52,419 nucleotides of DNA from Clostridia bacterium (GTDB taxonomy: Bacteria > Bacillota > Clostridia > Christensenellales > Aristaeellaceae), in the NCBI GenBank assembly GCA_017464305.1, contig JAFUDS010000013.1, forward strand, positions 1 through 52,419, in the 5' to 3' direction. The first letter of the stretch is position 1; every line of letters begins with the position of its first letter. Positions 1 through 52,419 of this stretch are shown here, in pieces. A program made the position numbers and the translations under genes. The notes under the pieces are model-generated. The model searched no databases. It had not been told where the DNA came from and saw nothing but the letters and a program-made list of their open reading frames with translations.

Positions 1-141
1 CGGGAGTTCCCCTCCGGGGCACGGCTCGCGCCTCCGTTCCAGACGTAGCGGCACAAAGCGGCTGCCTTCGCGCGTGCGCGCTCGCCACCCGCTAAGTGCC
101 GACGTCTTCCAAGGGCCCCTGAGTGAAACATCCCTTCGCAT
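1..141 (+). repeat. Left copy of a perfect 141-bp terminal inverted repeat
   Basis: The first 141 bases are the exact reverse complement of the last 141 (52279-52419). Identity stops at base 142. The repeat is GC-rich and strongly folded: AGACGT (41-46), CGGCAC (49-54) and AGCGG (57-61) pair with CCGCT (89-93), GTGCCG (96-101) and ACGTCT (102-107), with an inner CGCGC/GCGCG hairpin at 69-80. It contains no gene. Exactly 141 is a common largest k-mer in de Bruijn assemblers, so this is probably where the assembly broke at a repeat present in both orientations in the genome. Confidence 0.95.
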
Positions 142-182
142 ATTTGAGTATGCTGTTAACAACAAAGAAGGAGCGTTGCAGC

Positions 183-1121
183 TTGAACCGATGGATTCCG
201 TACATTGTCAAGCGGCTGTTTTATATGGCGCTGACGCTGTTCATCATCATTACGGCGACCTTTTTTCTGATGAACTTTCTGCCCGGCACCCCCTTCAACA
301 ATCAGGATCGCCTCAGCGCCTCCCAGCTGGAGATGCTGAACAAGAAATATGGGTTTGATCAGCCCCTGTTCTCCCGGTATCTGAACTATCTGGGCAATAT
401 TCTGCACGGGGATTTCGGTATTTCCCTGCAGTTTTCGGACCAGAAGATTACCACCCTGCTGGGCCAGCGCATGGGCCCCAGCATTCAGCTGGGGCTGCAG
501 GCGGTGCTCTTTGGCACGGTGGTGGGGGTGTTTCTGGGCATGATCGCCGCCATGCATCAGAATCGGGGGCTGGATGTGTTCTGCTCCCTGTTTGCCATTA
601 CGGGCCGGTCGGTGCCGAATTTTGTGGTGGCGGTGCTGCTGCAGTACCTGTTCGCCATTACGCTGAAATGGCTGCCCATCGGGCTGTGGGACGAGGGGTT
701 CCGCTCCACCATTTTGCCCACCCTGGCCCTGTCCATCTCCCCCATGGCGGAATCCTGCCGGTTTATTCGCACGGAGATGGTGGAGGTGCTTTCCTCGGAC
801 TATATCGAACTGGCCCGGGCCAAGGGCATGAGCGAGATTCGCATCGCCTTTTCCCATGGGCTGCGGAACGCCCTGATTCCCCTGATCACGGTGCTGGGGC
901 CCATGACCGTGTCCCTGATGACCGGATCCCTGGTGGTGGAGAATATCTTTGCCGTGCCCGGCATCGGGGAACAGTTTACCAAGTCCATTTTGTCCAATGA
1001 TTACTATACCATCATGGCGGTGACCATCCTTTTCTCCGCCCTGCTGGTGACGGTGATTTTCCTGACGGATATTCTGTATCAGCTGATTGACCCCCGGGTC
1101 AGAGTGGAGGGACAGGCATGA
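183..1121 (+). CDS. Peptide ABC transporter permease (DppB/OppB type)
   Basis: Inner-membrane permease of a dipeptide/oligopeptide importer, pairing with the next gene to form the channel. The 312-residue product has an N-terminal membrane anchor, the PGTPF segment common after the first helix of DppB proteins, and the cytoplasmic coupling region (LARAKGMSE) of the BPD_transp_1 domain. I chose the TTG at 183 because GAAGGAG lies nine bases upstream and the product then begins MNRWIPYIVKRL, as family members do. An in-frame ATG at 123 lies inside the terminal repeat and has no good ribosome site. It overlaps the next gene by four bases (ATGA). The binding-protein gene is not in the window. Confidence 0.93.
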   Translation: MNRWIPYIVKRLFYMALTLFIIITATFFLMNFLPGTPFNNQDRLSASQLEMLNKKYGFDQPLFSRYLNYLGNILHGDFGISLQFSDQKITTLLGQRMGPSIQLGLQAVLFGTVVGVFLGMIAAMHQNRGLDVFCSLFAITGRSVPNFVVAVLLQYLFAITLKWLPIGLWDEGFRSTILPTLALSISPMAESCRFIRTEMVEVLSSDYIELARAKGMSEIRIAFSHGLRNALIPLITVLGPMTVSLMTGSLVVENIFAVPGIGEQFTKSILSNDYYTIMAVTILFSALLVTVIFLTDILYQLIDPRVRVEGQA

Positions 1122-2140
1122 GCGAAGCGAAAGTATTGATTCCGGATTCCGCCTTCGTCCCCGCGGCCTCGGCCGCGGCCCAGGCGGAGCCGGAGCTGCC
1201 TCGGGCCCTTTCCTTCCTGGAGGACAGCTGGCGCAAGCTGCGGAAGAACAAGGCGGCGGTGGTGACCCTGGCGCTGCTGATCATCATCACCACCCTGGCT
1301 TTTCTGGCGCCGGTGCTGGCGCCCTTTGACCCCAATGAGCAGCATTTGGCTCACAAGAACCTGCCCCCTAAGTGGCCGGGGGTGTCCCTGAACGGGCTGA
1401 ACGGCACGTCGGAGTTTCGGGGCCGGCGGATCGACGCTTACGCCCTGGCCAAGGTGCCGGAGGATCAATATTACCTGCTGGGCACGGATGAATTCGGCCG
1501 GGATCTGCTGTCTCGATGCCTGTGGGGCACCCGCATCAGCTTGACCATCGCCTTTATCGCGGCGGTGCTGGATCTGACCATCGGCATCGCCTATGGCCTG
1601 TTTTCCGCCATGAAGGGGGGCAGGGTGGATAACGCCATGCAGCGGGCTCTGGAAATTCTGTCTGGCATCCCCTCCCTGGTGCTGGTGGTGCTGATGCTGC
1701 TGGTGTTCCAGCCGGGCATCGCCTCCATCATTCTGGCCATGGTGATTTCCTCCTGGATTCCCATGGCGCGGGTGGTGCGGGCGGAGGCGCTGAAGACCAA
1801 GCAGATGGAGTATGTTCAGGCGGCCCGGGCTCTGGGGGCCTCGGAGGTGAAGATCGCCCTGGGGCATATCCTGCCGAATATCAGCGGCATCGTCATTGTC
1901 CGGGCCATGTTCTCCATCCCTTCCGCGATCTTCTTTGAAACCTTCCTGTCCTTCCTGGGGGTGGGGATGCGCATTCCCAACGCCTCCATCGGCACCCTGC
2001 TGAACGGGGGATACAAGGTGTTCCGCCTGTATCCCTACCAGATGTTTATCCCCGCGGCCATTCTGTGCGTCATCATGCTGTCCTTTAATCTGTTTGCCGA
2101 CGGCCTGCGGGATGTGTTCGACCCGAAGATGAAGGAGTGA
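1118..2140 (+). CDS. Peptide ABC transporter permease (DppC/OppC type)
   Basis: Second permease subunit of the peptide importer, 340 residues. It has an extended N-terminus, a first membrane segment (about 47-68, with the OppC_N-like FAPVLAPFDP-type ending), an extracytoplasmic insert with a GTDEFGRDLLSR motif that is nearly invariant in DppC proteins, then the BPD_transp_1 membrane domain with the coupling motif QAARALGASE. The ATG at 1118 follows GGAGGG and overlaps the previous stop, indicating translational coupling. The stop lies directly before the ATPase gene. Confidence 0.94.
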   Translation: MSEAKVLIPDSAFVPAASAAAQAEPELPRALSFLEDSWRKLRKNKAAVVTLALLIIITTLAFLAPVLAPFDPNEQHLAHKNLPPKWPGVSLNGLNGTSEFRGRRIDAYALAKVPEDQYYLLGTDEFGRDLLSRCLWGTRISLTIAFIAAVLDLTIGIAYGLFSAMKGGRVDNAMQRALEILSGIPSLVLVVLMLLVFQPGIASIILAMVISSWIPMARVVRAEALKTKQMEYVQAARALGASEVKIALGHILPNISGIVIVRAMFSIPSAIFFETFLSFLGVGMRIPNASIGTLLNGGYKVFRLYPYQMFIPAAILCVIMLSFNLFADGLRDVFDPKMKE

Positions 2141-2145
2141 GAAGG

Positions 2146-3177
2146 ATGAGCGAGGCCATTTTGCGGGTGAATCATCTCTCCGTCTCCTTCGATACCTACG
2201 CGGGCACGGTGCGGGCGGTGCGGGATATTTCCTTTGATCTGGAGCCGGGGGAGACCCTGGCCCTGGTGGGGGAATCGGGCTGTGGAAAGTCCGTCACCTG
2301 CCGCAGCGTCATGGGTCTCCTGGCCCGGAACGCCCGGGTGGAGGCGGGGGAGATTCTGTTCCAGGGAGAGGACCTGCTGAAAAAGAGCAATCGGGAGATG
2401 CGGGCCATCCGCGGGGGAAAGATCGCCATGATCTTTCAGGACCCCATGACCAGTCTGGATCCCACCATGAAGATTGGCCGGCAGATCGCGGAGGCGGTCA
2501 CTCTGCATCGGAAGGTCTCCCGGGGGGAGGCGAAGCGCCGGGTGCTGGAACTGCTGCAGCTGGTGGGCATCGAGGAGGGGGAGAAGCGGTATCACCAGTA
2601 TCCCCATGAATTTTCCGGCGGCCAGCGGCAGCGCATTGTCATCGCCATCGCCCTGGCGGCGGATCCGAGGATTCTGATCGCGGACGAACCCACCACGGCC
2701 CTGGATGTGACCATGCAGGCCCAGATTCTGGATCTGATGAAGGAGATTCAGAAAAAGACCGGCACCTCCGTTATCTTTATTACCCATGACCTGGGGGTAG
2801 TGGCCAATGTGGCGGACCGGGTGGCGGTGATGTATGCCGGACGGATCGTGGAAATCGGCACCGCGGATGAGGTGTTCTATGATCCGCGGCATCCCTACAC
2901 CTGGGGGCTGCTGGCTTCCATGCCAACGCTGGCTACGGACGACGAAAAGCTATACGCCATTCCGGGGACGCCGCCCACCCTGATCGATCCCCAGCCGGGG
3001 GATCTGTTCGCCCCTCGGAATCCCTATGCCCTGGAGGCGGACAAAATCGCGGAGCCGCCGCTGTTCCCCGTATCGGGTACGCATTTTGCCGCCACCTGGC
3101 TGTTGGATCCCCGGGCGCCGAAGATTGATCCGCCGGAGGCGATTCGCCGGCGGGCGCGGGAGAGGGGGAGCCTATGA
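2146..3177 (+). CDS. Peptide ABC transporter ATP-binding protein (DppD/OppD type)
   Basis: Cytoplasmic ATPase that powers the peptide importer as a heterodimer with the next gene product. The 343 residues show Walker A GESGCGKS (42-49), the ABC signature FSGGQRQRI, Walker B LIADEPT and the H-loop THDLG, followed by the proline-rich C-terminal oligopeptide-transporter extension ([12 protein letters not shown]). The extension normally carries cysteines in a CPFxPRC-like motif. Here the equivalent [10 protein letters not shown] has none. I prefer ATG 2146, with GAAGGAG eight bases upstream, over the in-frame GTG at 2137. The end overlaps the next gene by four bases. Confidence 0.95.
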
Positions 3178-4052
3178 GCGCGGAGAAAAATCTGATTGAA
3201 GTGAAGGACCTGACTCATGACTACACCGGCGGCCGGGGGCGGCCCGCCGTCCAGCGGGTCAGCTTTGCCATCCGGGAAGGGGAGACCTTCGGGCTGGTGG
3301 GGGAATCTGGCTGTGGAAAAACCACCACCGGGCGCATGCTAGTCCGGCTGCTGGAGATTACCTCCGGGTCCGTGCGCTTTGACGGCCAGGATATCACTGG
3401 CCTGCGGGGAAGGGAGCTGTTGGATTTCCGGCGGCAGGCCCAGATCATTTTTCAGGACCCCTACGCCTCCCTGGATCCCCGGAAGAAGGTGCGGGACATC
3501 ATTGCCGAGGGCATCGATATCCATCATTTGGCCCAGAACCGAGGGGACCGAGAGACCCAGGTGGCCCAGCTGCTATCCTCCGTGGGTCTGCGGCCGGAGC
3601 ATCTGACCCGGTATCCCCATGAGTTTTCCGGGGGCCAGCGGCAGCGGATCGGCATCGCCCGGGCCCTGGCGACTCAGCCCCGTTTCGTGGTTTGCGATGA
3701 GCCGATCTCCGCCCTGGATGTGTCCATTCAGGCTCAGGTGGTGAATCTGCTGAAGGAGGAACAGCGCCGCCGGGGGCTGACCTATCTGTTTATCGCCCAT
3801 GATTTGAGTATGGTGAAGTATATTTCCGATCGCATCGCGGTGATGTATCGGGGGCGCATTGTGGAAACCGGGCCTAGCGATCTGGTGTACGGAAATCCGC
3901 TGCATCCCTACACCCGCAGCCTGATTTCCGCCATTCCCCTGCCGGATCCGGAAAGCGAAAGATCCCGCCGGCGCATCCCCTATGATCAGCCGGAGGCCGC
4001 CGAGGATGCGGAGCTGCAGGAAGTAGAACCAGGTCATTTTGTGTTGTTATAA
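3174..4052 (+). CDS. Peptide ABC transporter ATP-binding protein (DppF/OppF type)
   Basis: Partner ATPase of the peptide importer, 292 residues. It has Walker A GESGCGKT, signature [10 protein letters not shown], Walker [13 protein letters not shown] and H-loop IAHDLS, with a C-terminal region ([17 protein letters not shown]) typical of OppF/DppF. It is somewhat shorter than the usual ~320 residues because the C-terminal oligopeptide extension ends early, in an acidic tail. The start overlaps the preceding stop as ATGA. The M20 peptidase gene follows after 15 bases, so import and hydrolysis are probably co-expressed. Confidence 0.95.
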
Positions 4053-4067
4053 GGAAAGGAGTTCCCT

Positions 4068-5264
4068 ATGTCATCCAGAGAGATTATTCAGCAGTATGTG
4101 GAACAGCAGTACCCTGTATATCGCCAGATCGCCCTGGACATTCATGCCCGGCCGGAGGTCAGCAATTATGAGTTCTTTGCCTGCCAGCGGCTGTCGGACC
4201 AGCTGCGGGCGGAGGGCTTCGAGGTACAGGTGGATGTGGCGGGGCATCGCACGGGTTTTACCGCCGTCTATCGGGGGCAGAAGCCCGGGCCGGTGCTGGT
4301 CTTCCTGGCGGAATATGACGCCCTGGCGGGATTGGGCCATGGCTGTGGCCATAATCTCTTTGGCGCCACCTCCTCCCTGGCTGCTGCCGCGCTGAAACAG
4401 GTGGTGGACCAGGAAGGGGGCGAGGTCCGGGTGTACGGGACTCCAGGGGAGGAAGGCGGCGAAAACGGCAGCGCCAAGGGCAGCTTTGTGCGGGAAGGCT
4501 TCCTGAAGGATGTGGATGCGGCCCTGTGCGTGCATCCGGGAGACAAGCATGTGGCTTCCGGCCCCTCCCTGGCCTGCGCGCCGGTGGATATTGAGTTCTG
4601 GGGCAAGCCCTCCCACGCGGCGGGGGCGCCGGAAAAGGGCATCAACGCCCTGGACGCCCTGATTTTGACCTACAACGGCATCAACGCCCTGCGCCAGCAT
4701 GTGACGCCGGATGTGCGTATCCACGGCATCATTACTCATGGCGGGGATGCCCCCAACATCGTGCCGGAATACGCGGCGGCGAAGTTCTATTTTCGGGCAG
4801 CCACCGCTCCGGGGTTGGAGGCGGTGTATCAGCGGATCGTAAAAATCGTGGAGGGCGCCGCGCTGATGACCGGGGCGAAGGGGCGGCTGCAGCCTTATCA
4901 AAATCGGGTGGAGAACATGGTGCCCACTCCCAGCTTCGACGCCGTGTACGGCCAGGAGCTGGCCCTGGCGGGGCAGACGCTACAGGCTCCGGAGGTGAAG
5001 GGCGGCATCGGCTCCAGCGACGTGGGTAATATTTCCCAGGTGGTGCCGACGATTCAGCCCACCATCTGTATTACGGAGGGGCCCACCCCCTGGCACACGG
5101 AGGAGGCGAAGGAAGCCTCCCGGTCGGAGAAGGGACTGAACTCCATCGCCCTGGGGGCAAGGGTGCTGGCGCTGACGGCCCTGGATTTGATTCAACAGCC
5201 GGAGCTGCTGCAGCAGATCAAGGAGGAGCATGCCCGTCAGGTGGCGCGCCAGCTGGAGGAATAA
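4068..5264 (+). CDS. M20 family metallopeptidase/amidohydrolase (M20D, AbgB/HipO-like)
   Basis: Predicted cytoplasmic zinc-type amidohydrolase cleaving an amide bond in an imported dipeptide, N-acyl amino acid or aminobenzoyl-glutamate-like compound. The 398-residue product has the M20D metal-binding motif HGCGHN (91-96), the acidic ligand region GTPGEEGG (125-132), the dimerisation-domain motif SHAAGAPEKGINALDA and a C-terminal region rich in conserved His/Glu. The start has AAAGGAG upstream. Its position right behind the transporter ATPase suggests it processes the imported substrate. The exact substrate cannot be read from sequence. A strong terminator follows. Confidence 0.9.
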   Translation: MSSREIIQQYVEQQYPVYRQIALDIHARPEVSNYEFFACQRLSDQLRAEGFEVQVDVAGHRTGFTAVYRGQKPGPVLVFLAEYDALAGLGHGCGHNLFGATSSLAAAALKQVVDQEGGEVRVYGTPGEEGGENGSAKGSFVREGFLKDVDAALCVHPGDKHVASGPSLACAPVDIEFWGKPSHAAGAPEKGINALDALILTYNGINALRQHVTPDVRIHGIITHGGDAPNIVPEYAAAKFYFRAATAPGLEAVYQRIVKIVEGAALMTGAKGRLQPYQNRVENMVPTPSFDAVYGQELALAGQTLQAPEVKGGIGSSDVGNISQVVPTIQPTICITEGPTPWHTEEAKEASRSEKGLNSIALGARVLALTALDLIQQPELLQQIKEEHARQVARQLEE

Positions 5265-5322
5265 AGGCGGAGATGGTTTTTCGGAATGAATTCGAAATGA
5301 ACGGATTTTCATATGGAGAAAG

Positions 5323-5360
5323 TCGGGAGAAGGGAGGTCGATATTCCTTCTCCCGATTTT
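5323..5360 (+). terminator. Rho-independent terminator of the peptide-uptake operon
   Basis: Perfect 11-bp stem TCGGGAGAAGG (5323-5333) with CCTTCTCCCGA (5346-5356), a 12-base loop, then TTTTCTTT. It ends the transporter/peptidase operon and separates it from the glycan cluster. The gene-free stretch 5265-5569 holds this terminator and the promoter at 5459-5487. I see no small gene in it. Confidence 0.9.
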
Positions 5361-5458
5361 CTTTGAGGTTCAGTTAGCCGCTGGAATGTCTGCGGGAAGA
5401 AACCCTTCTGAGTGCCCGCTGGATCCGTGGCAATTGTATTCCTTTTCCTTTGGCAGAC

Positions 5459-5487
5459 TTGACAAGGGTAGGTTTCCTCACTATCAT
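5459..5487 (+). promoter_or_regulatory. SigmaA-type promoter of the plus-strand glycan cluster
   Basis: TTGACA (5459-5464), a 17-base spacer and TATCAT (5482-5487). It lies about 80 bases before the first gene of the cluster, which implies a short leader. No operator repeat is evident. Confidence 0.75.
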
Positions 5488-5569
5488 TTCATATATTCTG
5501 TTGTTGGAAAGAACAGGATGTTTTGGTGAGCGTAGATGACGCGGATTACCGAAAGGGGTTTACGATACA

Positions 5570-7228
5570 ATGACGCAGTCTGCCCAGAGGGCAAAATATG
5601 AGCGCCGGGCGAAAGCAGGGAAGGAGCAGCTGGGGATAATCGGCTGGGGGCTGATCCTGGTTTTTATCTTCCAGCTTGCTGCGCTTTGCTATTTTAATTT
5701 TACGCAATTGCGCAATCATATGGGGTACGATTCCTCCTGGAATTTTCTGAGAAGCGCCCTCATGTGGCAGGAAAAGGCTATTATCAGCACCAACTGGAGT
5801 GAAACCACCAATCTGCATCTGGATACGCATATGATGTTGACTTCCCTGCTCTATGGCCTGACAGGGAATATTCTGCTTTCCTTTGCAGTTGGTAACCTGC
5901 TGATGGTGGGCCTGTTGCTCCTCTTCCTGTGGAAAATACTGGGCAGATTAGAGGTGCGCTGGCGGGCGAGAATGATTGCCCTGAACCTGTTGATCTGCCC
6001 CTATCTGACAACGGAGTTTTCCCTGTTCAATGACTTGGGGTATTTCAGCAATATCCTTTCCGGCGCTTCCTATTATACGCTGCGGATGCTGCTGGCCCTG
6101 ATGATCATTTATGAATTCATGCGCATCCTTCAGGAGGGGAAAATTGGCCTCCTGGCAGGGGTGATTTGGCTGGGATGTCTGCTGTGCGGGTTTTCCAGCG
6201 GCGTGTTTATGATCGTGATCCTGCTGCTGCCCTATCTGGTCTATGAAATCGAAATGACCGCGATTCGGAATGATTGGCGGCAGCTGTGGGCCAAGGAAAG
6301 CCTATTTGCCTATCTTTGCTGCGGTTTCGTGGTTCTCGGCAAGCTGCTGGCGATGAAGCTGGTCCATTTTGTGGCCTTGGACAGCAGCCGCACCTGGACC
6401 TCCCTGGATCATCTGTGGAACAATCTGGGGGCAGTGATCCAAGGGTTCCTGAAGCTATTGCAGGTTCTGCCCACGGTGGCGGACGATAAGCCCTTGATGA
6501 CGGTGGCGGGCCTGGCGCGGGTCTTTATTCTGGCGGTTTTTGCCATTCTTCTGATGGGGGCGGTGACAGTGGCTGGCAAGGCCCTGAAGGGGAAGATCAA
6601 GCACCATCGGGAGCTGCTTTTCCTGGTCAATCTGGTGCTGGTGAATTTCCTGGTCTTCAGCCTGTACAATGTTCAGTATGGCGCACTGATCTTCGAAGAG
6701 CGTTATCTGATCATTTCCTTTTTCGCCATGGCTATGATGACGGCTGTTTTCTTTGATGGCCTGGAGGAGAGGAGCGTTCTGTCCGTCCTGCTTTCGGTGG
6801 CGATGGCGGGCTCCATTTTGATGGTGGATGTGCACTCCGATTATAATTATCTGCGTACTACCCACGACGCCTGGCCGATGGACGAGATTGCCCAGCTGGC
6901 GGAGGCGCAGGAGGCAGGCGTGGTTTACATGTGGGGAGAGGATCTGAGCGAAATTCGTCGCGTGATGCGCGTCAGTGACTTGGATCGCATTTACAAAGAG
7001 ATTCCGGACGAAGGCGGCTATTTTACCCACTGGGGAGATTATTTGACCTACGACGATAATGGGGAATACACAGGGCCCACCTTGTTGATTTGCGACAGCG
7101 AAAAGCAGCTGGTTCCCGCCGGGGTGCTGGCGGAGTACACGCTGGTGGATACCTTGGATTACGAGGTATTGGATACCGCCGGCCAATTGGCGGTTTACGC
7201 CAGCGATCATAATCCAAGGCTGTGGTAA
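5570..7228 (+). CDS. Polytopic membrane protein, GT-C glycosyltransferase-like (paralog of 22029-23672)
   Basis: A 552-residue protein with roughly ten or more hydrophobic segments and a soluble C-terminal region of about 110 residues. I do not recognise a named family. The first outer loop after helix 1 contains conserved acidic residues (GYDSSWNFLR, LHLDTH), the topology of GT-C enzymes that take a sugar from a polyprenyl-phosphate carrier on the outer face. It is closely similar over its whole length to the minus-strand gene at 22029-23672 (shared TQLRNHMGYDSSWN and IPDEGGY segments) and more distantly resembles 37476-39239. It is the first gene after the promoter. A lipid-linked-sugar transferase or glycan ligase role is inference. 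Confidence 0.7.
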   Translation: MTQSAQRAKYERRAKAGKEQLGIIGWGLILVFIFQLAALCYFNFTQLRNHMGYDSSWNFLRSALMWQEKAIISTNWSETTNLHLDTHMMLTSLLYGLTGNILLSFAVGNLLMVGLLLLFLWKILGRLEVRWRARMIALNLLICPYLTTEFSLFNDLGYFSNILSGASYYTLRMLLALMIIYEFMRILQEGKIGLLAGVIWLGCLLCGFSSGVFMIVILLLPYLVYEIEMTAIRNDWRQLWAKESLFAYLCCGFVVLGKLLAMKLVHFVALDSSRTWTSLDHLWNNLGAVIQGFLKLLQVLPTVADDKPLMTVAGLARVFILAVFAILLMGAVTVAGKALKGKIKHHRELLFLVNLVLVNFLVFSLYNVQYGALIFEERYLIISFFAMAMMTAVFFDGLEERSVLSVLLSVAMAGSILMVDVHSDYNYLRTTHDAWPMDEIAQLAEAQEAGVVYMWGEDLSEIRRVMRVSDLDRIYKEIPDEGGYFTHWGDYLTYDDNGEYTGPTLLICDSEKQLVPAGVLAEYTLVDTLDYEVLDTAGQLAVYASDHNPRLW

Positions 7229-7261
7229 GCAGGCCATTTATGGAAAGGAAGAAGTGAGTTC

Positions 7262-8818
7262 ATGGAGCAAAGAGAATCTCCGAATTTGATTATCTCCGGC
7301 TGGAAAAAGCTCAGCCCCCAGGTTCGGGCGGTGCTTTGGGGGACGCTGATCTTTGGGCTGTTTTCCCAAGGCATGGGGCTCTTTAATAAATTCTCCCATC
7401 ACGACGATGTGGCTATTCTTTTCGATATGGGAACCACGGTGTCATCTGGCCGATGGATGCTGCAGGTGTTTACCTGGCTGGAAGGCCTGTTTTACGGGAC
7501 GGGCAATACCAGCCTGCCGCTCTTTAATGGAACGATTTCGCTTTTGTGCATCGGCGCGGTGGGGGCGCTGCTGGTCAGCCTGCTGAAAATTAAAAATGTG
7601 GTTTTCTGTGCCCTGCTGGGAGGCACCATGGCGGCCTTCCCCTTTGTGACGGCGCTTTTTGCCTATATGTTTACCAGCCACCCCTATCTGATCGGCCTGC
7701 TGATGATGACGATTAGCGCCTGGTTGATCTGCAAAAAGACCCCCTGGTGGGGGAAGGTGATCGCCATGGGAATCGGCGGCGCCGGAGTGGGCATCTATCA
7801 GGCTTTCCTGCCCTTCTTTGTGACGATCATTCTGTTTGATAACATCATGGAGCTGGCGGAGCGCCCTGACTCCTGGGGGCAGATTTGGAAGCGCCTGGCG
7901 ACGCATCTGATCTGCATTGTGGGCGTAATGGCGGTTTATTCTGCGGGCAACCGCTTTTTCCTCCATAAGTACCAGGTAGAGCTTTCCGCTTATCAGGGCA
8001 TTGCCCAAATGGGGCAGATGAGCTTTCAAACGCTGCTGCACCGCCTGGCCCGGGCTTACGGCGAGTTCTTTCACCCGACGCGGAATGTCTTTGGGGATAT
8101 GTATCCCGGCACCCTGTATGCTCTGTACTTCGTGATGCTGGTCCTAGAAGGAATCCTGGCCCTGCGGTTGATTGTGCTGACGGGGAAACGCGACAAGGGA
8201 AAGGCTGCGCTGCTGGCGGTGATGTTTGCCCTGGTGCCCTTGGGGGTGAATCTGATCTATGTCATGGTGGAGGAGGAAGTCCATGCGCTGATGGTATACG
8301 CCCAGGTCATGCACGTAGTGCTGTTTATCTGGCTGTTCGATCGGCTGGAGCTTCCCTCCTGGAAGTGGAATCAGGTGATTTCCCTGGCGGCGACGCTAGT
8401 CATGGGCGTAATGGCGGTCATGTACGCCCGGTACGACAATCAATGCTATTTGAAGGATGCGCTCCATCAGCAGGAGGCTGTCAGCTATTATACGACGCTG
8501 ATTACGCGGATCAAATCCCAGCCGGGCTATCGGCCGGACATGGTGGTCTACCTGGCCAACGGGGAGGACCCGGAGGATCCGACAGTTTATAACATCGATG
8601 CGCTGGACTTTATCTGGATCAATCCCTACTGGCATAATTCCATGGAATATCTGCATTGCCCGACCCGGGAAACCTTTATGAAGGTTTGGTGCGGGGCGGA
8701 CTTCGAGTGGGGCTGGGCCGCAGAGGTGGAGCCCTGGCCGGAGGTGCAGGCGATGCCCTCCTATCCGGCGGACGGATCCGTCCAGATCATTAACGATGCA
8801 GTGATTGTCAAATTCTGA
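7262..8818 (+). CDS. GtrII-type glucosyltransferase family membrane protein (Glucos_trans_II)
   Basis: A 518-residue polytopic protein recognised as Glucos_trans_II. Its first outer loop has HHDDVAILFDMG, then SSGRWMLQV, followed by many membrane helices including GVGIYQAFLPFF, a family hallmark. The C-terminus is a soluble domain of about 110 residues. In phage and O-antigen Gtr systems such proteins add a glucosyl side branch from undecaprenyl-phosphate-glucose on the outer face. A GtrB-like donor synthase lies in the same locus (29446-30432). No GtrA-like flippase is visible. The start ATG is preceded by GGAAAGGAAG. Confidence 0.85.
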   Translation: MEQRESPNLIISGWKKLSPQVRAVLWGTLIFGLFSQGMGLFNKFSHHDDVAILFDMGTTVSSGRWMLQVFTWLEGLFYGTGNTSLPLFNGTISLLCIGAVGALLVSLLKIKNVVFCALLGGTMAAFPFVTALFAYMFTSHPYLIGLLMMTISAWLICKKTPWWGKVIAMGIGGAGVGIYQAFLPFFVTIILFDNIMELAERPDSWGQIWKRLATHLICIVGVMAVYSAGNRFFLHKYQVELSAYQGIAQMGQMSFQTLLHRLARAYGEFFHPTRNVFGDMYPGTLYALYFVMLVLEGILALRLIVLTGKRDKGKAALLAVMFALVPLGVNLIYVMVEEEVHALMVYAQVMHVVLFIWLFDRLELPSWKWNQVISLAATLVMGVMAVMYARYDNQCYLKDALHQQEAVSYYTTLITRIKSQPGYRPDMVVYLANGEDPEDPTVYNIDALDFIWINPYWHNSMEYLHCPTRETFMKVWCGADFEWGWAAEVEPWPEVQAMPSYPADGSVQIINDAVIVKF

Positions 8819-8833
8819 CGGAGGGAAGTTTCG

Positions 8834-9922
8834 ATGCGATGGAAAGAAAAGCTGACGCAACCCTTTGATCTGTATGAGCTTTCCCGAATCAGACCTTATC
8901 TGATGGGAATCGCGACGCTTTGGATCACCTTTTATCACAGCAAGTTTTTGAATCTGTTTCAGTCTGCCCTGCTGACGAAAACTCGTTTGCTGGGATTCTT
9001 CACCCGGGTGGAGGCCATTGGCAATTGCGGGGTGGATCTGTTCTTCTTCCTGTCCGGCCTGGGGTTGTATTTTTCTTACAGCCGATTGCTGGAAAGCGAT
9101 CCCCATCCGGTAAGGACCTTTTATCGGCGGCGGTATGGCCGCGTGGTGCCGCCCATTCTGATCGTAACGATTTTGACCTTCGGGCTCATTGAGGTGGCGG
9201 ATTTGGCCAACTGGGCCGGGGGCGTGTTCCTCTATGGCTATTTTGTGCCTTCCCTGACCCGAGGGAATTTTTGGTATCTGTCCGCCACAATGGTTTTCTA
9301 TCTGATTTTCCCCCTGCTGCATCGTCTGCTTCGGGGAGAGCGGGAAATCTGGCGCTTGATCGGGCTGCTGGTGGCCGCTCTGGCCGCGATTGTCCTGGTG
9401 AGCACCTTTTTCTCGGAATATTTTTATACCCACGCGATCCTGATCATGACCCGGGTTCCCGTCTTCGTGCTGGGAGCCTATGCCGGCAAGCTGGCCCTGC
9501 GCCATCAAAAGATTCCCCGCTGGATTCCACTGCTGGCGGTTCCCGTCAGCCTGGCACTGCTGGTGTTGATCGCGGATGTGCCCCTGCCGAACTATGGCCG
9601 GTATCTGGAGTTTGCGGTTTTCATTCCCTGCCTGGTGCTGGCCCATGGGTATGTGTTCTCAAAATGCAAGAAGCGTCACTTCTGGTCGAAGATGGTGGCC
9701 GTGGTGGGCATCTATTCCATGGAAATCTACCTGATCTATGAATCCATCTACAATCATGCTGGCGAGGTGTTCCATCAAAACCTGGAAAACACCGGCCTGG
9801 TGTATGCGCTGACCTGCTTTGCTGCCACCCTTTTCCTGGCGGTGCTGCTGAAGATGGTGGCGGCCCAGCTGACCAAGGCCTTCGCGGCCCAGGGAGAGCA
9901 ATCCATTCAGAAATTAGGATAG
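8834..9922 (+). CDS. Acyltransferase family 3 membrane protein (OafA/YrhL type)
   Basis: A 362-residue protein with about ten membrane helices matching the Acyl_transf_3 family. It has an N-terminal RIRPYLMGIATLWITFYHS with the conserved His, the NCGVDLFFFLSGLGLYFSY segment, and an RR-rich loop (FYRRRYGRVVPP). Such proteins O-acylate (often O-acetylate) surface polysaccharides, lipids or peptidoglycan, drawing acyl groups from the cytoplasm. It starts 16 bases after the previous gene with GGAGGGAAG upstream. The acceptor is probably the glycan of this locus; the acyl group is unknown. Confidence 0.9.
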   Translation: MRWKEKLTQPFDLYELSRIRPYLMGIATLWITFYHSKFLNLFQSALLTKTRLLGFFTRVEAIGNCGVDLFFFLSGLGLYFSYSRLLESDPHPVRTFYRRRYGRVVPPILIVTILTFGLIEVADLANWAGGVFLYGYFVPSLTRGNFWYLSATMVFYLIFPLLHRLLRGEREIWRLIGLLVAALAAIVLVSTFFSEYFYTHAILIMTRVPVFVLGAYAGKLALRHQKIPRWIPLLAVPVSLALLVLIADVPLPNYGRYLEFAVFIPCLVLAHGYVFSKCKKRHFWSKMVAVVGIYSMEIYLIYESIYNHAGEVFHQNLENTGLVYALTCFAATLFLAVLLKMVAAQLTKAFAAQGEQSIQKLG

Positions 9923-10047
9923 CTTCGGGCGGCTGACCCCTTTGCCTGGGCCCCAGGGGGCATGGTATACGCTGGAGGTACATCTCCTGGGGAAACAGGG
10001 CGGGGATTGAACAAAGAAAGCAGGACGATCAGAACCTGGAGGGAAAG

Positions 10048-11901
10048 ATGAGAAAGAAGCTGAGCCGAAAAACGCTGGTGCGGGCCGGGGCGCTGGTGCT
10101 GGCGGCATTGGTATTGGCTGTAGGGCTGGAATGGTTGATGCAGCGGACGCTGCCCCCGATTTATGTGGATCGGCAGGTGGAGTTTCCGGATGCGCCGGAT
10201 CTGATGCAGCGCAGCGGGACCTATCTTCATTCCTCCGGCCGAGAGGCCTTGGTGGAGGAATGGAATAGCCTGCGCCTGGCGGCCACCTTTGCGCTGCAGC
10301 TGATGTTGCTGACGATTCTTTTCCCCTTGGGGGTGGGAAAACGGCTTTGGACGTGGCTTCGGAGCTGCGTGCAAGGGATGCTTCGCTCCCTCCGGCAGGA
10401 GCAGCGAAAGAACCTGAAACGGGTGCTGCTCTTTCTGGCGGCCGCCGTGCCGGTTTTCCTGATCGCCCGGGCCTGGATCTGGGATGTGTATCATCGGGAC
10501 CATTGGATTGCCATCACAGTGGCCGGCTGGAGCGGGGTGGCGGCGGGCCTTTTGGCCGCTTTTTATGATCAGCTGGGAAGGAAGCCGGAGGCCTTCTTTC
10601 TGGTGTTGACCCTGATCTTCGGGGGCATGCTCTCCTTTTTCCTGCTGCCCGCCACCGGCGTCAGCCTGGACGATGGCTTCCATTTTCAGCACGCGCTGAA
10701 CTATTCCACCCTGGGGCATGTCCGCTTTACCGACGCGGAATGGGAGGCCATGGATCGGGATAATGTCAAGGAATATAACCTGGAAAAGCTGGAAGCCATC
10801 ACCCGAGAGCAGGATGAAAAATATCATAATGGCGCCATCTATGTGACCACTGGCTTCCATCCCAGCCCGAAGGAGGGCTGGATGGCGACCTACGGCCTGG
10901 GGCTTTTCCTGGGGCGGGTGCTGGGCCTGCGGTTTGGGGAGATATGGAGCCTGGGCAGGTTTACTGGGCTATTGGCCTACGGGATCATCTGCTATTTCGC
11001 CATTCATCGGCTGAAGAGCGGAAAAATGATCCTGGCCATGGTACTGATGATGCCCTCCTGCATCTTCCTTGCGGCCAATTACAGCTATGATCCGGGGGTC
11101 ATCGCGGGGATGGCCATCAGCTGCAGCTACTGGATTGCCCAGTGGCAGGAGCCGGATCAGCGCCTGCGGAAGAAGGATGTAGCGGTGATGCTGGCGGGGA
11201 TGCTGTTCGCCTGCTACGTGAAGGCGATTTATTTCCCGGTTTTCCTGCTGTTCCTTTTCCTCCCGGAGGGGAAGTTTCCGGATCGGAAGCAGCGCCGAAA
11301 TTATCAGATCCTCATCCTGCTGGCCATGGTTTTGATTATGCTGCATATCCTGGTGCCCCTGGGCCAGAGCGGCGGCGAAGGGGACAGCCGAGGGGAAGGC
11401 AACGTAAACACCTTTGGACAAATCCAGTTTATTCTGCATAACCCGCTGGCGTACTTGGAGATTCTTTGGCATTTCCTGCAGGGCTATCTGGATCCGAACC
11501 GGATGGGCGGGCTGGTCTGCTCCTATGGATATCAAGGGGGCGGGGATAACGCCGTGCTGGTGCTGATCCTGATGGCGCTGGTCACCTTTACGGATGCGCC
11601 GGAGGACCGGCTGCGGCCCCGGGTGGGTATTCGGGCCTTTGGGGAGGTGCTGCTCTTTGGATCCCTGGTGCTGATGATCACGGCCATGTATGCCTGGTTT
11701 ACGGAAGTGGGCTCGCCGCTGATTGATGGGGTGCAGAATCGGTATATGATTCCCTTCCTGTTCCCGGCCATGGCACTGTTGGGCTCCGGACGCACTCGAA
11801 ATCGGGGAAAGCAGGGGCTTTACAATGGGTTGATGCTGGCGGCCATGTTTTTTGCGGGGGTGTCCGGCATGATGTTCACGCTGATCGAGTACTATAATTA
11901 A
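10048..11901 (+). CDS. Polytopic membrane protein, DUF2142-like putative glycosyltransferase
   Basis: A 617-residue protein with about 12-13 hydrophobic segments. After helix ~4 there is an outer-face acidic motif SLDDGFHFQHAL, equivalent to the PDExxHF motif of DUF2142 proteins (compare GPDESSHFDDSY in 30756-32801), followed by a long loop and the ANYSYDPGVIAG segment matching the SYDxxxNG helix of that family. This GT-C-like layout suggests transfer of a lipid-linked sugar outside the membrane. It lacks the N-terminal beta-rich domain seen in the two downstream relatives. The ATG at 10048 has GGAGGGAAAG upstream. The 125-base gap before it holds only weak GC hairpins. Confidence 0.65.
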   Translation: MRKKLSRKTLVRAGALVLAALVLAVGLEWLMQRTLPPIYVDRQVEFPDAPDLMQRSGTYLHSSGREALVEEWNSLRLAATFALQLMLLTILFPLGVGKRLWTWLRSCVQGMLRSLRQEQRKNLKRVLLFLAAAVPVFLIARAWIWDVYHRDHWIAITVAGWSGVAAGLLAAFYDQLGRKPEAFFLVLTLIFGGMLSFFLLPATGVSLDDGFHFQHALNYSTLGHVRFTDAEWEAMDRDNVKEYNLEKLEAITREQDEKYHNGAIYVTTGFHPSPKEGWMATYGLGLFLGRVLGLRFGEIWSLGRFTGLLAYGIICYFAIHRLKSGKMILAMVLMMPSCIFLAANYSYDPGVIAGMAISCSYWIAQWQEPDQRLRKKDVAVMLAGMLFACYVKAIYFPVFLLFLFLPEGKFPDRKQRRNYQILILLAMVLIMLHILVPLGQSGGEGDSRGEGNVNTFGQIQFILHNPLAYLEILWHFLQGYLDPNRMGGLVCSYGYQGGGDNAVLVLILMALVTFTDAPEDRLRPRVGIRAFGEVLLFGSLVLMITAMYAWFTEVGSPLIDGVQNRYMIPFLFPAMALLGSGRTRNRGKQGLYNGLMLAAMFFAGVSGMMFTLIEYYN

Positions 11902-11932
11902 GAAAACTGCGTTTGCTGGGGAGGATGGTTTT

Positions 11933-12871
11933 TTGAAACTGCTTTCCGTTTTGCTGCTGAGCTATCGGAACCTGGATCGGGTATATGGCACCCTGGATAG
12001 CATCTTTCGGCAGGATTATCCGGCCCTGGAGCTGGTGCTATCCGATGACGCTTCCCCTGATTTTTCCCTGCAGCAGCCCCGGGTGGAGGAATATATCCAG
12101 CGCCATAAAGGGGAAAATGTGCGGAGGGTTTGCTGGGTGTCCCATCCGGAGAATGTGGGCACGGTTCGGAATATGAACGATGCCATTCGGGCCTCCCAGG
12201 GGGAGTATCTCTATTCCTTCTCCCCGGAGGATGAGTTTGCCCATGAAAAGGCCCTGTCGGACATGGTGCGGGCGCTGGAGGAAAGCGGACGGGAAATCTG
12301 CTTTGGTAAAATGCAGGGGATCACCCCGGCGGGAGAGACCGTAGATTATTTGCTCAGTTGTGAATCGGATTATGATCTGCTAAAATCCTATACTGTGGAA
12401 CAGACCCGTCATCGCCTGTTTTCGCGGAATTTTTTGCCGGGAGCCTGTAAAATCATGACCCGGCGGCTGCTGGAGGAAAATGGCCCCTATCCGGAGTCCA
12501 TCCGGCTGATCGAGGATTATCCCTATTGGCTGATGCTGACAGAAAAAGGGGTTCCCTTCGCCTATCTGGACGAGGTGATTCTGCGCTATCAATTGAATGG
12601 AATCAGTAGCTCCGGGAACTACAGCGAGGCGTTCATGGCGGATATGTTCAAAATCTATGATCAATTCATCTTCCCCTATGATCATCGCTTCGGCCCGTTT
12701 CAGGGCGTTTATAATCTGCTGAAGCGCCAGGGCCTGCAATTCTATTTAGCCAAGGCCCGGTGGCCGCGGCTATCCAGGGGAAAGCGGATCCTGCTCAAGA
12801 TTCGATATTTGCCGTTTTTTGTCTATACCCGCTTGCTGGAGGCGCGGGTGGCCAGGAAACAGAGGAAATGA
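11933..12871 (+). CDS. Glycosyltransferase family 2
   Basis: A soluble, GT-A-fold nucleotide-sugar transferase of 312 residues. It opens with the family signature SVLLLSYRNLDRVYGTLDSI, the nucleotide-binding SDDASPD (37-43) and a C-terminal region with an EDYPYWLML segment that fits the catalytic/acceptor-side E-D motif. It is likely to act at the cytoplasmic face, building the repeat unit on a lipid carrier. The TTG start at 11933 is chosen because GGGGAGG lies eight bases upstream; the ATG between them opens only a three-codon frame. The sugar specificity is not readable. Confidence 0.9.
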   Translation: MKLLSVLLLSYRNLDRVYGTLDSIFRQDYPALELVLSDDASPDFSLQQPRVEEYIQRHKGENVRRVCWVSHPENVGTVRNMNDAIRASQGEYLYSFSPEDEFAHEKALSDMVRALEESGREICFGKMQGITPAGETVDYLLSCESDYDLLKSYTVEQTRHRLFSRNFLPGACKIMTRRLLEENGPYPESIRLIEDYPYWLMLTEKGVPFAYLDEVILRYQLNGISSSGNYSEAFMADMFKIYDQFIFPYDHRFGPFQGVYNLLKRQGLQFYLAKARWPRLSRGKRILLKIRYLPFFVYTRLLEARVARKQRK

Positions 12872-12929
12872 CCGTAAAAAATGAACGGCTTTGCCGCCCC
12901 AGAAGGGCATCTTGGAGGAAGGGAGAAGC

Positions 12930-14237
12930 ATGAGAGACCATCATCAATTGAACGGATCACGATGGGATCCGCGGACGCTGTTTTACCTGATCTCAGCGCT
13001 GGGGATTTTGCTTTATTTTCTGCTTTCCCTTCGTTGGGGCGGGCAATTGTATACATGGATGATCCAGGAGAATGCGCCGGAAATCCGGTTTATCGATTAT
13101 TTTCCCCACCTGGATGACTCGGCGGATCGGCTGAATCTGTACCAGCATATGACGGGGGACGGGCAGACGACCTATATGCCGCTCTTTCCGCCCCTGGCCT
13201 ATGGCATGTATCACCTGCTGTATCGGCTGACGGCGATCCAGGGGGAGTGGACAGGGGCGCTGCCGGAGGCGGAGCAGATTCCCGGCGCGCTGTCCGTCTT
13301 TTCCATCTATTTGATTTTCAATGCGCTGCTTTTGTTTGTGGCGATTGAAATGACGGGGCAGCGGAATCGAAAAAGAGACTGGATGATATTTACGCTGCTG
13401 ATGCTGTCCGCCATCTTCGCAGGCAGCGGCTTCCTGACCGGGAATTCCACCATGCTGGTGCTGGGGCTGCTGATGATCGGGCTGCAGCTTCGGGACAGCG
13501 CCAGCGCCCTCCGCAGGGAGGCGGGGCTTTGGTTGCTGGCCACCTGTGTGGCGCTGAAGCTGTATCCCGCCGTCTTTGGGCTGCTGTATCTGAAGGAAAA
13601 ACGATACAAGGAGCTGCTCCGGCTGATCCTCTATAGCCTGCTGCTGCTTTTCGTTCCCTTTGTCTTCTTTGGCGGGGTCTCGGGCGTTCAGGCCTGGGTG
13701 GATAATCTGCTGAACACCATGCAAACCTCGGACTATGGCAGGCCTCAGTATTTGCAGGGCATCTTTGCCACCCTCATTCGCTGGATCACCGGCGGGGAGG
13801 CGGGCCTCTGGGGAAAGTTGCTGACCATTGCGGTTTGTCTGGGATGGGTGTGGCTGGCCTGGCGCAGCGAGAGCAAGCAGCGGACGATGTTTTTCCTCAT
13901 CTGCCTGATGGTGTTTTTCCCCTCTAATTCCTTCCGATACACCCTGTCCTATTTTGCCATTCCGTTGGTGATGCTGCTGAAGGCGGGGCCGGAGGAAGGG
14001 GCTCGGCCGCTGCAAACCGGTTTGCTTTCCACTCTGTATGGGCTGCTGTATACGATTCCGGTGTGGTGGCTGGCGGTGATTCCCCTGGAGCGAAGGTATG
14101 AAGTTTACGCCCTGACCTCCGTGGAAATTTATTTGTACTTGGTGGCATATGTGCTGATCCTGGTGATGACGGCGGTGGAGCTGCGGGCCCTCCGACGGGG
14201 GAAAGAAAAAGCCGAGGCGAAATTGAAAGATGCGTGA
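12930..14237 (+). CDS. GT87-like (DUF2029) polytopic mannosyltransferase-type protein
   Basis: A 435-residue protein with about ten membrane segments. It has an outer-loop acidic region (DDSADRLNLY and YMPLFPPLAYGMYH), the GNSTMLVLGLLMIG helix and a KLYPAVFGL motif. This combination is typical of GT87/DUF2029 polyprenyl-phosphate-mannose-dependent transferases. I chose ATG 12930, preceded by GGAGGAAGGGAG, over an in-frame TTG at 12891. It sits between two GT2 genes in one operon. Family assignment rests on motif pattern only, and the donor sugar is unknown. Confidence 0.7.
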   Translation: MRDHHQLNGSRWDPRTLFYLISALGILLYFLLSLRWGGQLYTWMIQENAPEIRFIDYFPHLDDSADRLNLYQHMTGDGQTTYMPLFPPLAYGMYHLLYRLTAIQGEWTGALPEAEQIPGALSVFSIYLIFNALLLFVAIEMTGQRNRKRDWMIFTLLMLSAIFAGSGFLTGNSTMLVLGLLMIGLQLRDSASALRREAGLWLLATCVALKLYPAVFGLLYLKEKRYKELLRLILYSLLLLFVPFVFFGGVSGVQAWVDNLLNTMQTSDYGRPQYLQGIFATLIRWITGGEAGLWGKLLTIAVCLGWVWLAWRSESKQRTMFFLICLMVFFPSNSFRYTLSYFAIPLVMLLKAGPEEGARPLQTGLLSTLYGLLYTIPVWWLAVIPLERRYEVYALTSVEIYLYLVAYVLILVMTAVELRALRRGKEKAEAKLKDA

Positions 14238-14252
14238 GAGGAGTTTGGACGG

Positions 14253-15278
14253 GTGAAAATTTCCTTCCTGGTTACCTATTATCAGCAGGTGCGGTTTGTT
14301 CGGGAAAGCATGGAAAGCCTGCTGGCGCTGGAAAAGCCGGCGGAGTGGGAAATTCTCATCGGGGATGACGGCTCCACGGATGGCACCATCGAAGCGGCCC
14401 AGGCCTATGTGGCGCAGGATCCGGAGCATATTCATCTCTTCGTCATGCCGCGGGATCCGGCCCAAAAGTATAACTCCGTGGAGCGGGCCAGCCTGAACCG
14501 GCTGAACCTGGTTCGGCATGCCAAGGGGGAGTATTATTGCCTGTTGGACGGGGACGATTTTTATTCGGAAACGGACTTCCTTCCCCAGGCCCTGGAGGTA
14601 TTGGAGGCGCAGCCAGAGGTTTATGTAGTGGCCTTTGACACCTGGATGTACCGGGAGAGGCAGGCCAGGCGGGCCAAGCAGCCGGACCGAGCCGCGCCGG
14701 TGCCGACCCATCGGAAGACCTATCTGCGCTGGCAATATACCCACGCGGGGGCCTGCGTTTTCCGGAACGCCCATACGCCGGAGAACCTGCAAAAGCTGGC
14801 ACAGCTGGGGCTTTTTGATGATAACGATATTACCCTGAACGGCCTGAACGGAGGCAAGCTGGTGCGAATTCCCCGGCCGGTATATGCCTATCGGCAGGCG
14901 GAGGGAAGCGTGTATACCGCCATGCAGCCGGAGGAACGGGCGGCCCTGAACCTGGCCGGGCTGGGCGCCTGCCTGCGGATCATGGACGATAGATGGGAGC
15001 GGGAGGTGCTGGCCCGCTTTGCTACCGCCGTGTGGATGGGTTGGTTTCTGCGGAAAGGGCTGCGGCAGAGGATGGACCCGGGGAAGTATCGCACCTATCT
15101 GGCGGCCTGCGGGCGAGCGGGCTTCCGCCAGGGAGAAAAATTGCTGCGCTATCCGGAATTGGAAAAAGCGGAGCGGCGGGAGGTTCGGAAGTGGGTTTTC
15201 CGGGCAGGATGGCTGAGCCCGCCCCGGATTGCCTTCGCCTGGCTGCAGATTCACCGCGGAGGGAAAAATCGTGAATAA
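14253..15278 (+). CDS. Glycosyltransferase family 2
   Basis: A 341-residue GT-A-fold enzyme starting at GTG 14253 with GAGAGGAG upstream. It shows KISFLVTYY, the nucleotide-binding IGDDGSTDGT (36-45), and the DxD-type LLDGDDFY about 60 residues later. These motifs support a metal-dependent inverting transferase using a nucleotide sugar in the cytoplasm. Its last eight bases overlap the flippase gene, implying coupled translation and a role in building the same lipid-linked oligosaccharide. Confidence 0.92.
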   Translation: MKISFLVTYYQQVRFVRESMESLLALEKPAEWEILIGDDGSTDGTIEAAQAYVAQDPEHIHLFVMPRDPAQKYNSVERASLNRLNLVRHAKGEYYCLLDGDDFYSETDFLPQALEVLEAQPEVYVVAFDTWMYRERQARRAKQPDRAAPVPTHRKTYLRWQYTHAGACVFRNAHTPENLQKLAQLGLFDDNDITLNGLNGGKLVRIPRPVYAYRQAEGSVYTAMQPEERAALNLAGLGACLRIMDDRWEREVLARFATAVWMGWFLRKGLRQRMDPGKYRTYLAACGRAGFRQGEKLLRYPELEKAERREVRKWVFRAGWLSPPRIAFAWLQIHRGGKNRE

Positions 15279-16770
15279 ACAGATCAGTCAAGGGGTGGTG
15301 CTATCCTTCCTGGCCCAGGAAATCGCGATTGTGGTCAATCTGGTGTACAATCCCTTCGTGATTCGGATTCTGGGCCAAAGTGAGTATGGGTTGTATCAGC
15401 TGGTTCAGTCGGTGGTCAACTATCTGAACCTGATGAACTTTGGCTTCACCTTCGCTTACATCAGCTTCTATTCCCGGGCGAAGGCCCAGGAGGGCGAGGA
15501 AGGCGTAGCCCGGATCAACGGCATGTTCCTGCGGATTTTCCTGGTGATTACGGCCATCTGCGTGGCGGCCGGCGCATTCCTGGTGAGCCATATTCAGCTG
15601 CTGGGTTCCCGGCTGTCCGCGGCGGATTATGTGACCGCCCGGAAGATCATGATCCTGCTGGTGCTGAATCTGGCCTGCTCTTTCCCTACCTCGGTGTTCA
15701 CCGTGTATATTACCGCCCGGGAACGCTTTGTGTTCAAGCGGGGGCTGGTGATTCTGAATTATGTGCTGATCCCCCTCTGCGGCTTGCCGGTGCTGTATCT
15801 GGGAGGCGGCGCGGTGGGCCTGGCCTGGGTGACCCTGGGGCTGTCGGTGCTGAAGCTGGTGCTGAATATGTGGTATTGCTTGGGGCCGCTGGGGATGCGC
15901 TTTCGCTTCGGTAAGTTTGATCGGGCCCTGTTTGCGGAGCTGGTGGCATTCACCTTCTTCGTCTTTCTCAGCGATGTGGTAGATCAGATGAATTCCAATG
16001 TGGATAAGCTGCTGCTGGCCCGCCTGATGGGCACGGTGCCAGTGGCTGTTTACAGCGTGGGGTTTGAGCTATGCACTTATTTTATCTTCTGCTCCTGGGT
16101 CATTCCGGAGATGTTCGTGCCGGAGGTGAACCGGGTCGCCGTGGAGGAGCGGGACGATGGAAAGCTGACGGAGATCTTTATCCGCATTGGCAGGTATAAT
16201 AATTATGTGCTGCTGCTGATTCTCACCGGATTCATTCTGGTGGGCCGGCCCTTCATCCAGCTTTGGGCGGGAGAAGGGTACGAGCAATCCTACTGGGTGG
16301 GGGTCATCCTGATGCTGGCCAATTATATCCAGGGGGTGCAGTCCATCGGGGTGAATATTCAAACGGCAAAAAACCAGCATCGTCCCCGGGCGATCATTTA
16401 TTTCATCATCGCCTGCGTGAATGTGGCGGCCAGCATCGCGCTCATTCGCCTGTGGGGCGTGGTGGGAACCAGTCTGGGCACCCTGGCGGCCATGGTGCTG
16501 GGCACGGGCTTGTTTATGAACCTGTATTATCATTTCCGGGTAGGGCTGAATGTAATCGCCTTCTGGAAGGCGCTGCTTCGCTGGATTCCCCAGGCGCTGC
16601 TGCTTTGCCTGGGAGGCTGGCTGCTGGTTCGGAATCTGACGCTGAACAGCTGGCCCCGGCTGCTGGGCGTGGTGGCAGCCTACGCGGTGGTATATGCGCT
16701 GATGCTCTGGGGCACAGGTATGGACAAAAACGAAAAGGCAACCATTCGGCAGGCGCTGGCCAGAAAATGA
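15271..16770 (+). CDS. Wzx-type oligosaccharide/lipid-linked repeat-unit flippase
   Basis: A 499-residue MATE/MOP-superfamily polysaccharide transporter with about 14 hydrophobic segments. The N-terminus (GVVLSFLAQEIAIVVNLVYN, then RILGQSEYGLYQLV) is diagnostic of the polysaccharide_synt family. It should flip an undecaprenyl-diphosphate-linked repeat unit to the outer face. The GTG start at 15271 has GGAGGG upstream and overlaps the preceding GT2 gene. No gene is a clear Wzy polymerase, so one of the polytopic proteins may do that job, or the unit is ligated without polymerisation. Confidence 0.92.
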   Translation: MNKQISQGVVLSFLAQEIAIVVNLVYNPFVIRILGQSEYGLYQLVQSVVNYLNLMNFGFTFAYISFYSRAKAQEGEEGVARINGMFLRIFLVITAICVAAGAFLVSHIQLLGSRLSAADYVTARKIMILLVLNLACSFPTSVFTVYITARERFVFKRGLVILNYVLIPLCGLPVLYLGGGAVGLAWVTLGLSVLKLVLNMWYCLGPLGMRFRFGKFDRALFAELVAFTFFVFLSDVVDQMNSNVDKLLLARLMGTVPVAVYSVGFELCTYFIFCSWVIPEMFVPEVNRVAVEERDDGKLTEIFIRIGRYNNYVLLLILTGFILVGRPFIQLWAGEGYEQSYWVGVILMLANYIQGVQSIGVNIQTAKNQHRPRAIIYFIIACVNVAASIALIRLWGVVGTSLGTLAAMVLGTGLFMNLYYHFRVGLNVIAFWKALLRWIPQALLLCLGGWLLVRNLTLNSWPRLLGVVAAYAVVYALMLWGTGMDKNEKATIRQALARK

Positions 16771-16840
16771 ACGCGAAACAGGCGCGTGGACAAAAGGATG
16801 GGTTTATGGTATGCTTTCGCACGAAAGGGGAGGGATGGTT

Positions 16841-17722
16841 TTGGCGAAGGAAACAGAGGGAATCCGCATGGGACAGCACTGTGTCATCGGCCAGGAGGTG
16901 ACCCTGGGGGAGAATGTGACCCTGGGGCACAATTGCGTGATTGAGGATCATGTGACCATTGGGGCCAATACCTATATTGACAGCAATACAGTGATTCGCA
17001 GCGGCGTGACCATTGGCCCGGATTCGTTTGTTGGCTCCAACTGCATCATCGGCGAATATTGGATGGATTTTTGTCTGGATCGCCAAAGCCACGAGCATCC
17101 CCTGACCATTGGGGAAACGGCCTTGATCCGCAGCGGCTCCATCCTGTACGCAGGCTCCGAGATCGGCGATGATTTTCAGACCGGTCATCAGGTTACCATC
17201 CGGGAAAAGGCCCAAATCGGGCATCATGTCAGCGTGGGGACACTTTCAGATATTCAGGGGAACTGTAAAATCGGGAACTATGTTCGGCTGCACAGCAATG
17301 TGCATATTGGCCAGCTCTCCCAGGTGGATGATTTTGTCTGGATCTTCCCCTATGTGGTGCTGACCAACGATCCCAATCCGCCCTCAGACAATTTCGAAGG
17401 CGTGCATGTGCATCCCTTCGCGATCATTGCCACCGGGTCCATCGTGATGCCGGGGCTGGACATTGGGCAGGACTGCCTGGTGGGCGCCGGAGCCATCGTG
17501 ACTAAGTCCGTGGAGCCCTACGCTGTAGCAGTAGGAAACCCTGCGAAGGTGATCTCGGATGTGCGGAAGGTACGGCATAAAATCACCGGAAAGCCGGTCT
17601 ATCCCTGGCGGGAGCATTTTGATAAATATATGCCCTGGGAGAAAATTGGATTTGACGCCTGGTATGCCGGGCTGGATTTGGCAGAGAAGGAGGCTCACCA
17701 GATCGTTGATCTGGCGGAATGA
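16841..17722 (+). CDS. Left-handed beta-helix (hexapeptide) acyltransferase, FdtC/QdtC/WlbB-like
   Basis: A 293-residue protein dominated by hexapeptide repeats (IGQEVT, LGENVT, LGHNCV, IGANTY, IGPDSF and others), a left-handed beta-helix. It carries the TNDPNPPS loop and a VGAGAIVTKSVEPYAVAVGNPAK C-terminal coil common in N-acyltransferases of UDP/dTDP-amino sugars. It probably acylates the amino sugar made by the minus-strand operon, using acyl-CoA. TTG 16841 has GGAGG seven bases upstream; ATG at 16835 or 16811 is possible. Most unusual is the next pair of genes, acyl-CoA enzymes, which suggests a non-acetyl donor. Confidence 0.85.
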   Translation: MAKETEGIRMGQHCVIGQEVTLGENVTLGHNCVIEDHVTIGANTYIDSNTVIRSGVTIGPDSFVGSNCIIGEYWMDFCLDRQSHEHPLTIGETALIRSGSILYAGSEIGDDFQTGHQVTIREKAQIGHHVSVGTLSDIQGNCKIGNYVRLHSNVHIGQLSQVDDFVWIFPYVVLTNDPNPPSDNFEGVHVHPFAIIATGSIVMPGLDIGQDCLVGAGAIVTKSVEPYAVAVGNPAKVISDVRKVRHKITGKPVYPWREHFDKYMPWEKIGFDAWYAGLDLAEKEAHQIVDLAE

Positions 17723-17731
17723 GAGGGGAGC

Positions 17732-19045
17732 ATGCAGGAGATACGAACGGTCACGGTCATTGGGGTCACGGGCACCATGGGAGCCAACGTGGCGGGGATT
17801 TTTGCCTCCTTTGGAAACTGCCGGGTATACTGCGTGGGGCGAGATCTGGAAAAAGTGAAAAGGACGCTGCCGCGCATCGTGAAATCCGTTCGGGCGGATG
17901 CCATCGCGAAGAATTTGATTCCCGCGGATTTTGCTGCCCTGGAGGCCTGCGTCGCGGAAAGCGACCTGGTGTTCGAAAGCGCTGCGGAGGAAATGGCGCT
18001 CAAGCAGGCCATTGCCCGGCGAGTGGCCGCGGCTCTGCGGCCGGGGGCCTTTTCCTGCACGGGCACATCAGGGCTGTCGATTCATACCCTGGCGGAATGC
18101 TACCCGGAGGAAGCCCGGGGACGGTTCTTCGGGGTACACCTGTTCAATCCCCCCTACAGCATGCCCCTGTGCGAGCTGACGGCCACCGCCTGGTCAGACA
18201 CCCAGGCTCTGGAGGCCCTGAAGGAGTATCTGGAAAAGCGGCTGTATCGAACGGTGGTCCAGGTCAAGGATTCCCCGGCCTTCTTGGCCAACCGGATTGG
18301 CTTTCAGTTTATCAACGAGGCGCTGCAATACGCAGAGCGGTATCGGGATCATGGCGGAATTGATTATCTGGACGCTATCCTGGGTTCCTTTACTGGCCGG
18401 GCCATGGCCCCGCTGGTGACCTCGGATTTTGTGGGCCTGGATGTCCATAGCGCCATTGTCCACAATCTATATGAGAACACCCATGATTATGCCCAGGAGA
18501 GCTTTGTGCTGCCCTCCTTTGTGGAAAAGCTGATCGCGGAAAAAAAGCTGGGCCGGAAGACAGGCGGCGGCCTATATCAGCGGGTGACCTATGAAAACGG
18601 GCTCAAGCGGCAGCTGGTGTATGATATTAACGGCGGCATTTATCGGGATGTCATCCCCTATGCCTTCCCCTTTGCGGAGAAGATGCGGAGGAGCATCCAG
18701 GAAGGAAATTATCGTCAGGCCTTTGCCTGCCTGGTGACGAATCACTCCCAGGAGGCAAATATCTGCCGGCGCTTTTTGCTGAATTATATCGTTTATTCCC
18801 TGCACGCCGCAGGGGAGGTGGGATATTCCCTGCAGGCCGCGGACGACGTGATGGCGGCGGGATTCAATTGGTGCCCGCCCTTGGCGATGCTACAGGCGCT
18901 GCGCGCCGTGACGGATGTGCCGACGCTGATGCGGGAAAGCCTGCCGGAGGTGTGCGCACAGATCGATGTGGACGCGCTGCTGGCGGAGGCGGAGCCCTCC
19001 CGGTATGATTATCGGCCATATTTCAGATCGGGGAGACATGCATGA
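17732..19045 (+). CDS. 3-hydroxyacyl-CoA dehydrogenase family protein
   Basis: NAD-dependent oxidoreductase interconverting 3-hydroxyacyl- and 3-ketoacyl-CoA, 437 residues. It has the Rossmann motif GVTGTMG (11-17), catalytic-region HLFNPP (136-141), [11 protein letters not shown], and the C-terminal domain marker [10 protein letters not shown]. It is longer than simple ~285-residue 3-hydroxybutyryl-CoA dehydrogenases: after the first 3HCDH C-terminal domain about 130 more residues form what may be a second such domain. It begins nine bases after the acyltransferase gene and overlaps the thiolase start (ATGA). In this context it may generate a 3-hydroxyacyl-CoA for sugar acylation; that is inference. 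Confidence 0.88.
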
Positions 19046-20292
19046 GAGAGGTATATATTCTGGGCGGCGCGCAGACGGATTTCGAGCGCAATTGGAAAAA
19101 GGAAGGGAAGAACACCATCGCCATTCTGAAGGAAGCCATGGACGATGGGCTTTCCAGCGCGGGCGTCTCCTACGAGGAGCTGACCGCGCTTAATGAGCAA
19201 AACCGGGTGGCCTGCTTTGTGGGCAATTTTATCGCGGAAAAATATACGGAGCAGGGGCATCTGGGAGCGCTGCTGACGGAGGTGCATCCCGCCTTCTATG
19301 GGGTGCCCTCCGCCAGATATGAGGCTGCCTGCGCCTCTGGTTCCGCGGCCATCGACGCGGCCCAGACCAAGATCAAATCCGGGGATTATGATGTTTGCAT
19401 CGTGGTGGGCTGGGAGCTGATGAAAACGGTGGATTCCCGTACCGGCGGCGATTTTCTGGGCCGGGCTGCCCTGTATGAGAAGGAAGCAAAGAACATTGAT
19501 TTCCCCTTCCCGAAGCTCTTCGGCCGCCTGGCGGATGAAACCCTGCGGAAATATACCGCCCTGGATGAGGATCAATATATGAATGCCCTGGCCGCCATCT
19601 CCACCCTGAATTATGCCAATGCGAAGCGAAATCCCTTGGCCCAGACCCGGAAATGGTTCATGAGCCTGGAGCAGGCCCGGACCCGGGGGACGGAAACCAA
19701 TCCTCTGGTGGGGGGGCGGCTGGCGGCGTCGGATTGCTCCCAGGTGACGGATGGCGCCGCAGTGGTGGTGCTGTGCTCGGAAGCCTATTTGAAGGAGAAG
19801 GGCATCCAGGCAAAGCCGATCCTCCGGGGATATGGCCATCGGGTAGCGCCCATGCTGTTTGAAAAGAAAATGGCGGAGAACGCGGATTCGCTGTACATTC
19901 TCCCCTGGACCCGGCGCGCGGTGCTGGACGCCTATGGCCGCGCGGGGCTCACCGTGGCGGACATAGACGTTTTCGAAGCCCATGATTGCTTCACATCCTC
20001 CGAATATGCGGCCCTTTCCGCCTTCGGCCTGGCGGACCCGGGCAGGGAATATGAGGCGGTGGAGAGCGGGCTCATCTCCTTTGCCGGGGAAAAGCCCGTG
20101 AACCCCAGCGGCGGGCTCATCGGCTGCGGTCATCCCGTGGGCGCAACAGGGGTTCGAATGCTGCTGGACCTGTATAAGCAGGTGATGGGAAATGCGGGGA
20201 ATTACCAGGTGAAGGGCGCGCGTCACGGCATGATGCTGAACATCGGAGGCACGGCGACGACGAATTATGCCTTTGTGGTCAGCAGGGTATGA
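19042..20292 (+). CDS. Thiolase family protein (SCP2/SCPx-like acetyl-CoA acyltransferase)
   Basis: A 416-residue thiolase-fold enzyme that makes or cleaves 3-ketoacyl-CoA. The nucleophilic cysteine is in YEAACASGS (C97). The EAHDCF motif replaces the NEAF of classical thiolases, marking the SCP2-type branch. [10 protein letters not shown] supplies the catalytic His, and [12 protein letters not shown] closes the domain. Its start overlaps the dehydrogenase stop by four bases, so the two are translated together. A biosynthetic condensation feeding the dehydrogenase would give, for example, 3-hydroxybutyryl-CoA. A beta-oxidation role is unlikely, as no acyl-CoA dehydrogenase or hydratase is nearby. 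Confidence 0.88.
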
Positions 20293-20350
20293 GGTGCCTT
20301 GGCGAGGAGGCTGAGGAGATTCCTGGCAGCGGAAGAAGGCGGAGGAAAAA

Positions 20351-22018
20351 ATGGCAAAGGCAAAGGTCAATAGCTGGAGGGGCTGGTTTCGGGGTCCCAA
20401 TGAGATCCTGGAGCCAAGGATGGAGTATTCCCTGGCCCTCATCTTTTCTGCCGCTACCCTGTTGGGTGCATTCTTCGACAGAGGTTATTCCTTTGCGCAT
20501 ATGACGGGGCTGCAGCTGCTGGGATGGATCGCTGGCTCTTTGGCGCTGACAGAGCTCGTCAGAAGGCTGCTGCGTTTGCTCTGCAGGGGCTTAGGGAAAT
20601 GGACTAAAATGGAAAGCAACCAGCGGGAACAAATCCAGGAGCAGGGATTCCTGCGGGGATCCTTTGTCCGCTGTTTCCTTTTCTCCCTGGGAGTGCTGCT
20701 GCTCTGCTGGCTGCCCGTGTGGTTGGCGTACTATCCCGGGTTCTGGAACTATGACCCCTGGCAGGCGGATCAGGTGATTACCGGGGTTTACAGCAAGCAC
20801 CACCCGATGCTGCACACCCTGCTGTTGGGAAACTGCTATCGCTTCGCGCTGGAAAAGGGGCACCCTCAATGGGCGCCCCTGCTGTACAGTGCCATTCAGG
20901 GCGGCATCTGCGCGCTGATCTATGCCTGCTGCTGCGCTTTTCTGCGACAGCGGACAAGGAGCAACGTGTTTTATTGGTTGACCCTGCTGTTTTTTGCTCT
21001 TTTCCCCGTGCATCCCATTCTGGCCATGAGCACCACGAAGGATACGCTGTTTTCCGCGCTGATTCTTCTATCCGGGCTGATTTTTCTCCGGATGATGGAG
21101 GTAAATCCGCCCCGGCGGAAGTGGCTGATGCTGGCGGAGGTGGCGGTGATTGCCTTGGTGGTCATGCTTCGAAACAATGCCCGGTATGGGCTCACGCTGC
21201 TGATTCTTTTATGCCTGTTCCAGATCAAAAAGAAAACAGGCCGTCGGATGCTGGCGGCACTGCTGGCAGGAACCCTGCTGGGGATGGGCGCGGATTGGGG
21301 ACTGGGGAAGGTGCTGCATGCATCGCCGGCCCTGCTGGCAGAGATGTGCAGCGTGCCCAGTCAGATGGCAGGCAGAGTGCAGGAGGAAGTCAGCAACCTG
21401 GACGCTGAAACGGTTGCCCTTCTGGATGATTTTTACAGCATGAACGAAATCAGCTATGATCCGCATCTGGCAGACCCCATGAAGGCCTGTCTGCGCCTGG
21501 AAACCCGGGAGGATCTGGTGCGTTATTTGCAGGGCAGCTTCCGTCTCTTCACCAAATATCCGGCCATTAGCATCGATTCCCTGCTGTATACGACGGAGGG
21601 ACTGTGGAATATACGGGATATATCCCACACACAAATCTATGGCACCGGGGATCGGCAGGGGTATATGATGACGGATATCAAGTCCTGGTACCCGATGAGG
21701 TTGGAAAGCAAGTTTCCCGCCCTGGAAGCGTTTTTGGAAAAGATTTTGACGGAAAATGCGTTCTTAAAGATTCCGCTGCTCCGTTCCATTTTTGCCCCAG
21801 CTAGCTATGTGTACTTGCTGCTGCTGGTGATTGGTATCCTGCTGCAGGGCATGCACCGGAAATGGCTGCTGCTTCCGCTGTTTTTGTTATGTCTGGTGGG
21901 GACGATTGCCTTAGGACCCGGAATTCTCCCCCGATATGTCTATCCGTTGATGGTTTGCGCCCCGTTATTGATTTGGATGGCGATGAAGTCGATCCGCCGA
22001 CCAGTACCGGAAAAATGA
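20351..22018 (+). CDS. Polytopic membrane protein, DUF6020-like
   Basis: A 555-residue protein with about 12 hydrophobic segments. Its first outer loop reads YYPGFWNYDPWQADQVITG and is followed by HHPMLHTLLLG. This pattern, a PG..D...Q stretch then (H/Y)(H/Y)P..HT, is what I associate with DUF6020 and related GT-C-like proteins. The minus-strand gene 23752-25341 has the same arrangement (PGGFDGDPGVQLRQ, YYPVLHTLI). It is the last gene of the plus-strand cluster and ends ten bases from a convergent gene. GGAGG precedes the ATG. A lipid-linked-sugar transferase role is inferred from topology only. Confidence 0.65.
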   Translation: MAKAKVNSWRGWFRGPNEILEPRMEYSLALIFSAATLLGAFFDRGYSFAHMTGLQLLGWIAGSLALTELVRRLLRLLCRGLGKWTKMESNQREQIQEQGFLRGSFVRCFLFSLGVLLLCWLPVWLAYYPGFWNYDPWQADQVITGVYSKHHPMLHTLLLGNCYRFALEKGHPQWAPLLYSAIQGGICALIYACCCAFLRQRTRSNVFYWLTLLFFALFPVHPILAMSTTKDTLFSALILLSGLIFLRMMEVNPPRRKWLMLAEVAVIALVVMLRNNARYGLTLLILLCLFQIKKKTGRRMLAALLAGTLLGMGADWGLGKVLHASPALLAEMCSVPSQMAGRVQEEVSNLDAETVALLDDFYSMNEISYDPHLADPMKACLRLETREDLVRYLQGSFRLFTKYPAISIDSLLYTTEGLWNIRDISHTQIYGTGDRQGYMMTDIKSWYPMRLESKFPALEAFLEKILTENAFLKIPLLRSIFAPASYVYLLLLVIGILLQGMHRKWLLLPLFLLCLVGTIALGPGILPRYVYPLMVCAPLLIWMAMKSIRRPVPEK

Positions 22019-22028
22019 AATAGAACGC

Positions 22029-23672
22029 CTAATCCCACAGGGTGGGATTATGATCGCTGGTATATACGTCGATCTGCCCGGGCTGGTCGAACAAGCTGTA
22101 TTCCAGCTTGCCCACCCAAGTAAATTTAGCCAGGGTTTCCTCCGGCACCAGTTGCTGATCCGCAGGGCAGAGCAGCAAGGTAGGGCCGGTATATTCCGCG
22201 TTGGTATCAAAATAGTAATAATCGTCCCAATGGGTGTAATATCCGCCCTCGTCGGGAATTTCCTTATACACCCGGTTTAAGTCGCAGGCCCGCATCACCC
22301 GACGAATAACGTTCAGATCATAGCCCCAGCAATATACAATGCCCGCGTCGTATTCCTCAGCCAGGGACTGAATTTCCGCCAGGGGCCATGCGTCGTTGGT
22401 GGTTCGCAGATAGTTATAATCGGACTGGACATCCACCATCAGCAGGGCACCGGTCATGGCCAGGGACAGCATCAGGGAAAGGATTCGCTGGGAGTCCAAT
22501 TCGTTGAAGAACAAGGCGGTCAGAATAATGGCGGCGAAGAAGGCCACCAGCAGATATCTTTCCTCAAAAATTTCGGTGCCATATTGCGCGTTAAACAGTC
22601 CGAAGATGAGGAAATTGACCAGCAGGAGATTGACAAAAAACAGGAGAGCCCGGCTGTGCTCCCACTCCTTGCCTACTCGCCGGAGCAGGAAGCCGATGGA
22701 AACGGCCATCAGGGCGAAAATCACCAGGATAAAGACCCGCGCCAGCCCGGCGATGGACATGAGTGGCTTGTCATCCGCCAATACCGGCAGGGCCTGCATC
22801 AGCTTCATAAAGCCCTGAATCACCGCGCCGAAATTGGTCCATAGATCCTGGAGGGAGGTCCAGGTGAAGGTATTGTCCAGCGCGTTGAAGCCGAACAGCT
22901 TCCCCACCAGCACCGCCAGGCAGCAAAGATAGGCGAAAACGCTTTCCTTCCGAATCAGCTGCTTCCAGCTGTTCTGGATCGTGGCCATTTCCAGCTCATA
23001 TGCCAGGTAGGGGGCCAGCAGCACAACAATGAGATACACGCCACTGGAATAGCCGCTGAGCATGCACAGGGGCCAAATGATCCAGACCAGCCAACCGAAC
23101 TTTTGATCCTGAATGATCTTCAGAAATTCATACATGACCATCAGGGCAATCAGCATGCGCAGGCTGTAAAAGGACGCGCCGGAGAGGACGTTGCTGAAGT
23201 AGCCCAGATCATTAAACAGATAGAAGCCCGAGGAAAGGTAGGGGCAGATCATCAGATTCAGCCCAACCATCCGGGCGTGAAAGCGAACCCCTAACCGAAC
23301 CAGAATTTTCCACAGCACCCACAGCAGCAGGAGGACAATGGCGATATTTCCCAGACCATAGGAGAGCAGCAGGTTCCCGGTGATACCATATAGCAGAGAG
23401 ATCAGGATCAGGTGGGTATCCAGGTTCAGATTCGACAGCTCTCCCCAGATAGGACTGGTCAGCGCCTTCTCCCGCCACATCAGTGCGGCCCGCAGATAAT
23501 TCCAGGAGGAATCGTAACCCATATGATTCCGCAATTGAGTCAGATTAAAATAGCAAAGCACCGCCAGTTGACAAAAAAACAGAATGACAAGCAGGGCACC
23601 GATCCCCCGGAGGGAGGCAGGGCCTTGCTTCTGTGACTTGAGGGGACGACTGTTATTGATGGGATGTGTCAT
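22029..23672 (-). CDS. Polytopic membrane protein, GT-C glycosyltransferase-like (paralog of 5570-7228)
   Basis: A 547-residue polytopic protein, near-copy of the one at 5570-7228: same length, same acidic outer loop (HMGYDSSWNYLRAALMW, LNLDTH) and the same soluble C-terminal region ending in YTSDHNPTLWD. The two lie in opposite orientation on either side of the plus-strand cluster. I start at the ATG at 23672, whose product begins MTHPINNSRP. An upstream in-frame codon at 23762 would add a charged 30-residue tail that overlaps the neighbouring gene. The duplicate pair probably adds related sugars or acts on different acceptors. The function is inferred. Confidence 0.7.
   Translation of the reverse strand: MTHPINNSRPLKSQKQGPASLRGIGALLVILFFCQLAVLCYFNLTQLRNHMGYDSSWNYLRAALMWREKALTSPIWGELSNLNLDTHLILISLLYGITGNLLLSYGLGNIAIVLLLLWVLWKILVRLGVRFHARMVGLNLMICPYLSSGFYLFNDLGYFSNVLSGASFYSLRMLIALMVMYEFLKIIQDQKFGWLVWIIWPLCMLSGYSSGVYLIVVLLAPYLAYELEMATIQNSWKQLIRKESVFAYLCCLAVLVGKLFGFNALDNTFTWTSLQDLWTNFGAVIQGFMKLMQALPVLADDKPLMSIAGLARVFILVIFALMAVSIGFLLRRVGKEWEHSRALLFFVNLLLVNFLIFGLFNAQYGTEIFEERYLLVAFFAAIILTALFFNELDSQRILSLMLSLAMTGALLMVDVQSDYNYLRTTNDAWPLAEIQSLAEEYDAGIVYCWGYDLNVIRRVMRACDLNRVYKEIPDEGGYYTHWDDYYYFDTNAEYTGPTLLLCPADQQLVPEETLAKFTWVGKLEYSLFDQPGQIDVYTSDHNPTLWD
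22030..22050. terminator. Hairpin at the convergent gene junction, possible terminator
   Basis: TAATCCCAC (22030-22038) pairs perfectly with GTGGGATTA (22042-22050) around a three-base loop, at the point where the plus and minus transcription units meet. It overlaps the last codons of the minus-strand gene. There is no clean T-tract on either side, though the minus strand reads into TTCTATTTCATTTTT, so termination is more plausible for the minus-strand operon. Confidence 0.4.
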
Positions 23673-23751
23673 GGCGGTCCAGGCTCCTCTTCGTGATCCT
23701 CTCTTTGGAGAGGGTTCATTCTTTGGCGTGGGTGAAATGAAACGGCCCCTT

Positions 23752-25341
23752 CTATGGTTCAACCGCTGCGGTATCCCCCTCTTCCCGGCGCAGTAGCATG
23801 ACCAGCAGCACCGGCGCTACCCACAGGGAATAATGGAAAAAGCGCGCGCCGTCCCACCAGGAGAAGAGCATCAGCATGGTCACCAGGTTGTAGGCGAACA
23901 CGGATAAGACAGGGATAATCCGAAGCCAGCTTTCCTTGCGCTGTAGCCTCCATCTTCCCAGGGCCGCGGTCACGAGCAGCAGCAGGGTAACTCCGCTGTG
24001 AAGATAGCAATGGGGTGCCAGGATATACATGATGCGCCGATATTCATACATCAGATTTTTCATCCATGGGATGCCCTGATCCCGCAGGCCCATGTCCGCT
24101 CCAGAGACATATACTGCCCCATCCGCCAGGTGATCCGGCCGGATGCCGTACACGATGTCCGTGGTTTCAATCAGCGCGTTCAGACTTTCCTTGGGCGCTT
24201 CCCGAAAAGCGCGAAGCATGTACTTCAGCGCGCCGCCGAACCCGGCATCTGCCAGGGCCTGGTGATTGCTCCGGGGGTCCCAATCCACCCAGTTATAGAC
24301 GCCGTAGGTATATTTTTCTTCCCAAACCTCCCGGGGAGCCACGCTTTCCACAAAGGTGGTCAAGTCTTCATCCAGCTTTTCCCCGCGGTAGGTATAAGCG
24401 CCGCCGATGACAGCCATGGGCAGCCCCATGGTTTGGCTGCTCCTGTCCTCTGTCTTGGTGACGCCTATGGCGGAGGACAGGGGGCCTCGAACCCCCAGGA
24501 TCAGCAGCAAAGCCGCTCCGCCGGCGGCCAGGGTGCGCTTCCAATTCACGCACAGTGCGGCGCCGGCCAGGCAGGGGAGAGCAAACAGGATGCCATTATA
24601 ACGAACCAGGGAGGTTGCCGCCAGCAGGAGAGCAAAGGCTGCCAGATGCACCGGCTTTTTCAGCCAGTCGCCCTTGGAAAACAGAATCCGCGCGTTCATG
24701 CACACCAGCGTCATGGCGCAGATGCCGAAGGTTTCATCCTTGTAGCCATACATCAAATAGGATTGGGTAATAGGGTTCAGCAGGATGACTGCCAGGCTGA
24801 GAAAGGCCCAGAAGGGATCTGCCCAGAGGCGGACGGTGTCGCAAACCCAAGTCAGCGCTAGGGAGAAGAGCAGAATTTGAAACAGCATGATGGAAGGGAA
24901 CCATCCCCCCGTCAGCATCAACGGCAGTTTAAAGGCGATCAGGGTATGAAGCACGGGGTAATAATCGTTATAGGCGTTGGTGACGGCCTGTCGCAGCTGC
25001 ACCCCGGGATCGCCGTCAAAGCCGCCAGGATTGACCGCTAGAAAGCAAAAGCCTAAAACCAGCAAGCTGCACCCAAAGCAGATGCAACGAAAGGCCCAGG
25101 GGGATAGATGCTGCCCCAGGCGATGACGCCGGGGTGCCCAGTTCCGCACCCATTTCAGCACCAGCGGAGCAAGCAGGCCAGCCGCCGCCAGGGCCATCCA
25201 AAGCCGCCCGGTCAGCTGATGCAGCGGCGCGTCATAATGGCTGGCGTAAGCGCCGGTTCCCAAAACCAAAAGCAGCCACAGCCCATACAGCAGGGTGTTC
25301 AGTTTCCAAGGGGACTGACGTGTTCCGCGCTTGTTTCTCAA
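23752..25341 (-). CDS. Polytopic membrane protein, DUF6020-like
   Basis: A 529-residue protein with about 12 hydrophobic segments. The outer-loop PGGFDGDPGVQLRQAVTN and YYPVLHTLIAFKLP match the arrangement of 20351-22018, as does the later MYGYKDETFG helix start (compare MSTTKDTLFS). It is probably a GT-C-like transferase using a polyprenyl-phosphate sugar. The start codon is TTG at 25341, with GAGGTGA upstream. The 143 bases between it and the reductase gene hold only short palindromes; I see no clear promoter there, so it may be read from the sugar operon. Confidence 0.65.
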   Translation of the reverse strand: MRNKRGTRQSPWKLNTLLYGLWLLLVLGTGAYASHYDAPLHQLTGRLWMALAAAGLLAPLVLKWVRNWAPRRHRLGQHLSPWAFRCICFGCSLLVLGFCFLAVNPGGFDGDPGVQLRQAVTNAYNDYYPVLHTLIAFKLPLMLTGGWFPSIMLFQILLFSLALTWVCDTVRLWADPFWAFLSLAVILLNPITQSYLMYGYKDETFGICAMTLVCMNARILFSKGDWLKKPVHLAAFALLLAATSLVRYNGILFALPCLAGAALCVNWKRTLAAGGAALLLILGVRGPLSSAIGVTKTEDRSSQTMGLPMAVIGGAYTYRGEKLDEDLTTFVESVAPREVWEEKYTYGVYNWVDWDPRSNHQALADAGFGGALKYMLRAFREAPKESLNALIETTDIVYGIRPDHLADGAVYVSGADMGLRDQGIPWMKNLMYEYRRIMYILAPHCYLHSGVTLLLLVTAALGRWRLQRKESWLRIIPVLSVFAYNLVTMLMLFSWWDGARFFHYSLWVAPVLLVMLLRREEGDTAAVEP

Positions 25342-25484
25342 AATACTTTCACCTCATTTGTCACTGCTTGATTGCATATGATCGGGAGGGTACCATCCCT
25401 TTGCAGGAGAAACCGATCCCATGCCCTTCAGAAATGCTTATCTACGAGAATGATCCCGGCCCCTGCCCTGCAGGGAAGCTTTCA

Positions 25485-26516
25485 TCAGTCTTTTCCTTCA
25501 ATTTGAGCCATCACTCGGACCTGCTCCGTCAGGAGGCTTTGGGTGAGGATTTCAGCCCATGACCGTTCCCGGGCCTCCGGGGAGGCGATGCAGTCCGCGA
25601 ATTTTTCCACGATCCGGAGGAATTGATCATCGCTGGCTTTGTATTCCTCCGTGTGTTGTCCCCGTGTCAAATAGACTGGGGCCTCGAAGCCGTCCGGCGC
25701 GGTGAAGATGCGGGGGGCGGTAATCAAGCCCTGATTTCCCCAGACCTCCAGCTCGCATCGATAGGCATGATCCATACCGTAGGCCAGCTGAGCGCAGCGG
25801 CCAGTGGGGTTGCGCAGCGTGATGGTGCCCGCCATGTCTACCTCATGCTTGGGCAGGAAAAGGGCTTCGGCGGAAAGCACCTCCAGCGGCCCGCCCAGCA
25901 TCTCTGTGGCCGCCTTCAGGGTATATCCTCCGCAATCCAGCAGCGCGCCACCCCCCAGGGCCTTTTGATACCGAAAGTCTGCCGCGTCCCGATGAGGAAA
26001 GCCAAAGGTAGCGCGCACGAGCCGGATATCCCCGATGGCCCCGGCCTGGATCCATTCCTGAATGTGTCGCATCTGACGATGCAGGGGAAAGCCGTAGTTT
26101 TCCACCAGGGCGACCTGGTGTTCGTGGGCCAGGGTGATCAACTCCTGGGCGTCCTGAGCCCGGGTGGTGAAAGGCTTTTCCGCCAGCACATGCTTTCCCT
26201 GCAGAATGGCTTCGCGAATCCAGCGTTCATGCAGGGCAGGGGGCAGGGCGACATAGACCGCGTCCACAGCCGGGTCCTGCAGCAGGGCGCGATAGCTTTC
26301 CCAGGTGCGCCCACCGAAATAGGCGGATAACTCCGCAGCCTTCTCCTGCTTTTTGGCCCAGAGGGGTGCAAACTCCTCGGCTGTGCCGGAGAAGCCCGTC
26401 TCCTGCTGGGTGGCGATGGACGCCCCCGCGTACTGGAACGCGGGATGCTTCAGAATCGCGGGAATCATTCGCCGTTGGGCGATGCTGGCGGTGCCAACGA
26501 TGCCAATACGAATCAT
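25485..26516 (-). CDS. Gfo/Idh/MocA-family oxidoreductase, candidate NDP-sugar 3-ketoreductase
   Basis: A 343-residue NAD(P)-dependent sugar oxidoreductase. The N-terminal Rossmann fold begins IRIGIVGTASIAQ, the catalytic-lysine motif is AEKPF (112-116), and the GGGALLDCGGYTLKAATEMLGG-like region belongs to the Gfo/Idh C-terminal domain. In 2,6-dideoxysugar pathways, enzymes of this family (SpnN, OleW type) reduce the unstable 3,4-diketo product of an NDP-hexose 2,3-dehydratase. A 2,3-dehydratase is encoded three genes upstream in the same operon, which makes that role attractive. The start overlaps the ketoisomerase gene by four bases. The cofactor and substrate are not established by sequence. 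Confidence 0.85.
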   Translation of the reverse strand: MIRIGIVGTASIAQRRMIPAILKHPAFQYAGASIATQQETGFSGTAEEFAPLWAKKQEKAAELSAYFGGRTWESYRALLQDPAVDAVYVALPPALHERWIREAILQGKHVLAEKPFTTRAQDAQELITLAHEHQVALVENYGFPLHRQMRHIQEWIQAGAIGDIRLVRATFGFPHRDAADFRYQKALGGGALLDCGGYTLKAATEMLGGPLEVLSAEALFLPKHEVDMAGTITLRNPTGRCAQLAYGMDHAYRCELEVWGNQGLITAPRIFTAPDGFEAPVYLTRGQHTEEYKASDDQFLRIVEKFADCIASPEARERSWAEILTQSLLTEQVRVMAQIEGKD

Positions 26517-26935
26517 CTAGTTGCAACCCCTTTTTCGTTCAATGCCTGCAGATAGGCAGAATAATCATCGTAGGTTTCGTTGCCGGGGGCAAAGGGCCGG
26601 TCGCAGACCGCCATCATGACACAATCCGGCGTGAAATGCCGCATGCTGCGCCAGATCATGGGGGCGATCATCAATCCCTGGGCGGGATCGTCCATGTGAT
26701 AGGTTTCCTGCTCTGTTCCATTATCCACCACTACATCGCATTCCCCGGCTACAGGAAAGAGGATGAGCCGCGTCTCCTTGGTGGCATGATCTCCCCGGCT
26801 GGCGCCCGGAGCGACCCGAGAAACAAAAAAGATCCGCTGGATGGGAAAGGGAACCTCTCGCCCCTGCTCCATGACGAAGAGGGTTCCGTCTGCCTCCACG
26901 TTCTGCTTAATGGAGATTCGCTCACAGCCCTGCAT
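26513..26935 (-). CDS. FdtA/QdtA-type cupin, dTDP-4-oxo-6-deoxyhexose 3,4-ketoisomerase-like
   Basis: A 140-residue cupin. It has VPFPIQRIFFVSRV, RGDHATKETRLILFPVAGECDVVVDNG as the strand-loop-strand core, and GLMIAPMIWRSMRHFTPD, matching the WxcM-like/FdtA family that moves the keto group from C4 to C3 before amination. Characterised members usually read HAHK at the active site with two histidines; here it is H50-A-T52-K, so the second His is a Thr. A perfect AGGAGGT lies eight bases before the ATG. It overlaps the aminotransferase by 14 bases, and that partnership is exactly that of FdtA with FdtB. Confidence 0.85.
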   Translation of the reverse strand: MQGCERISIKQNVEADGTLFVMEQGREVPFPIQRIFFVSRVAPGASRGDHATKETRLILFPVAGECDVVVDNGTEQETYHMDDPAQGLMIAPMIWRSMRHFTPDCVMMAVCDRPFAPGNETYDDYSAYLQALNEKGVATR

Positions 26936-28025
26936 AGCAATTTACCTCCTGAATCACTTTGCTGATTTCTTCCTCTTCCATGAAATCCATCATGGGCAGG
27001 GAGACGATGGTATCACAGATGGCTTCCGTCTTTGGGAAATCCCCTCGATGGTAGCCAAATTTTTCTACCATGCAGGGCTGCAGATAGGGCGGCGTTTTCC
27101 AGGCGATATCCGTGCCAACACCCCGCTCCTTCAGGAATTCCCGGAAGCCGGCCTGGTCCGCCACCCGGACGGTGAATTGATACCAGGTATGCTTGCACCC
27201 CGCCGGGGTCTTCGGCAGCTCCACCAGCGGATTGTTGATTTCCCGCAGGTAGCGCTGTGCGATGTGATCCCGATTGGCCAGCAGCGCGGGCATGTGCTTC
27301 AGCTTGACCCGCAGCAGCCCCGCCTGCATCTCGTCCAGCCGGTCGTTATATCCGATTTCGATGTTATGATAGCGATAATCGCTGCCATAGTTCCGGATTA
27401 CCTTCACTCGGTCGATGATTTCTTTTTTGCGGGATACCACCCCGCCGCCATCACCAAAGCCTCCCAGATTTTTGGTAGGATAGAAGCTGAAGAAGGAGGC
27501 GTCGCCAAAAAGACCGGTATAAACGCCCTGCCAGGGGGCAAAATGGGATTGGGCACAATCCTCAAACAGCAGGAGGCCCCGTCGCTGGCAGATTTCCAGA
27601 ATGGGATCCATTCTGGTGGCTAAACCGTACAGATGCGTCACCAGCACCGCCTTGGTTTTTTCCGTAATCGCGGCTTCAATATTGGCGGCGTCCAGCTGAT
27701 AATATTCGTCTGGTTCCACAAACACGGGCACGGCGCCGCATTGCATAATCCCCAGCATGGTGGCGATGTATCCGTTGGCCTGTACGATGATTTCATCCCC
27801 GGGTTGAATACCCGCGGCCATGAGACCAACCAGGATGGCGTCCAGCCCATTATCCACGCCTGCGCAGTAGCAGCCTTCCCCCAGGGCGACGGCGAATTCC
27901 TCCTCGAAGCTGGTGACCTCTTTCCCCAGCACATACCAGCCGCTGCGCAGCACCTCCAGAGCCTTGTCCTCGTATTCCTGCTGATACAGCCGGAAGCCTC
28001 GGCTCAGATCATTGATCGGTATCAT
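26922..28025 (-). CDS. DegT/DnrJ/EryC1 sugar aminotransferase (FdtB/QdtB-like)
   Basis: A 367-residue PLP-dependent aminotransferase that adds an amino group to a keto-deoxysugar nucleotide, probably at C3. It begins INDLSRGFRLYQQEYEDKALEV, carries the D156 that contacts the PLP ring nitrogen (LFEDCAQSH), and the Schiff-base lysine K185 in FYPTKNLGGFGDGG. Length and motifs are standard for the family. GGAGGAAAGGA precedes the ATG, and the first 17 bases overlap the 2,3-dehydratase gene. With the ketoisomerase it would convert dTDP-4-keto-6-deoxyglucose to a 3-amino-3,6-dideoxyhexose, or it could aminate the dehydratase product to a 2,3,6-trideoxy-3-aminosugar. Confidence 0.93.
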   Translation of the reverse strand: MIPINDLSRGFRLYQQEYEDKALEVLRSGWYVLGKEVTSFEEEFAVALGEGCYCAGVDNGLDAILVGLMAAGIQPGDEIIVQANGYIATMLGIMQCGAVPVFVEPDEYYQLDAANIEAAITEKTKAVLVTHLYGLATRMDPILEICQRRGLLLFEDCAQSHFAPWQGVYTGLFGDASFFSFYPTKNLGGFGDGGGVVSRKKEIIDRVKVIRNYGSDYRYHNIEIGYNDRLDEMQAGLLRVKLKHMPALLANRDHIAQRYLREINNPLVELPKTPAGCKHTWYQFTVRVADQAGFREFLKERGVGTDIAWKTPPYLQPCMVEKFGYHRGDFPKTEAICDTIVSLPMMDFMEEEEISKVIQEVNCYAGL

Positions 28026-29436
28026 CTGTCTTCCTTTCCTCCCTCGTCATGGATCGCATGGCCAACAGCATCAATAGATTCCGCAGCTGAATGTTCAGGC
28101 AGTTGTTGATCTGGGTCATGGCGTTCAGCGTACCCAGGGTGACCCAAACATATTGGTCCGGGTCGAATCCGATTTCCGCCCTTGAAAGCAGAATCACATT
28201 CCGATTCTGCTCATGATAGAACCGGCCCCCCTCCTCCGAGAGGGCCACATCCGTCAAAACGCCATCCTTTTTAGCCAGCTGGTTGAAGAAATATTGGGCA
28301 ACGCTGTCCCGGTGATGCGCCTGGCCAGGCTCCTCCTGCACGGAGGGTCCCAGCTCCGCCCCGTCGAAGCAGCCCATCTCTGGTTTTACGCGGACCAGCG
28401 CTTCATATCGACCTTCCCGGACCCGGCAGATCAGGCCGAAGGTGGCCTGCCCCAGGGCCGCAAAAAGGGGCTGATTCCACCGGGTGACCTCCCGCCCCTC
28501 AATGTTCAGTTGACAGAAAATCAGCTGGAAGGGGTATCCCTGCCGATGGCGGAAAGCGCCCTCTGCAAAGGACCAATCCGGCAGGGAAAGCAGGGGGACC
28601 AGATGACGCGCCGGAGCGTGGAACATCTTATAATTATTCATTCGAAGATAGATTTCGGTCATATCCTCATGGCGAATGGCGCGCATAGAATTCGCGAAGG
28701 GGGAAGCATATCCGCCGACGCTGTCCATCATGAATACATAGGGAAGGCAACTAAGCACCGTCCGGGTATCCATGTTGACCAGATTATCCCGCCGCATGCA
28801 TGCCCGAATTTGATCCAGGGTCATCCAGCGGTGGGAGGGCAGCTCCGGCACCTCCTCTTCCGTTTTAATGATCACATTTCGATTCCGCTTCCCCCAGAAT
28901 CGGGAGGATTGTTCCGACTGGATTTGATCCACCAGGATATCCTCCCGGCGCATGTGCTGGAACAGGGAAAGATAGGGCGGCTCCTTGCCGCCGTGGCGGC
29001 GGGTAAAGTTGCTCTTCGTGGCTTGAAGGGTAGGGGAAATCTGAACATAATTGATGTTCCCTGGCTCGATTTTTGCCTGCATTAAAAAATGCCATACCCC
29101 GCCGAACCTTCGGCACACGATGCCCAGATAGCCAATTTCCGGCTGCAGAATGATGGGCTGGGACTGCTCGTCTCCTTCCAGATCCCGGGAGACCATGCCG
29201 CCGATGCGGAAAAAGCTGCCCTCGGGATTTCGGATGACGCCCTCGGAATGATCATAGTACCAGGGCTGACAGGCTTCCAGGGGAATTTGATTGATCTGGA
29301 TATGCTGACTTTTCTTGCGGTCCTCCAGCCAGTCGAGAATCTCGGAGAAGGAGTGCAGCGGCGTTTCCTGCGCCGCGATTTCAGCGATGCCCTCAAAGCC
29401 TTGAATCCATCGACCTATGCCTGTTCTTGCTTCCAT
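28009..29436 (-). CDS. NDP-hexose 2,3-dehydratase
   Basis: A 475-residue member of the NDP-hexose 2,3-dehydratase family (TylX3, SpnO, EvaA type), which removes water from C2-C3 of dTDP-4-keto-6-deoxyglucose and opens routes to 2-deoxygenated sugars. The family's tandem-domain structure is visible. Repeat one (about 50-215) has SFFRIGG, the segment QPEIGYLGIV, FLMQAKIEPGN, QISPTLQATKSN and the HGG turn. Repeat two (about 285-450) has the equivalent FQLIFCQLN and ALVRVKPEMG. These enzymes are known mainly from antibiotic glycosylation, so finding one in a Clostridia surface-glycan locus is notable. It is nine bases downstream of the GtrB-like gene. Confidence 0.92.
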   Translation of the reverse strand: MEARTGIGRWIQGFEGIAEIAAQETPLHSFSEILDWLEDRKKSQHIQINQIPLEACQPWYYDHSEGVIRNPEGSFFRIGGMVSRDLEGDEQSQPIILQPEIGYLGIVCRRFGGVWHFLMQAKIEPGNINYVQISPTLQATKSNFTRRHGGKEPPYLSLFQHMRREDILVDQIQSEQSSRFWGKRNRNVIIKTEEEVPELPSHRWMTLDQIRACMRRDNLVNMDTRTVLSCLPYVFMMDSVGGYASPFANSMRAIRHEDMTEIYLRMNNYKMFHAPARHLVPLLSLPDWSFAEGAFRHRQGYPFQLIFCQLNIEGREVTRWNQPLFAALGQATFGLICRVREGRYEALVRVKPEMGCFDGAELGPSVQEEPGQAHHRDSVAQYFFNQLAKKDGVLTDVALSEEGGRFYHEQNRNVILLSRAEIGFDPDQYVWVTLGTLNAMTQINNCLNIQLRNLLMLLAMRSMTREERKTDDTDQ

Positions 29437-29445
29437 CGGCTTGCC

Positions 29446-30432
29446 TCACTCTTCCTGCCCGTCCATTACTTCATCAATGACGTACAGCGGGCGTTTTCGA
29501 GTTTCATCCAGATTGCGCCACAGATATTCCCCCAGCACCCCCATCATCACCATCTGGAAGCTGGAGGTTAGCAGCACCGCCAGCATGACAGAAGCCCAGC
29601 CCGCGGGAGTATGGTTGATGATTTTATCAAAGATGACATACACGCCGAAGATCAGGGAAATGAGCCCCACCAGCAGCCCGGCGCCTGTCAGGAAGCGAAT
29701 GGGCTTATGGGAAAAGACGATGAAGGTATCCACAAACAGATTGATGCGCTTGGAATAGGTCCACATGGATACACCCTTTTCCCGATCCTTTTGATCATAT
29801 TCAATGATGGTGGGCCGATAGCCCAGCCAGATCAGCTGCAGATAGATGCTGGAGTTCTTTTCCTGCATGCGCACCAGCTCCTGCGCCACTTTCCGGTCAA
29901 TGAGGAAAAAATCAAAGCCTCGTTCCGGATAATCCGGGATGACCCATTTGCGAATCAACCGATAATAGGTATCCGCGAACCAGTTTTTCAGCCGGGAGCC
30001 CTCCCGGCCGCCGCGCACGGCCAAATTGACCTTGTTCCCCTGTTGCCAGGAGGCTACCAAATGAGGAATCAGAGAAGGCGGGTCCTGCAGATCGGCGCAG
30101 ATGACGGCGATGGCCTCCCCCCGGGCGACAGAGAGCCCAGCCACCACGGCGCGAAATTCGCCGAAATTGCGGGAGAGCTTGACGATGCGAATCCGCGGAT
30201 CCTGCCGCTGCAGCCGCTGGGCCACCCCCAAGGTGTTATCCCCGGAGCCATCGTCCACCAGGATCCATTCCCAGTCGAATTCCGGCAGGAGATCAAACAC
30301 GGTGGCTTTGATTTCGGCATAGGTGTCATCCAGGTTCTTTTCGTTGAAGTAACACGGGGTGACAATGGACATCCTTTTCTTGGCACCGCCGGCGTCGAGA
30401 ACCGATGGACTCTTGGTTGTAACTGCTGGCAT
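29446..30432 (-). CDS. GtrB/DPM1-like polyprenyl-phosphate glycosyltransferase
   Basis: A 328-residue GT2 enzyme with two C-terminal membrane helices (about 245-265 and 278-305), the GtrB/ArnC layout. Nucleotide-binding motifs are LVDDGSGDNT (59-68) and CADLQDPP, and the acceptor loop has KWVIPDYPERGFDFFLIDRK. It should move a sugar from a nucleotide to undecaprenyl phosphate at the inner face, giving the donor used by outer-face GT-C enzymes such as the GtrII-like protein. AAAGGAG lies nine bases before the ATG at 30432; M21 is an alternative start. It is the first gene of the minus-strand operon. Confidence 0.92.
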   Translation of the reverse strand: MPAVTTKSPSVLDAGGAKKRMSIVTPCYFNEKNLDDTYAEIKATVFDLLPEFDWEWILVDDGSGDNTLGVAQRLQRQDPRIRIVKLSRNFGEFRAVVAGLSVARGEAIAVICADLQDPPSLIPHLVASWQQGNKVNLAVRGGREGSRLKNWFADTYYRLIRKWVIPDYPERGFDFFLIDRKVAQELVRMQEKNSSIYLQLIWLGYRPTIIEYDQKDREKGVSMWTYSKRINLFVDTFIVFSHKPIRFLTGAGLLVGLISLIFGVYVIFDKIINHTPAGWASVMLAVLLTSSFQMVMMGVLGEYLWRNLDETRKRPLYVIDEVMDGQEE

Positions 30433-30489
30433 CCCCCTGCGCTCCTTTCGGCTGGCTTCCTCTTTTGCTGCGCCCTTCTTTCCATTCTA

Positions 30490-30518
30490 ATGCTACCATA
30501 AACGGCGGGGTTTTTCAA
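30490..30518 (-). promoter_or_regulatory. Promoter of the minus-strand aminosugar operon
   Basis: On the minus strand, TTGAAA (30518-30513), a 17-base spacer and TAGCAT (30495-30490), about 55 bases before the GtrB-like ATG. The gap 30433-30755 (323 bases) between the two divergent operons holds this promoter, the opposing one at 30610-30638 and a small possible reading frame. Confidence 0.55.
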
Positions 30519-30609
30519 TCGACATTCCCACAAGAGACGGGCAAGGTGTATGCCTGCGCAAATGACTGGATCATCTACCCGTGATCATGTTTTTTTTGAA
30601 GGGTGTATC

Positions 30610-30638
30610 TTGAACAAAAGGATATTCAGTTGTATATT
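30610..30638 (+). promoter_or_regulatory. Promoter of the plus-strand DUF2142 gene
   Basis: TTGAAC (30610-30615), a 17-base spacer and TATATT (30633-30638). It would give a leader of about 110 bases, including a short CGGCT/AGCCG hairpin at 30723-30735 just ahead of the GGAGG site. It overlaps the possible small reading frame at 30610-30741, so only one of the two readings may be right. Confidence 0.5.
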
Positions 30639-30741
30639 CCTTGTGATGGCTGGGGGATGCTTGTGTTTCGCCGCGTCCCACGGACGGGAGAGCAGTTCAT
30701 TTCCCGGATACAGAGAAATTGGCGGCTTCGAGCCGATGTAG
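30610..30741 (+). CDS. Possible small membrane or secreted peptide (43 residues)
   Basis: A TTG-initiated frame with GAAGGG seven bases upstream encodes a short peptide that begins MNKRIFSCIFLVMAGGC: two basic residues, a hydrophobic stretch, then a Cys, like a signal or lipoprotein leader. Its TAG stop abuts the GGAGG of the next gene, an arrangement that suits translational coupling. Against it, the start coincides with a good promoter -35 element and the C-terminal half has no recognisable feature. I have no family match. Treat it as a candidate only. Confidence 0.25.
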   Translation: MNKRIFSCIFLVMAGGCLCFAASHGRESSSFPGYREIGGFEPM

Positions 30742-30755
30742 GAGGATGGAGTGGG

Positions 30756-32801
30756 ATGAAAGAGTGGATGCTGCGCAGCGCTGCAGGCTTGGCCGCGATG
30801 GTATTGTTAATCCTTTTCTTTGCCGTGCCCACGGGGGAAGAAAACTATATCTATGGCTCCGTCTATGATGGCCGGGCTAAATATGAGCTGGCCGCCGGAG
30901 AAAGCGTGAGCTGGGAATGGGCCCCGGAGGAGGAGGGGACCAGCGAATTTACCCTTCGGGCGCATGGGGCAAAAAACGCGCCAGAGCTGGAGCTGAATCT
31001 GGTGGTGGAATCACTGGACGGGGAGGAGATTCTTTCCGCGGCTACAGCCATTTCCGAATTGAACGAGGAGGGTGATTGGACCATTCAGGGTCTCTTTCAC
31101 GCTGGAACCATCTATCGAATCAGCTTGAGTGCTGGCGGCGAGGGAAGCATCAAACTGAGAGGAACGGAGGAGGAGGGATTTAAGCCCTCCATGAATTGGG
31201 CAAAGAAGACCCTGAACAGATACGGCACGCTGCTGTATCTGGCGATTGGCTTTGGCTTGCTTTCAATTCTTCCGCTTCCCGCCCGACGGAAGAGCGGTGG
31301 ACGGGTGAGACGCTTCCTGCTGGTTGCCGTCTTGTTTTTCCTCTCTACCCTCTGGTTTGTGCAGACGTTGGGAATCCCCCAGGCATATTCCTTAGACGAG
31401 GCTGTTGTTTTTGCCTGGTGCCTGCACTATGGCGCCTGGATCTACCTGACGGTTATGGGAAAGCTGCTGTTTGGTACGGATCTGCCCCTGGAAAAGAAGG
31501 CAGCCATCGGAGCAATCATGTTGGGAATCCTTTTCATGTTTGCCATTACGCCCAACGCGGGTCCGGACGAATCCTCTCATTTTGATGATTCCTATGGGGT
31601 TTCCAATTACCTCCTTTTTCAGCCAAACAAGGCGGAGGGGAATGCACTGGAATTCGACGTGGATGGCCAATGGGAGGCGAACTTTAACTCGCCGACAAAA
31701 TACGCACAGATTGTCCAAAGACTGTTTGAACCGCGGGGAGCGGACGAGACCAAGATTAACTGGGTTCCTACCTCCTTTTCTTATCCTTTGATGTTCCTCC
31801 CCCAGGCGTTGGGCTTGGCGGTGGGAAGGCTCCTGCGGGTAAACCCACTTTGGCTATACTATTTGGGCCGTTTCTTCAATTTACTGTTTTATGCGCTGTG
31901 TGTTTATCTGGCAGTCCGCGCCGTGCCCAGAAAGAAGGAGCTGTTTTTCGGAATCGGATTGCTGCCCATGGCCATTCATCAGGCCGCCTCTTACTCCTAT
32001 GATGCCTTCACCAATGGTTTAGCCCTCCTGTGGACAGCCCTGGCGCTTCGCACCATCTGGCGGGAGACGCCCATGGAGAAAAAGGAATATCTATCCCTGA
32101 TCCTGGTGGGCGCGGTAATGGCTCCCTCCAAGGTTGTTTATATCATCCTGGCAGGGCTGCTGTTCCTGATTCCGAAGAAGAGATTCGTGCGATGGAATAA
32201 GCCCTTTTCCATTGGGGTGATGATCCTGACGATGGCGGTGATCCTGGCAGCCTTCTGGATTCCCTCGGCCAGAAGTGGTTCGGCGGTGCTGAAGAGCGGC
32301 TCGGATGTGTATACGCTGGAAACCATTCTGCGGGATCCGATCCATATTCTCCGAATCCTGTTCTATTCTGCAGAGGAGAATCTCCTGGAATGGCTGGCGG
32401 AGGCGACCGGCTTTGTCTTTTGCGGATATAGCCTGTGGATTGACGTCTATCTGCCTGTCGCTTACCTTCTTCTGCTGGTGGTTCTGTCTCAGAAAAAGGT
32501 CAGCGAGCCCGAGCTGGGCAGCCAGCCTTGGAACAGGGCGATGCTCCTCTTGATCATCTGTGGAGGAATTGTGCTGCTGGAAATGGTAGAAGTGTTGATC
32601 TGGACGCCAGTAGGCGCGAACCGGGTCTTTGGCATCCAGGGCAGATATTTTATCCCGCTGATGCCGGTGATTTTCCTGGCGCTGGAAACGAAATCCATCC
32701 AGAGAAGGGACGTCGTTGATGATCGGAAATTGCTTTGGGCGCTTGTTTTTCTGCATGCGATGACCATTGACCATATTCTGATGCAGACCTTCCATATCTG
32801 A
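30756..32801 (+). CDS. DUF2142 family membrane protein with N-terminal extracytoplasmic domain
   Basis: A 681-residue protein: one N-terminal membrane helix (about 5-25), an outer beta-rich domain (about 30-145, ending SAGGEGSIKLRG), then about 12 membrane helices. The DUF2142 signature NAGPDESSHFDDSY and later AASYSYDAFTNG are clear. The family belongs to the GT-C-like group, so an outer-face sugar transferase is the likely role, without direct evidence. I start at ATG 30756, with GGAGG ten bases upstream, not at the in-frame codon 30603, which would put 51 unlikely residues before the first helix. The same two-part architecture recurs in 35623-37446. Confidence 0.8.
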   Translation: MKEWMLRSAAGLAAMVLLILFFAVPTGEENYIYGSVYDGRAKYELAAGESVSWEWAPEEEGTSEFTLRAHGAKNAPELELNLVVESLDGEEILSAATAISELNEEGDWTIQGLFHAGTIYRISLSAGGEGSIKLRGTEEEGFKPSMNWAKKTLNRYGTLLYLAIGFGLLSILPLPARRKSGGRVRRFLLVAVLFFLSTLWFVQTLGIPQAYSLDEAVVFAWCLHYGAWIYLTVMGKLLFGTDLPLEKKAAIGAIMLGILFMFAITPNAGPDESSHFDDSYGVSNYLLFQPNKAEGNALEFDVDGQWEANFNSPTKYAQIVQRLFEPRGADETKINWVPTSFSYPLMFLPQALGLAVGRLLRVNPLWLYYLGRFFNLLFYALCVYLAVRAVPRKKELFFGIGLLPMAIHQAASYSYDAFTNGLALLWTALALRTIWRETPMEKKEYLSLILVGAVMAPSKVVYIILAGLLFLIPKKRFVRWNKPFSIGVMILTMAVILAAFWIPSARSGSAVLKSGSDVYTLETILRDPIHILRILFYSAEENLLEWLAEATGFVFCGYSLWIDVYLPVAYLLLLVVLSQKKVSEPELGSQPWNRAMLLLIICGGIVLLEMVEVLIWTPVGANRVFGIQGRYFIPLMPVIFLALETKSIQRRDVVDDRKLLWALVFLHAMTIDHILMQTFHI

Positions 32802-32843
32802 TTTGAACAAGGGTGGCAACCCTGCTCGAAAACGGTGGATTTC

Positions 32844-32872
32844 TTGACAAAAGAGGGTATGGGCGGTAAACT
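32844..32872 (+). promoter_or_regulatory. SigmaA-type promoter before the FAD oxidoreductase gene
   Basis: TTGACA (32844-32849), a 17-base spacer and TAAACT (32867-32872), 86 bases before the start codon. A weak hairpin, AGGGT/ACCCT at 32810-32823, precedes it after the DUF2142 stop. Confidence 0.7.
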
Positions 32873-32958
32873 GAAGAGTGAGGTTTTCCGCCGCTTGGGA
32901 AGGCCTGTGGAAGCTGAAGAAAATCAGGAGGCGCAGGGCGACCTGCATTTGAAAAGGA

Positions 32959-34512
32959 ATGAAAAAAGCGCTGGTGATCGGGGCAGGCCCCGCGGGGCTG
33001 ACCGCGGCCTATGAGCTGCTGAATCAATCGGATGAATATGAAGTCACGGTGCTGGAGGAAAGCAATCAGGTAGGCGGCATTTCCAAGACCGTGGCCTACC
33101 ATGGCAACCGCATGGACATGGGCGGGCACCGGTTCTTTTCCAAGGTGCCGGAGGTGAACGACTGGTGGGAGCATATGCTGCCCACCCAGGGCGCCATGCC
33201 CCGGGACGATGTGCAGCTGGGACGGACCTCCCAGGTGAAGCCCGGCGGTCCGGATCCGGAGAAGACGGATCGGGTTATGCTGCGGCGGAACCGGTTGAGC
33301 CGGATCTTTTTCAACAGCAAGTTCTTTGATTATCCGGTGACCCTGAAGATGGAAACCATTCGGAATATGGGCTTGGGGACCACCATCGCCGTGGGCTTCT
33401 CCTATCTGAAAACGGCGTTCCACAAGCGGGAGGAGAAATCTCTGGAGGATTTCTATATCAATCGCTTTGGCAAGAAGCTCTACTCCATGTTCTTCGAGCA
33501 TTATACGGAGAATTTGTGGGGCCGCCATCCCAGCGAGATCGACCCTTCCTGGGGGGCTCAGCGGGTAAAGGGCCTCAGTATCCGGGCGGTGTTGAAGGAC
33601 ATCTTTGGAAAAATGTTCCACCGGAAGAACCGCAAGGTGGAAACCTCCCTGATTGAGGAATTTGCCTATCCGAAGCTGGGCCCGGGCCAGCTGTGGGAAA
33701 TTACGGCCAGCGAAGTGGAAAAGAAGGGCGGGAAGGTGCTGATGAACGCCCGGGTTGTGGGCTTGGTGAAGGAAGGCGACCGCCTGACGGGGGTCAAGGT
33801 GATTCGAGACGGTGGGACGGAGGTGCTGCCGGCGGATTGTGTCATTTCCTCCATGCCCTTGAAGGATCTGGTGCATGGCATGAACGATGTGCCCGGCCGG
33901 ATTCGGGACATCGCGGAGGGCTTGCCCTATCGGGATTATATGACCGTGGGCGTGCTGATTCCCCGGCTGAAGCTGGAGAACAAGACGAAGACCAAGACCA
34001 TCGGGAACATCGTTCCGGATAACTGGGTCTATGTTCACGACCGCCATGTTCAGATGGGCCGCTTCCAGATCTACAACAACTGGTCTCCCTACATGGTGAA
34101 GGACCTGGAGCACACGGTGTGGATGGGGCTGGAATACTTCTGCAACGAGGGAGACCAGATGTGGTCCATGTCAGACGAAGCCTTTGGCCGGATGGGCATC
34201 CACGAAATGGTGGAGCTGGGGCTCATCGACCGGGAGGATGAGGTGCTGGATTTCCATGTGGAACGGGTAAAAAAGGCCTACCCCGCTTATTTCGATTCCT
34301 ACGAGTATATCGACGAGCTGCGGACCTGGCTGGATCAGGTGGAAAACCTGTATTGCGTCGGCCGGAATGGGCAGCATCGCTACAACAACATTGACCATAG
34401 CATGTGCACCTCCTTTGAGGCGGTGAAGAACATTCTTTCCGGCGAAAAGAGCAAGGATAACATCTGGAGCGTGAACACGGAGCAGGAGTACCACGAGGTG
34501 GGCAAGTCCTGA
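32959..34512 (+). CDS. FAD-dependent oxidoreductase (amine oxidase / UDP-galactopyranose mutase-like)
   Basis: A 517-residue flavoprotein. The dinucleotide-binding motif is at the extreme N-terminus ([16 protein letters not shown]), followed by [12 protein letters not shown] and [10 protein letters not shown], a motif shared by NAD(P)/FAD-dependent proteins in exopolysaccharide loci and reminiscent of UDP-galactopyranose mutase. The C-terminal [15 protein letters not shown] segment closes the flavin site. The reaction is unknown; oxidation or ring isomerisation of a sugar intermediate is plausible. The ribosome site is unusual: AAGGA touches the ATG directly, but the fold requires this start. 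The radical SAM gene follows after 12 bases. Confidence 0.85.
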
Positions 34513-34524
34513 GGGGGAGATTTC

Positions 34525-35523
34525 ATGGCGATTCGAATCAGCAGTTTTCTGGGGAAGTTTGGCTTCTGGGCGCGGGTGAAGTTTCCCAAGGTTTCCAGCG
34601 AAGCCTATTTAAAGCTGCAGTTTATTACCCGCAGCAAGATGCAGAAAAAATATACGGATTATTTTCTGAGCCAGGCAGAAGCGCCCATGCCCAATGTGGT
34701 AAATATCGAAACCATAAACCGGTGCAATTCTACCTGCGCCTTCTGCACGGCGAACATTCACGCCGAGAAGCGGCCCTTCCAGCTGATGGACATGGATCTG
34801 TACAAGTCCATCATCGACCAGCTGGCAGAGTGGGGATACAAGGGGCACTTGACCCTGTACGGCAACAACGAGCCGCTGTTGGATAAGCGGATCGTGGAGA
34901 TGCATAAGTATGCCCGGGAAAAGCTGCCGGAGAGCTTCATCTTCATGTCCACCAATGGCCTGATCCTGAACATGGACCGGCTGAAGGCGCTGCAGCCCTA
35001 TCTGGATCAGCTGATCATCAATAACTACGCCAATGAGTATAAGCTGCACAAGAATATTCAGGCCATCTATGATTACGCCAAGGCCCATCCGGCGGAGTTT
35101 GAAGGGATTGACATCGTCATTCAGATGCGGTATCTGCAGGAGGTGCTGACCAATCGGGCTGGCTCCGCGCCCAACAAGCAGGCGACGGAGAAGGTGATTA
35201 CGGAAACCTGCCTGTTGCCCTTTACGGATATGTGGATCATGCCCAACGGCAAGGCGGGACTGTGCTGCTGCGATAATTATGAGGTGACGGACTTCGGGGA
35301 TCTGCACACCATGACCCTGAAGGAATGCTGGGACAATCCCAAGCTGCGGAAGGCCCGGGAGGATATCGCCGCCGGCCGGCAGAACTATCCCTTCTGCAAG
35401 CATTGCGACTTCATCGACGCGGGCTTCCGGATGACGCTGGTGAAGCATATCCTGGCGGGGAATCAGGAGGCGGCGAACCGCTCCGGCGGGGACGAAAAGA
35501 ATCGCCTGAAGGACAGAAGATAA
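34525..35523 (+). CDS. Radical SAM/SPASM domain protein
   Basis: A 332-residue radical S-adenosylmethionine enzyme. The cluster-binding motif CNSTCAFC places cysteines at 67, 71 and 74 (CX3CX2C). A later AGLCCCDNYEV, ECWDN and FCKHCDF pattern fits a C-terminal SPASM-type domain binding auxiliary Fe-S clusters. GNNEPLLD resembles the GEPLL motif of the family. It is co-transcribed with the FAD oxidoreductase, so the two may modify the same sugar or lipid. No precursor peptide is visible nearby, which argues against a RiPP role. The start follows GGGGGAGA. Confidence 0.9.
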   Translation: MAIRISSFLGKFGFWARVKFPKVSSEAYLKLQFITRSKMQKKYTDYFLSQAEAPMPNVVNIETINRCNSTCAFCTANIHAEKRPFQLMDMDLYKSIIDQLAEWGYKGHLTLYGNNEPLLDKRIVEMHKYAREKLPESFIFMSTNGLILNMDRLKALQPYLDQLIINNYANEYKLHKNIQAIYDYAKAHPAEFEGIDIVIQMRYLQEVLTNRAGSAPNKQATEKVITETCLLPFTDMWIMPNGKAGLCCCDNYEVTDFGDLHTMTLKECWDNPKLRKAREDIAAGRQNYPFCKHCDFIDAGFRMTLVKHILAGNQEAANRSGGDEKNRLKDRR

Positions 35524-35539
35524 GTAAGCATCATCATCT

Positions 35540-35573
35540 GAAATCGGGAAGGAGCGGCCTCCTTTCCGATTTC
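35540..35573 (+). terminator. Long hairpin after the radical SAM gene, probable terminator
   Basis: A 15-pair stem: GAAATCGGGAAGGAG (35540-35554) with CTCCTTTCCGATTTC (35559-35573), including one G-T pair, and a four-base loop. The only T-run (GATTTC) is inside the stem, so termination may be partial. Confidence 0.6.
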
Positions 35574-35622
35574 GGCATATGATCCGGGTGCAACCCGCCT
35601 TTGAGGAGAAGCGAAGAGAAGG

Positions 35623-37446
35623 ATGAAAGCAAGGATAGCCCGAGGAATCGCGGTGGGGCTGGCGGCCTTCCTGGTGCTGGCCTATATTTTCCTGCCCTTT
35701 CAGCAGGAAAGCGAGTTTTCCAACAACAGCGGGCGAAAGAAGGAAGAGATTCCTACGGCGGGAGAAATCTCCTGGCCGTGGACCCCAGGGATGGAGCGGG
35801 TGGATGACCTGCGGATGACCCTGTCCGGCGTCAAGAAGGCGGTGGGCATGACGGTGATTGCCACCCTGCGGGATGCCCAGGGGGCAGAGGTGGCCGCGGT
35901 TCGCCAGGCGATTGATGACCTGGGGGACAGCGAGGGGCTGACGCTCTCTGGCAGCTTTTCGGGGACGCAAACCTATACCCTGGCTCTTTCTGCAGAAGGG
36001 GATGGCAGCATCAAGGTCAAGGGGGAAGCGGACGAGGAAGGAAGCTTCTATCCCTTGCTCTGGGAGATGGGGCGGGTGACCCAACGGAACCCTGTGCTGC
36101 TCTATTTTGCCCTGGGCTTGCTGCTGATGGCCTTGGTTCCTGTTCGGCCGCAGGCGCGGAATGCGCGGGTGAGCAAAGGGCGGCAGTATCCGTTGGATCG
36201 GTGGCTGCCCTGGGGAACGTTTCTCCTGATTTTCGGGATCGGCCTGCTGCTCAGCCTGAAAAAGCCCTTGATCGATATGGGCAGCGTGTGGCGCAGCTGG
36301 GATGAAGAGGATGTACATGAGGTGATCGTGGCGGCCATGCTGCCCGGGAACGCAGCCTCCCTGCAGCATTGGCTGAGCCAGTGGATTACCTGGTATCCGG
36401 GCTATCTGCCCTTGGCCTTGGGCGGCGCCCTGGCGGGGCTGTTTACCCAGGATGCGGGGATCATCTATCGGGCCTGCATCCTCTGCAGCAGTCTGGTATA
36501 TGCGGCCTTGGCGGCCCTGGCAGTGCGCCATGCGCCCCGGTATAAGGTGACCTTTCTGGTGGCCAGTGCGCTGCCGACGATTCTGTTCCAGATGACCAGC
36601 CGAACCTACGATACCGTAGTCGCAGGGAGCATCCTGCTGGGGCTGGCGCTGGTGTTGGAATCGGTGGAGGAGGAAAAACAGATATCGCCTCTGCGGGCGT
36701 TGACCATGTTGGCCCTGCTGGCCTTTGGCACGGTGGCGAAGCCGGCTTACAGCCTGATGCTGCTCAGCCTGTGGATGATTCCTGCCCAGCGCTGGGGCGG
36801 CAAAAAGCAGGCCTGGATTTTCCGGGGCTATGTGCTGCTGGTGCTGGGCTGGTGCCTGGCAGCCTTGGTGATGCCCGGGGCCTATGATTCCGTGCGGGGC
36901 GGGGATGAGCGCTTTGCCGGGGCGGATGCTGCCGGGCAGATTGCCTGGATGCTGGCCAATCCAGGGGAGGGGCTGCTGCGGCCGCTGCTGTATTTCTGGC
37001 AATCCCGGAGCATGCTGATGACCATGGGTATTTCCCACTGGGCTTATCTGGGGAATAACACCGAATGGAACGATCTGTTCCTGGCGCTGCTACTGCTGGT
37101 GGCGCCCCTGTGCGCCTGGGGGGAGAATCAGGGGGGAACGAAGCTGCTGACCCCGGGCCGGCGGGTCGGGCTCCTGGCCCTGGCCTTCGGCATCGAGCTG
37201 GTGCTGGTCTATACGCAGTTCATTGTCTCCTCCCCGGTGGGAGGCCAGGTGCAGGGCATGCAGGCGCGATATTTCATTCCTCTATGGAGTGTGCTGGCGG
37301 TGGCGTTGATGGTGCCTTTTGGATGGCGGAGGCGGATCTCCAATGCGGCGGGCGGCTTCCTGGCCGGGGCGGCATTCCTCACCTGCGCCTGGGTGAACAT
37401 CAGCTATGCCCTTTACTGGCTGGCCTCCACGGGCCAATGGGGATAA
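35623..37446 (+). CDS. DUF2142-like membrane protein with N-terminal extracytoplasmic domain
   Basis: A 607-residue protein with the same plan as 30756-32801: an N-terminal helix (about 8-26), a beta-rich outer domain (about 30-135) ending SAEGDGSIKVKG, then about 12 membrane helices. The PDExxHF position reads WDEEDVHEVIVAA, and SRTYDTVVAG matches the SYDxxxNG helix, so it is a divergent DUF2142-type member. An outer-face glycosyltransferase role is inferred. The ATG follows GAAGAGAAGG. Nearest relatives inside the window are 30756-32801 for the full architecture and 10048-11901 for the membrane part. Confidence 0.7.
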   Translation: MKARIARGIAVGLAAFLVLAYIFLPFQQESEFSNNSGRKKEEIPTAGEISWPWTPGMERVDDLRMTLSGVKKAVGMTVIATLRDAQGAEVAAVRQAIDDLGDSEGLTLSGSFSGTQTYTLALSAEGDGSIKVKGEADEEGSFYPLLWEMGRVTQRNPVLLYFALGLLLMALVPVRPQARNARVSKGRQYPLDRWLPWGTFLLIFGIGLLLSLKKPLIDMGSVWRSWDEEDVHEVIVAAMLPGNAASLQHWLSQWITWYPGYLPLALGGALAGLFTQDAGIIYRACILCSSLVYAALAALAVRHAPRYKVTFLVASALPTILFQMTSRTYDTVVAGSILLGLALVLESVEEEKQISPLRALTMLALLAFGTVAKPAYSLMLLSLWMIPAQRWGGKKQAWIFRGYVLLVLGWCLAALVMPGAYDSVRGGDERFAGADAAGQIAWMLANPGEGLLRPLLYFWQSRSMLMTMGISHWAYLGNNTEWNDLFLALLLLVAPLCAWGENQGGTKLLTPGRRVGLLALAFGIELVLVYTQFIVSSPVGGQVQGMQARYFIPLWSVLAVALMVPFGWRRRISNAAGGFLAGAAFLTCAWVNISYALYWLASTGQWG

Positions 37447-37475
37447 ACGATATTTGGAAGTGAAGGGAGCGACCT

Positions 37476-39239
37476 ATGATGACACAGCGGATCAATCGGC
37501 GAAGCCAAGCGGCCCCCGGGCAGGCGGGGCGCAGCCTGGCGCGCATCGGAACCAAGCGCGTCCTCTGCCTGCTGCTGCTTCTGTGCGCGGTGGGGGTCTC
37601 CATCTGGACGACCTATGTGGTTTCTGGCAATCTGTTCGACAGCGACACTTCCTCCGAACTGATTCTGGGGGAGAAGCTGGCCCGGGAGGGCGGGATTCTG
37701 TCCTCCAGCTGGTATTATTCCACGGAGCTGCAGGTCATTGATTGCCAGATCGTATATGCGCTGCTGTTCCACTTGACCTCCAGCTGGTTCCTGGTGCGGT
37801 TCTGGGGCGCGGTGATCATGCAAATGATGATGCTGGGCGCCTTTGGCTTCCTGGCCAGGCAGGCCCGGATTCCCTTCAACCGTTTTTGCATCGCCGGGGC
37901 GGCGCTGCTGCTGCCCTTCAGCGTGCCCTATGGGCGCATCGTGCTGTATCATAACTATTACTCCTTTTACATGATCATTGCCTGTCTGACGGTGGGGGCC
38001 TATCTGGGCTTCGCCCGGCGGGTGCATGCTTCGCGGGAAGGGAAGCGCTGGCCCCTTTGGGCCTTTGCAGGCGGGCTTTGCCTGGTCTCCTTCCTGGCGG
38101 GGCTGGGCGGTGTGCGCCAGCTGATGGTATGTACAGCGCCGCTCCTGGCGGCTTCGCTCCTGTCCGCGCTGGTGGGCGAAAGGGGGGAGCAGAGTCGTCT
38201 GCGGGCTGCTTGGCCAGAGCTGGTAGGCGCCTTGGCTGCCTTTGCCTGCTCCGGAATCGGCTATCTGGTCAACCTTTCCGCCTTTGCGGGGGTCTATAGC
38301 TATACGGATTATACGGGCCAGTATGTGGCCTGGAGCGGCATTACCAAGCTGGATGAGATTTTCCGGAATCTGTTGATCACCCTGGGCTTCCATGACCAGT
38401 CCCGGCTGTTTACCCTGTTCGGCCTGCTGGGGGTCTGCGGGTTGCTGATCTGGCTCATCGCCGTGCTGCTGGGCTTCCATACCCTGCGGAACACGGCGGA
38501 CCCGGCGGCTCGGTTCCTCTGTGTGTTCATGTTTATGACGCAGCTGGTGATGACCGGGGTGTTCATGATGCTGTCCCTGGGGGAGGAGTATCGCATGGAG
38601 CTTTACTTCCTGCCGGCGGCCTTCTGGATCATTCCCGCCTTGGGCAAAGCCGATCTGCGGCCGGACAGCGGGCTGCCGCCAGAGGAGCGGAAGCAGGCGA
38701 AGACCTTCCGGCAGCGGTTCTTCAGCGGGGATGCTCCCCTGTCCGTGCATGGCCTGGTGGCCATCATCGCCCTGGCTCTGCTTTTGGCCAACGGATGCTA
38801 TTACGCGGCCTTCTTCCGGGACCCGGGCAGCTATCGGGATGTAACCTATAATGGCCTGAACTATGGAGACACGGATAATGTGGCGGGCATGCGCCCCATC
38901 GCGGAATATCTGCGGGAGAACGAGTATACCATGGCCTATGCCTCCTATTGGGACGCGGCGGTCATCACTGAGCTGACGGACGGCCAGGTAAAATCCCTGC
39001 CGGTGGAGGTCGGCCGGCGGAAGCATCCGATTCAGTATTTCGACTGGCTGTCCGACGCCAAGCTGCGGGATCCGGAGCTGATCGCCACCAAGAAGGCGGC
39101 GGTGGTGGCGAATTTCGACCTGGCGACGGAGCTGGGGGAGGAAAACCAGTATGGCGCGGTGGAGGTAGCCTCCTTCGGCGGCTACACGGTCTTTGACCTG
39201 CCCAATCCTGCCGCCCTGGCGGAGGACCTGGCCAAGTAA
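37476..39239 (+). CDS. Polytopic membrane protein, GT-C glycosyltransferase-like
   Basis: A 587-residue protein with about 11 hydrophobic segments and a soluble C-terminal region of about 140 residues. The first outer loop has DSDTSSELILGEKLARE and SSWYYSTELQVIDCQ, an acidic arrangement like that in 5570-7228 and 22029-23672 (YDSSWN... LDTH). The C-terminal domain also ends in a similar short beta-rich segment, so I infer a remote third member of the same family. It is the last gene of the glycan locus; rlmH begins nine bases after it. The sugar and acceptor are unknown. Confidence 0.65.
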   Translation: MMTQRINRRSQAAPGQAGRSLARIGTKRVLCLLLLLCAVGVSIWTTYVVSGNLFDSDTSSELILGEKLAREGGILSSSWYYSTELQVIDCQIVYALLFHLTSSWFLVRFWGAVIMQMMMLGAFGFLARQARIPFNRFCIAGAALLLPFSVPYGRIVLYHNYYSFYMIIACLTVGAYLGFARRVHASREGKRWPLWAFAGGLCLVSFLAGLGGVRQLMVCTAPLLAASLLSALVGERGEQSRLRAAWPELVGALAAFACSGIGYLVNLSAFAGVYSYTDYTGQYVAWSGITKLDEIFRNLLITLGFHDQSRLFTLFGLLGVCGLLIWLIAVLLGFHTLRNTADPAARFLCVFMFMTQLVMTGVFMMLSLGEEYRMELYFLPAAFWIIPALGKADLRPDSGLPPEERKQAKTFRQRFFSGDAPLSVHGLVAIIALALLLANGCYYAAFFRDPGSYRDVTYNGLNYGDTDNVAGMRPIAEYLRENEYTMAYASYWDAAVITELTDGQVKSLPVEVGRRKHPIQYFDWLSDAKLRDPELIATKKAAVVANFDLATELGEENQYGAVEVASFGGYTVFDLPNPAALAEDLAK

Positions 39240-39248
39240 GGGAAAAAG

Positions 39249-39728
39249 ATGCACATTGCGATTATTGCCGTAGGCAAAATGAAGGAAAAGCCCTACCGTC
39301 AAATGGCGGATGAGTACCTGAAACGGCTCAGCCGATTCGGCCGATACGAGGAAATCGAGATTTCCGACCTGCCGGAGCGGGAGGGCGCCTCCCTGGCGGA
39401 GGAGGAGGGAATCAAAACCCGGGAAGGGGAGGAGATGCTCCGGCGGCTCCGCCCGGGAGACCGGGTCATCGCCCTGACCATCCCCGGTCGGCAGCGAACC
39501 AGCCCGGAGCTGGCCCGGGAAATGCAGGAGGCGAAGAACCAGGGCATCGGGCGGCTGGTGTTCCTCATCGGCGGCAGCCTGGGCCTGGGAGAAAACGTGC
39601 TGCGCCGGGCGGAGGGGGAGATGAGCATGAGCCAAATGACCTTCCCCCATCAGCTGGCCCGGGTCATGCTGCTGGAGCAGCTGTATCGGGCGGAAAAGAT
39701 CAATGCGGGAGAAAGGTATCATAAATAA
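39249..39728 (+). CDS. rlmH: 23S rRNA pseudouridine-1915 N3-methyltransferase RlmH
   Basis: A 159-residue SPOUT-class methyltransferase that uses S-adenosylmethionine to methylate pseudouridine 1915 in helix 69 of 23S rRNA. It begins MHIAIIAVGKMKEK, has the SAM-binding knot motif LIGGSLGLG and ends with the conserved RVMLLEQLYRAEKI and YHK. Length and motifs are exactly those of the family. It starts nine bases after the last glycan gene, so it may be read from that operon, and the secreted RNase gene begins one base after its stop. Confidence 0.97.
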   Translation: MHIAIIAVGKMKEKPYRQMADEYLKRLSRFGRYEEIEISDLPEREGASLAEEEGIKTREGEEMLRRLRPGDRVIALTIPGRQRTSPELAREMQEAKNQGIGRLVFLIGGSLGLGENVLRRAEGEMSMSQMTFPHQLARVMLLEQLYRAEKINAGERYHK

Positions 39729-39729
39729 C

Positions 39730-40449
39730 ATGAAGAAGCTTTGGAAAGGTTTACTGGCCCTGGCCCTGGTGCTGATCCTGCTGGGCGGCGATCTGGGGAC
39801 GGTTTTGGGCCGGGCGGAGAGCGCGCAGGAGCTGGCTCCCCAGGGAGTCACCCTGCGCCAGGGGACCAATGGTTCGGTCGCGGAGCAGCTGAAGGAAGCC
39901 GCGCTGTCGGCGAAGAATAACAAGAAAAAGAAGAATACCCCCACGCCCCGGGTGACGGCTTCGCCCACCCCAAAGGCGACAGCGACGCCTAAGCCTACCA
40001 AGACCCCGAAGCCAACGAAGACGCCCAAACCTACCAAGACCCCCAAGCCCACGGCAACGCCAGCCCCAGCCGGGCCGACGGCCACGCCGGAGCCCGAGGG
40101 GCCCATCATTGAGCCCCAGAGCATTGCGGACTATCTGTTTTCCCACGACATGCAGCTGCCGGAGAACTTTATTACCAAGAAGCAGGCCCAGGCCCTGGGA
40201 TGGGACAGCAGCTATAATTACGTCAGCGATGTGGCCCCGGGCAAGAGCATCGGCGGGGATTACTTTGGCAATTATGAGGGCAAGCTGCCCCAGGGCAAGG
40301 GAATTACCTATCACGAGGCGGACTGCTATTACACCAAGGGCAAGCGGAACGCCTACCGGGTCATTTATTCCACGGAGGGCAGGGCCTGGTATACGGAGGA
40401 TCACTACAATACCTTTACGGAGCTGTTTCCCTTTACAGAAGGGAAATAA
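39730..40449 (+). CDS. Secreted barnase-family ribonuclease with Thr-Pro linker
   Basis: A 239-residue secreted RNase. It has a signal peptide (about 1-27), a basic stretch, a Thr-Pro-Lys-rich linker (about 70-125) and a C-terminal barnase domain (about 130-235). The domain aligns by eye along its length with Bacillus barnase, including ITKKQAQALGW, VAPGKSIGGD, HEAD and EDHYNTF. All expected catalytic residues are present: K150, E196, R206, R210 and H225 correspond to K27, E73, R83, R87 and H102. ATG 39730 starts one base after rlmH, with GGAGAAAGG upstream. I see no barstar-type inhibitor gene in the window. Confidence 0.93.
   Translation: MKKLWKGLLALALVLILLGGDLGTVLGRAESAQELAPQGVTLRQGTNGSVAEQLKEAALSAKNNKKKKNTPTPRVTASPTPKATATPKPTKTPKPTKTPKPTKTPKPTATPAPAGPTATPEPEGPIIEPQSIADYLFSHDMQLPENFITKKQAQALGWDSSYNYVSDVAPGKSIGGDYFGNYEGKLPQGKGITYHEADCYYTKGKRNAYRVIYSTEGRAWYTEDHYNTFTELFPFTEGK
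39937..40104 (+). repeat. Thr-Pro-Lys-coding tandem repeat in the RNase linker
   Basis: Short imperfect repeats of codons for TPKPTK encode a flexible wall-spanning linker. Similar CCN-ACN-CCN-AAG tracts occur in the lipoprotein (about 41036-41060 and 41281-41391) and in the SH3 protein (about 49640-49700). They could expand or contract by replication slippage. Confidence 0.8.
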
Positions 40450-40521
40450 GCTGGCGAGGGAAGGGACGGTTTTGCAGGATCGCGAAGCAATCAGATTTCA
40501 AGGGGAAAGGAGAGGTGGAAA

Positions 40522-42303
40522 TTGAATCAACAGGGAAAGAGAAAATACGCGGCGCTGGCGGGCCTGCTGGGGCTGATGCTGGCGCTATCCGGATGCTACA
40601 TTGCGCCGGATGATATCAACGATGTGGGCAATAACCAGACCAGCAGCGGGAATCTGCCTTTCCAAACCCTGGCGCCCACCGCCACGGTGGAAGTGACGCC
40701 GGATACGGTGGTAGTGGAAACCCAGAATTTATATAATTATCAGAATGGGGGCCAGATTCAGACCACCAATTCTGTGCCGGAGGAGAAGGAGAATCAGGCT
40801 ACGCCCACGCCCCAGAGCGGCAGTACCGGCTGGAGCGATTGGGGCACGGTGCAGGGGGTTACGGAGCCACCCGCCGGGGTGACGGTATCCGTTTTGCCGG
40901 GCATTACCCCGGAGTCCAGCACGATTATTCTTTCCACCCGGACGCCGGATCCAGAGGGGCAGGGCAGCAGCGCAGGCACCAGTGAAGCGGCTACGCCCCG
41001 GCCCACGGTGCAGATCATTACCGCGCCGCCGGCCACCCCCACGCCAACGCCCAAGAGCCTCCAGCGGGGCTTCACCAATTCGGAGGAGGTCAAGGCGCTG
41101 CAGAAGCGGCTAAAGGCGCTGGGATGGTACACCGGGTCAGCGGACGGGGACTTCGGCCCCGCCACGGAGGCGGCGGTGAAGGCCTTCCAGAAGGCCAATG
41201 GCCTAACCGCGGATGGCAAAGCAGGGGAGAAGACCCTGGAGAAACTGAATTCCTCCTCGGCCATTACCAAGAAACAAGCTACCGCGACGCCGACGCCCAA
41301 GCCCACGGCGAAACCGACTGCCCGGCCCACGGCCACCCCGAAGCCCACGCCCCGGGTGACCGCTACCCCGCGGCCCACGGCGACGCCGAACCTGAGCAAG
41401 GATTATTACCTACAGCTCGGCGCCAGCGGCCAGAAGGTTCGGACGCTGCAAAACCGCTTAATCCAGCTGGGATGGCTGGGGGGCAAGGCCACAGGTACCT
41501 ATGACGAGGCGACGGAGGCGGCGGTGCGGGCCTTCCAGAAGAAGACCAAGGGCCTTTGGGAGGATGGCATCGCCGGGCCGGATACCCTGCAGGCCATCTA
41601 TTCGGACAGCGCGGCCCGGGGAACGACGGTGGCCGCCAGCACAGGGGAAACCCTGGAATGGGGCAGCGAGGGCGACGCGGTGCGAACCCTGCAGAAGCGG
41701 CTGAAGGAGCTGGGCTATCTGGAGGGCACGGTGGATGGCAGCTTTGGCGCGGCCACGGAGGAGGCGGTGCGGGCCTTCCAGCGCCGAAACGATCTGAAGG
41801 TGGATGGCAAGGCGGGCACGGCGACCCTGAACAAGCTGTACAGCAGCGACGCCATTTCCAATTCCTCCCTGCGGGAGGGGGATTCCGGCAGCGAGATCAA
41901 AACCCTGCAAACCGCCCTGAAGCGGCTGGGGTATTACACGGGGGCCATCGATGGCAAGTATGGCACCACCACCTCGGACGCGGTGCGGGCCTTCCAGATT
42001 CAGAACCGGCTGACCCCGGTGGATGGCGTGGCGGGCAGCGCCACCTTGGCGAAGCTTTACGCGCCGGATGCGCAATCGGCGGAGGATGCCTCCGTGGATT
42101 ATGACACCGCCCGCCTGGGAGACCGGGGGGAGCTGGTGGTGGAGATTCAGGATTGCCTGGTGGAGATGGGCTATCTGGAGGATATCACCGGAGTGTACGA
42201 CAGCGCCACGGAGGCAGCGGTGAAGGCCTTCCAGCGGAAAAACGGCCTGACGGCGGATGGCGTGGCCGGGGGGAGGACCCTGGAGGTGCTCTTCGGCTAT
42301 TGA
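40522..42303 (+). CDS. Lipoprotein with five peptidoglycan-binding (PG_binding_1) repeats
   Basis: A 593-residue surface lipoprotein. The signal peptide ends in the lipobox LALSGC with C25 as the lipidation site. A low-complexity region (about 26-180) is followed by five PG_binding_1 domains at about 182-245, 295-362, 378-442, 449-514 and 528-593. Each has the LQxxLxxLG(Y/W)..G..DG.(F/Y)G..T..AV.AFQ pattern. Thr-Pro linkers separate repeats one and two. It has no catalytic domain, so it probably anchors or scaffolds at the wall. The TTG start at 40522 follows GGAGAGGTGG. Confidence 0.92.
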   Translation: MNQQGKRKYAALAGLLGLMLALSGCYIAPDDINDVGNNQTSSGNLPFQTLAPTATVEVTPDTVVVETQNLYNYQNGGQIQTTNSVPEEKENQATPTPQSGSTGWSDWGTVQGVTEPPAGVTVSVLPGITPESSTIILSTRTPDPEGQGSSAGTSEAATPRPTVQIITAPPATPTPTPKSLQRGFTNSEEVKALQKRLKALGWYTGSADGDFGPATEAAVKAFQKANGLTADGKAGEKTLEKLNSSSAITKKQATATPTPKPTAKPTARPTATPKPTPRVTATPRPTATPNLSKDYYLQLGASGQKVRTLQNRLIQLGWLGGKATGTYDEATEAAVRAFQKKTKGLWEDGIAGPDTLQAIYSDSAARGTTVAASTGETLEWGSEGDAVRTLQKRLKELGYLEGTVDGSFGAATEEAVRAFQRRNDLKVDGKAGTATLNKLYSSDAISNSSLREGDSGSEIKTLQTALKRLGYYTGAIDGKYGTTTSDAVRAFQIQNRLTPVDGVAGSATLAKLYAPDAQSAEDASVDYDTARLGDRGELVVEIQDCLVEMGYLEDITGVYDSATEAAVKAFQRKNGLTADGVAGGRTLEVLFGY

Positions 42304-42324
42304 TCCCTGGGAAAGGGATTTCCC
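42303..42324 (+). terminator. Weak hairpin after the lipoprotein gene, possible terminator
   Basis: Two alternative short stems overlap the stop codon: ATCCCT/AGGGAT (42303-42319) and GGGAAA/TTTCCC (42309-42324), followed by GTCTTT. Low stem length and a broken T-run make it weak. Confidence 0.35.
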
Positions 42325-42427
42325 GTCTTTGGGGGCCAAAAAGAGGAAAAAGAAAAGTCCTTCTCGAATTAGATAAGGTTCGCAACTGTTTCGTCCCGCC
42401 CAGGCAGGGCGAAAGGGTGGAAACATT

Positions 42428-43288
42428 TTGAACGAGGTGAGAGATTTGTCAGAGTGCGCGCATGATTGCTCCGCCTGCGGCGTGGATTGCCCCAGCCGCA
42501 GCGGGTCCGGGAGTCTGCTGGCCCCGGCCAATGCTCATAGCAAGGTGAAGCGGGTCATTGCCGTGGTCAGCGGCAAGGGCGGCGTAGGGAAAAGCCTGGT
42601 TACCGGGCTCATGGCCGTGCTGACCCAGCGGAACGGGTTTAAGACGGCGATCCTGGATGGAGACATTACGGGCCCCAGCATTCCGAAGATGTTCGGCGTG
42701 CGGGATCCTGCCATGGGCAGCGACGAGGGGATCCTCCCCGCCCAGAGCCGGACGGGCATCAAGATGATGAGCGTCAATCTGCTGCTGGAAAACGATACGG
42801 ACCCGGTGGTCTGGCGGGGCAGCCTCATCAGCGGAACGGTCAAGCAGTTCTGGAGCGACGTGGTCTGGGGCGATGTGGACTTCATGTTTGTGGATATGCC
42901 TCCGGGAACGGGGGATGTGCCCCTGACGGTGTTCCAGAGCCTGCCGGTGGACGGCATCCTCATCGTCACCAGCCCCCAGGAGCTGGTGGGCATGATTGTG
43001 GAAAAGGCCCTGAACATGGCGAAGATGATGAACATTCCTGTGCTGGGCCTGGTGGAGAACATGAGCTGGATCGCCTGCCCGGATTGCGGGCGGAAGATCT
43101 ATCCCTTCGGGGAGAGCCGGACGGCGAAGATCGCCCAGGAGCATTCCATCCCTCTGCTGGCCCAGCTGCCCATGGATCCGGCCCTGGCCCGGGAATGCGA
43201 CACCGGGGTCATCGAGCTGTTCAATGAGGACTGGATGGACGGCGCCCTGGCGGCGGTGGAACGCTGCCCCAATCGGGTGGTCGGATAA
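42428..43288 (+). CDS. Mrp/NBP35 (ApbC)-family Fe-S cluster carrier ATPase
   Basis: A 286-residue P-loop ATPase that binds and transfers Fe-S clusters to client enzymes. It has the deviant Walker A GKGGVGKS (49-56), DGDITGPSIPKMFG, and FVDMPPGTGDVPLTVFQS. An N-terminal CAHDCSACGVDC motif (C10, C14, C17, C21) resembles the NBP35 cluster site, and CPDCG occurs near the C-terminus. TTG 42428 is the predicted start; GTG at 42437 is an alternative and would keep all four cysteines. Possible local clients are the radical SAM/SPASM protein and housekeeping Fe-S enzymes. Confidence 0.94.
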   Translation: MNEVRDLSECAHDCSACGVDCPSRSGSGSLLAPANAHSKVKRVIAVVSGKGGVGKSLVTGLMAVLTQRNGFKTAILDGDITGPSIPKMFGVRDPAMGSDEGILPAQSRTGIKMMSVNLLLENDTDPVVWRGSLISGTVKQFWSDVVWGDVDFMFVDMPPGTGDVPLTVFQSLPVDGILIVTSPQELVGMIVEKALNMAKMMNIPVLGLVENMSWIACPDCGRKIYPFGESRTAKIAQEHSIPLLAQLPMDPALARECDTGVIELFNEDWMDGALAAVERCPNRVVG

Positions 43289-43309
43289 GGACGGGGAAGG
43301 AGGGGCCGG

Positions 43310-44494
43310 ATGGCGAGAAATAAAAATATCCAGAGCGATCAGCTGATCCGGTCCCGCAGCCGTAACGCGGCGGAGAATCGCCCCTCCCAGGAGCAAAAGC
43401 GTCGGCGGCAGATTCGCAGCTGGGTGATCCTGGTGGCGGCGGCGGTGGCCCTGCTGCTGGGCTTCCGCTTTCTGCGGGGCGGCAGGCCCCAGGAAAACAG
43501 CGCGGCGCGGCTGCCCTGCTATTCCAATCAGAACGTGACCCCCTTTGGGGATGGCGTGCTGTATTACGACGGGGTGAATCTGCATTGTCTTTCCTCCACC
43601 GGAACCATTCGATGGAGCTTTCCCGCGGGGGCGGGAGCCTCCTTCTACGCCGGGCCGAAGCATGTGGCGGTGTGGAGCGGCATGCAGATGTATCTGGTGG
43701 ATCAGAAGGGAAATTCCACCTATAACGAGAGCATGGAAGGCACGGTGCAGTTCGTCCGGGTGGGCGAAAGATACTGCGCGGTGGTGGTGGGCAGCGATAC
43801 GGAATCCAAGCTGATCGTGAAGGACCTGCAGGGCGCCCAGATCGACGTGGAGCAGGAGGCTTTCGCTGGGCTGATGATCCTGGATACTGGGTTCTTCGGC
43901 GATCAGGGGGATTATCTGTGGACCTTGAGCCTGGATGTGTTTGGCACGGCGCCCAACACCATTCTCAACACCTTCCAGGTGGGCAAAATGAACACCGGCG
44001 AGGTGAGCCTGGGGGAGGCCCTGGCCTACAAGGTGGTGTACGAAAATGCCCGGCTGCGGGTGTTCAACACCCAGCAGTGCTACACCTATGATTACAAATG
44101 CGTCCAGGACACCAATGCCACCATGCTGGTGTATGGATGGAAGCTGATTGATTATGAAATTCCGGAGCGGGGTCCGGCCAAGATGCTGCTGGCCCAGAAC
44201 AGCCAGACCAGCAGCGTCCAGGCGATTACGGAGCTGCGGGTGCTGGAGGGCAGCGAGGACAAGCGCTACACCCTGCCCACCGTCAGCGTGGGGGCGGGCA
44301 TCTGGAATGGCAATATCTACGCCTTCAGCGGCGAGTATATTTACCGGGCGGATGTGAACAGCCAGCGCTTTTTCGTCAGCGGCGTGTCCCTGCCCCAGAA
44401 CGCCCAGGTCACCGCCTTCTACGGCATCACCGCGGATGGAAGAGCCCTGGTGGCCTCCGGCGAGGCGGTCTATTCCCTGGGGCTTCCACACTGA
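43310..44494 (+). CDS. DUF5711-like membrane-anchored beta-propeller protein
   Basis: A 394-residue protein with a basic N-terminus, one membrane helix (about 37-54) and a long extracytoplasmic part of repeating four-strand units (such as VTPFGDGVLYYDGVNLHCLSS) like a beta-propeller. I recognise it as resembling the DUF5711 family of Clostridia. Function is unknown; a sensor or scaffold at the cell surface would fit the topology. GGAGGGG precedes the ATG. It lies between the Mrp and proS genes. Confidence 0.65.
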   Translation: MARNKNIQSDQLIRSRSRNAAENRPSQEQKRRRQIRSWVILVAAAVALLLGFRFLRGGRPQENSAARLPCYSNQNVTPFGDGVLYYDGVNLHCLSSTGTIRWSFPAGAGASFYAGPKHVAVWSGMQMYLVDQKGNSTYNESMEGTVQFVRVGERYCAVVVGSDTESKLIVKDLQGAQIDVEQEAFAGLMILDTGFFGDQGDYLWTLSLDVFGTAPNTILNTFQVGKMNTGEVSLGEALAYKVVYENARLRVFNTQQCYTYDYKCVQDTNATMLVYGWKLIDYEIPERGPAKMLLAQNSQTSSVQAITELRVLEGSEDKRYTLPTVSVGAGIWNGNIYAFSGEYIYRADVNSQRFFVSGVSLPQNAQVTAFYGITADGRALVASGEAVYSLGLPH

Positions 44495-44552
44495 GGAAAC
44501 CCCAGCGGGCCGGAGAGGATATTTAGCAGAGAAAAGAGGGAGGAAAGGAACC

Positions 44553-45998
44553 ATGGCCAAGGAAAAACAGGAGTTTGTTACCCATATTACCCCTCGCAGC
44601 GAGGATTTTTCCCAGTGGTATACGGATGTGATCAAGCAGACGGAGCTGTGCGATTATGCGCCGGTTCGGGGCTGCATGATTATCCGGCCCTACGGCTACG
44701 CCATCTGGGAGCGGATTCAGCAGGAGATGGACGCCCGCTTTAAGGAGACCGGGGCCCAGAATGTGTATTTCCCCATGCTGATTCCGGAAAGCCTGCTGCT
44801 GAAGGAGGCGGAGCATGTGGAGGGCTTCGCGCCGGAGGTGGCCTGGGTCACCCAGGGGGGCACGGAACAGCTGCAGGAGCGGTTGGCGGTACGCCCCACC
44901 AGTGAGACCATTTTCTGCACCATGTATTCCAAGTGGGTGCAGACCTGGCGGGATCTGCCCATGATGTACAACCAGTGGTGCTCCGTCATGCGGTGGGAAA
45001 AGGCCACCCGTCCCTTCCTGCGGACCAGCGAATTCCTGTGGCAGGAGGGCCATACCATCCATGCCACCGCCGAGGAGGCGGAGGAGGAGACCCTGAAGAT
45101 GCTGGAGGTGTACCGGGAGGTGGCGGAAAACGTGCTGGCCCTGCCGGTGTACGTGGGCCAGAAGAGCGAGAAGGAAAAGTTCGCAGGCGCCCGGGCCACC
45201 TATTCCATGGAGGCCATGATGCAGGACGGCAAGGCTTTGCAGGCCGGCACCAGTCACAATTTCGGCACCAATTTTGCCGAGGCCTATAACATTCAGTATC
45301 AGAGCAAGGAAGGCAAGCTGGAATACGTCCACGAGACCTCCTGGGGTGTCAGCACCCGGCTCATCGGCGCCATCATCATGACTCACGGCGACGAGCGGGG
45401 TCTGCGGCTGCCGCCGAAAATCGCCCCCATCCAGGCGGTGATTCTGCCCATCGCGGCCCATAAGGGCGGCGTGCTGGAGGCCTGCGACAAGCTGTATCAG
45501 GAGCTGAAGCAGGCGGGCTTCCGGGTGAAGCTGGACGATCGGGACACCGTGTCCCCCGGCTTCAAGTTCAACGACTGGGAGCTGAAGGGCGTACCGGTTC
45601 GGCTGGAGGTAGGCCCACGGGATCTGGAAAACGGCGTGGTGACCGTGTTCCGCCGGGATACCTTTGAAAAGTTCACGCTGCCGCTGGAGGGCCTGGCGGA
45701 GAAGCTGCAGGAGCTGCTGGAGGATATCCAGAAGACCCTGCTGGAGCAGGCCCGGGCCTTCCGGGATGCCCGGACCACCACCGTCCACAACATGGAAGAA
45801 CTGGAGCAGGCGGTGCAAAGCGGCTTTGCCAAAGCCATGTGGTGCGGCGAGCAGGCCTGCGAGGATGAGATCAAGGAGAAGTTCAACGCCTCCTCCCGCA
45901 ACATGCCCTTCGACCAGGAGGCTCATCGCTTTGGCGAGACCTGCGTCTGCTGCGGCAAACCCGCGAAGAAGGTTATGTATTTCGCGAAGGCGTATTGA
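44553..45998 (+). CDS. proS: Prolyl-tRNA synthetase, archaeal/eukaryotic type (ProS type 3)
   Basis: A 481-residue class II aminoacyl-tRNA synthetase that charges tRNA-Pro. Its compact form has no bacterial editing insert. It shows VYFPMLIPES, the RPTSETI motif with WRDLPMMYNQW, the SHNFGTNFA region, the anticodon-binding domain, and the C-terminal zinc-like CVCCGKP with aromatic YFAKAY end found in this subtype. ATG 44553 has AGGAAAGGA upstream; a longer in-frame start at 44436 overlaps the previous gene and is rejected. I see no T-box in the 58-base gap before it. Confidence 0.97.
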   Translation: MAKEKQEFVTHITPRSEDFSQWYTDVIKQTELCDYAPVRGCMIIRPYGYAIWERIQQEMDARFKETGAQNVYFPMLIPESLLLKEAEHVEGFAPEVAWVTQGGTEQLQERLAVRPTSETIFCTMYSKWVQTWRDLPMMYNQWCSVMRWEKATRPFLRTSEFLWQEGHTIHATAEEAEEETLKMLEVYREVAENVLALPVYVGQKSEKEKFAGARATYSMEAMMQDGKALQAGTSHNFGTNFAEAYNIQYQSKEGKLEYVHETSWGVSTRLIGAIIMTHGDERGLRLPPKIAPIQAVILPIAAHKGGVLEACDKLYQELKQAGFRVKLDDRDTVSPGFKFNDWELKGVPVRLEVGPRDLENGVVTVFRRDTFEKFTLPLEGLAEKLQELLEDIQKTLLEQARAFRDARTTTVHNMEELEQAVQSGFAKAMWCGEQACEDEIKEKFNASSRNMPFDQEAHRFGETCVCCGKPAKKVMYFAKAY

Positions 45999-46073
45999 TC
46001 TTGCTTCTTGGTGAAGCGTTTCGGTGTCAGCATACCGGGGCCTCCAGTGACGGAGCTGTTACAGAAGGAGGCC

Positions 46074-46125
46074 GTGGGGCGAAGCCCCACCACATTATTT
46101 TCTCCGTCCCCCGCCGATGCGGGGG
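46074..46125. other. Two GC-rich hairpins in the proS-plsX gap
   Basis: GTGGGGC/GCCCCAC with a GAA loop (46074-46090) and CCCCCGC/GCGGGGG with a CGAT loop (46108-46125), separated by a T-rich stretch containing TTATTTTCT. The first could act as a terminator for proS, since T-rich sequence follows it. The pair also resembles a dispersed intergenic element. Nothing else was seen in 45999-46196. Confidence 0.5.
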
Positions 46126-46196
46126 GAGGGGTGTAGGGGAGAGGGGTCTCACGGAGCAACAAATAAGATTCTCCGCGGAAAAGACCGAAAGAAACA

Positions 46197-47207
46197 ATGA
46201 AGATTTATGTAGATGCCATGGGCGGCGACAATGCCCCCCAGGCCATCATCGAAGGCACCCTGGAAGCCCTGCGCAAGGACAGCGATCTCCAGGTGGTTCT
46301 GGGCGGGCCGCTGGACCAGGTGGAGCCCCTGCTGAGCCAGGCGGATGACGTGCGTTCGCGCATCACCCTGGATGACGCGCCAGAGGTCATCACCAACCAC
46401 GAAAGCCCCGTCATGGGCGTAAGAAAAAAGACGAACAGCGCCACCGTGAAGGGCATGCTGGCGGTGCGGGAGGGCAGCTGCGACGGCTTTGTGTCCGCCG
46501 GCAGCACCGGCGCCGTACTGGCGGGAGGCATGTTCCGCCTGGGCCGGATTCCCGGCATTGAGCGGCCCGCCCTGGCGCCGCTCCTGCCCAACGGCAAGGG
46601 CCATTTCCTGCTGATCGACTGCGGGGCCAATGTGGACTGCAAGCCGGAATATCTGGTGCAGTTCGGTCTCATGGGCGATGCTTATATGCGGGGCGTCCTG
46701 GGGATGGAAAAGCCCCGGGTGGGCCTGATCAACATCGGCGCGGAGGCGGAGAAGGGCAATGCCCTGGTGAAGGAAACCTATCCTCTGATGGAGCAGGCGT
46801 CCTATCATTTCGTCGGCAACGTGGAGGCTCGGGATATCACCGGGGATCAGGCGGACGTGCTGGTGGCGGATGGCTTCAGCGGCAATCTGGTACTGAAATT
46901 CATGGAAGGCGTGGCCGGCACCCTCATGGGCATCATCAAGAAGGAGATGATGGCCGACCTGCGGGGCAAGCTTTCCGGAGCCATTGGGAAACCGGCCTTC
47001 CGCCGGGTGAAGAAAACCATGGATTATACGGAGGTGGGCGGCGCGCCGCTGCTGGGCGTCCAGGGCGCTGTGGTGAAAGCCCATGGCTCCAGCAATGCCC
47101 ATGCCTTTGCCTGTGCCATCGGCCAATGTGAAAAGATGATCCGGGGCCGGGTGGCGGAGAAAATCGCCCAGGGTGTTCAACAGGATGTTTCCAGCCGGGA
47201 AGGCTGA
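46197..47207 (+). CDS. plsX: Phosphate acyltransferase PlsX
   Basis: A 336-residue enzyme that makes acyl-phosphate from acyl-ACP, feeding PlsY in phospholipid synthesis. It opens with the family hallmark KIYVDAMGGDNAP and contains AGSTGAVLAGG, IDCGANVDCKP and a VADGFSGNLVLKFMEG segment. Length is standard. Its neighbour acyl carrier protein and then RNase III form the usual Bacillota plsX-acpP-rnc order, lacking fabD/fabG between. ATG 46197 has a GAAAGAAA ribosome site of moderate strength. Confidence 0.97.
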   Translation: MKIYVDAMGGDNAPQAIIEGTLEALRKDSDLQVVLGGPLDQVEPLLSQADDVRSRITLDDAPEVITNHESPVMGVRKKTNSATVKGMLAVREGSCDGFVSAGSTGAVLAGGMFRLGRIPGIERPALAPLLPNGKGHFLLIDCGANVDCKPEYLVQFGLMGDAYMRGVLGMEKPRVGLINIGAEAEKGNALVKETYPLMEQASYHFVGNVEARDITGDQADVLVADGFSGNLVLKFMEGVAGTLMGIIKKEMMADLRGKLSGAIGKPAFRRVKKTMDYTEVGGAPLLGVQGAVVKAHGSSNAHAFACAIGQCEKMIRGRVAEKIAQGVQQDVSSREG

Positions 47208-47255
47208 GCAAACATAGATGGGAATTTTTCGGGACTGAAAGAGGAGGAAAAGAAG

Positions 47256-47486
47256 ATGACTTTTGATACCGTGAAGGAAATGATCGCAACCCAGCTGCGG
47301 GCGGACGCCGCTACCATCACCGAGGATACCCGGCTGGTGGAGGATCTGAAGGCGGACTCCGCCAACATCATGGTCATGATCATGGACCTGGAAGACCGCT
47401 TCGGCATCACCGTGGAGGATGATCAGATCATGCGGCTGAAGACCGTGGGCGATGTGGTCAAGTATATCGACAGCCTGCAGAAGTAA
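47256..47486 (+). CDS. acpP: Acyl carrier protein
   Basis: A 76-residue acidic carrier of acyl chains on a phosphopantetheine arm, used by fatty acid synthesis and PlsX. The prosthetic group should attach to S35 in DLKADSANIM. The residues after the serine are Ala-Asn rather than the usual Leu-Asp, a divergence that might affect partner choice. It begins after a perfect GAGGAGG site and is closed by a terminator right after its stop. Confidence 0.93.
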   Translation: MTFDTVKEMIATQLRADAATITEDTRLVEDLKADSANIMVMIMDLEDRFGITVEDDQIMRLKTVGDVVKYIDSLQK

Positions 47487-47528
47487 TGCTTAGGAAGACG
47501 CTGATGAAAACCTATCGGCGTATTCTTG

Positions 47529-47566
47529 GATCAGGGGTATCCTTCCGGGGAGCCCCTGATCTTTTT
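47529..47566 (+). terminator. Rho-independent terminator after acpP
   Basis: GATCAGGGG (47529-47537) pairs perfectly with CCCCTGATC (47553-47561) over a 15-base loop, followed by TTTTT. It lies between acpP and rnc, so rnc transcription relies on read-through or on an unseen promoter. Confidence 0.88.
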
Positions 47567-47638
47567 CGGCCTCAGTCGCGTGATTCCGCTAACGAGGGGA
47601 ACCACGCGACCGGGACCGGGGAAAGAGAAGGAGAAGCC

Positions 47639-48292
47639 ATGACACAACTGGAAAAAAATCTGGGATACACCTTTCACAACCCGGCGCTGCTGCGCCGCGC
47701 TTTGACTCATCCCTCCATGGGCAAGAAGGATAACCAGCGGCTGGAGTTCCTGGGGGATGCGGTGCTCCAGTATCTGATGAGCGACAAGCTGTACCGGGAA
47801 TATCCGGAGGACCGGGAAGGGGGATTGACCCACCTGCGGGCTCTGATGGTTTGCGAGGCGGCCTTGAGCCAGGTGGCAAGAAACCTGGCGGTGGGCGAGG
47901 CCCTGATCATGGACCGGGGAGAGGAGCAAACCGGGGGCCGGGAGAAGCCCAGCGTCCTGTGCGACGCTATGGAGGCCATCCTGGCGGCGATCTATTTGGA
48001 CGGAGGCATGGAGGCGGCGCGGGGGGTCATGGAGCGGTGCTGGCCCAGCCCGGCGGAGATGCAGCGCCCGACCCAGGATAGCAAGGGCGCCCTGCAGGAA
48101 CTGCTGCAGCGGGGCGGCGGGGATCCGCCAGAATACCGGATCACCGGCCAGAGCGGCCCGGCCCATGATCCCCGCTTCCAGGCAACGGTGTATCGGGCAG
48201 GGAAGGCCATTGCCACCGGCGAAGGACATACCAAGAAGCAGGCGGAGCAGGAAGCCGCGGTGAAAGCATTGCAAATTTTATCCCATGGATGA
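47639..48292 (+). CDS. rnc: Ribonuclease III
   Basis: A 217-residue double-strand RNA endonuclease for rRNA and mRNA processing. The catalytic signature is NQRLEFLGDAVL with E36 and D40, and the second pair D109 and E112 lies in LCDAMEAILAAIYLDGG. The double-strand RNA-binding domain occupies the last 70 residues (DSKGALQELLQ to TKKQAEQEAAVKALQIL). ATG 47639 has AAGGAG upstream; an in-frame ATG at 47486 overlaps acpP and would run through the terminator. The product is slightly shorter than typical because the linker between the domains is brief. Confidence 0.96.
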   Translation: MTQLEKNLGYTFHNPALLRRALTHPSMGKKDNQRLEFLGDAVLQYLMSDKLYREYPEDREGGLTHLRALMVCEAALSQVARNLAVGEALIMDRGEEQTGGREKPSVLCDAMEAILAAIYLDGGMEAARGVMERCWPSPAEMQRPTQDSKGALQELLQRGGGDPPEYRITGQSGPAHDPRFQATVYRAGKAIATGEGHTKKQAEQEAAVKALQILSHG

Positions 48293-48296
48293 AAAA

Positions 48297-48319
48297 GCGC
48301 CTCCGCGAAGCGGGGGCGT
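48297..48319 (-). terminator. Hairpin after rnc with a T-run on the minus strand
   Basis: GCGCCTCCGC (48297-48306) pairs with GCGGGGGCGT (48310-48319), including two wobble pairs, around a GAA loop. TTTTT follows on the minus strand only (48296-48292), so on the plus strand it may just protect the rnc transcript end. Confidence 0.45.
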
Positions 48320-48410
48320 GGTAAATGTATAGTGTTCCATAACGGAGGGGAGAGCGGAAAATAAAAGTTACAAAAAATGAATTAAATATTACAAAAAGAT
48401 GAAAATCTTG

Positions 48411-48439
48411 TTGACAAATGGTGCGCGGTCGCGTAAAAT
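48411..48439 (+). promoter_or_regulatory. Strong sigmaA promoter of the SH3/peptidoglycan-binding gene
   Basis: TTGACA (48411-48416), a 17-base spacer and TAAAAT (48434-48439), preceded by an A/T-rich stretch (48358-48410) that could be an UP element. Transcription should begin near 48446, giving a leader of about 140 bases. Confidence 0.85.
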
Positions 48440-48461
48440 ACGACTGTGTATCAGTCTGTCA

Positions 48462-48506
48462 GCAGGATTTTTCTTTTTCCAGCGGGGAAAAACGAAAAGA
48501 TCCTGC
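48462..48506 (+). promoter_or_regulatory. Long leader hairpin in the SH3/peptidoglycan-binding mRNA
   Basis: A 19-pair stem with only two single-base bulges: bases 48462-48480 pair with 48486-48506, closing a five-base AGCGG loop. It lies about 16 bases after the predicted start site. A second, weaker GCCGG/CCGGC stem follows near 48530-48553. The structure may stabilise the message or control translation. I recognise no known riboswitch class. Confidence 0.7.
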
Positions 48507-48584
48507 GTCCCGTATACAGGGGAGCCCTGCCGGAAGGGCGTCTTCCCCGGCAAGATTCCAGCCATGGAGATGGAGGTCGAGATT

Positions 48585-51026
48585 ATGTCCGATAGGAAAA
48601 AGTGGATTCGGCGGTTGGCCCTGATGACTGTACTGCTGGCCATGGTTTGTAGCCTGGCGGCAGCCGCCCTGAGCTATCCTTTCCTGACCACGACGACGGA
48701 TTCCGTTCGCCTGCGGCGCAGCGCGTCCAAAACGGCCACCATCCTGACCAATGTGCCCGCCGGGGCACAGATCGAGGTGCTGGAGAAGACGGGCAGCTTC
48801 TATAAGGTGAAGTACAACGGCACCACGGGATACGTCCAGAGCGATTATGTGGTGACCGATCAGGCCGCCATCGTTGTCGTGACGCCGGAGCCCCTGGAAA
48901 CCGTCAGCTCCTATCCCTATACCACCGTGACCCGGGAATCCGTGAACCTGCGGCAGAGCAAATCCGTCCGGGCCACCCTGCTGAAAAAGATTCCCCAGGG
49001 TGCGGAGATCATCGTCCGGGCCAATAGCGGAACCTGGGCGGAGGTGGAATACAAGGGCATTACCGGCTATGTGAAGAATGAGTATATCGTCCTGAAGGAA
49101 GTCAAGAAGGTAAAGGTAACCCCCACGCCTACCCCGGTGCCCACCCTGAGCCCCGAGGAAAGTGCGGCAGAATATCTGGTGCTGGAAAAGGGCATCGAAG
49201 GGGCGGAGGTCAAGGCCCTGCAGGAAGCCCTCATCGAGCTGGGCTATTTGAAGGGTTCTGCGGATGGCAAGTTCGGCGCCGCCACGGAGAATGCGGTGCT
49301 CCTGTTCCAGCAGGCCAATGATTATCCCACCACGGGGGTCATGGACGCCAACGCCCAGGCCTTCCTCTATTCCGGAAAGCCGAAGGCCAGCAACGGAAAG
49401 GCCACCAAGGTGAGCACGGTGAGCCCCGTGGCCGGTGCGACGCTGAAGCTGAACGGTACTGGCGACGCGGTGGGCGAATTGCAGCAGCAGTTGAAGGACC
49501 TGGGGTATTACACCGGGGAGATTAACCGCACCTTTGATACGGCCACCAAGAAGGCGGTCATCGCCTTCCAGAAGAAAAACGGAATTACCGCGGACGGCAT
49601 CGTGGGTGAAGCGACCCAGAAGGTGCTGGCCTCCGGAGAAGCGCTGCCCGCCAGCGCTACGCCGACGCCCAAGCCCACGGCCACGCCCACCCCTGCGCCG
49701 ACCTACACGGTGCCGGCCTATACCCTGCGCCGGGATGACAGCGGCGACGATGTCAAGACCCTGCAGAGCCGGCTGAAGGAGCTGGGATATTTCAAGGGCC
49801 GGGTGGATGGCAAGTTTGGCGCCCAGACGGCTTCCGCCCTGAAAGCCTTCCAGACGGATCATGGCCTGGAGGCGGACGGGGTAGCAGGCAAGGGGACCTA
49901 CGCCGTGCTTTTCGCGGAGGATACCCTGGCGAAGGACGCCACGCCTACCCCCGTGCCGGAGGTGACGCCGGCCCCGGGAGACGAGGAAAGCGGCATCCCC
50001 ACGGAAGCGAATTATGAAACCCTGCGGAAGGGTACCATGAGCGCCGATGTGGCCATGATGCAGCAGACGCTGATCGATTTGGGATACCTGACCGGGGAGC
50101 CGGATGGCAACTACGGCACCGCCACGGAAAAGGCGGTTCGCGCCTTCCAGAAGACCAATGGCCTGAGCGTGGATGGCACCGCCGGCAGCGAGACCCTGAG
50201 CCAGCTGTATTCCATCGACGCGAAGCAGGCCACGGCGAAGGCTACGCCTACCCCCGCTCCCAGCGGAAACAAAGTGGCGGTCACGGTTACCGCCGCGCCG
50301 GATGACGGCACCCTGCGGCAGGGCTCCACGGGCAGCGAGGTCAAAGCGCTGCAGGAAACCTTGATTCAGCTGGGCTATTTGACCGGCAAGGCGGATGGCG
50401 TCTTCGGCGCCAAGACCTACGCGGCCCTGGTGGCTTTCCAGAAGGCCAACAAGCTGACGGCGGACGGCATCGCCGGGGTGAAAACCCTGAAGAAGCTGGA
50501 CAGCTCCAGCGCGGTGGCGGCTACCACGAATGACAGCGCTACGGCTACTGCTACAGCGGCTCCCGTGAAGGTGGCCTCCAGCGGCAGTGTGACTCCTTCG
50601 GCCAGCCGGGTGCAGTATGCCAACTGGTATACCACCACCAAGGCCATCTGCCGGAAGTATCCTTATGCTACGGTGTACGATTATGAAACCGGCATCTCCT
50701 GGCAGGTGCATATCTTCTCCCTGGGCGCCCACGCGGACTATGAGCCCCTGACGGCGGCGGACACCTCCAAGATGGAGAAGGTTTTCGGCGGAAATACCTG
50801 GAACCCCCGGGCGGTGTGGGTTGTCTTTGCGGATGGCAGCATCTACATGGCCTCCACCCACTCCATGCCCCACAGCGTGCAGCATATTACGGACAACAAT
50901 TTCGCCGGCCATTCCTGCCTGCACTTCCCCCGGACCCAGGCCCAGGTGGAAGCCATTGGCCCCTATGCCACCTCCCATCAGAACACCATCGACGCGGGCT
51001 GGGCGAAGACGCAGGCGATGAAATAA
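48585..51026 (+). CDS. Secreted SH3b/peptidoglycan-binding protein with unusual HxCxH C-terminal domain
   Basis: An 813-residue secreted wall protein. A signal peptide (about 1-29) is followed by two bacterial SH3 domains (about 30-92 and 110-172), then five PG_binding_1 repeats (about 196-264, 285-352, 379-445, 478-544, 576-640) joined by Thr-Pro linkers. The C-terminal domain (about 676-813) has HSMPHSVQH (759-767) and GHSCLHF (775-781), with H776, C778 and H780, as in a metal or thiol active site. I do not know this domain's name or activity. ATG 48585 has GGAGG eight bases upstream; earlier in-frame starts encode an unlikely leader. Confidence 0.9.
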   Translation: MSDRKKWIRRLALMTVLLAMVCSLAAAALSYPFLTTTTDSVRLRRSASKTATILTNVPAGAQIEVLEKTGSFYKVKYNGTTGYVQSDYVVTDQAAIVVVTPEPLETVSSYPYTTVTRESVNLRQSKSVRATLLKKIPQGAEIIVRANSGTWAEVEYKGITGYVKNEYIVLKEVKKVKVTPTPTPVPTLSPEESAAEYLVLEKGIEGAEVKALQEALIELGYLKGSADGKFGAATENAVLLFQQANDYPTTGVMDANAQAFLYSGKPKASNGKATKVSTVSPVAGATLKLNGTGDAVGELQQQLKDLGYYTGEINRTFDTATKKAVIAFQKKNGITADGIVGEATQKVLASGEALPASATPTPKPTATPTPAPTYTVPAYTLRRDDSGDDVKTLQSRLKELGYFKGRVDGKFGAQTASALKAFQTDHGLEADGVAGKGTYAVLFAEDTLAKDATPTPVPEVTPAPGDEESGIPTEANYETLRKGTMSADVAMMQQTLIDLGYLTGEPDGNYGTATEKAVRAFQKTNGLSVDGTAGSETLSQLYSIDAKQATAKATPTPAPSGNKVAVTVTAAPDDGTLRQGSTGSEVKALQETLIQLGYLTGKADGVFGAKTYAALVAFQKANKLTADGIAGVKTLKKLDSSSAVAATTNDSATATATAAPVKVASSGSVTPSASRVQYANWYTTTKAICRKYPYATVYDYETGISWQVHIFSLGAHADYEPLTAADTSKMEKVFGGNTWNPRAVWVVFADGSIYMASTHSMPHSVQHITDNNFAGHSCLHFPRTQAQVEAIGPYATSHQNTIDAGWAKTQAMK

Positions 51027-51028
51027 AA

Positions 51029-51058
51029 TTGACATGCATGTCCTGTATTGGATATAAT
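51029..51058 (+). promoter_or_regulatory. Consensus sigmaA promoter of the L,D-transpeptidase gene
   Basis: Perfect TTGACA (51029-51034) and TATAAT (51053-51058) with an 18-base spacer, three bases after the upstream stop codon. Transcription should start near 51065. Confidence 0.88.
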
Positions 51059-51063
51059 AGCCT

Positions 51064-51097
51064 CGCCGTCGCGTACCGCGGTACGCGACGGCGTTTT
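51064..51097 (+). terminator. Perfect 30-bp palindrome plus TTTT at the promoter start site
   Basis: Bases 51064-51093 are a perfect palindrome centred on 51078/51079, followed by TTTT (51094-51097). It has the form of a terminator for the upstream gene, yet it lies at the predicted start of the next transcript, so it would also form a 5'-end hairpin of the L,D-transpeptidase mRNA, 18 bases before its GGAGG site at 51105-51109. Confidence 0.85.
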
Positions 51098-51113
51098 AAA
51101 AATTGGAGGCAGT

Positions 51114-52256
51114 ATGAAAAAGAAGGGGATTCAGCGCTTTCTCAGCGGCCTGCTGGGAGGCTTTGTCATACTCTTTTCCACTGCCCTGGCGGATCCTTTG
51201 CCCGCCCACGACCTGGTGTTTCGCACGCCGAATGAAGACAGCGAAGTTCTCTGCGATCATGATTTCTGTTTCTGGCAGATGTCTGAAGGAGAGCTGGATG
51301 AGGACGTGGTTTGGGAGGTGCTGATGCAGCCCCTGACCGTGCTTTCCGGCAAGCAGCGGGATCAGGTGCTGGTTCGGGCCCGGCCGGAGAAGGATTGCAA
51401 GGATTATGTGGGCGTGGTGACCTGCGCCAGCCAGGGGATTCATGTCCTGCGAGAGGAAGGGGACTGGACGCTGATCGAGGCTTACTCCTCGGCGGAGGAG
51501 GGCTCCAAGGTACAGGTCTGGGCCACTCGCTTCCAGGGCTATGTGGAAACCAAGCTGCTGCAGGAGCTGCCGGTGGACGATGAGTATGGCATCGTCATTG
51601 ACAAATTGCAGCAGCGGCTGTATGTATACAAGCAGGGCCATCTGTATTCCACCCTGCTGTGCTCCACCGGCTTCCCCCGGGAGGATACCCCCTTCAACGA
51701 GACCCCGGCGGGGGAATACGGCATCGTCAGCTGGGTGGGGGCCTTTTGGGCCGGCAGCCTGTATTGCGATAAGGCCCTGCGGATCAACAGCGGCATCATG
51801 CTCCATGAGGTGCCCTGTCTGATCTCCACGGACGAGGCTACCGGAAAGGAAGTTCGGGACTACACCCGCTGCGAGCGCTACTTAGGGGAAAAGGCCAGCC
51901 ATGGCTGCATCCGCATCCAGAAGGAAAAGACCCCGGAGGGGGTCAACGCGGAATGGCTGTGGAAAAACCTGAGCCGCAAGCCGGTGACCAAGGTCATCAT
52001 CTGGGACGAGCTAGGCCGCCAGCTGGGCTACCCGGACGAGGATTATCCCCTGTATTATAACCCCAAGGGCGGGAAGAATTATCACAGCTCGCCGGATTGC
52101 CTGCTGGTGAATTCCAAGTACCGGCCCATGACAGCCTTCACCTGGGGCGAATTGGAGGATACGCCCTACAGCAAGCTGACCCCCTGCCCTGGTTGTGCCC
52201 CGCAGCTGCGGAAAGAGGGCATCGATACGGTGAATGCCAAGAATACGCGAAAATAA
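51114..52256 (+). CDS. Secreted L,D-transpeptidase (YkuD domain)
   Basis: A 380-residue secreted enzyme that forms 3-3 peptidoglycan cross-links or attaches proteins to the wall. A signal peptide (about 1-25) precedes an N-terminal SH3-like region (about 60-150). The YkuD domain (about 158-290) has VIDKLQQRLYVYKQG, the GIMLHE histidine and catalytic SHGCIRI. A C-terminal extension (about 310-380) includes CPGCA and a YHSSPDC segment, a small Cys-rich module. ATG 51114 with GGAGG is preferred over an in-frame codon at 51048. The window ends shortly after. Confidence 0.93.
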   Translation: MKKKGIQRFLSGLLGGFVILFSTALADPLPAHDLVFRTPNEDSEVLCDHDFCFWQMSEGELDEDVVWEVLMQPLTVLSGKQRDQVLVRARPEKDCKDYVGVVTCASQGIHVLREEGDWTLIEAYSSAEEGSKVQVWATRFQGYVETKLLQELPVDDEYGIVIDKLQQRLYVYKQGHLYSTLLCSTGFPREDTPFNETPAGEYGIVSWVGAFWAGSLYCDKALRINSGIMLHEVPCLISTDEATGKEVRDYTRCERYLGEKASHGCIRIQKEKTPEGVNAEWLWKNLSRKPVTKVIIWDELGRQLGYPDEDYPLYYNPKGGKNYHSSPDCLLVNSKYRPMTAFTWGELEDTPYSKLTPCPGCAPQLRKEGIDTVNAKNTRK

Positions 52257-52278
52257 GCAGGGTGAAAATGGAGCGTAC

Positions 52279-52419
52279 ATGCGAAGGGATGTTTCACTCA
52301 GGGGCCCTTGGAAGACGTCGGCACTTAGCGGGTGGCGAGCGCGCACGCGCGAAGGCAGCCGCTTTGTGCCGCTACGTCTGGAACGGAGGCGCGAGCCGTG
52401 CCCCGGAGGGGAACTCCCG
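52279..52419 (-). repeat. Right copy of the 141-bp terminal inverted repeat
   Basis: Exact reverse complement of bases 1-141, with identity ending precisely at 52279. It begins 22 bases after the L,D-transpeptidase stop codon and carries no gene. The hairpin described for the left copy lies at 52313-52379 here. Confidence 0.95.

Follow-up and report, generated by a model that had tools for sequence, protein, structure and literature searches.

The window, that is, the whole stretch of 52,419 nucleotides that was analysed, carries five adjacent genes, all on its minus strand, and a QdtC-like gene about 8 kb from them (Table 1). Along the coding strand the order is GT2 glycosyltransferase, 2,3-dehydratase, aminotransferase, FdtA-family cupin and Gfo/Idh enzyme, with gaps of +9, -17, -14 and -4 bases. 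The first-pass annotation had named these genes as a polyprenyl-phosphate glycosyltransferase, a dehydratase, a DegT protein, an FdtA-family protein and a Gfo/Idh protein, and the open reading frames and family matches confirmed this. The overlapping-gene operon that it described also held, as three overlaps were measured and the order is kept in two related loci, L023 and L024, where its conservation is not due to chance. It had overlooked the QdtC-like gene and the residue changes in the cupin and aminotransferase described below. The host is a gut bacterium. The completeness of the window genome is 68.6%.

Table 1. Positions of the operon genes and the QdtC-like gene in the window.
Feature	Position	Strand	Family match
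Polyprenyl-phosphate-type GT2 glycosyltransferase (PgfS/ArnC-like), at the head of the operon	29446..30432	-	Pfam Glycos_transf_2
Predicted NDP-hexose 2,3-dehydratase, EvaA-like, tandem PF03559 domains	28009..29436	-	PF03559 3.8e-118, two stretches
DegT-family predicted C3-sugar aminotransferase, QdtB-like, altered motifs (SHF, WKTPPY)	26922..28025	-	DegT 3.4e-92
FdtA-family cupin with His49 and Arg95, but Thr in place of His51	26513..26935	-	PF05523 2e-32
Gfo/Idh enzyme, nearest to sugar 3-ketoreductase	25485..26516	-	Gfo/Idh 1.8e-23
QdtC-like N-acyltransferase, possible last step	16811..17722	+	QdtC 1.7e-88

A search of relatives for a conserved gene set had been suggested, and ours found one. 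The five-gene block is near-identical in L023 (96-100% identity to the window, nearly the same locus) and diverged in L024, where the identities are 76% for the GT2, 73% for the dehydratase, 87% for the aminotransferase, 80% for the cupin and 58% for the Gfo/Idh enzyme. The dehydratase, aminotransferase and cupin genes, referred to below as the trio, were also found overlapping in two related Solobacterium MAGs (L025 and L026). The trio members compared were thus five: the window, L023, L024, L025 and L026. The Solobacterium genomes yielded no close reductase relative, the best Gfo/Idh match being 3.7e-13 with 29% identity; either a different enzyme would have to carry out C3 reduction in them, or the MAGs are incomplete. 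A strong rmlB match was present in one of them (G959), and the genome search gave no strong match in the other (G960). Ten loci have a dehydratase and a reductase homologue without the trio cupin. L100, from the same genus as the window, has a GT2 76% identical to that of the window beside a cupin-aminotransferase pair. Neither a dehydratase nor a reductase homologue was found in the stretches fetched for L100 and L102, another Clostridia locus with cupin and aminotransferase genes.

The dehydratase matched PF03559 with a score of 392.6 bits against a cut-off of 25, and EvaA at 1.2e-80. Glu139 and Glu190 are the catalytic residues of EvaA in the passages of PMC8987622 that describe them, and Glu is aligned at both positions in the window enzyme (positions counted by hand). 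Both catalytic Glu motifs are kept in all 15 aligned dehydratases, including that of the window. The enzyme is a predicted NDP-hexose 2,3-dehydratase, proposed from its sequence to act on dTDP-4-keto-6-deoxyglucose. In the dehydratase tree, 15 Firmicute sequences were split from 8 actinomycete plasmid sequences by one long branch with a support of 1.000. The earlier label "antibiotic-type" is therefore misleading, since the Firmicute enzymes form a clade apart, and recent transfer of the dehydratase from actinomycete antibiotic clusters was rejected because of the long branch. Among the titles and abstracts listed by searches of open-licence literature, none dealt with 2,3-dehydratases in glycan loci of Clostridia or other Firmicutes, which counts as weak evidence.

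The cupin matched PF05523 with 112.2 bits against a cut-off of 23, and the wild-type FdtA structure 2pa7 at 1.6e-20. All five trio members keep His49 but have Thr at the position of FdtA His51 (HxT). In its section on FdtA, a review (PMC2943079) reports both His residues as strictly conserved, gives mutagenesis in support of the role of His51, and tentatively assigns to it the shuttling of a proton between the C3 and C4 oxygens. The designation of this gene as an FdtA-type ketoisomerase thus stands for the family and not for the function, and with His51 missing a ketoisomerase step by the trio cupin is unproven. Position 95 is Arg in 5/5 trio cupins, the residue that marks retaining FdtA/QdtA enzymes, inverting ones having His. 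Loss of His51 was considered as a trait of the trio alone and rejected: among 39 comparison rows, 31 are HxH and 8 are HxN, so that the two-His rule fails across the whole PF05523 family. One gene appears twice among these rows, as L065 and as L116, which leaves 38 distinct ones; L095 differs little from L099, and it is doubtful whether L080 belongs to the family. Two copies of the window gene (L083 and L103) and L081, which did not match the query, were omitted. Canonical HxH FdtA genes are present elsewhere in the genomes of the window, L023 and L024, and the trio is therefore not the sole candidate route to a 3-amino sugar in them. This argument does not extend to Solobacterium, whose genomes gave no FdtA-family match besides the trio cupin.

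The best solved relative of the aminotransferase was QdtB (1.9e-90). 2oga, which we take to be DesV, was fourth and 5u1z (WlaRG) fifth, the second and third being unassigned or otherwise named. QdtB acts at C3 according to the account of it in the above review (PMC2943079), and DesV and WlaRG are called C3 aminotransferases where PMC7725333 mentions them. In the HYPxPxH-type motif, Trp-Lys replaces Tyr-Pro in 5/5 trio enzymes, whereas Tyr-Pro is present in all 30 comparison rows that cover the site; this motif was defined in our analysis rather than taken from a published rule, and the count omits rows resembling 4-aminotransferases. The Lys of the FYPxKNLG-type motif, presumably the PLP lysine, is present in all five. 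In the tree the aminotransferases of the trio fall among FdtA-coupled ones, apart from the two dehydratase-coupled actinomycete ones compared, and their nearest relatives are three aminotransferases beside other cupins that lack His51. This grouping fits a substrate that would be delivered by the cupin.

The Gfo/Idh enzyme matched the sugar 3-ketoreductase 3rbv, which we take to be KijD10, at 9.8e-59, with the next-best different protein at 3.9e-21. At the sites altered in the mutant chains 3rc7, 3rc9 and 3rcb the window protein has Tyr and Lys, which are probably its catalytic residues. It is a candidate C3, rather than C4, reductase. A homologue, 38-44% identical, was found in 10 out of 10 further untruncated dehydratase loci. 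The reductases accompanying the trio joined three actinomycete ones weakly (0.874) and not the other Firmicute ones, and hence the reductase reaction may differ between the two kinds of Firmicute locus.

The GT2 matched the NCBIfam models PgfS (5.2e-57) and ArnC-type (1.3e-36), in both cases under the cut-off. The window also encodes a flippase, several GT2s, and GtrII, DUF2142 and GT87 proteins, which bears out its earlier description as a surface-glycan locus. The first-pass annotation also noted that RmlA and RmlB were missing from the window, so that the precursor had to come from elsewhere; when the genome was searched for both families, the contig of the window (C11) had no match, and rmlA and rmlB were adjacent on contig C29. 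At QdtC positions 141 and 123, residues whose roles are taken from the same review (PMC2943079), the QdtC-like protein carries Gln and Gly, and its gene is the sole strong QdtC match in the window genome. No intact gene with a good match was present in the L024 genome, whose best hit (5.3e-12) covers part of the protein and has in-frame stops; the enzyme as an essential part of the route was therefore unsupported. Alternatively, it could act for the canonical FdtA-aminotransferase pair that the window genome encodes at another site.

We tentatively favour, at somewhat less than even odds, the reading that the product of the operon is a single NDP-activated 3-amino-2,3,6-trideoxyhexose, which would be loaded on undecaprenyl phosphate to decorate a cell-surface glycan. 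From the gene content, families, catalytic residues and conserved order we infer a linear order of steps with its stereochemistry, product and destination. RmlA and RmlB would supply dTDP-4-keto-6-deoxyglucose, and the EvaA-like enzyme would remove the C2 hydroxyl to give a 3,4-diketo-2,6-dideoxy sugar. The Gfo/Idh enzyme would then reduce C3, the cupin would convert the 4-keto into the 3-keto form, and the QdtB-like enzyme would aminate C3. Finally, the GT2 may place the sugar on the carrier lipid, and the nearby membrane proteins may use it outside the cell. In this order a C4-ketoreductase would be unnecessary.

Such a sugar had been called undescribed, but passages in PMC9452638 and PMC10054333 show that the kind is already known from angolosamine and daunosamine, whose described or proposed pathways include a 2,3-dehydratase and a 3-aminotransferase. 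These actinomycete pathways share with the window the dehydratase and C3-aminotransferase towards a 3-amino-2,3,6-trideoxyhexose. They are described as having a separate 4-ketoreductase (and, for daunosamine, a 3,5-epimerase) and serve antibiotics, whereas the window has a cupin and a 3-ketoreductase-like enzyme in a glycan locus; no gene for a separate 4-ketoreductase of their type lies within the operon. One sugar might also arise in a daunosamine-like order, in which the diketo sugar left by the dehydratase is transaminated directly at C3 and then reduced at C4 by the Gfo/Idh enzyme (or by an unlinked reductase in Solobacterium), the cupin acting as an epimerase or other helper. That order matches the proposals in the same two sources, and in PMC11676270 the epimerase acts first. 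The missing proton-shuttling His51 agrees with it, as does the reductase being an exchangeable gene, diverged in L024 and without a close relative in Solobacterium. We nevertheless regard it as unlikely, given that the nearest solved relative of the reductase is a 3-ketoreductase, that the aminotransferase lies apart from the dehydratase-coupled enzymes compared, and that it too requires an unproven cupin function.

The first-pass annotation had left the choice between two sugars and one open. With two, the dehydratase and Gfo/Idh enzyme would give a 2,6-dideoxy sugar, and the cupin and aminotransferase, possibly with the QdtC-like enzyme, a 3-(acyl)amino-3,6-dideoxyhexose. The FdtA-FdtB and QdtA-QdtB-QdtC pathways to Fuc3NAc and Qui3NAc of S-layer glycans share with the window an FdtA-family cupin, a QdtB-like aminotransferase, a QdtC-like N-acyltransferase and a surface glycan. 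They involve no C2 deoxygenation, whereas here a 2,3-dehydratase lies between the GT2 and the aminotransferase and a reductase is added, along with the changed cupin, aminotransferase and QdtC-like residues. A tylosin-type macrolide cluster on a plasmid of Streptomyces sp. CL7 (L085) likewise holds an FdtA-family gene, an aminotransferase, a dehydratase and a Gfo/Idh gene close together, but there rfbABC and a hydrolase gene separate the two pairs, and the FdtA is of the HxH type. By analogy with tylosin, we assume that it makes two sugars. Two sugars would also agree with the ten trio-cupin-free loci, with the dehydratase-free pair beside a very similar GT2 at L100, with the nearby QdtC-like gene, and with aclacinomycin, where one dehydratase is proposed to serve amino and non-amino sugars. 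However, the dehydratase stays with the aminotransferase and cupin in Solobacterium where no close reductase relative was found, and its product therefore probably feeds one of these two, which lowers the two-sugar reading and makes a single 3-amino-2,3,6-trideoxyhexose likelier. The changes in the trio aminotransferase and cupin that are absent from dehydratase-free pairs, the separate canonical FdtA in the three genomes with trio and Gfo/Idh enzyme, and the lack of a dedicated 4-ketoreductase within the operon also make two sugars quite improbable.

That the operon serves a secreted antibiotic-like metabolite is most improbable, for although actinomycetes account for 83 of the 85 plasmid records in which a dehydratase was matched and most of the nine plasmid regions opened had polyketide or peptide synthase genes, no such synthase was found among the 39 window proteins scanned, the window encodes glycan-type membrane proteins and transferases, and its dehydratase belongs to the separate clade.

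Returning to the single sugar made by the linear route, L100 and L102 share with the trio their place among the nearest aminotransferase relatives and a cupin without His51 (HxN, Lys95), and differ in keeping Tyr-Pro and in their fetched stretches being free of dehydratase and reductase homologues. A fuller picture, somewhat unlikely as a whole, is that an older pair of His51-less cupin and aminotransferase acquired a 2,3-dehydratase, giving a three-gene cassette shared by Clostridia and Solobacterium. Its cupin would shift or epimerise the keto sugar, and its re-shaped C3-aminotransferase would complete a ketoisomerase-dependent, C4-ketoreductase-free route to a 2-deoxy amino sugar destined for the cell surface. 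The window and L100 offer a clean comparison pair, with nearly the same GT2 in one genus beside a cupin and aminotransferase with and without the dehydratase. If true, this would mean that the FdtA family includes a group with altered catalytic chemistry, and that highly deoxygenated amino sugars can be native to the surface glycans of gut Firmicutes and not a speciality of antibiotics alone.

The window, the entire contig C11 of an assembly (2.53 Mb in 51 contigs; completeness 68.6%), contains a five-gene operon. Its presence, proposed in the first-pass annotation, was confirmed by open reading frames (ORFs), Pfam matches (Glycos_transf_2, tandem Hexose_dehydrat, DegT, FdtA and Gfo/Idh) and solved structures. 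The best structure for the dehydratase was EvaA 2,3-dehydratase (1.2e-80), and that for the Gfo/Idh protein was sugar 3-ketoreductase 3rbv (9.8e-59; next different protein 3.9e-21), which we take to be KijD10. The cupin matched FdtA best (wild type 2pa7 at 1.6e-20). The aminotransferase matched QdtB best (1.9e-90), with 2oga (entry title Transaminase), presumably DesV, and 5u1z (WlaRG) in fourth and fifth place. DesV and WlaRG are C3-aminotransferases (PMC7725333). For the glycosyltransferase (GT2), the polyprenyl-phosphate sugar transferase families PgfS and ArnC-type came closest, with scores under their cut-offs.

Features of the window
Feature	Position	Strand	Remarks
Five-gene operon	25485-30432	-	gaps +9, -17, -14, -4 bases
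Promoter-like site	30490-30518	-	upstream of GT2 gene; TG precedes second hexamer; 9/12 matches; 9 sites of this quality in region vs 4.8 expected
QdtC-like acyltransferase gene	16811-17722	+	3-hydroxyacyl-CoA dehydrogenase and thiolase genes follow
These three genes together	16811-20292	+	end to end
248-aa protein	39703-40449		C-terminal match to barnase-type Ribonuclease family
Long protein	40522-42303		repeated peptidoglycan-binding domains
Long protein	48399-51026		repeated peptidoglycan-binding domains; SH3 domains

Searching the whole window genome, we found no match to rmlA or rmlB on the window's contig. As had been predicted, these precursor genes lie elsewhere: rmlB (494 bits) adjoins rmlA (464 bits) on contig C29, and more rmlB matches above cut-off were found on C30 and C38. 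C30:136000-152000 and C38:1-12000 share the same rmlB and neighbouring ORFs, by duplication or assembly artefact.

Glu139 and Glu190 of EvaA have been named as catalytic (PMC8987622). The window dehydratase has Glu at both aligned positions, and both motifs were present in 15 of 15 aligned dehydratases. The reductase has Lys and Tyr at sites altered in mutant 3-ketoreductase chains. The FdtA cluster comprises His49, His51 and His95, the first two described as strictly conserved, and at position 95 Arg is associated with retaining and His with inverting the C4 configuration (PMC2943079). The window cupin and four relatives from loci sharing the trio of dehydratase, aminotransferase and cupin have His, Thr and Arg at these positions. 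The 39 comparison rows (38 distinct genes; three rows from Streptomyces plasmids) were HHR in 29, HNK in six, HNV in two and HHH in two. Since HNK and HNV occur among them, cupins without His51 exist outside the trio; Thr at this site was found in the trio only. The trio cupins grouped with Asn51 cupins at moderate support (0.917), in a grouping that includes a long-branch row. Asn at the His51 site, with Lys or Val at 95, was seen in the cupins of loci L072, L073, L082, L107, L108, L112, L114 and L115, and at that site in none of five solved chains listed for one such cupin.

The window dehydratase was run once against the GTDB genome collection as a single-protein query, which finds only close relatives; this gave ten loci, four of them with the trio. 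L023 (a roe deer omasum MAG named Clostridia bacterium) is near-identical, with all five genes and a trio 96-99% identical. L024 (uncultured Clostridia) shares 73% (dehydratase), 87% (aminotransferase), 80% (cupin), 58% (Gfo/Idh) and 76% (GT2) identity with the window, and L025 and L026 (two Solobacterium MAGs) 60%, 86% and 66-68% over the trio; no GT2 or Gfo/Idh match was found in the fetched Solobacterium stretches. The other six loci carry the dehydratase and a homologue of the window reductase (3.2 kb apart in L029), with no FdtA match, the L028 stretch being only 4 kb. PF03559 was found in 2/200 sampled genomes of the family, 2/395 of the order and 5/398 of the phylum, the window genome counted in each; one phylum match was broken and below cut-off, and one family match was cut by a contig end. 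Four complete loci from these samples (L034-L037) also had dehydratase and reductase homologue. Altogether, 15 untruncated dehydratase loci, the window included, comprise five with the trio and ten that lack the trio cupin and have a reductase homologue sharing 38-44% identity with the window reductase; a sixteenth, L033, is truncated and stands outside this count. Within the fetched stretches, a GT2 was matched in eight of the ten and in neither L028 nor L034. In L027, L032, L035 and L036, dehydratase and reductase homologue lie beside a DegT aminotransferase that is only distantly related to that of the window (23-27% identity); these are perhaps 4-amino-2,4,6-trideoxy sugar operons.

The first-pass interpretation, two sugars or one undescribed sugar from a precursor made elsewhere, stood in part: rmlA and rmlB are in the genome, and one sugar is favoured over two. 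The main reason is Solobacterium. The window Gfo/Idh protein had whole-genome matches of 96% in L023 and 58% in L024, and no close relative was found in the two Solobacterium genomes (best 29%, partial protein, 3.7e-13), so the dehydratase remains linked to the other two trio genes in genomes that yielded no near relative of this reductase. In these MAGs the dehydratase product would lead nowhere unless used by the aminotransferase, the cupin or some other reductase. This test covers two MAGs closely related to each other, only one of which has a strong rmlB match; in both, the trio cupin is the sole FdtA-family match. In L025 (9452-19546), the trio is flanked by rbfA on one side and, on the other, by WXG100 and FtsK/SpoIIIE genes resembling a type VII secretion locus, one WXG100 match being just under cut-off; L026 has ORFs that look similar.

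Our tentative first choice is a linear order of dehydration, C3 reduction by Gfo/Idh, 3,4-keto shift by the cupin and C3 transamination, which would use every gene and leave a free 4-hydroxyl. One sugar made in the daunosamine order, the aminotransferase acting before the reductase, seems rather unlikely. In aclacinomycin formation, a single dehydratase product has been proposed both as the substrate that AknZ aminates toward daunosamine and as the one that 3-ketoreductase AknQ reduces toward other sugars (PMC10054333); another review has the epimerase act first in daunosamine formation (PMC11676270). Genes assigned to angolosamine are a 2,3-dehydratase, 3-aminotransferase, 4-ketoreductase and N-methyltransferase (PMC9452638). 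Unlike these pathways, the window adds a cupin and its operon is without a dedicated C4-reductase. Two sugars from the operon is more doubtful still, although Streptomyces sp. CL7 plasmid L085 has FdtA-aminotransferase and dehydratase-Gfo sets in one macrolide cluster, whose FdtA is canonical (His49, His51). Actinomycete clusters thus show both one-sugar and two-sugar logic.

In the dehydratase tree, the five trio enzymes formed one clade (0.995) and the other ten a second (0.979), both standing together against eight actinomycete enzymes, all from plasmid records, across one long branch (1.000). Three trio-linked reductases grouped (0.982) and then joined three actinomycete ones weakly (0.874), not the other Firmicute reductases. 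This suggests that the reductase may have a separate origin. Both aminotransferase trees (33 and 40 sequences) placed the trio enzymes among FdtA-coupled ones, apart from two dehydratase-coupled actinomycete enzymes. In the later, 40-sequence tree they joined three from loci with Asn51 cupins, L100, L102 and L112 (0.988; long stem, 0.62), the branch naming their sister among these having a support of just 0.322. The next relative (0.984) comes from L110, with a canonical cupin; the aminotransferases of HNV-cupin loci L107 and L115 fell elsewhere. Profile search of the sampled genomes did not find PF03559 in those of L100, L102 and L112. L100, from the window's genus, has a His51-less cupin-aminotransferase pair without dehydratase, adjoined by a GT2 that shares 76% identity with that of the window. 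With four 4-aminotransferase-like rows from dehydratase-reductase loci left out, SHF replaced HG (31/31 comparison rows) in 5/5 trio aminotransferases, and [AS]WKTPPY stood in 5/5 where comparison rows have Tyr-Pro (30/30 covering the site). It is plausible that the trio arose by addition of a dehydratase to a cupin-aminotransferase pair lacking His51, and that the pair's sugar site changed.

C30 of the window genome carries a canonical FdtA followed by its own aminotransferase, and canonical FdtA was also found in the L023 and L024 genomes. The QdtC-like enzyme could acylate either 3-amino-sugar product, the operon's or that of the canonical pair. It keeps His134, Asn159 and Asp160 of QdtC, with Gly at 123 and Gln at 141 (residue list from PMC2943079); no intact good match was found in the L024 genome. 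Together with the dehydrogenase and thiolase, it could form a 3-hydroxybutyryl group and transfer it to an amino sugar, this product being a guess.

In a setting that has been little studied, the operon represents a variation on known deoxy-amino-sugar pathways, and the real surprise is its co-conserved pair of altered enzymes, the cupin and the aminotransferase.
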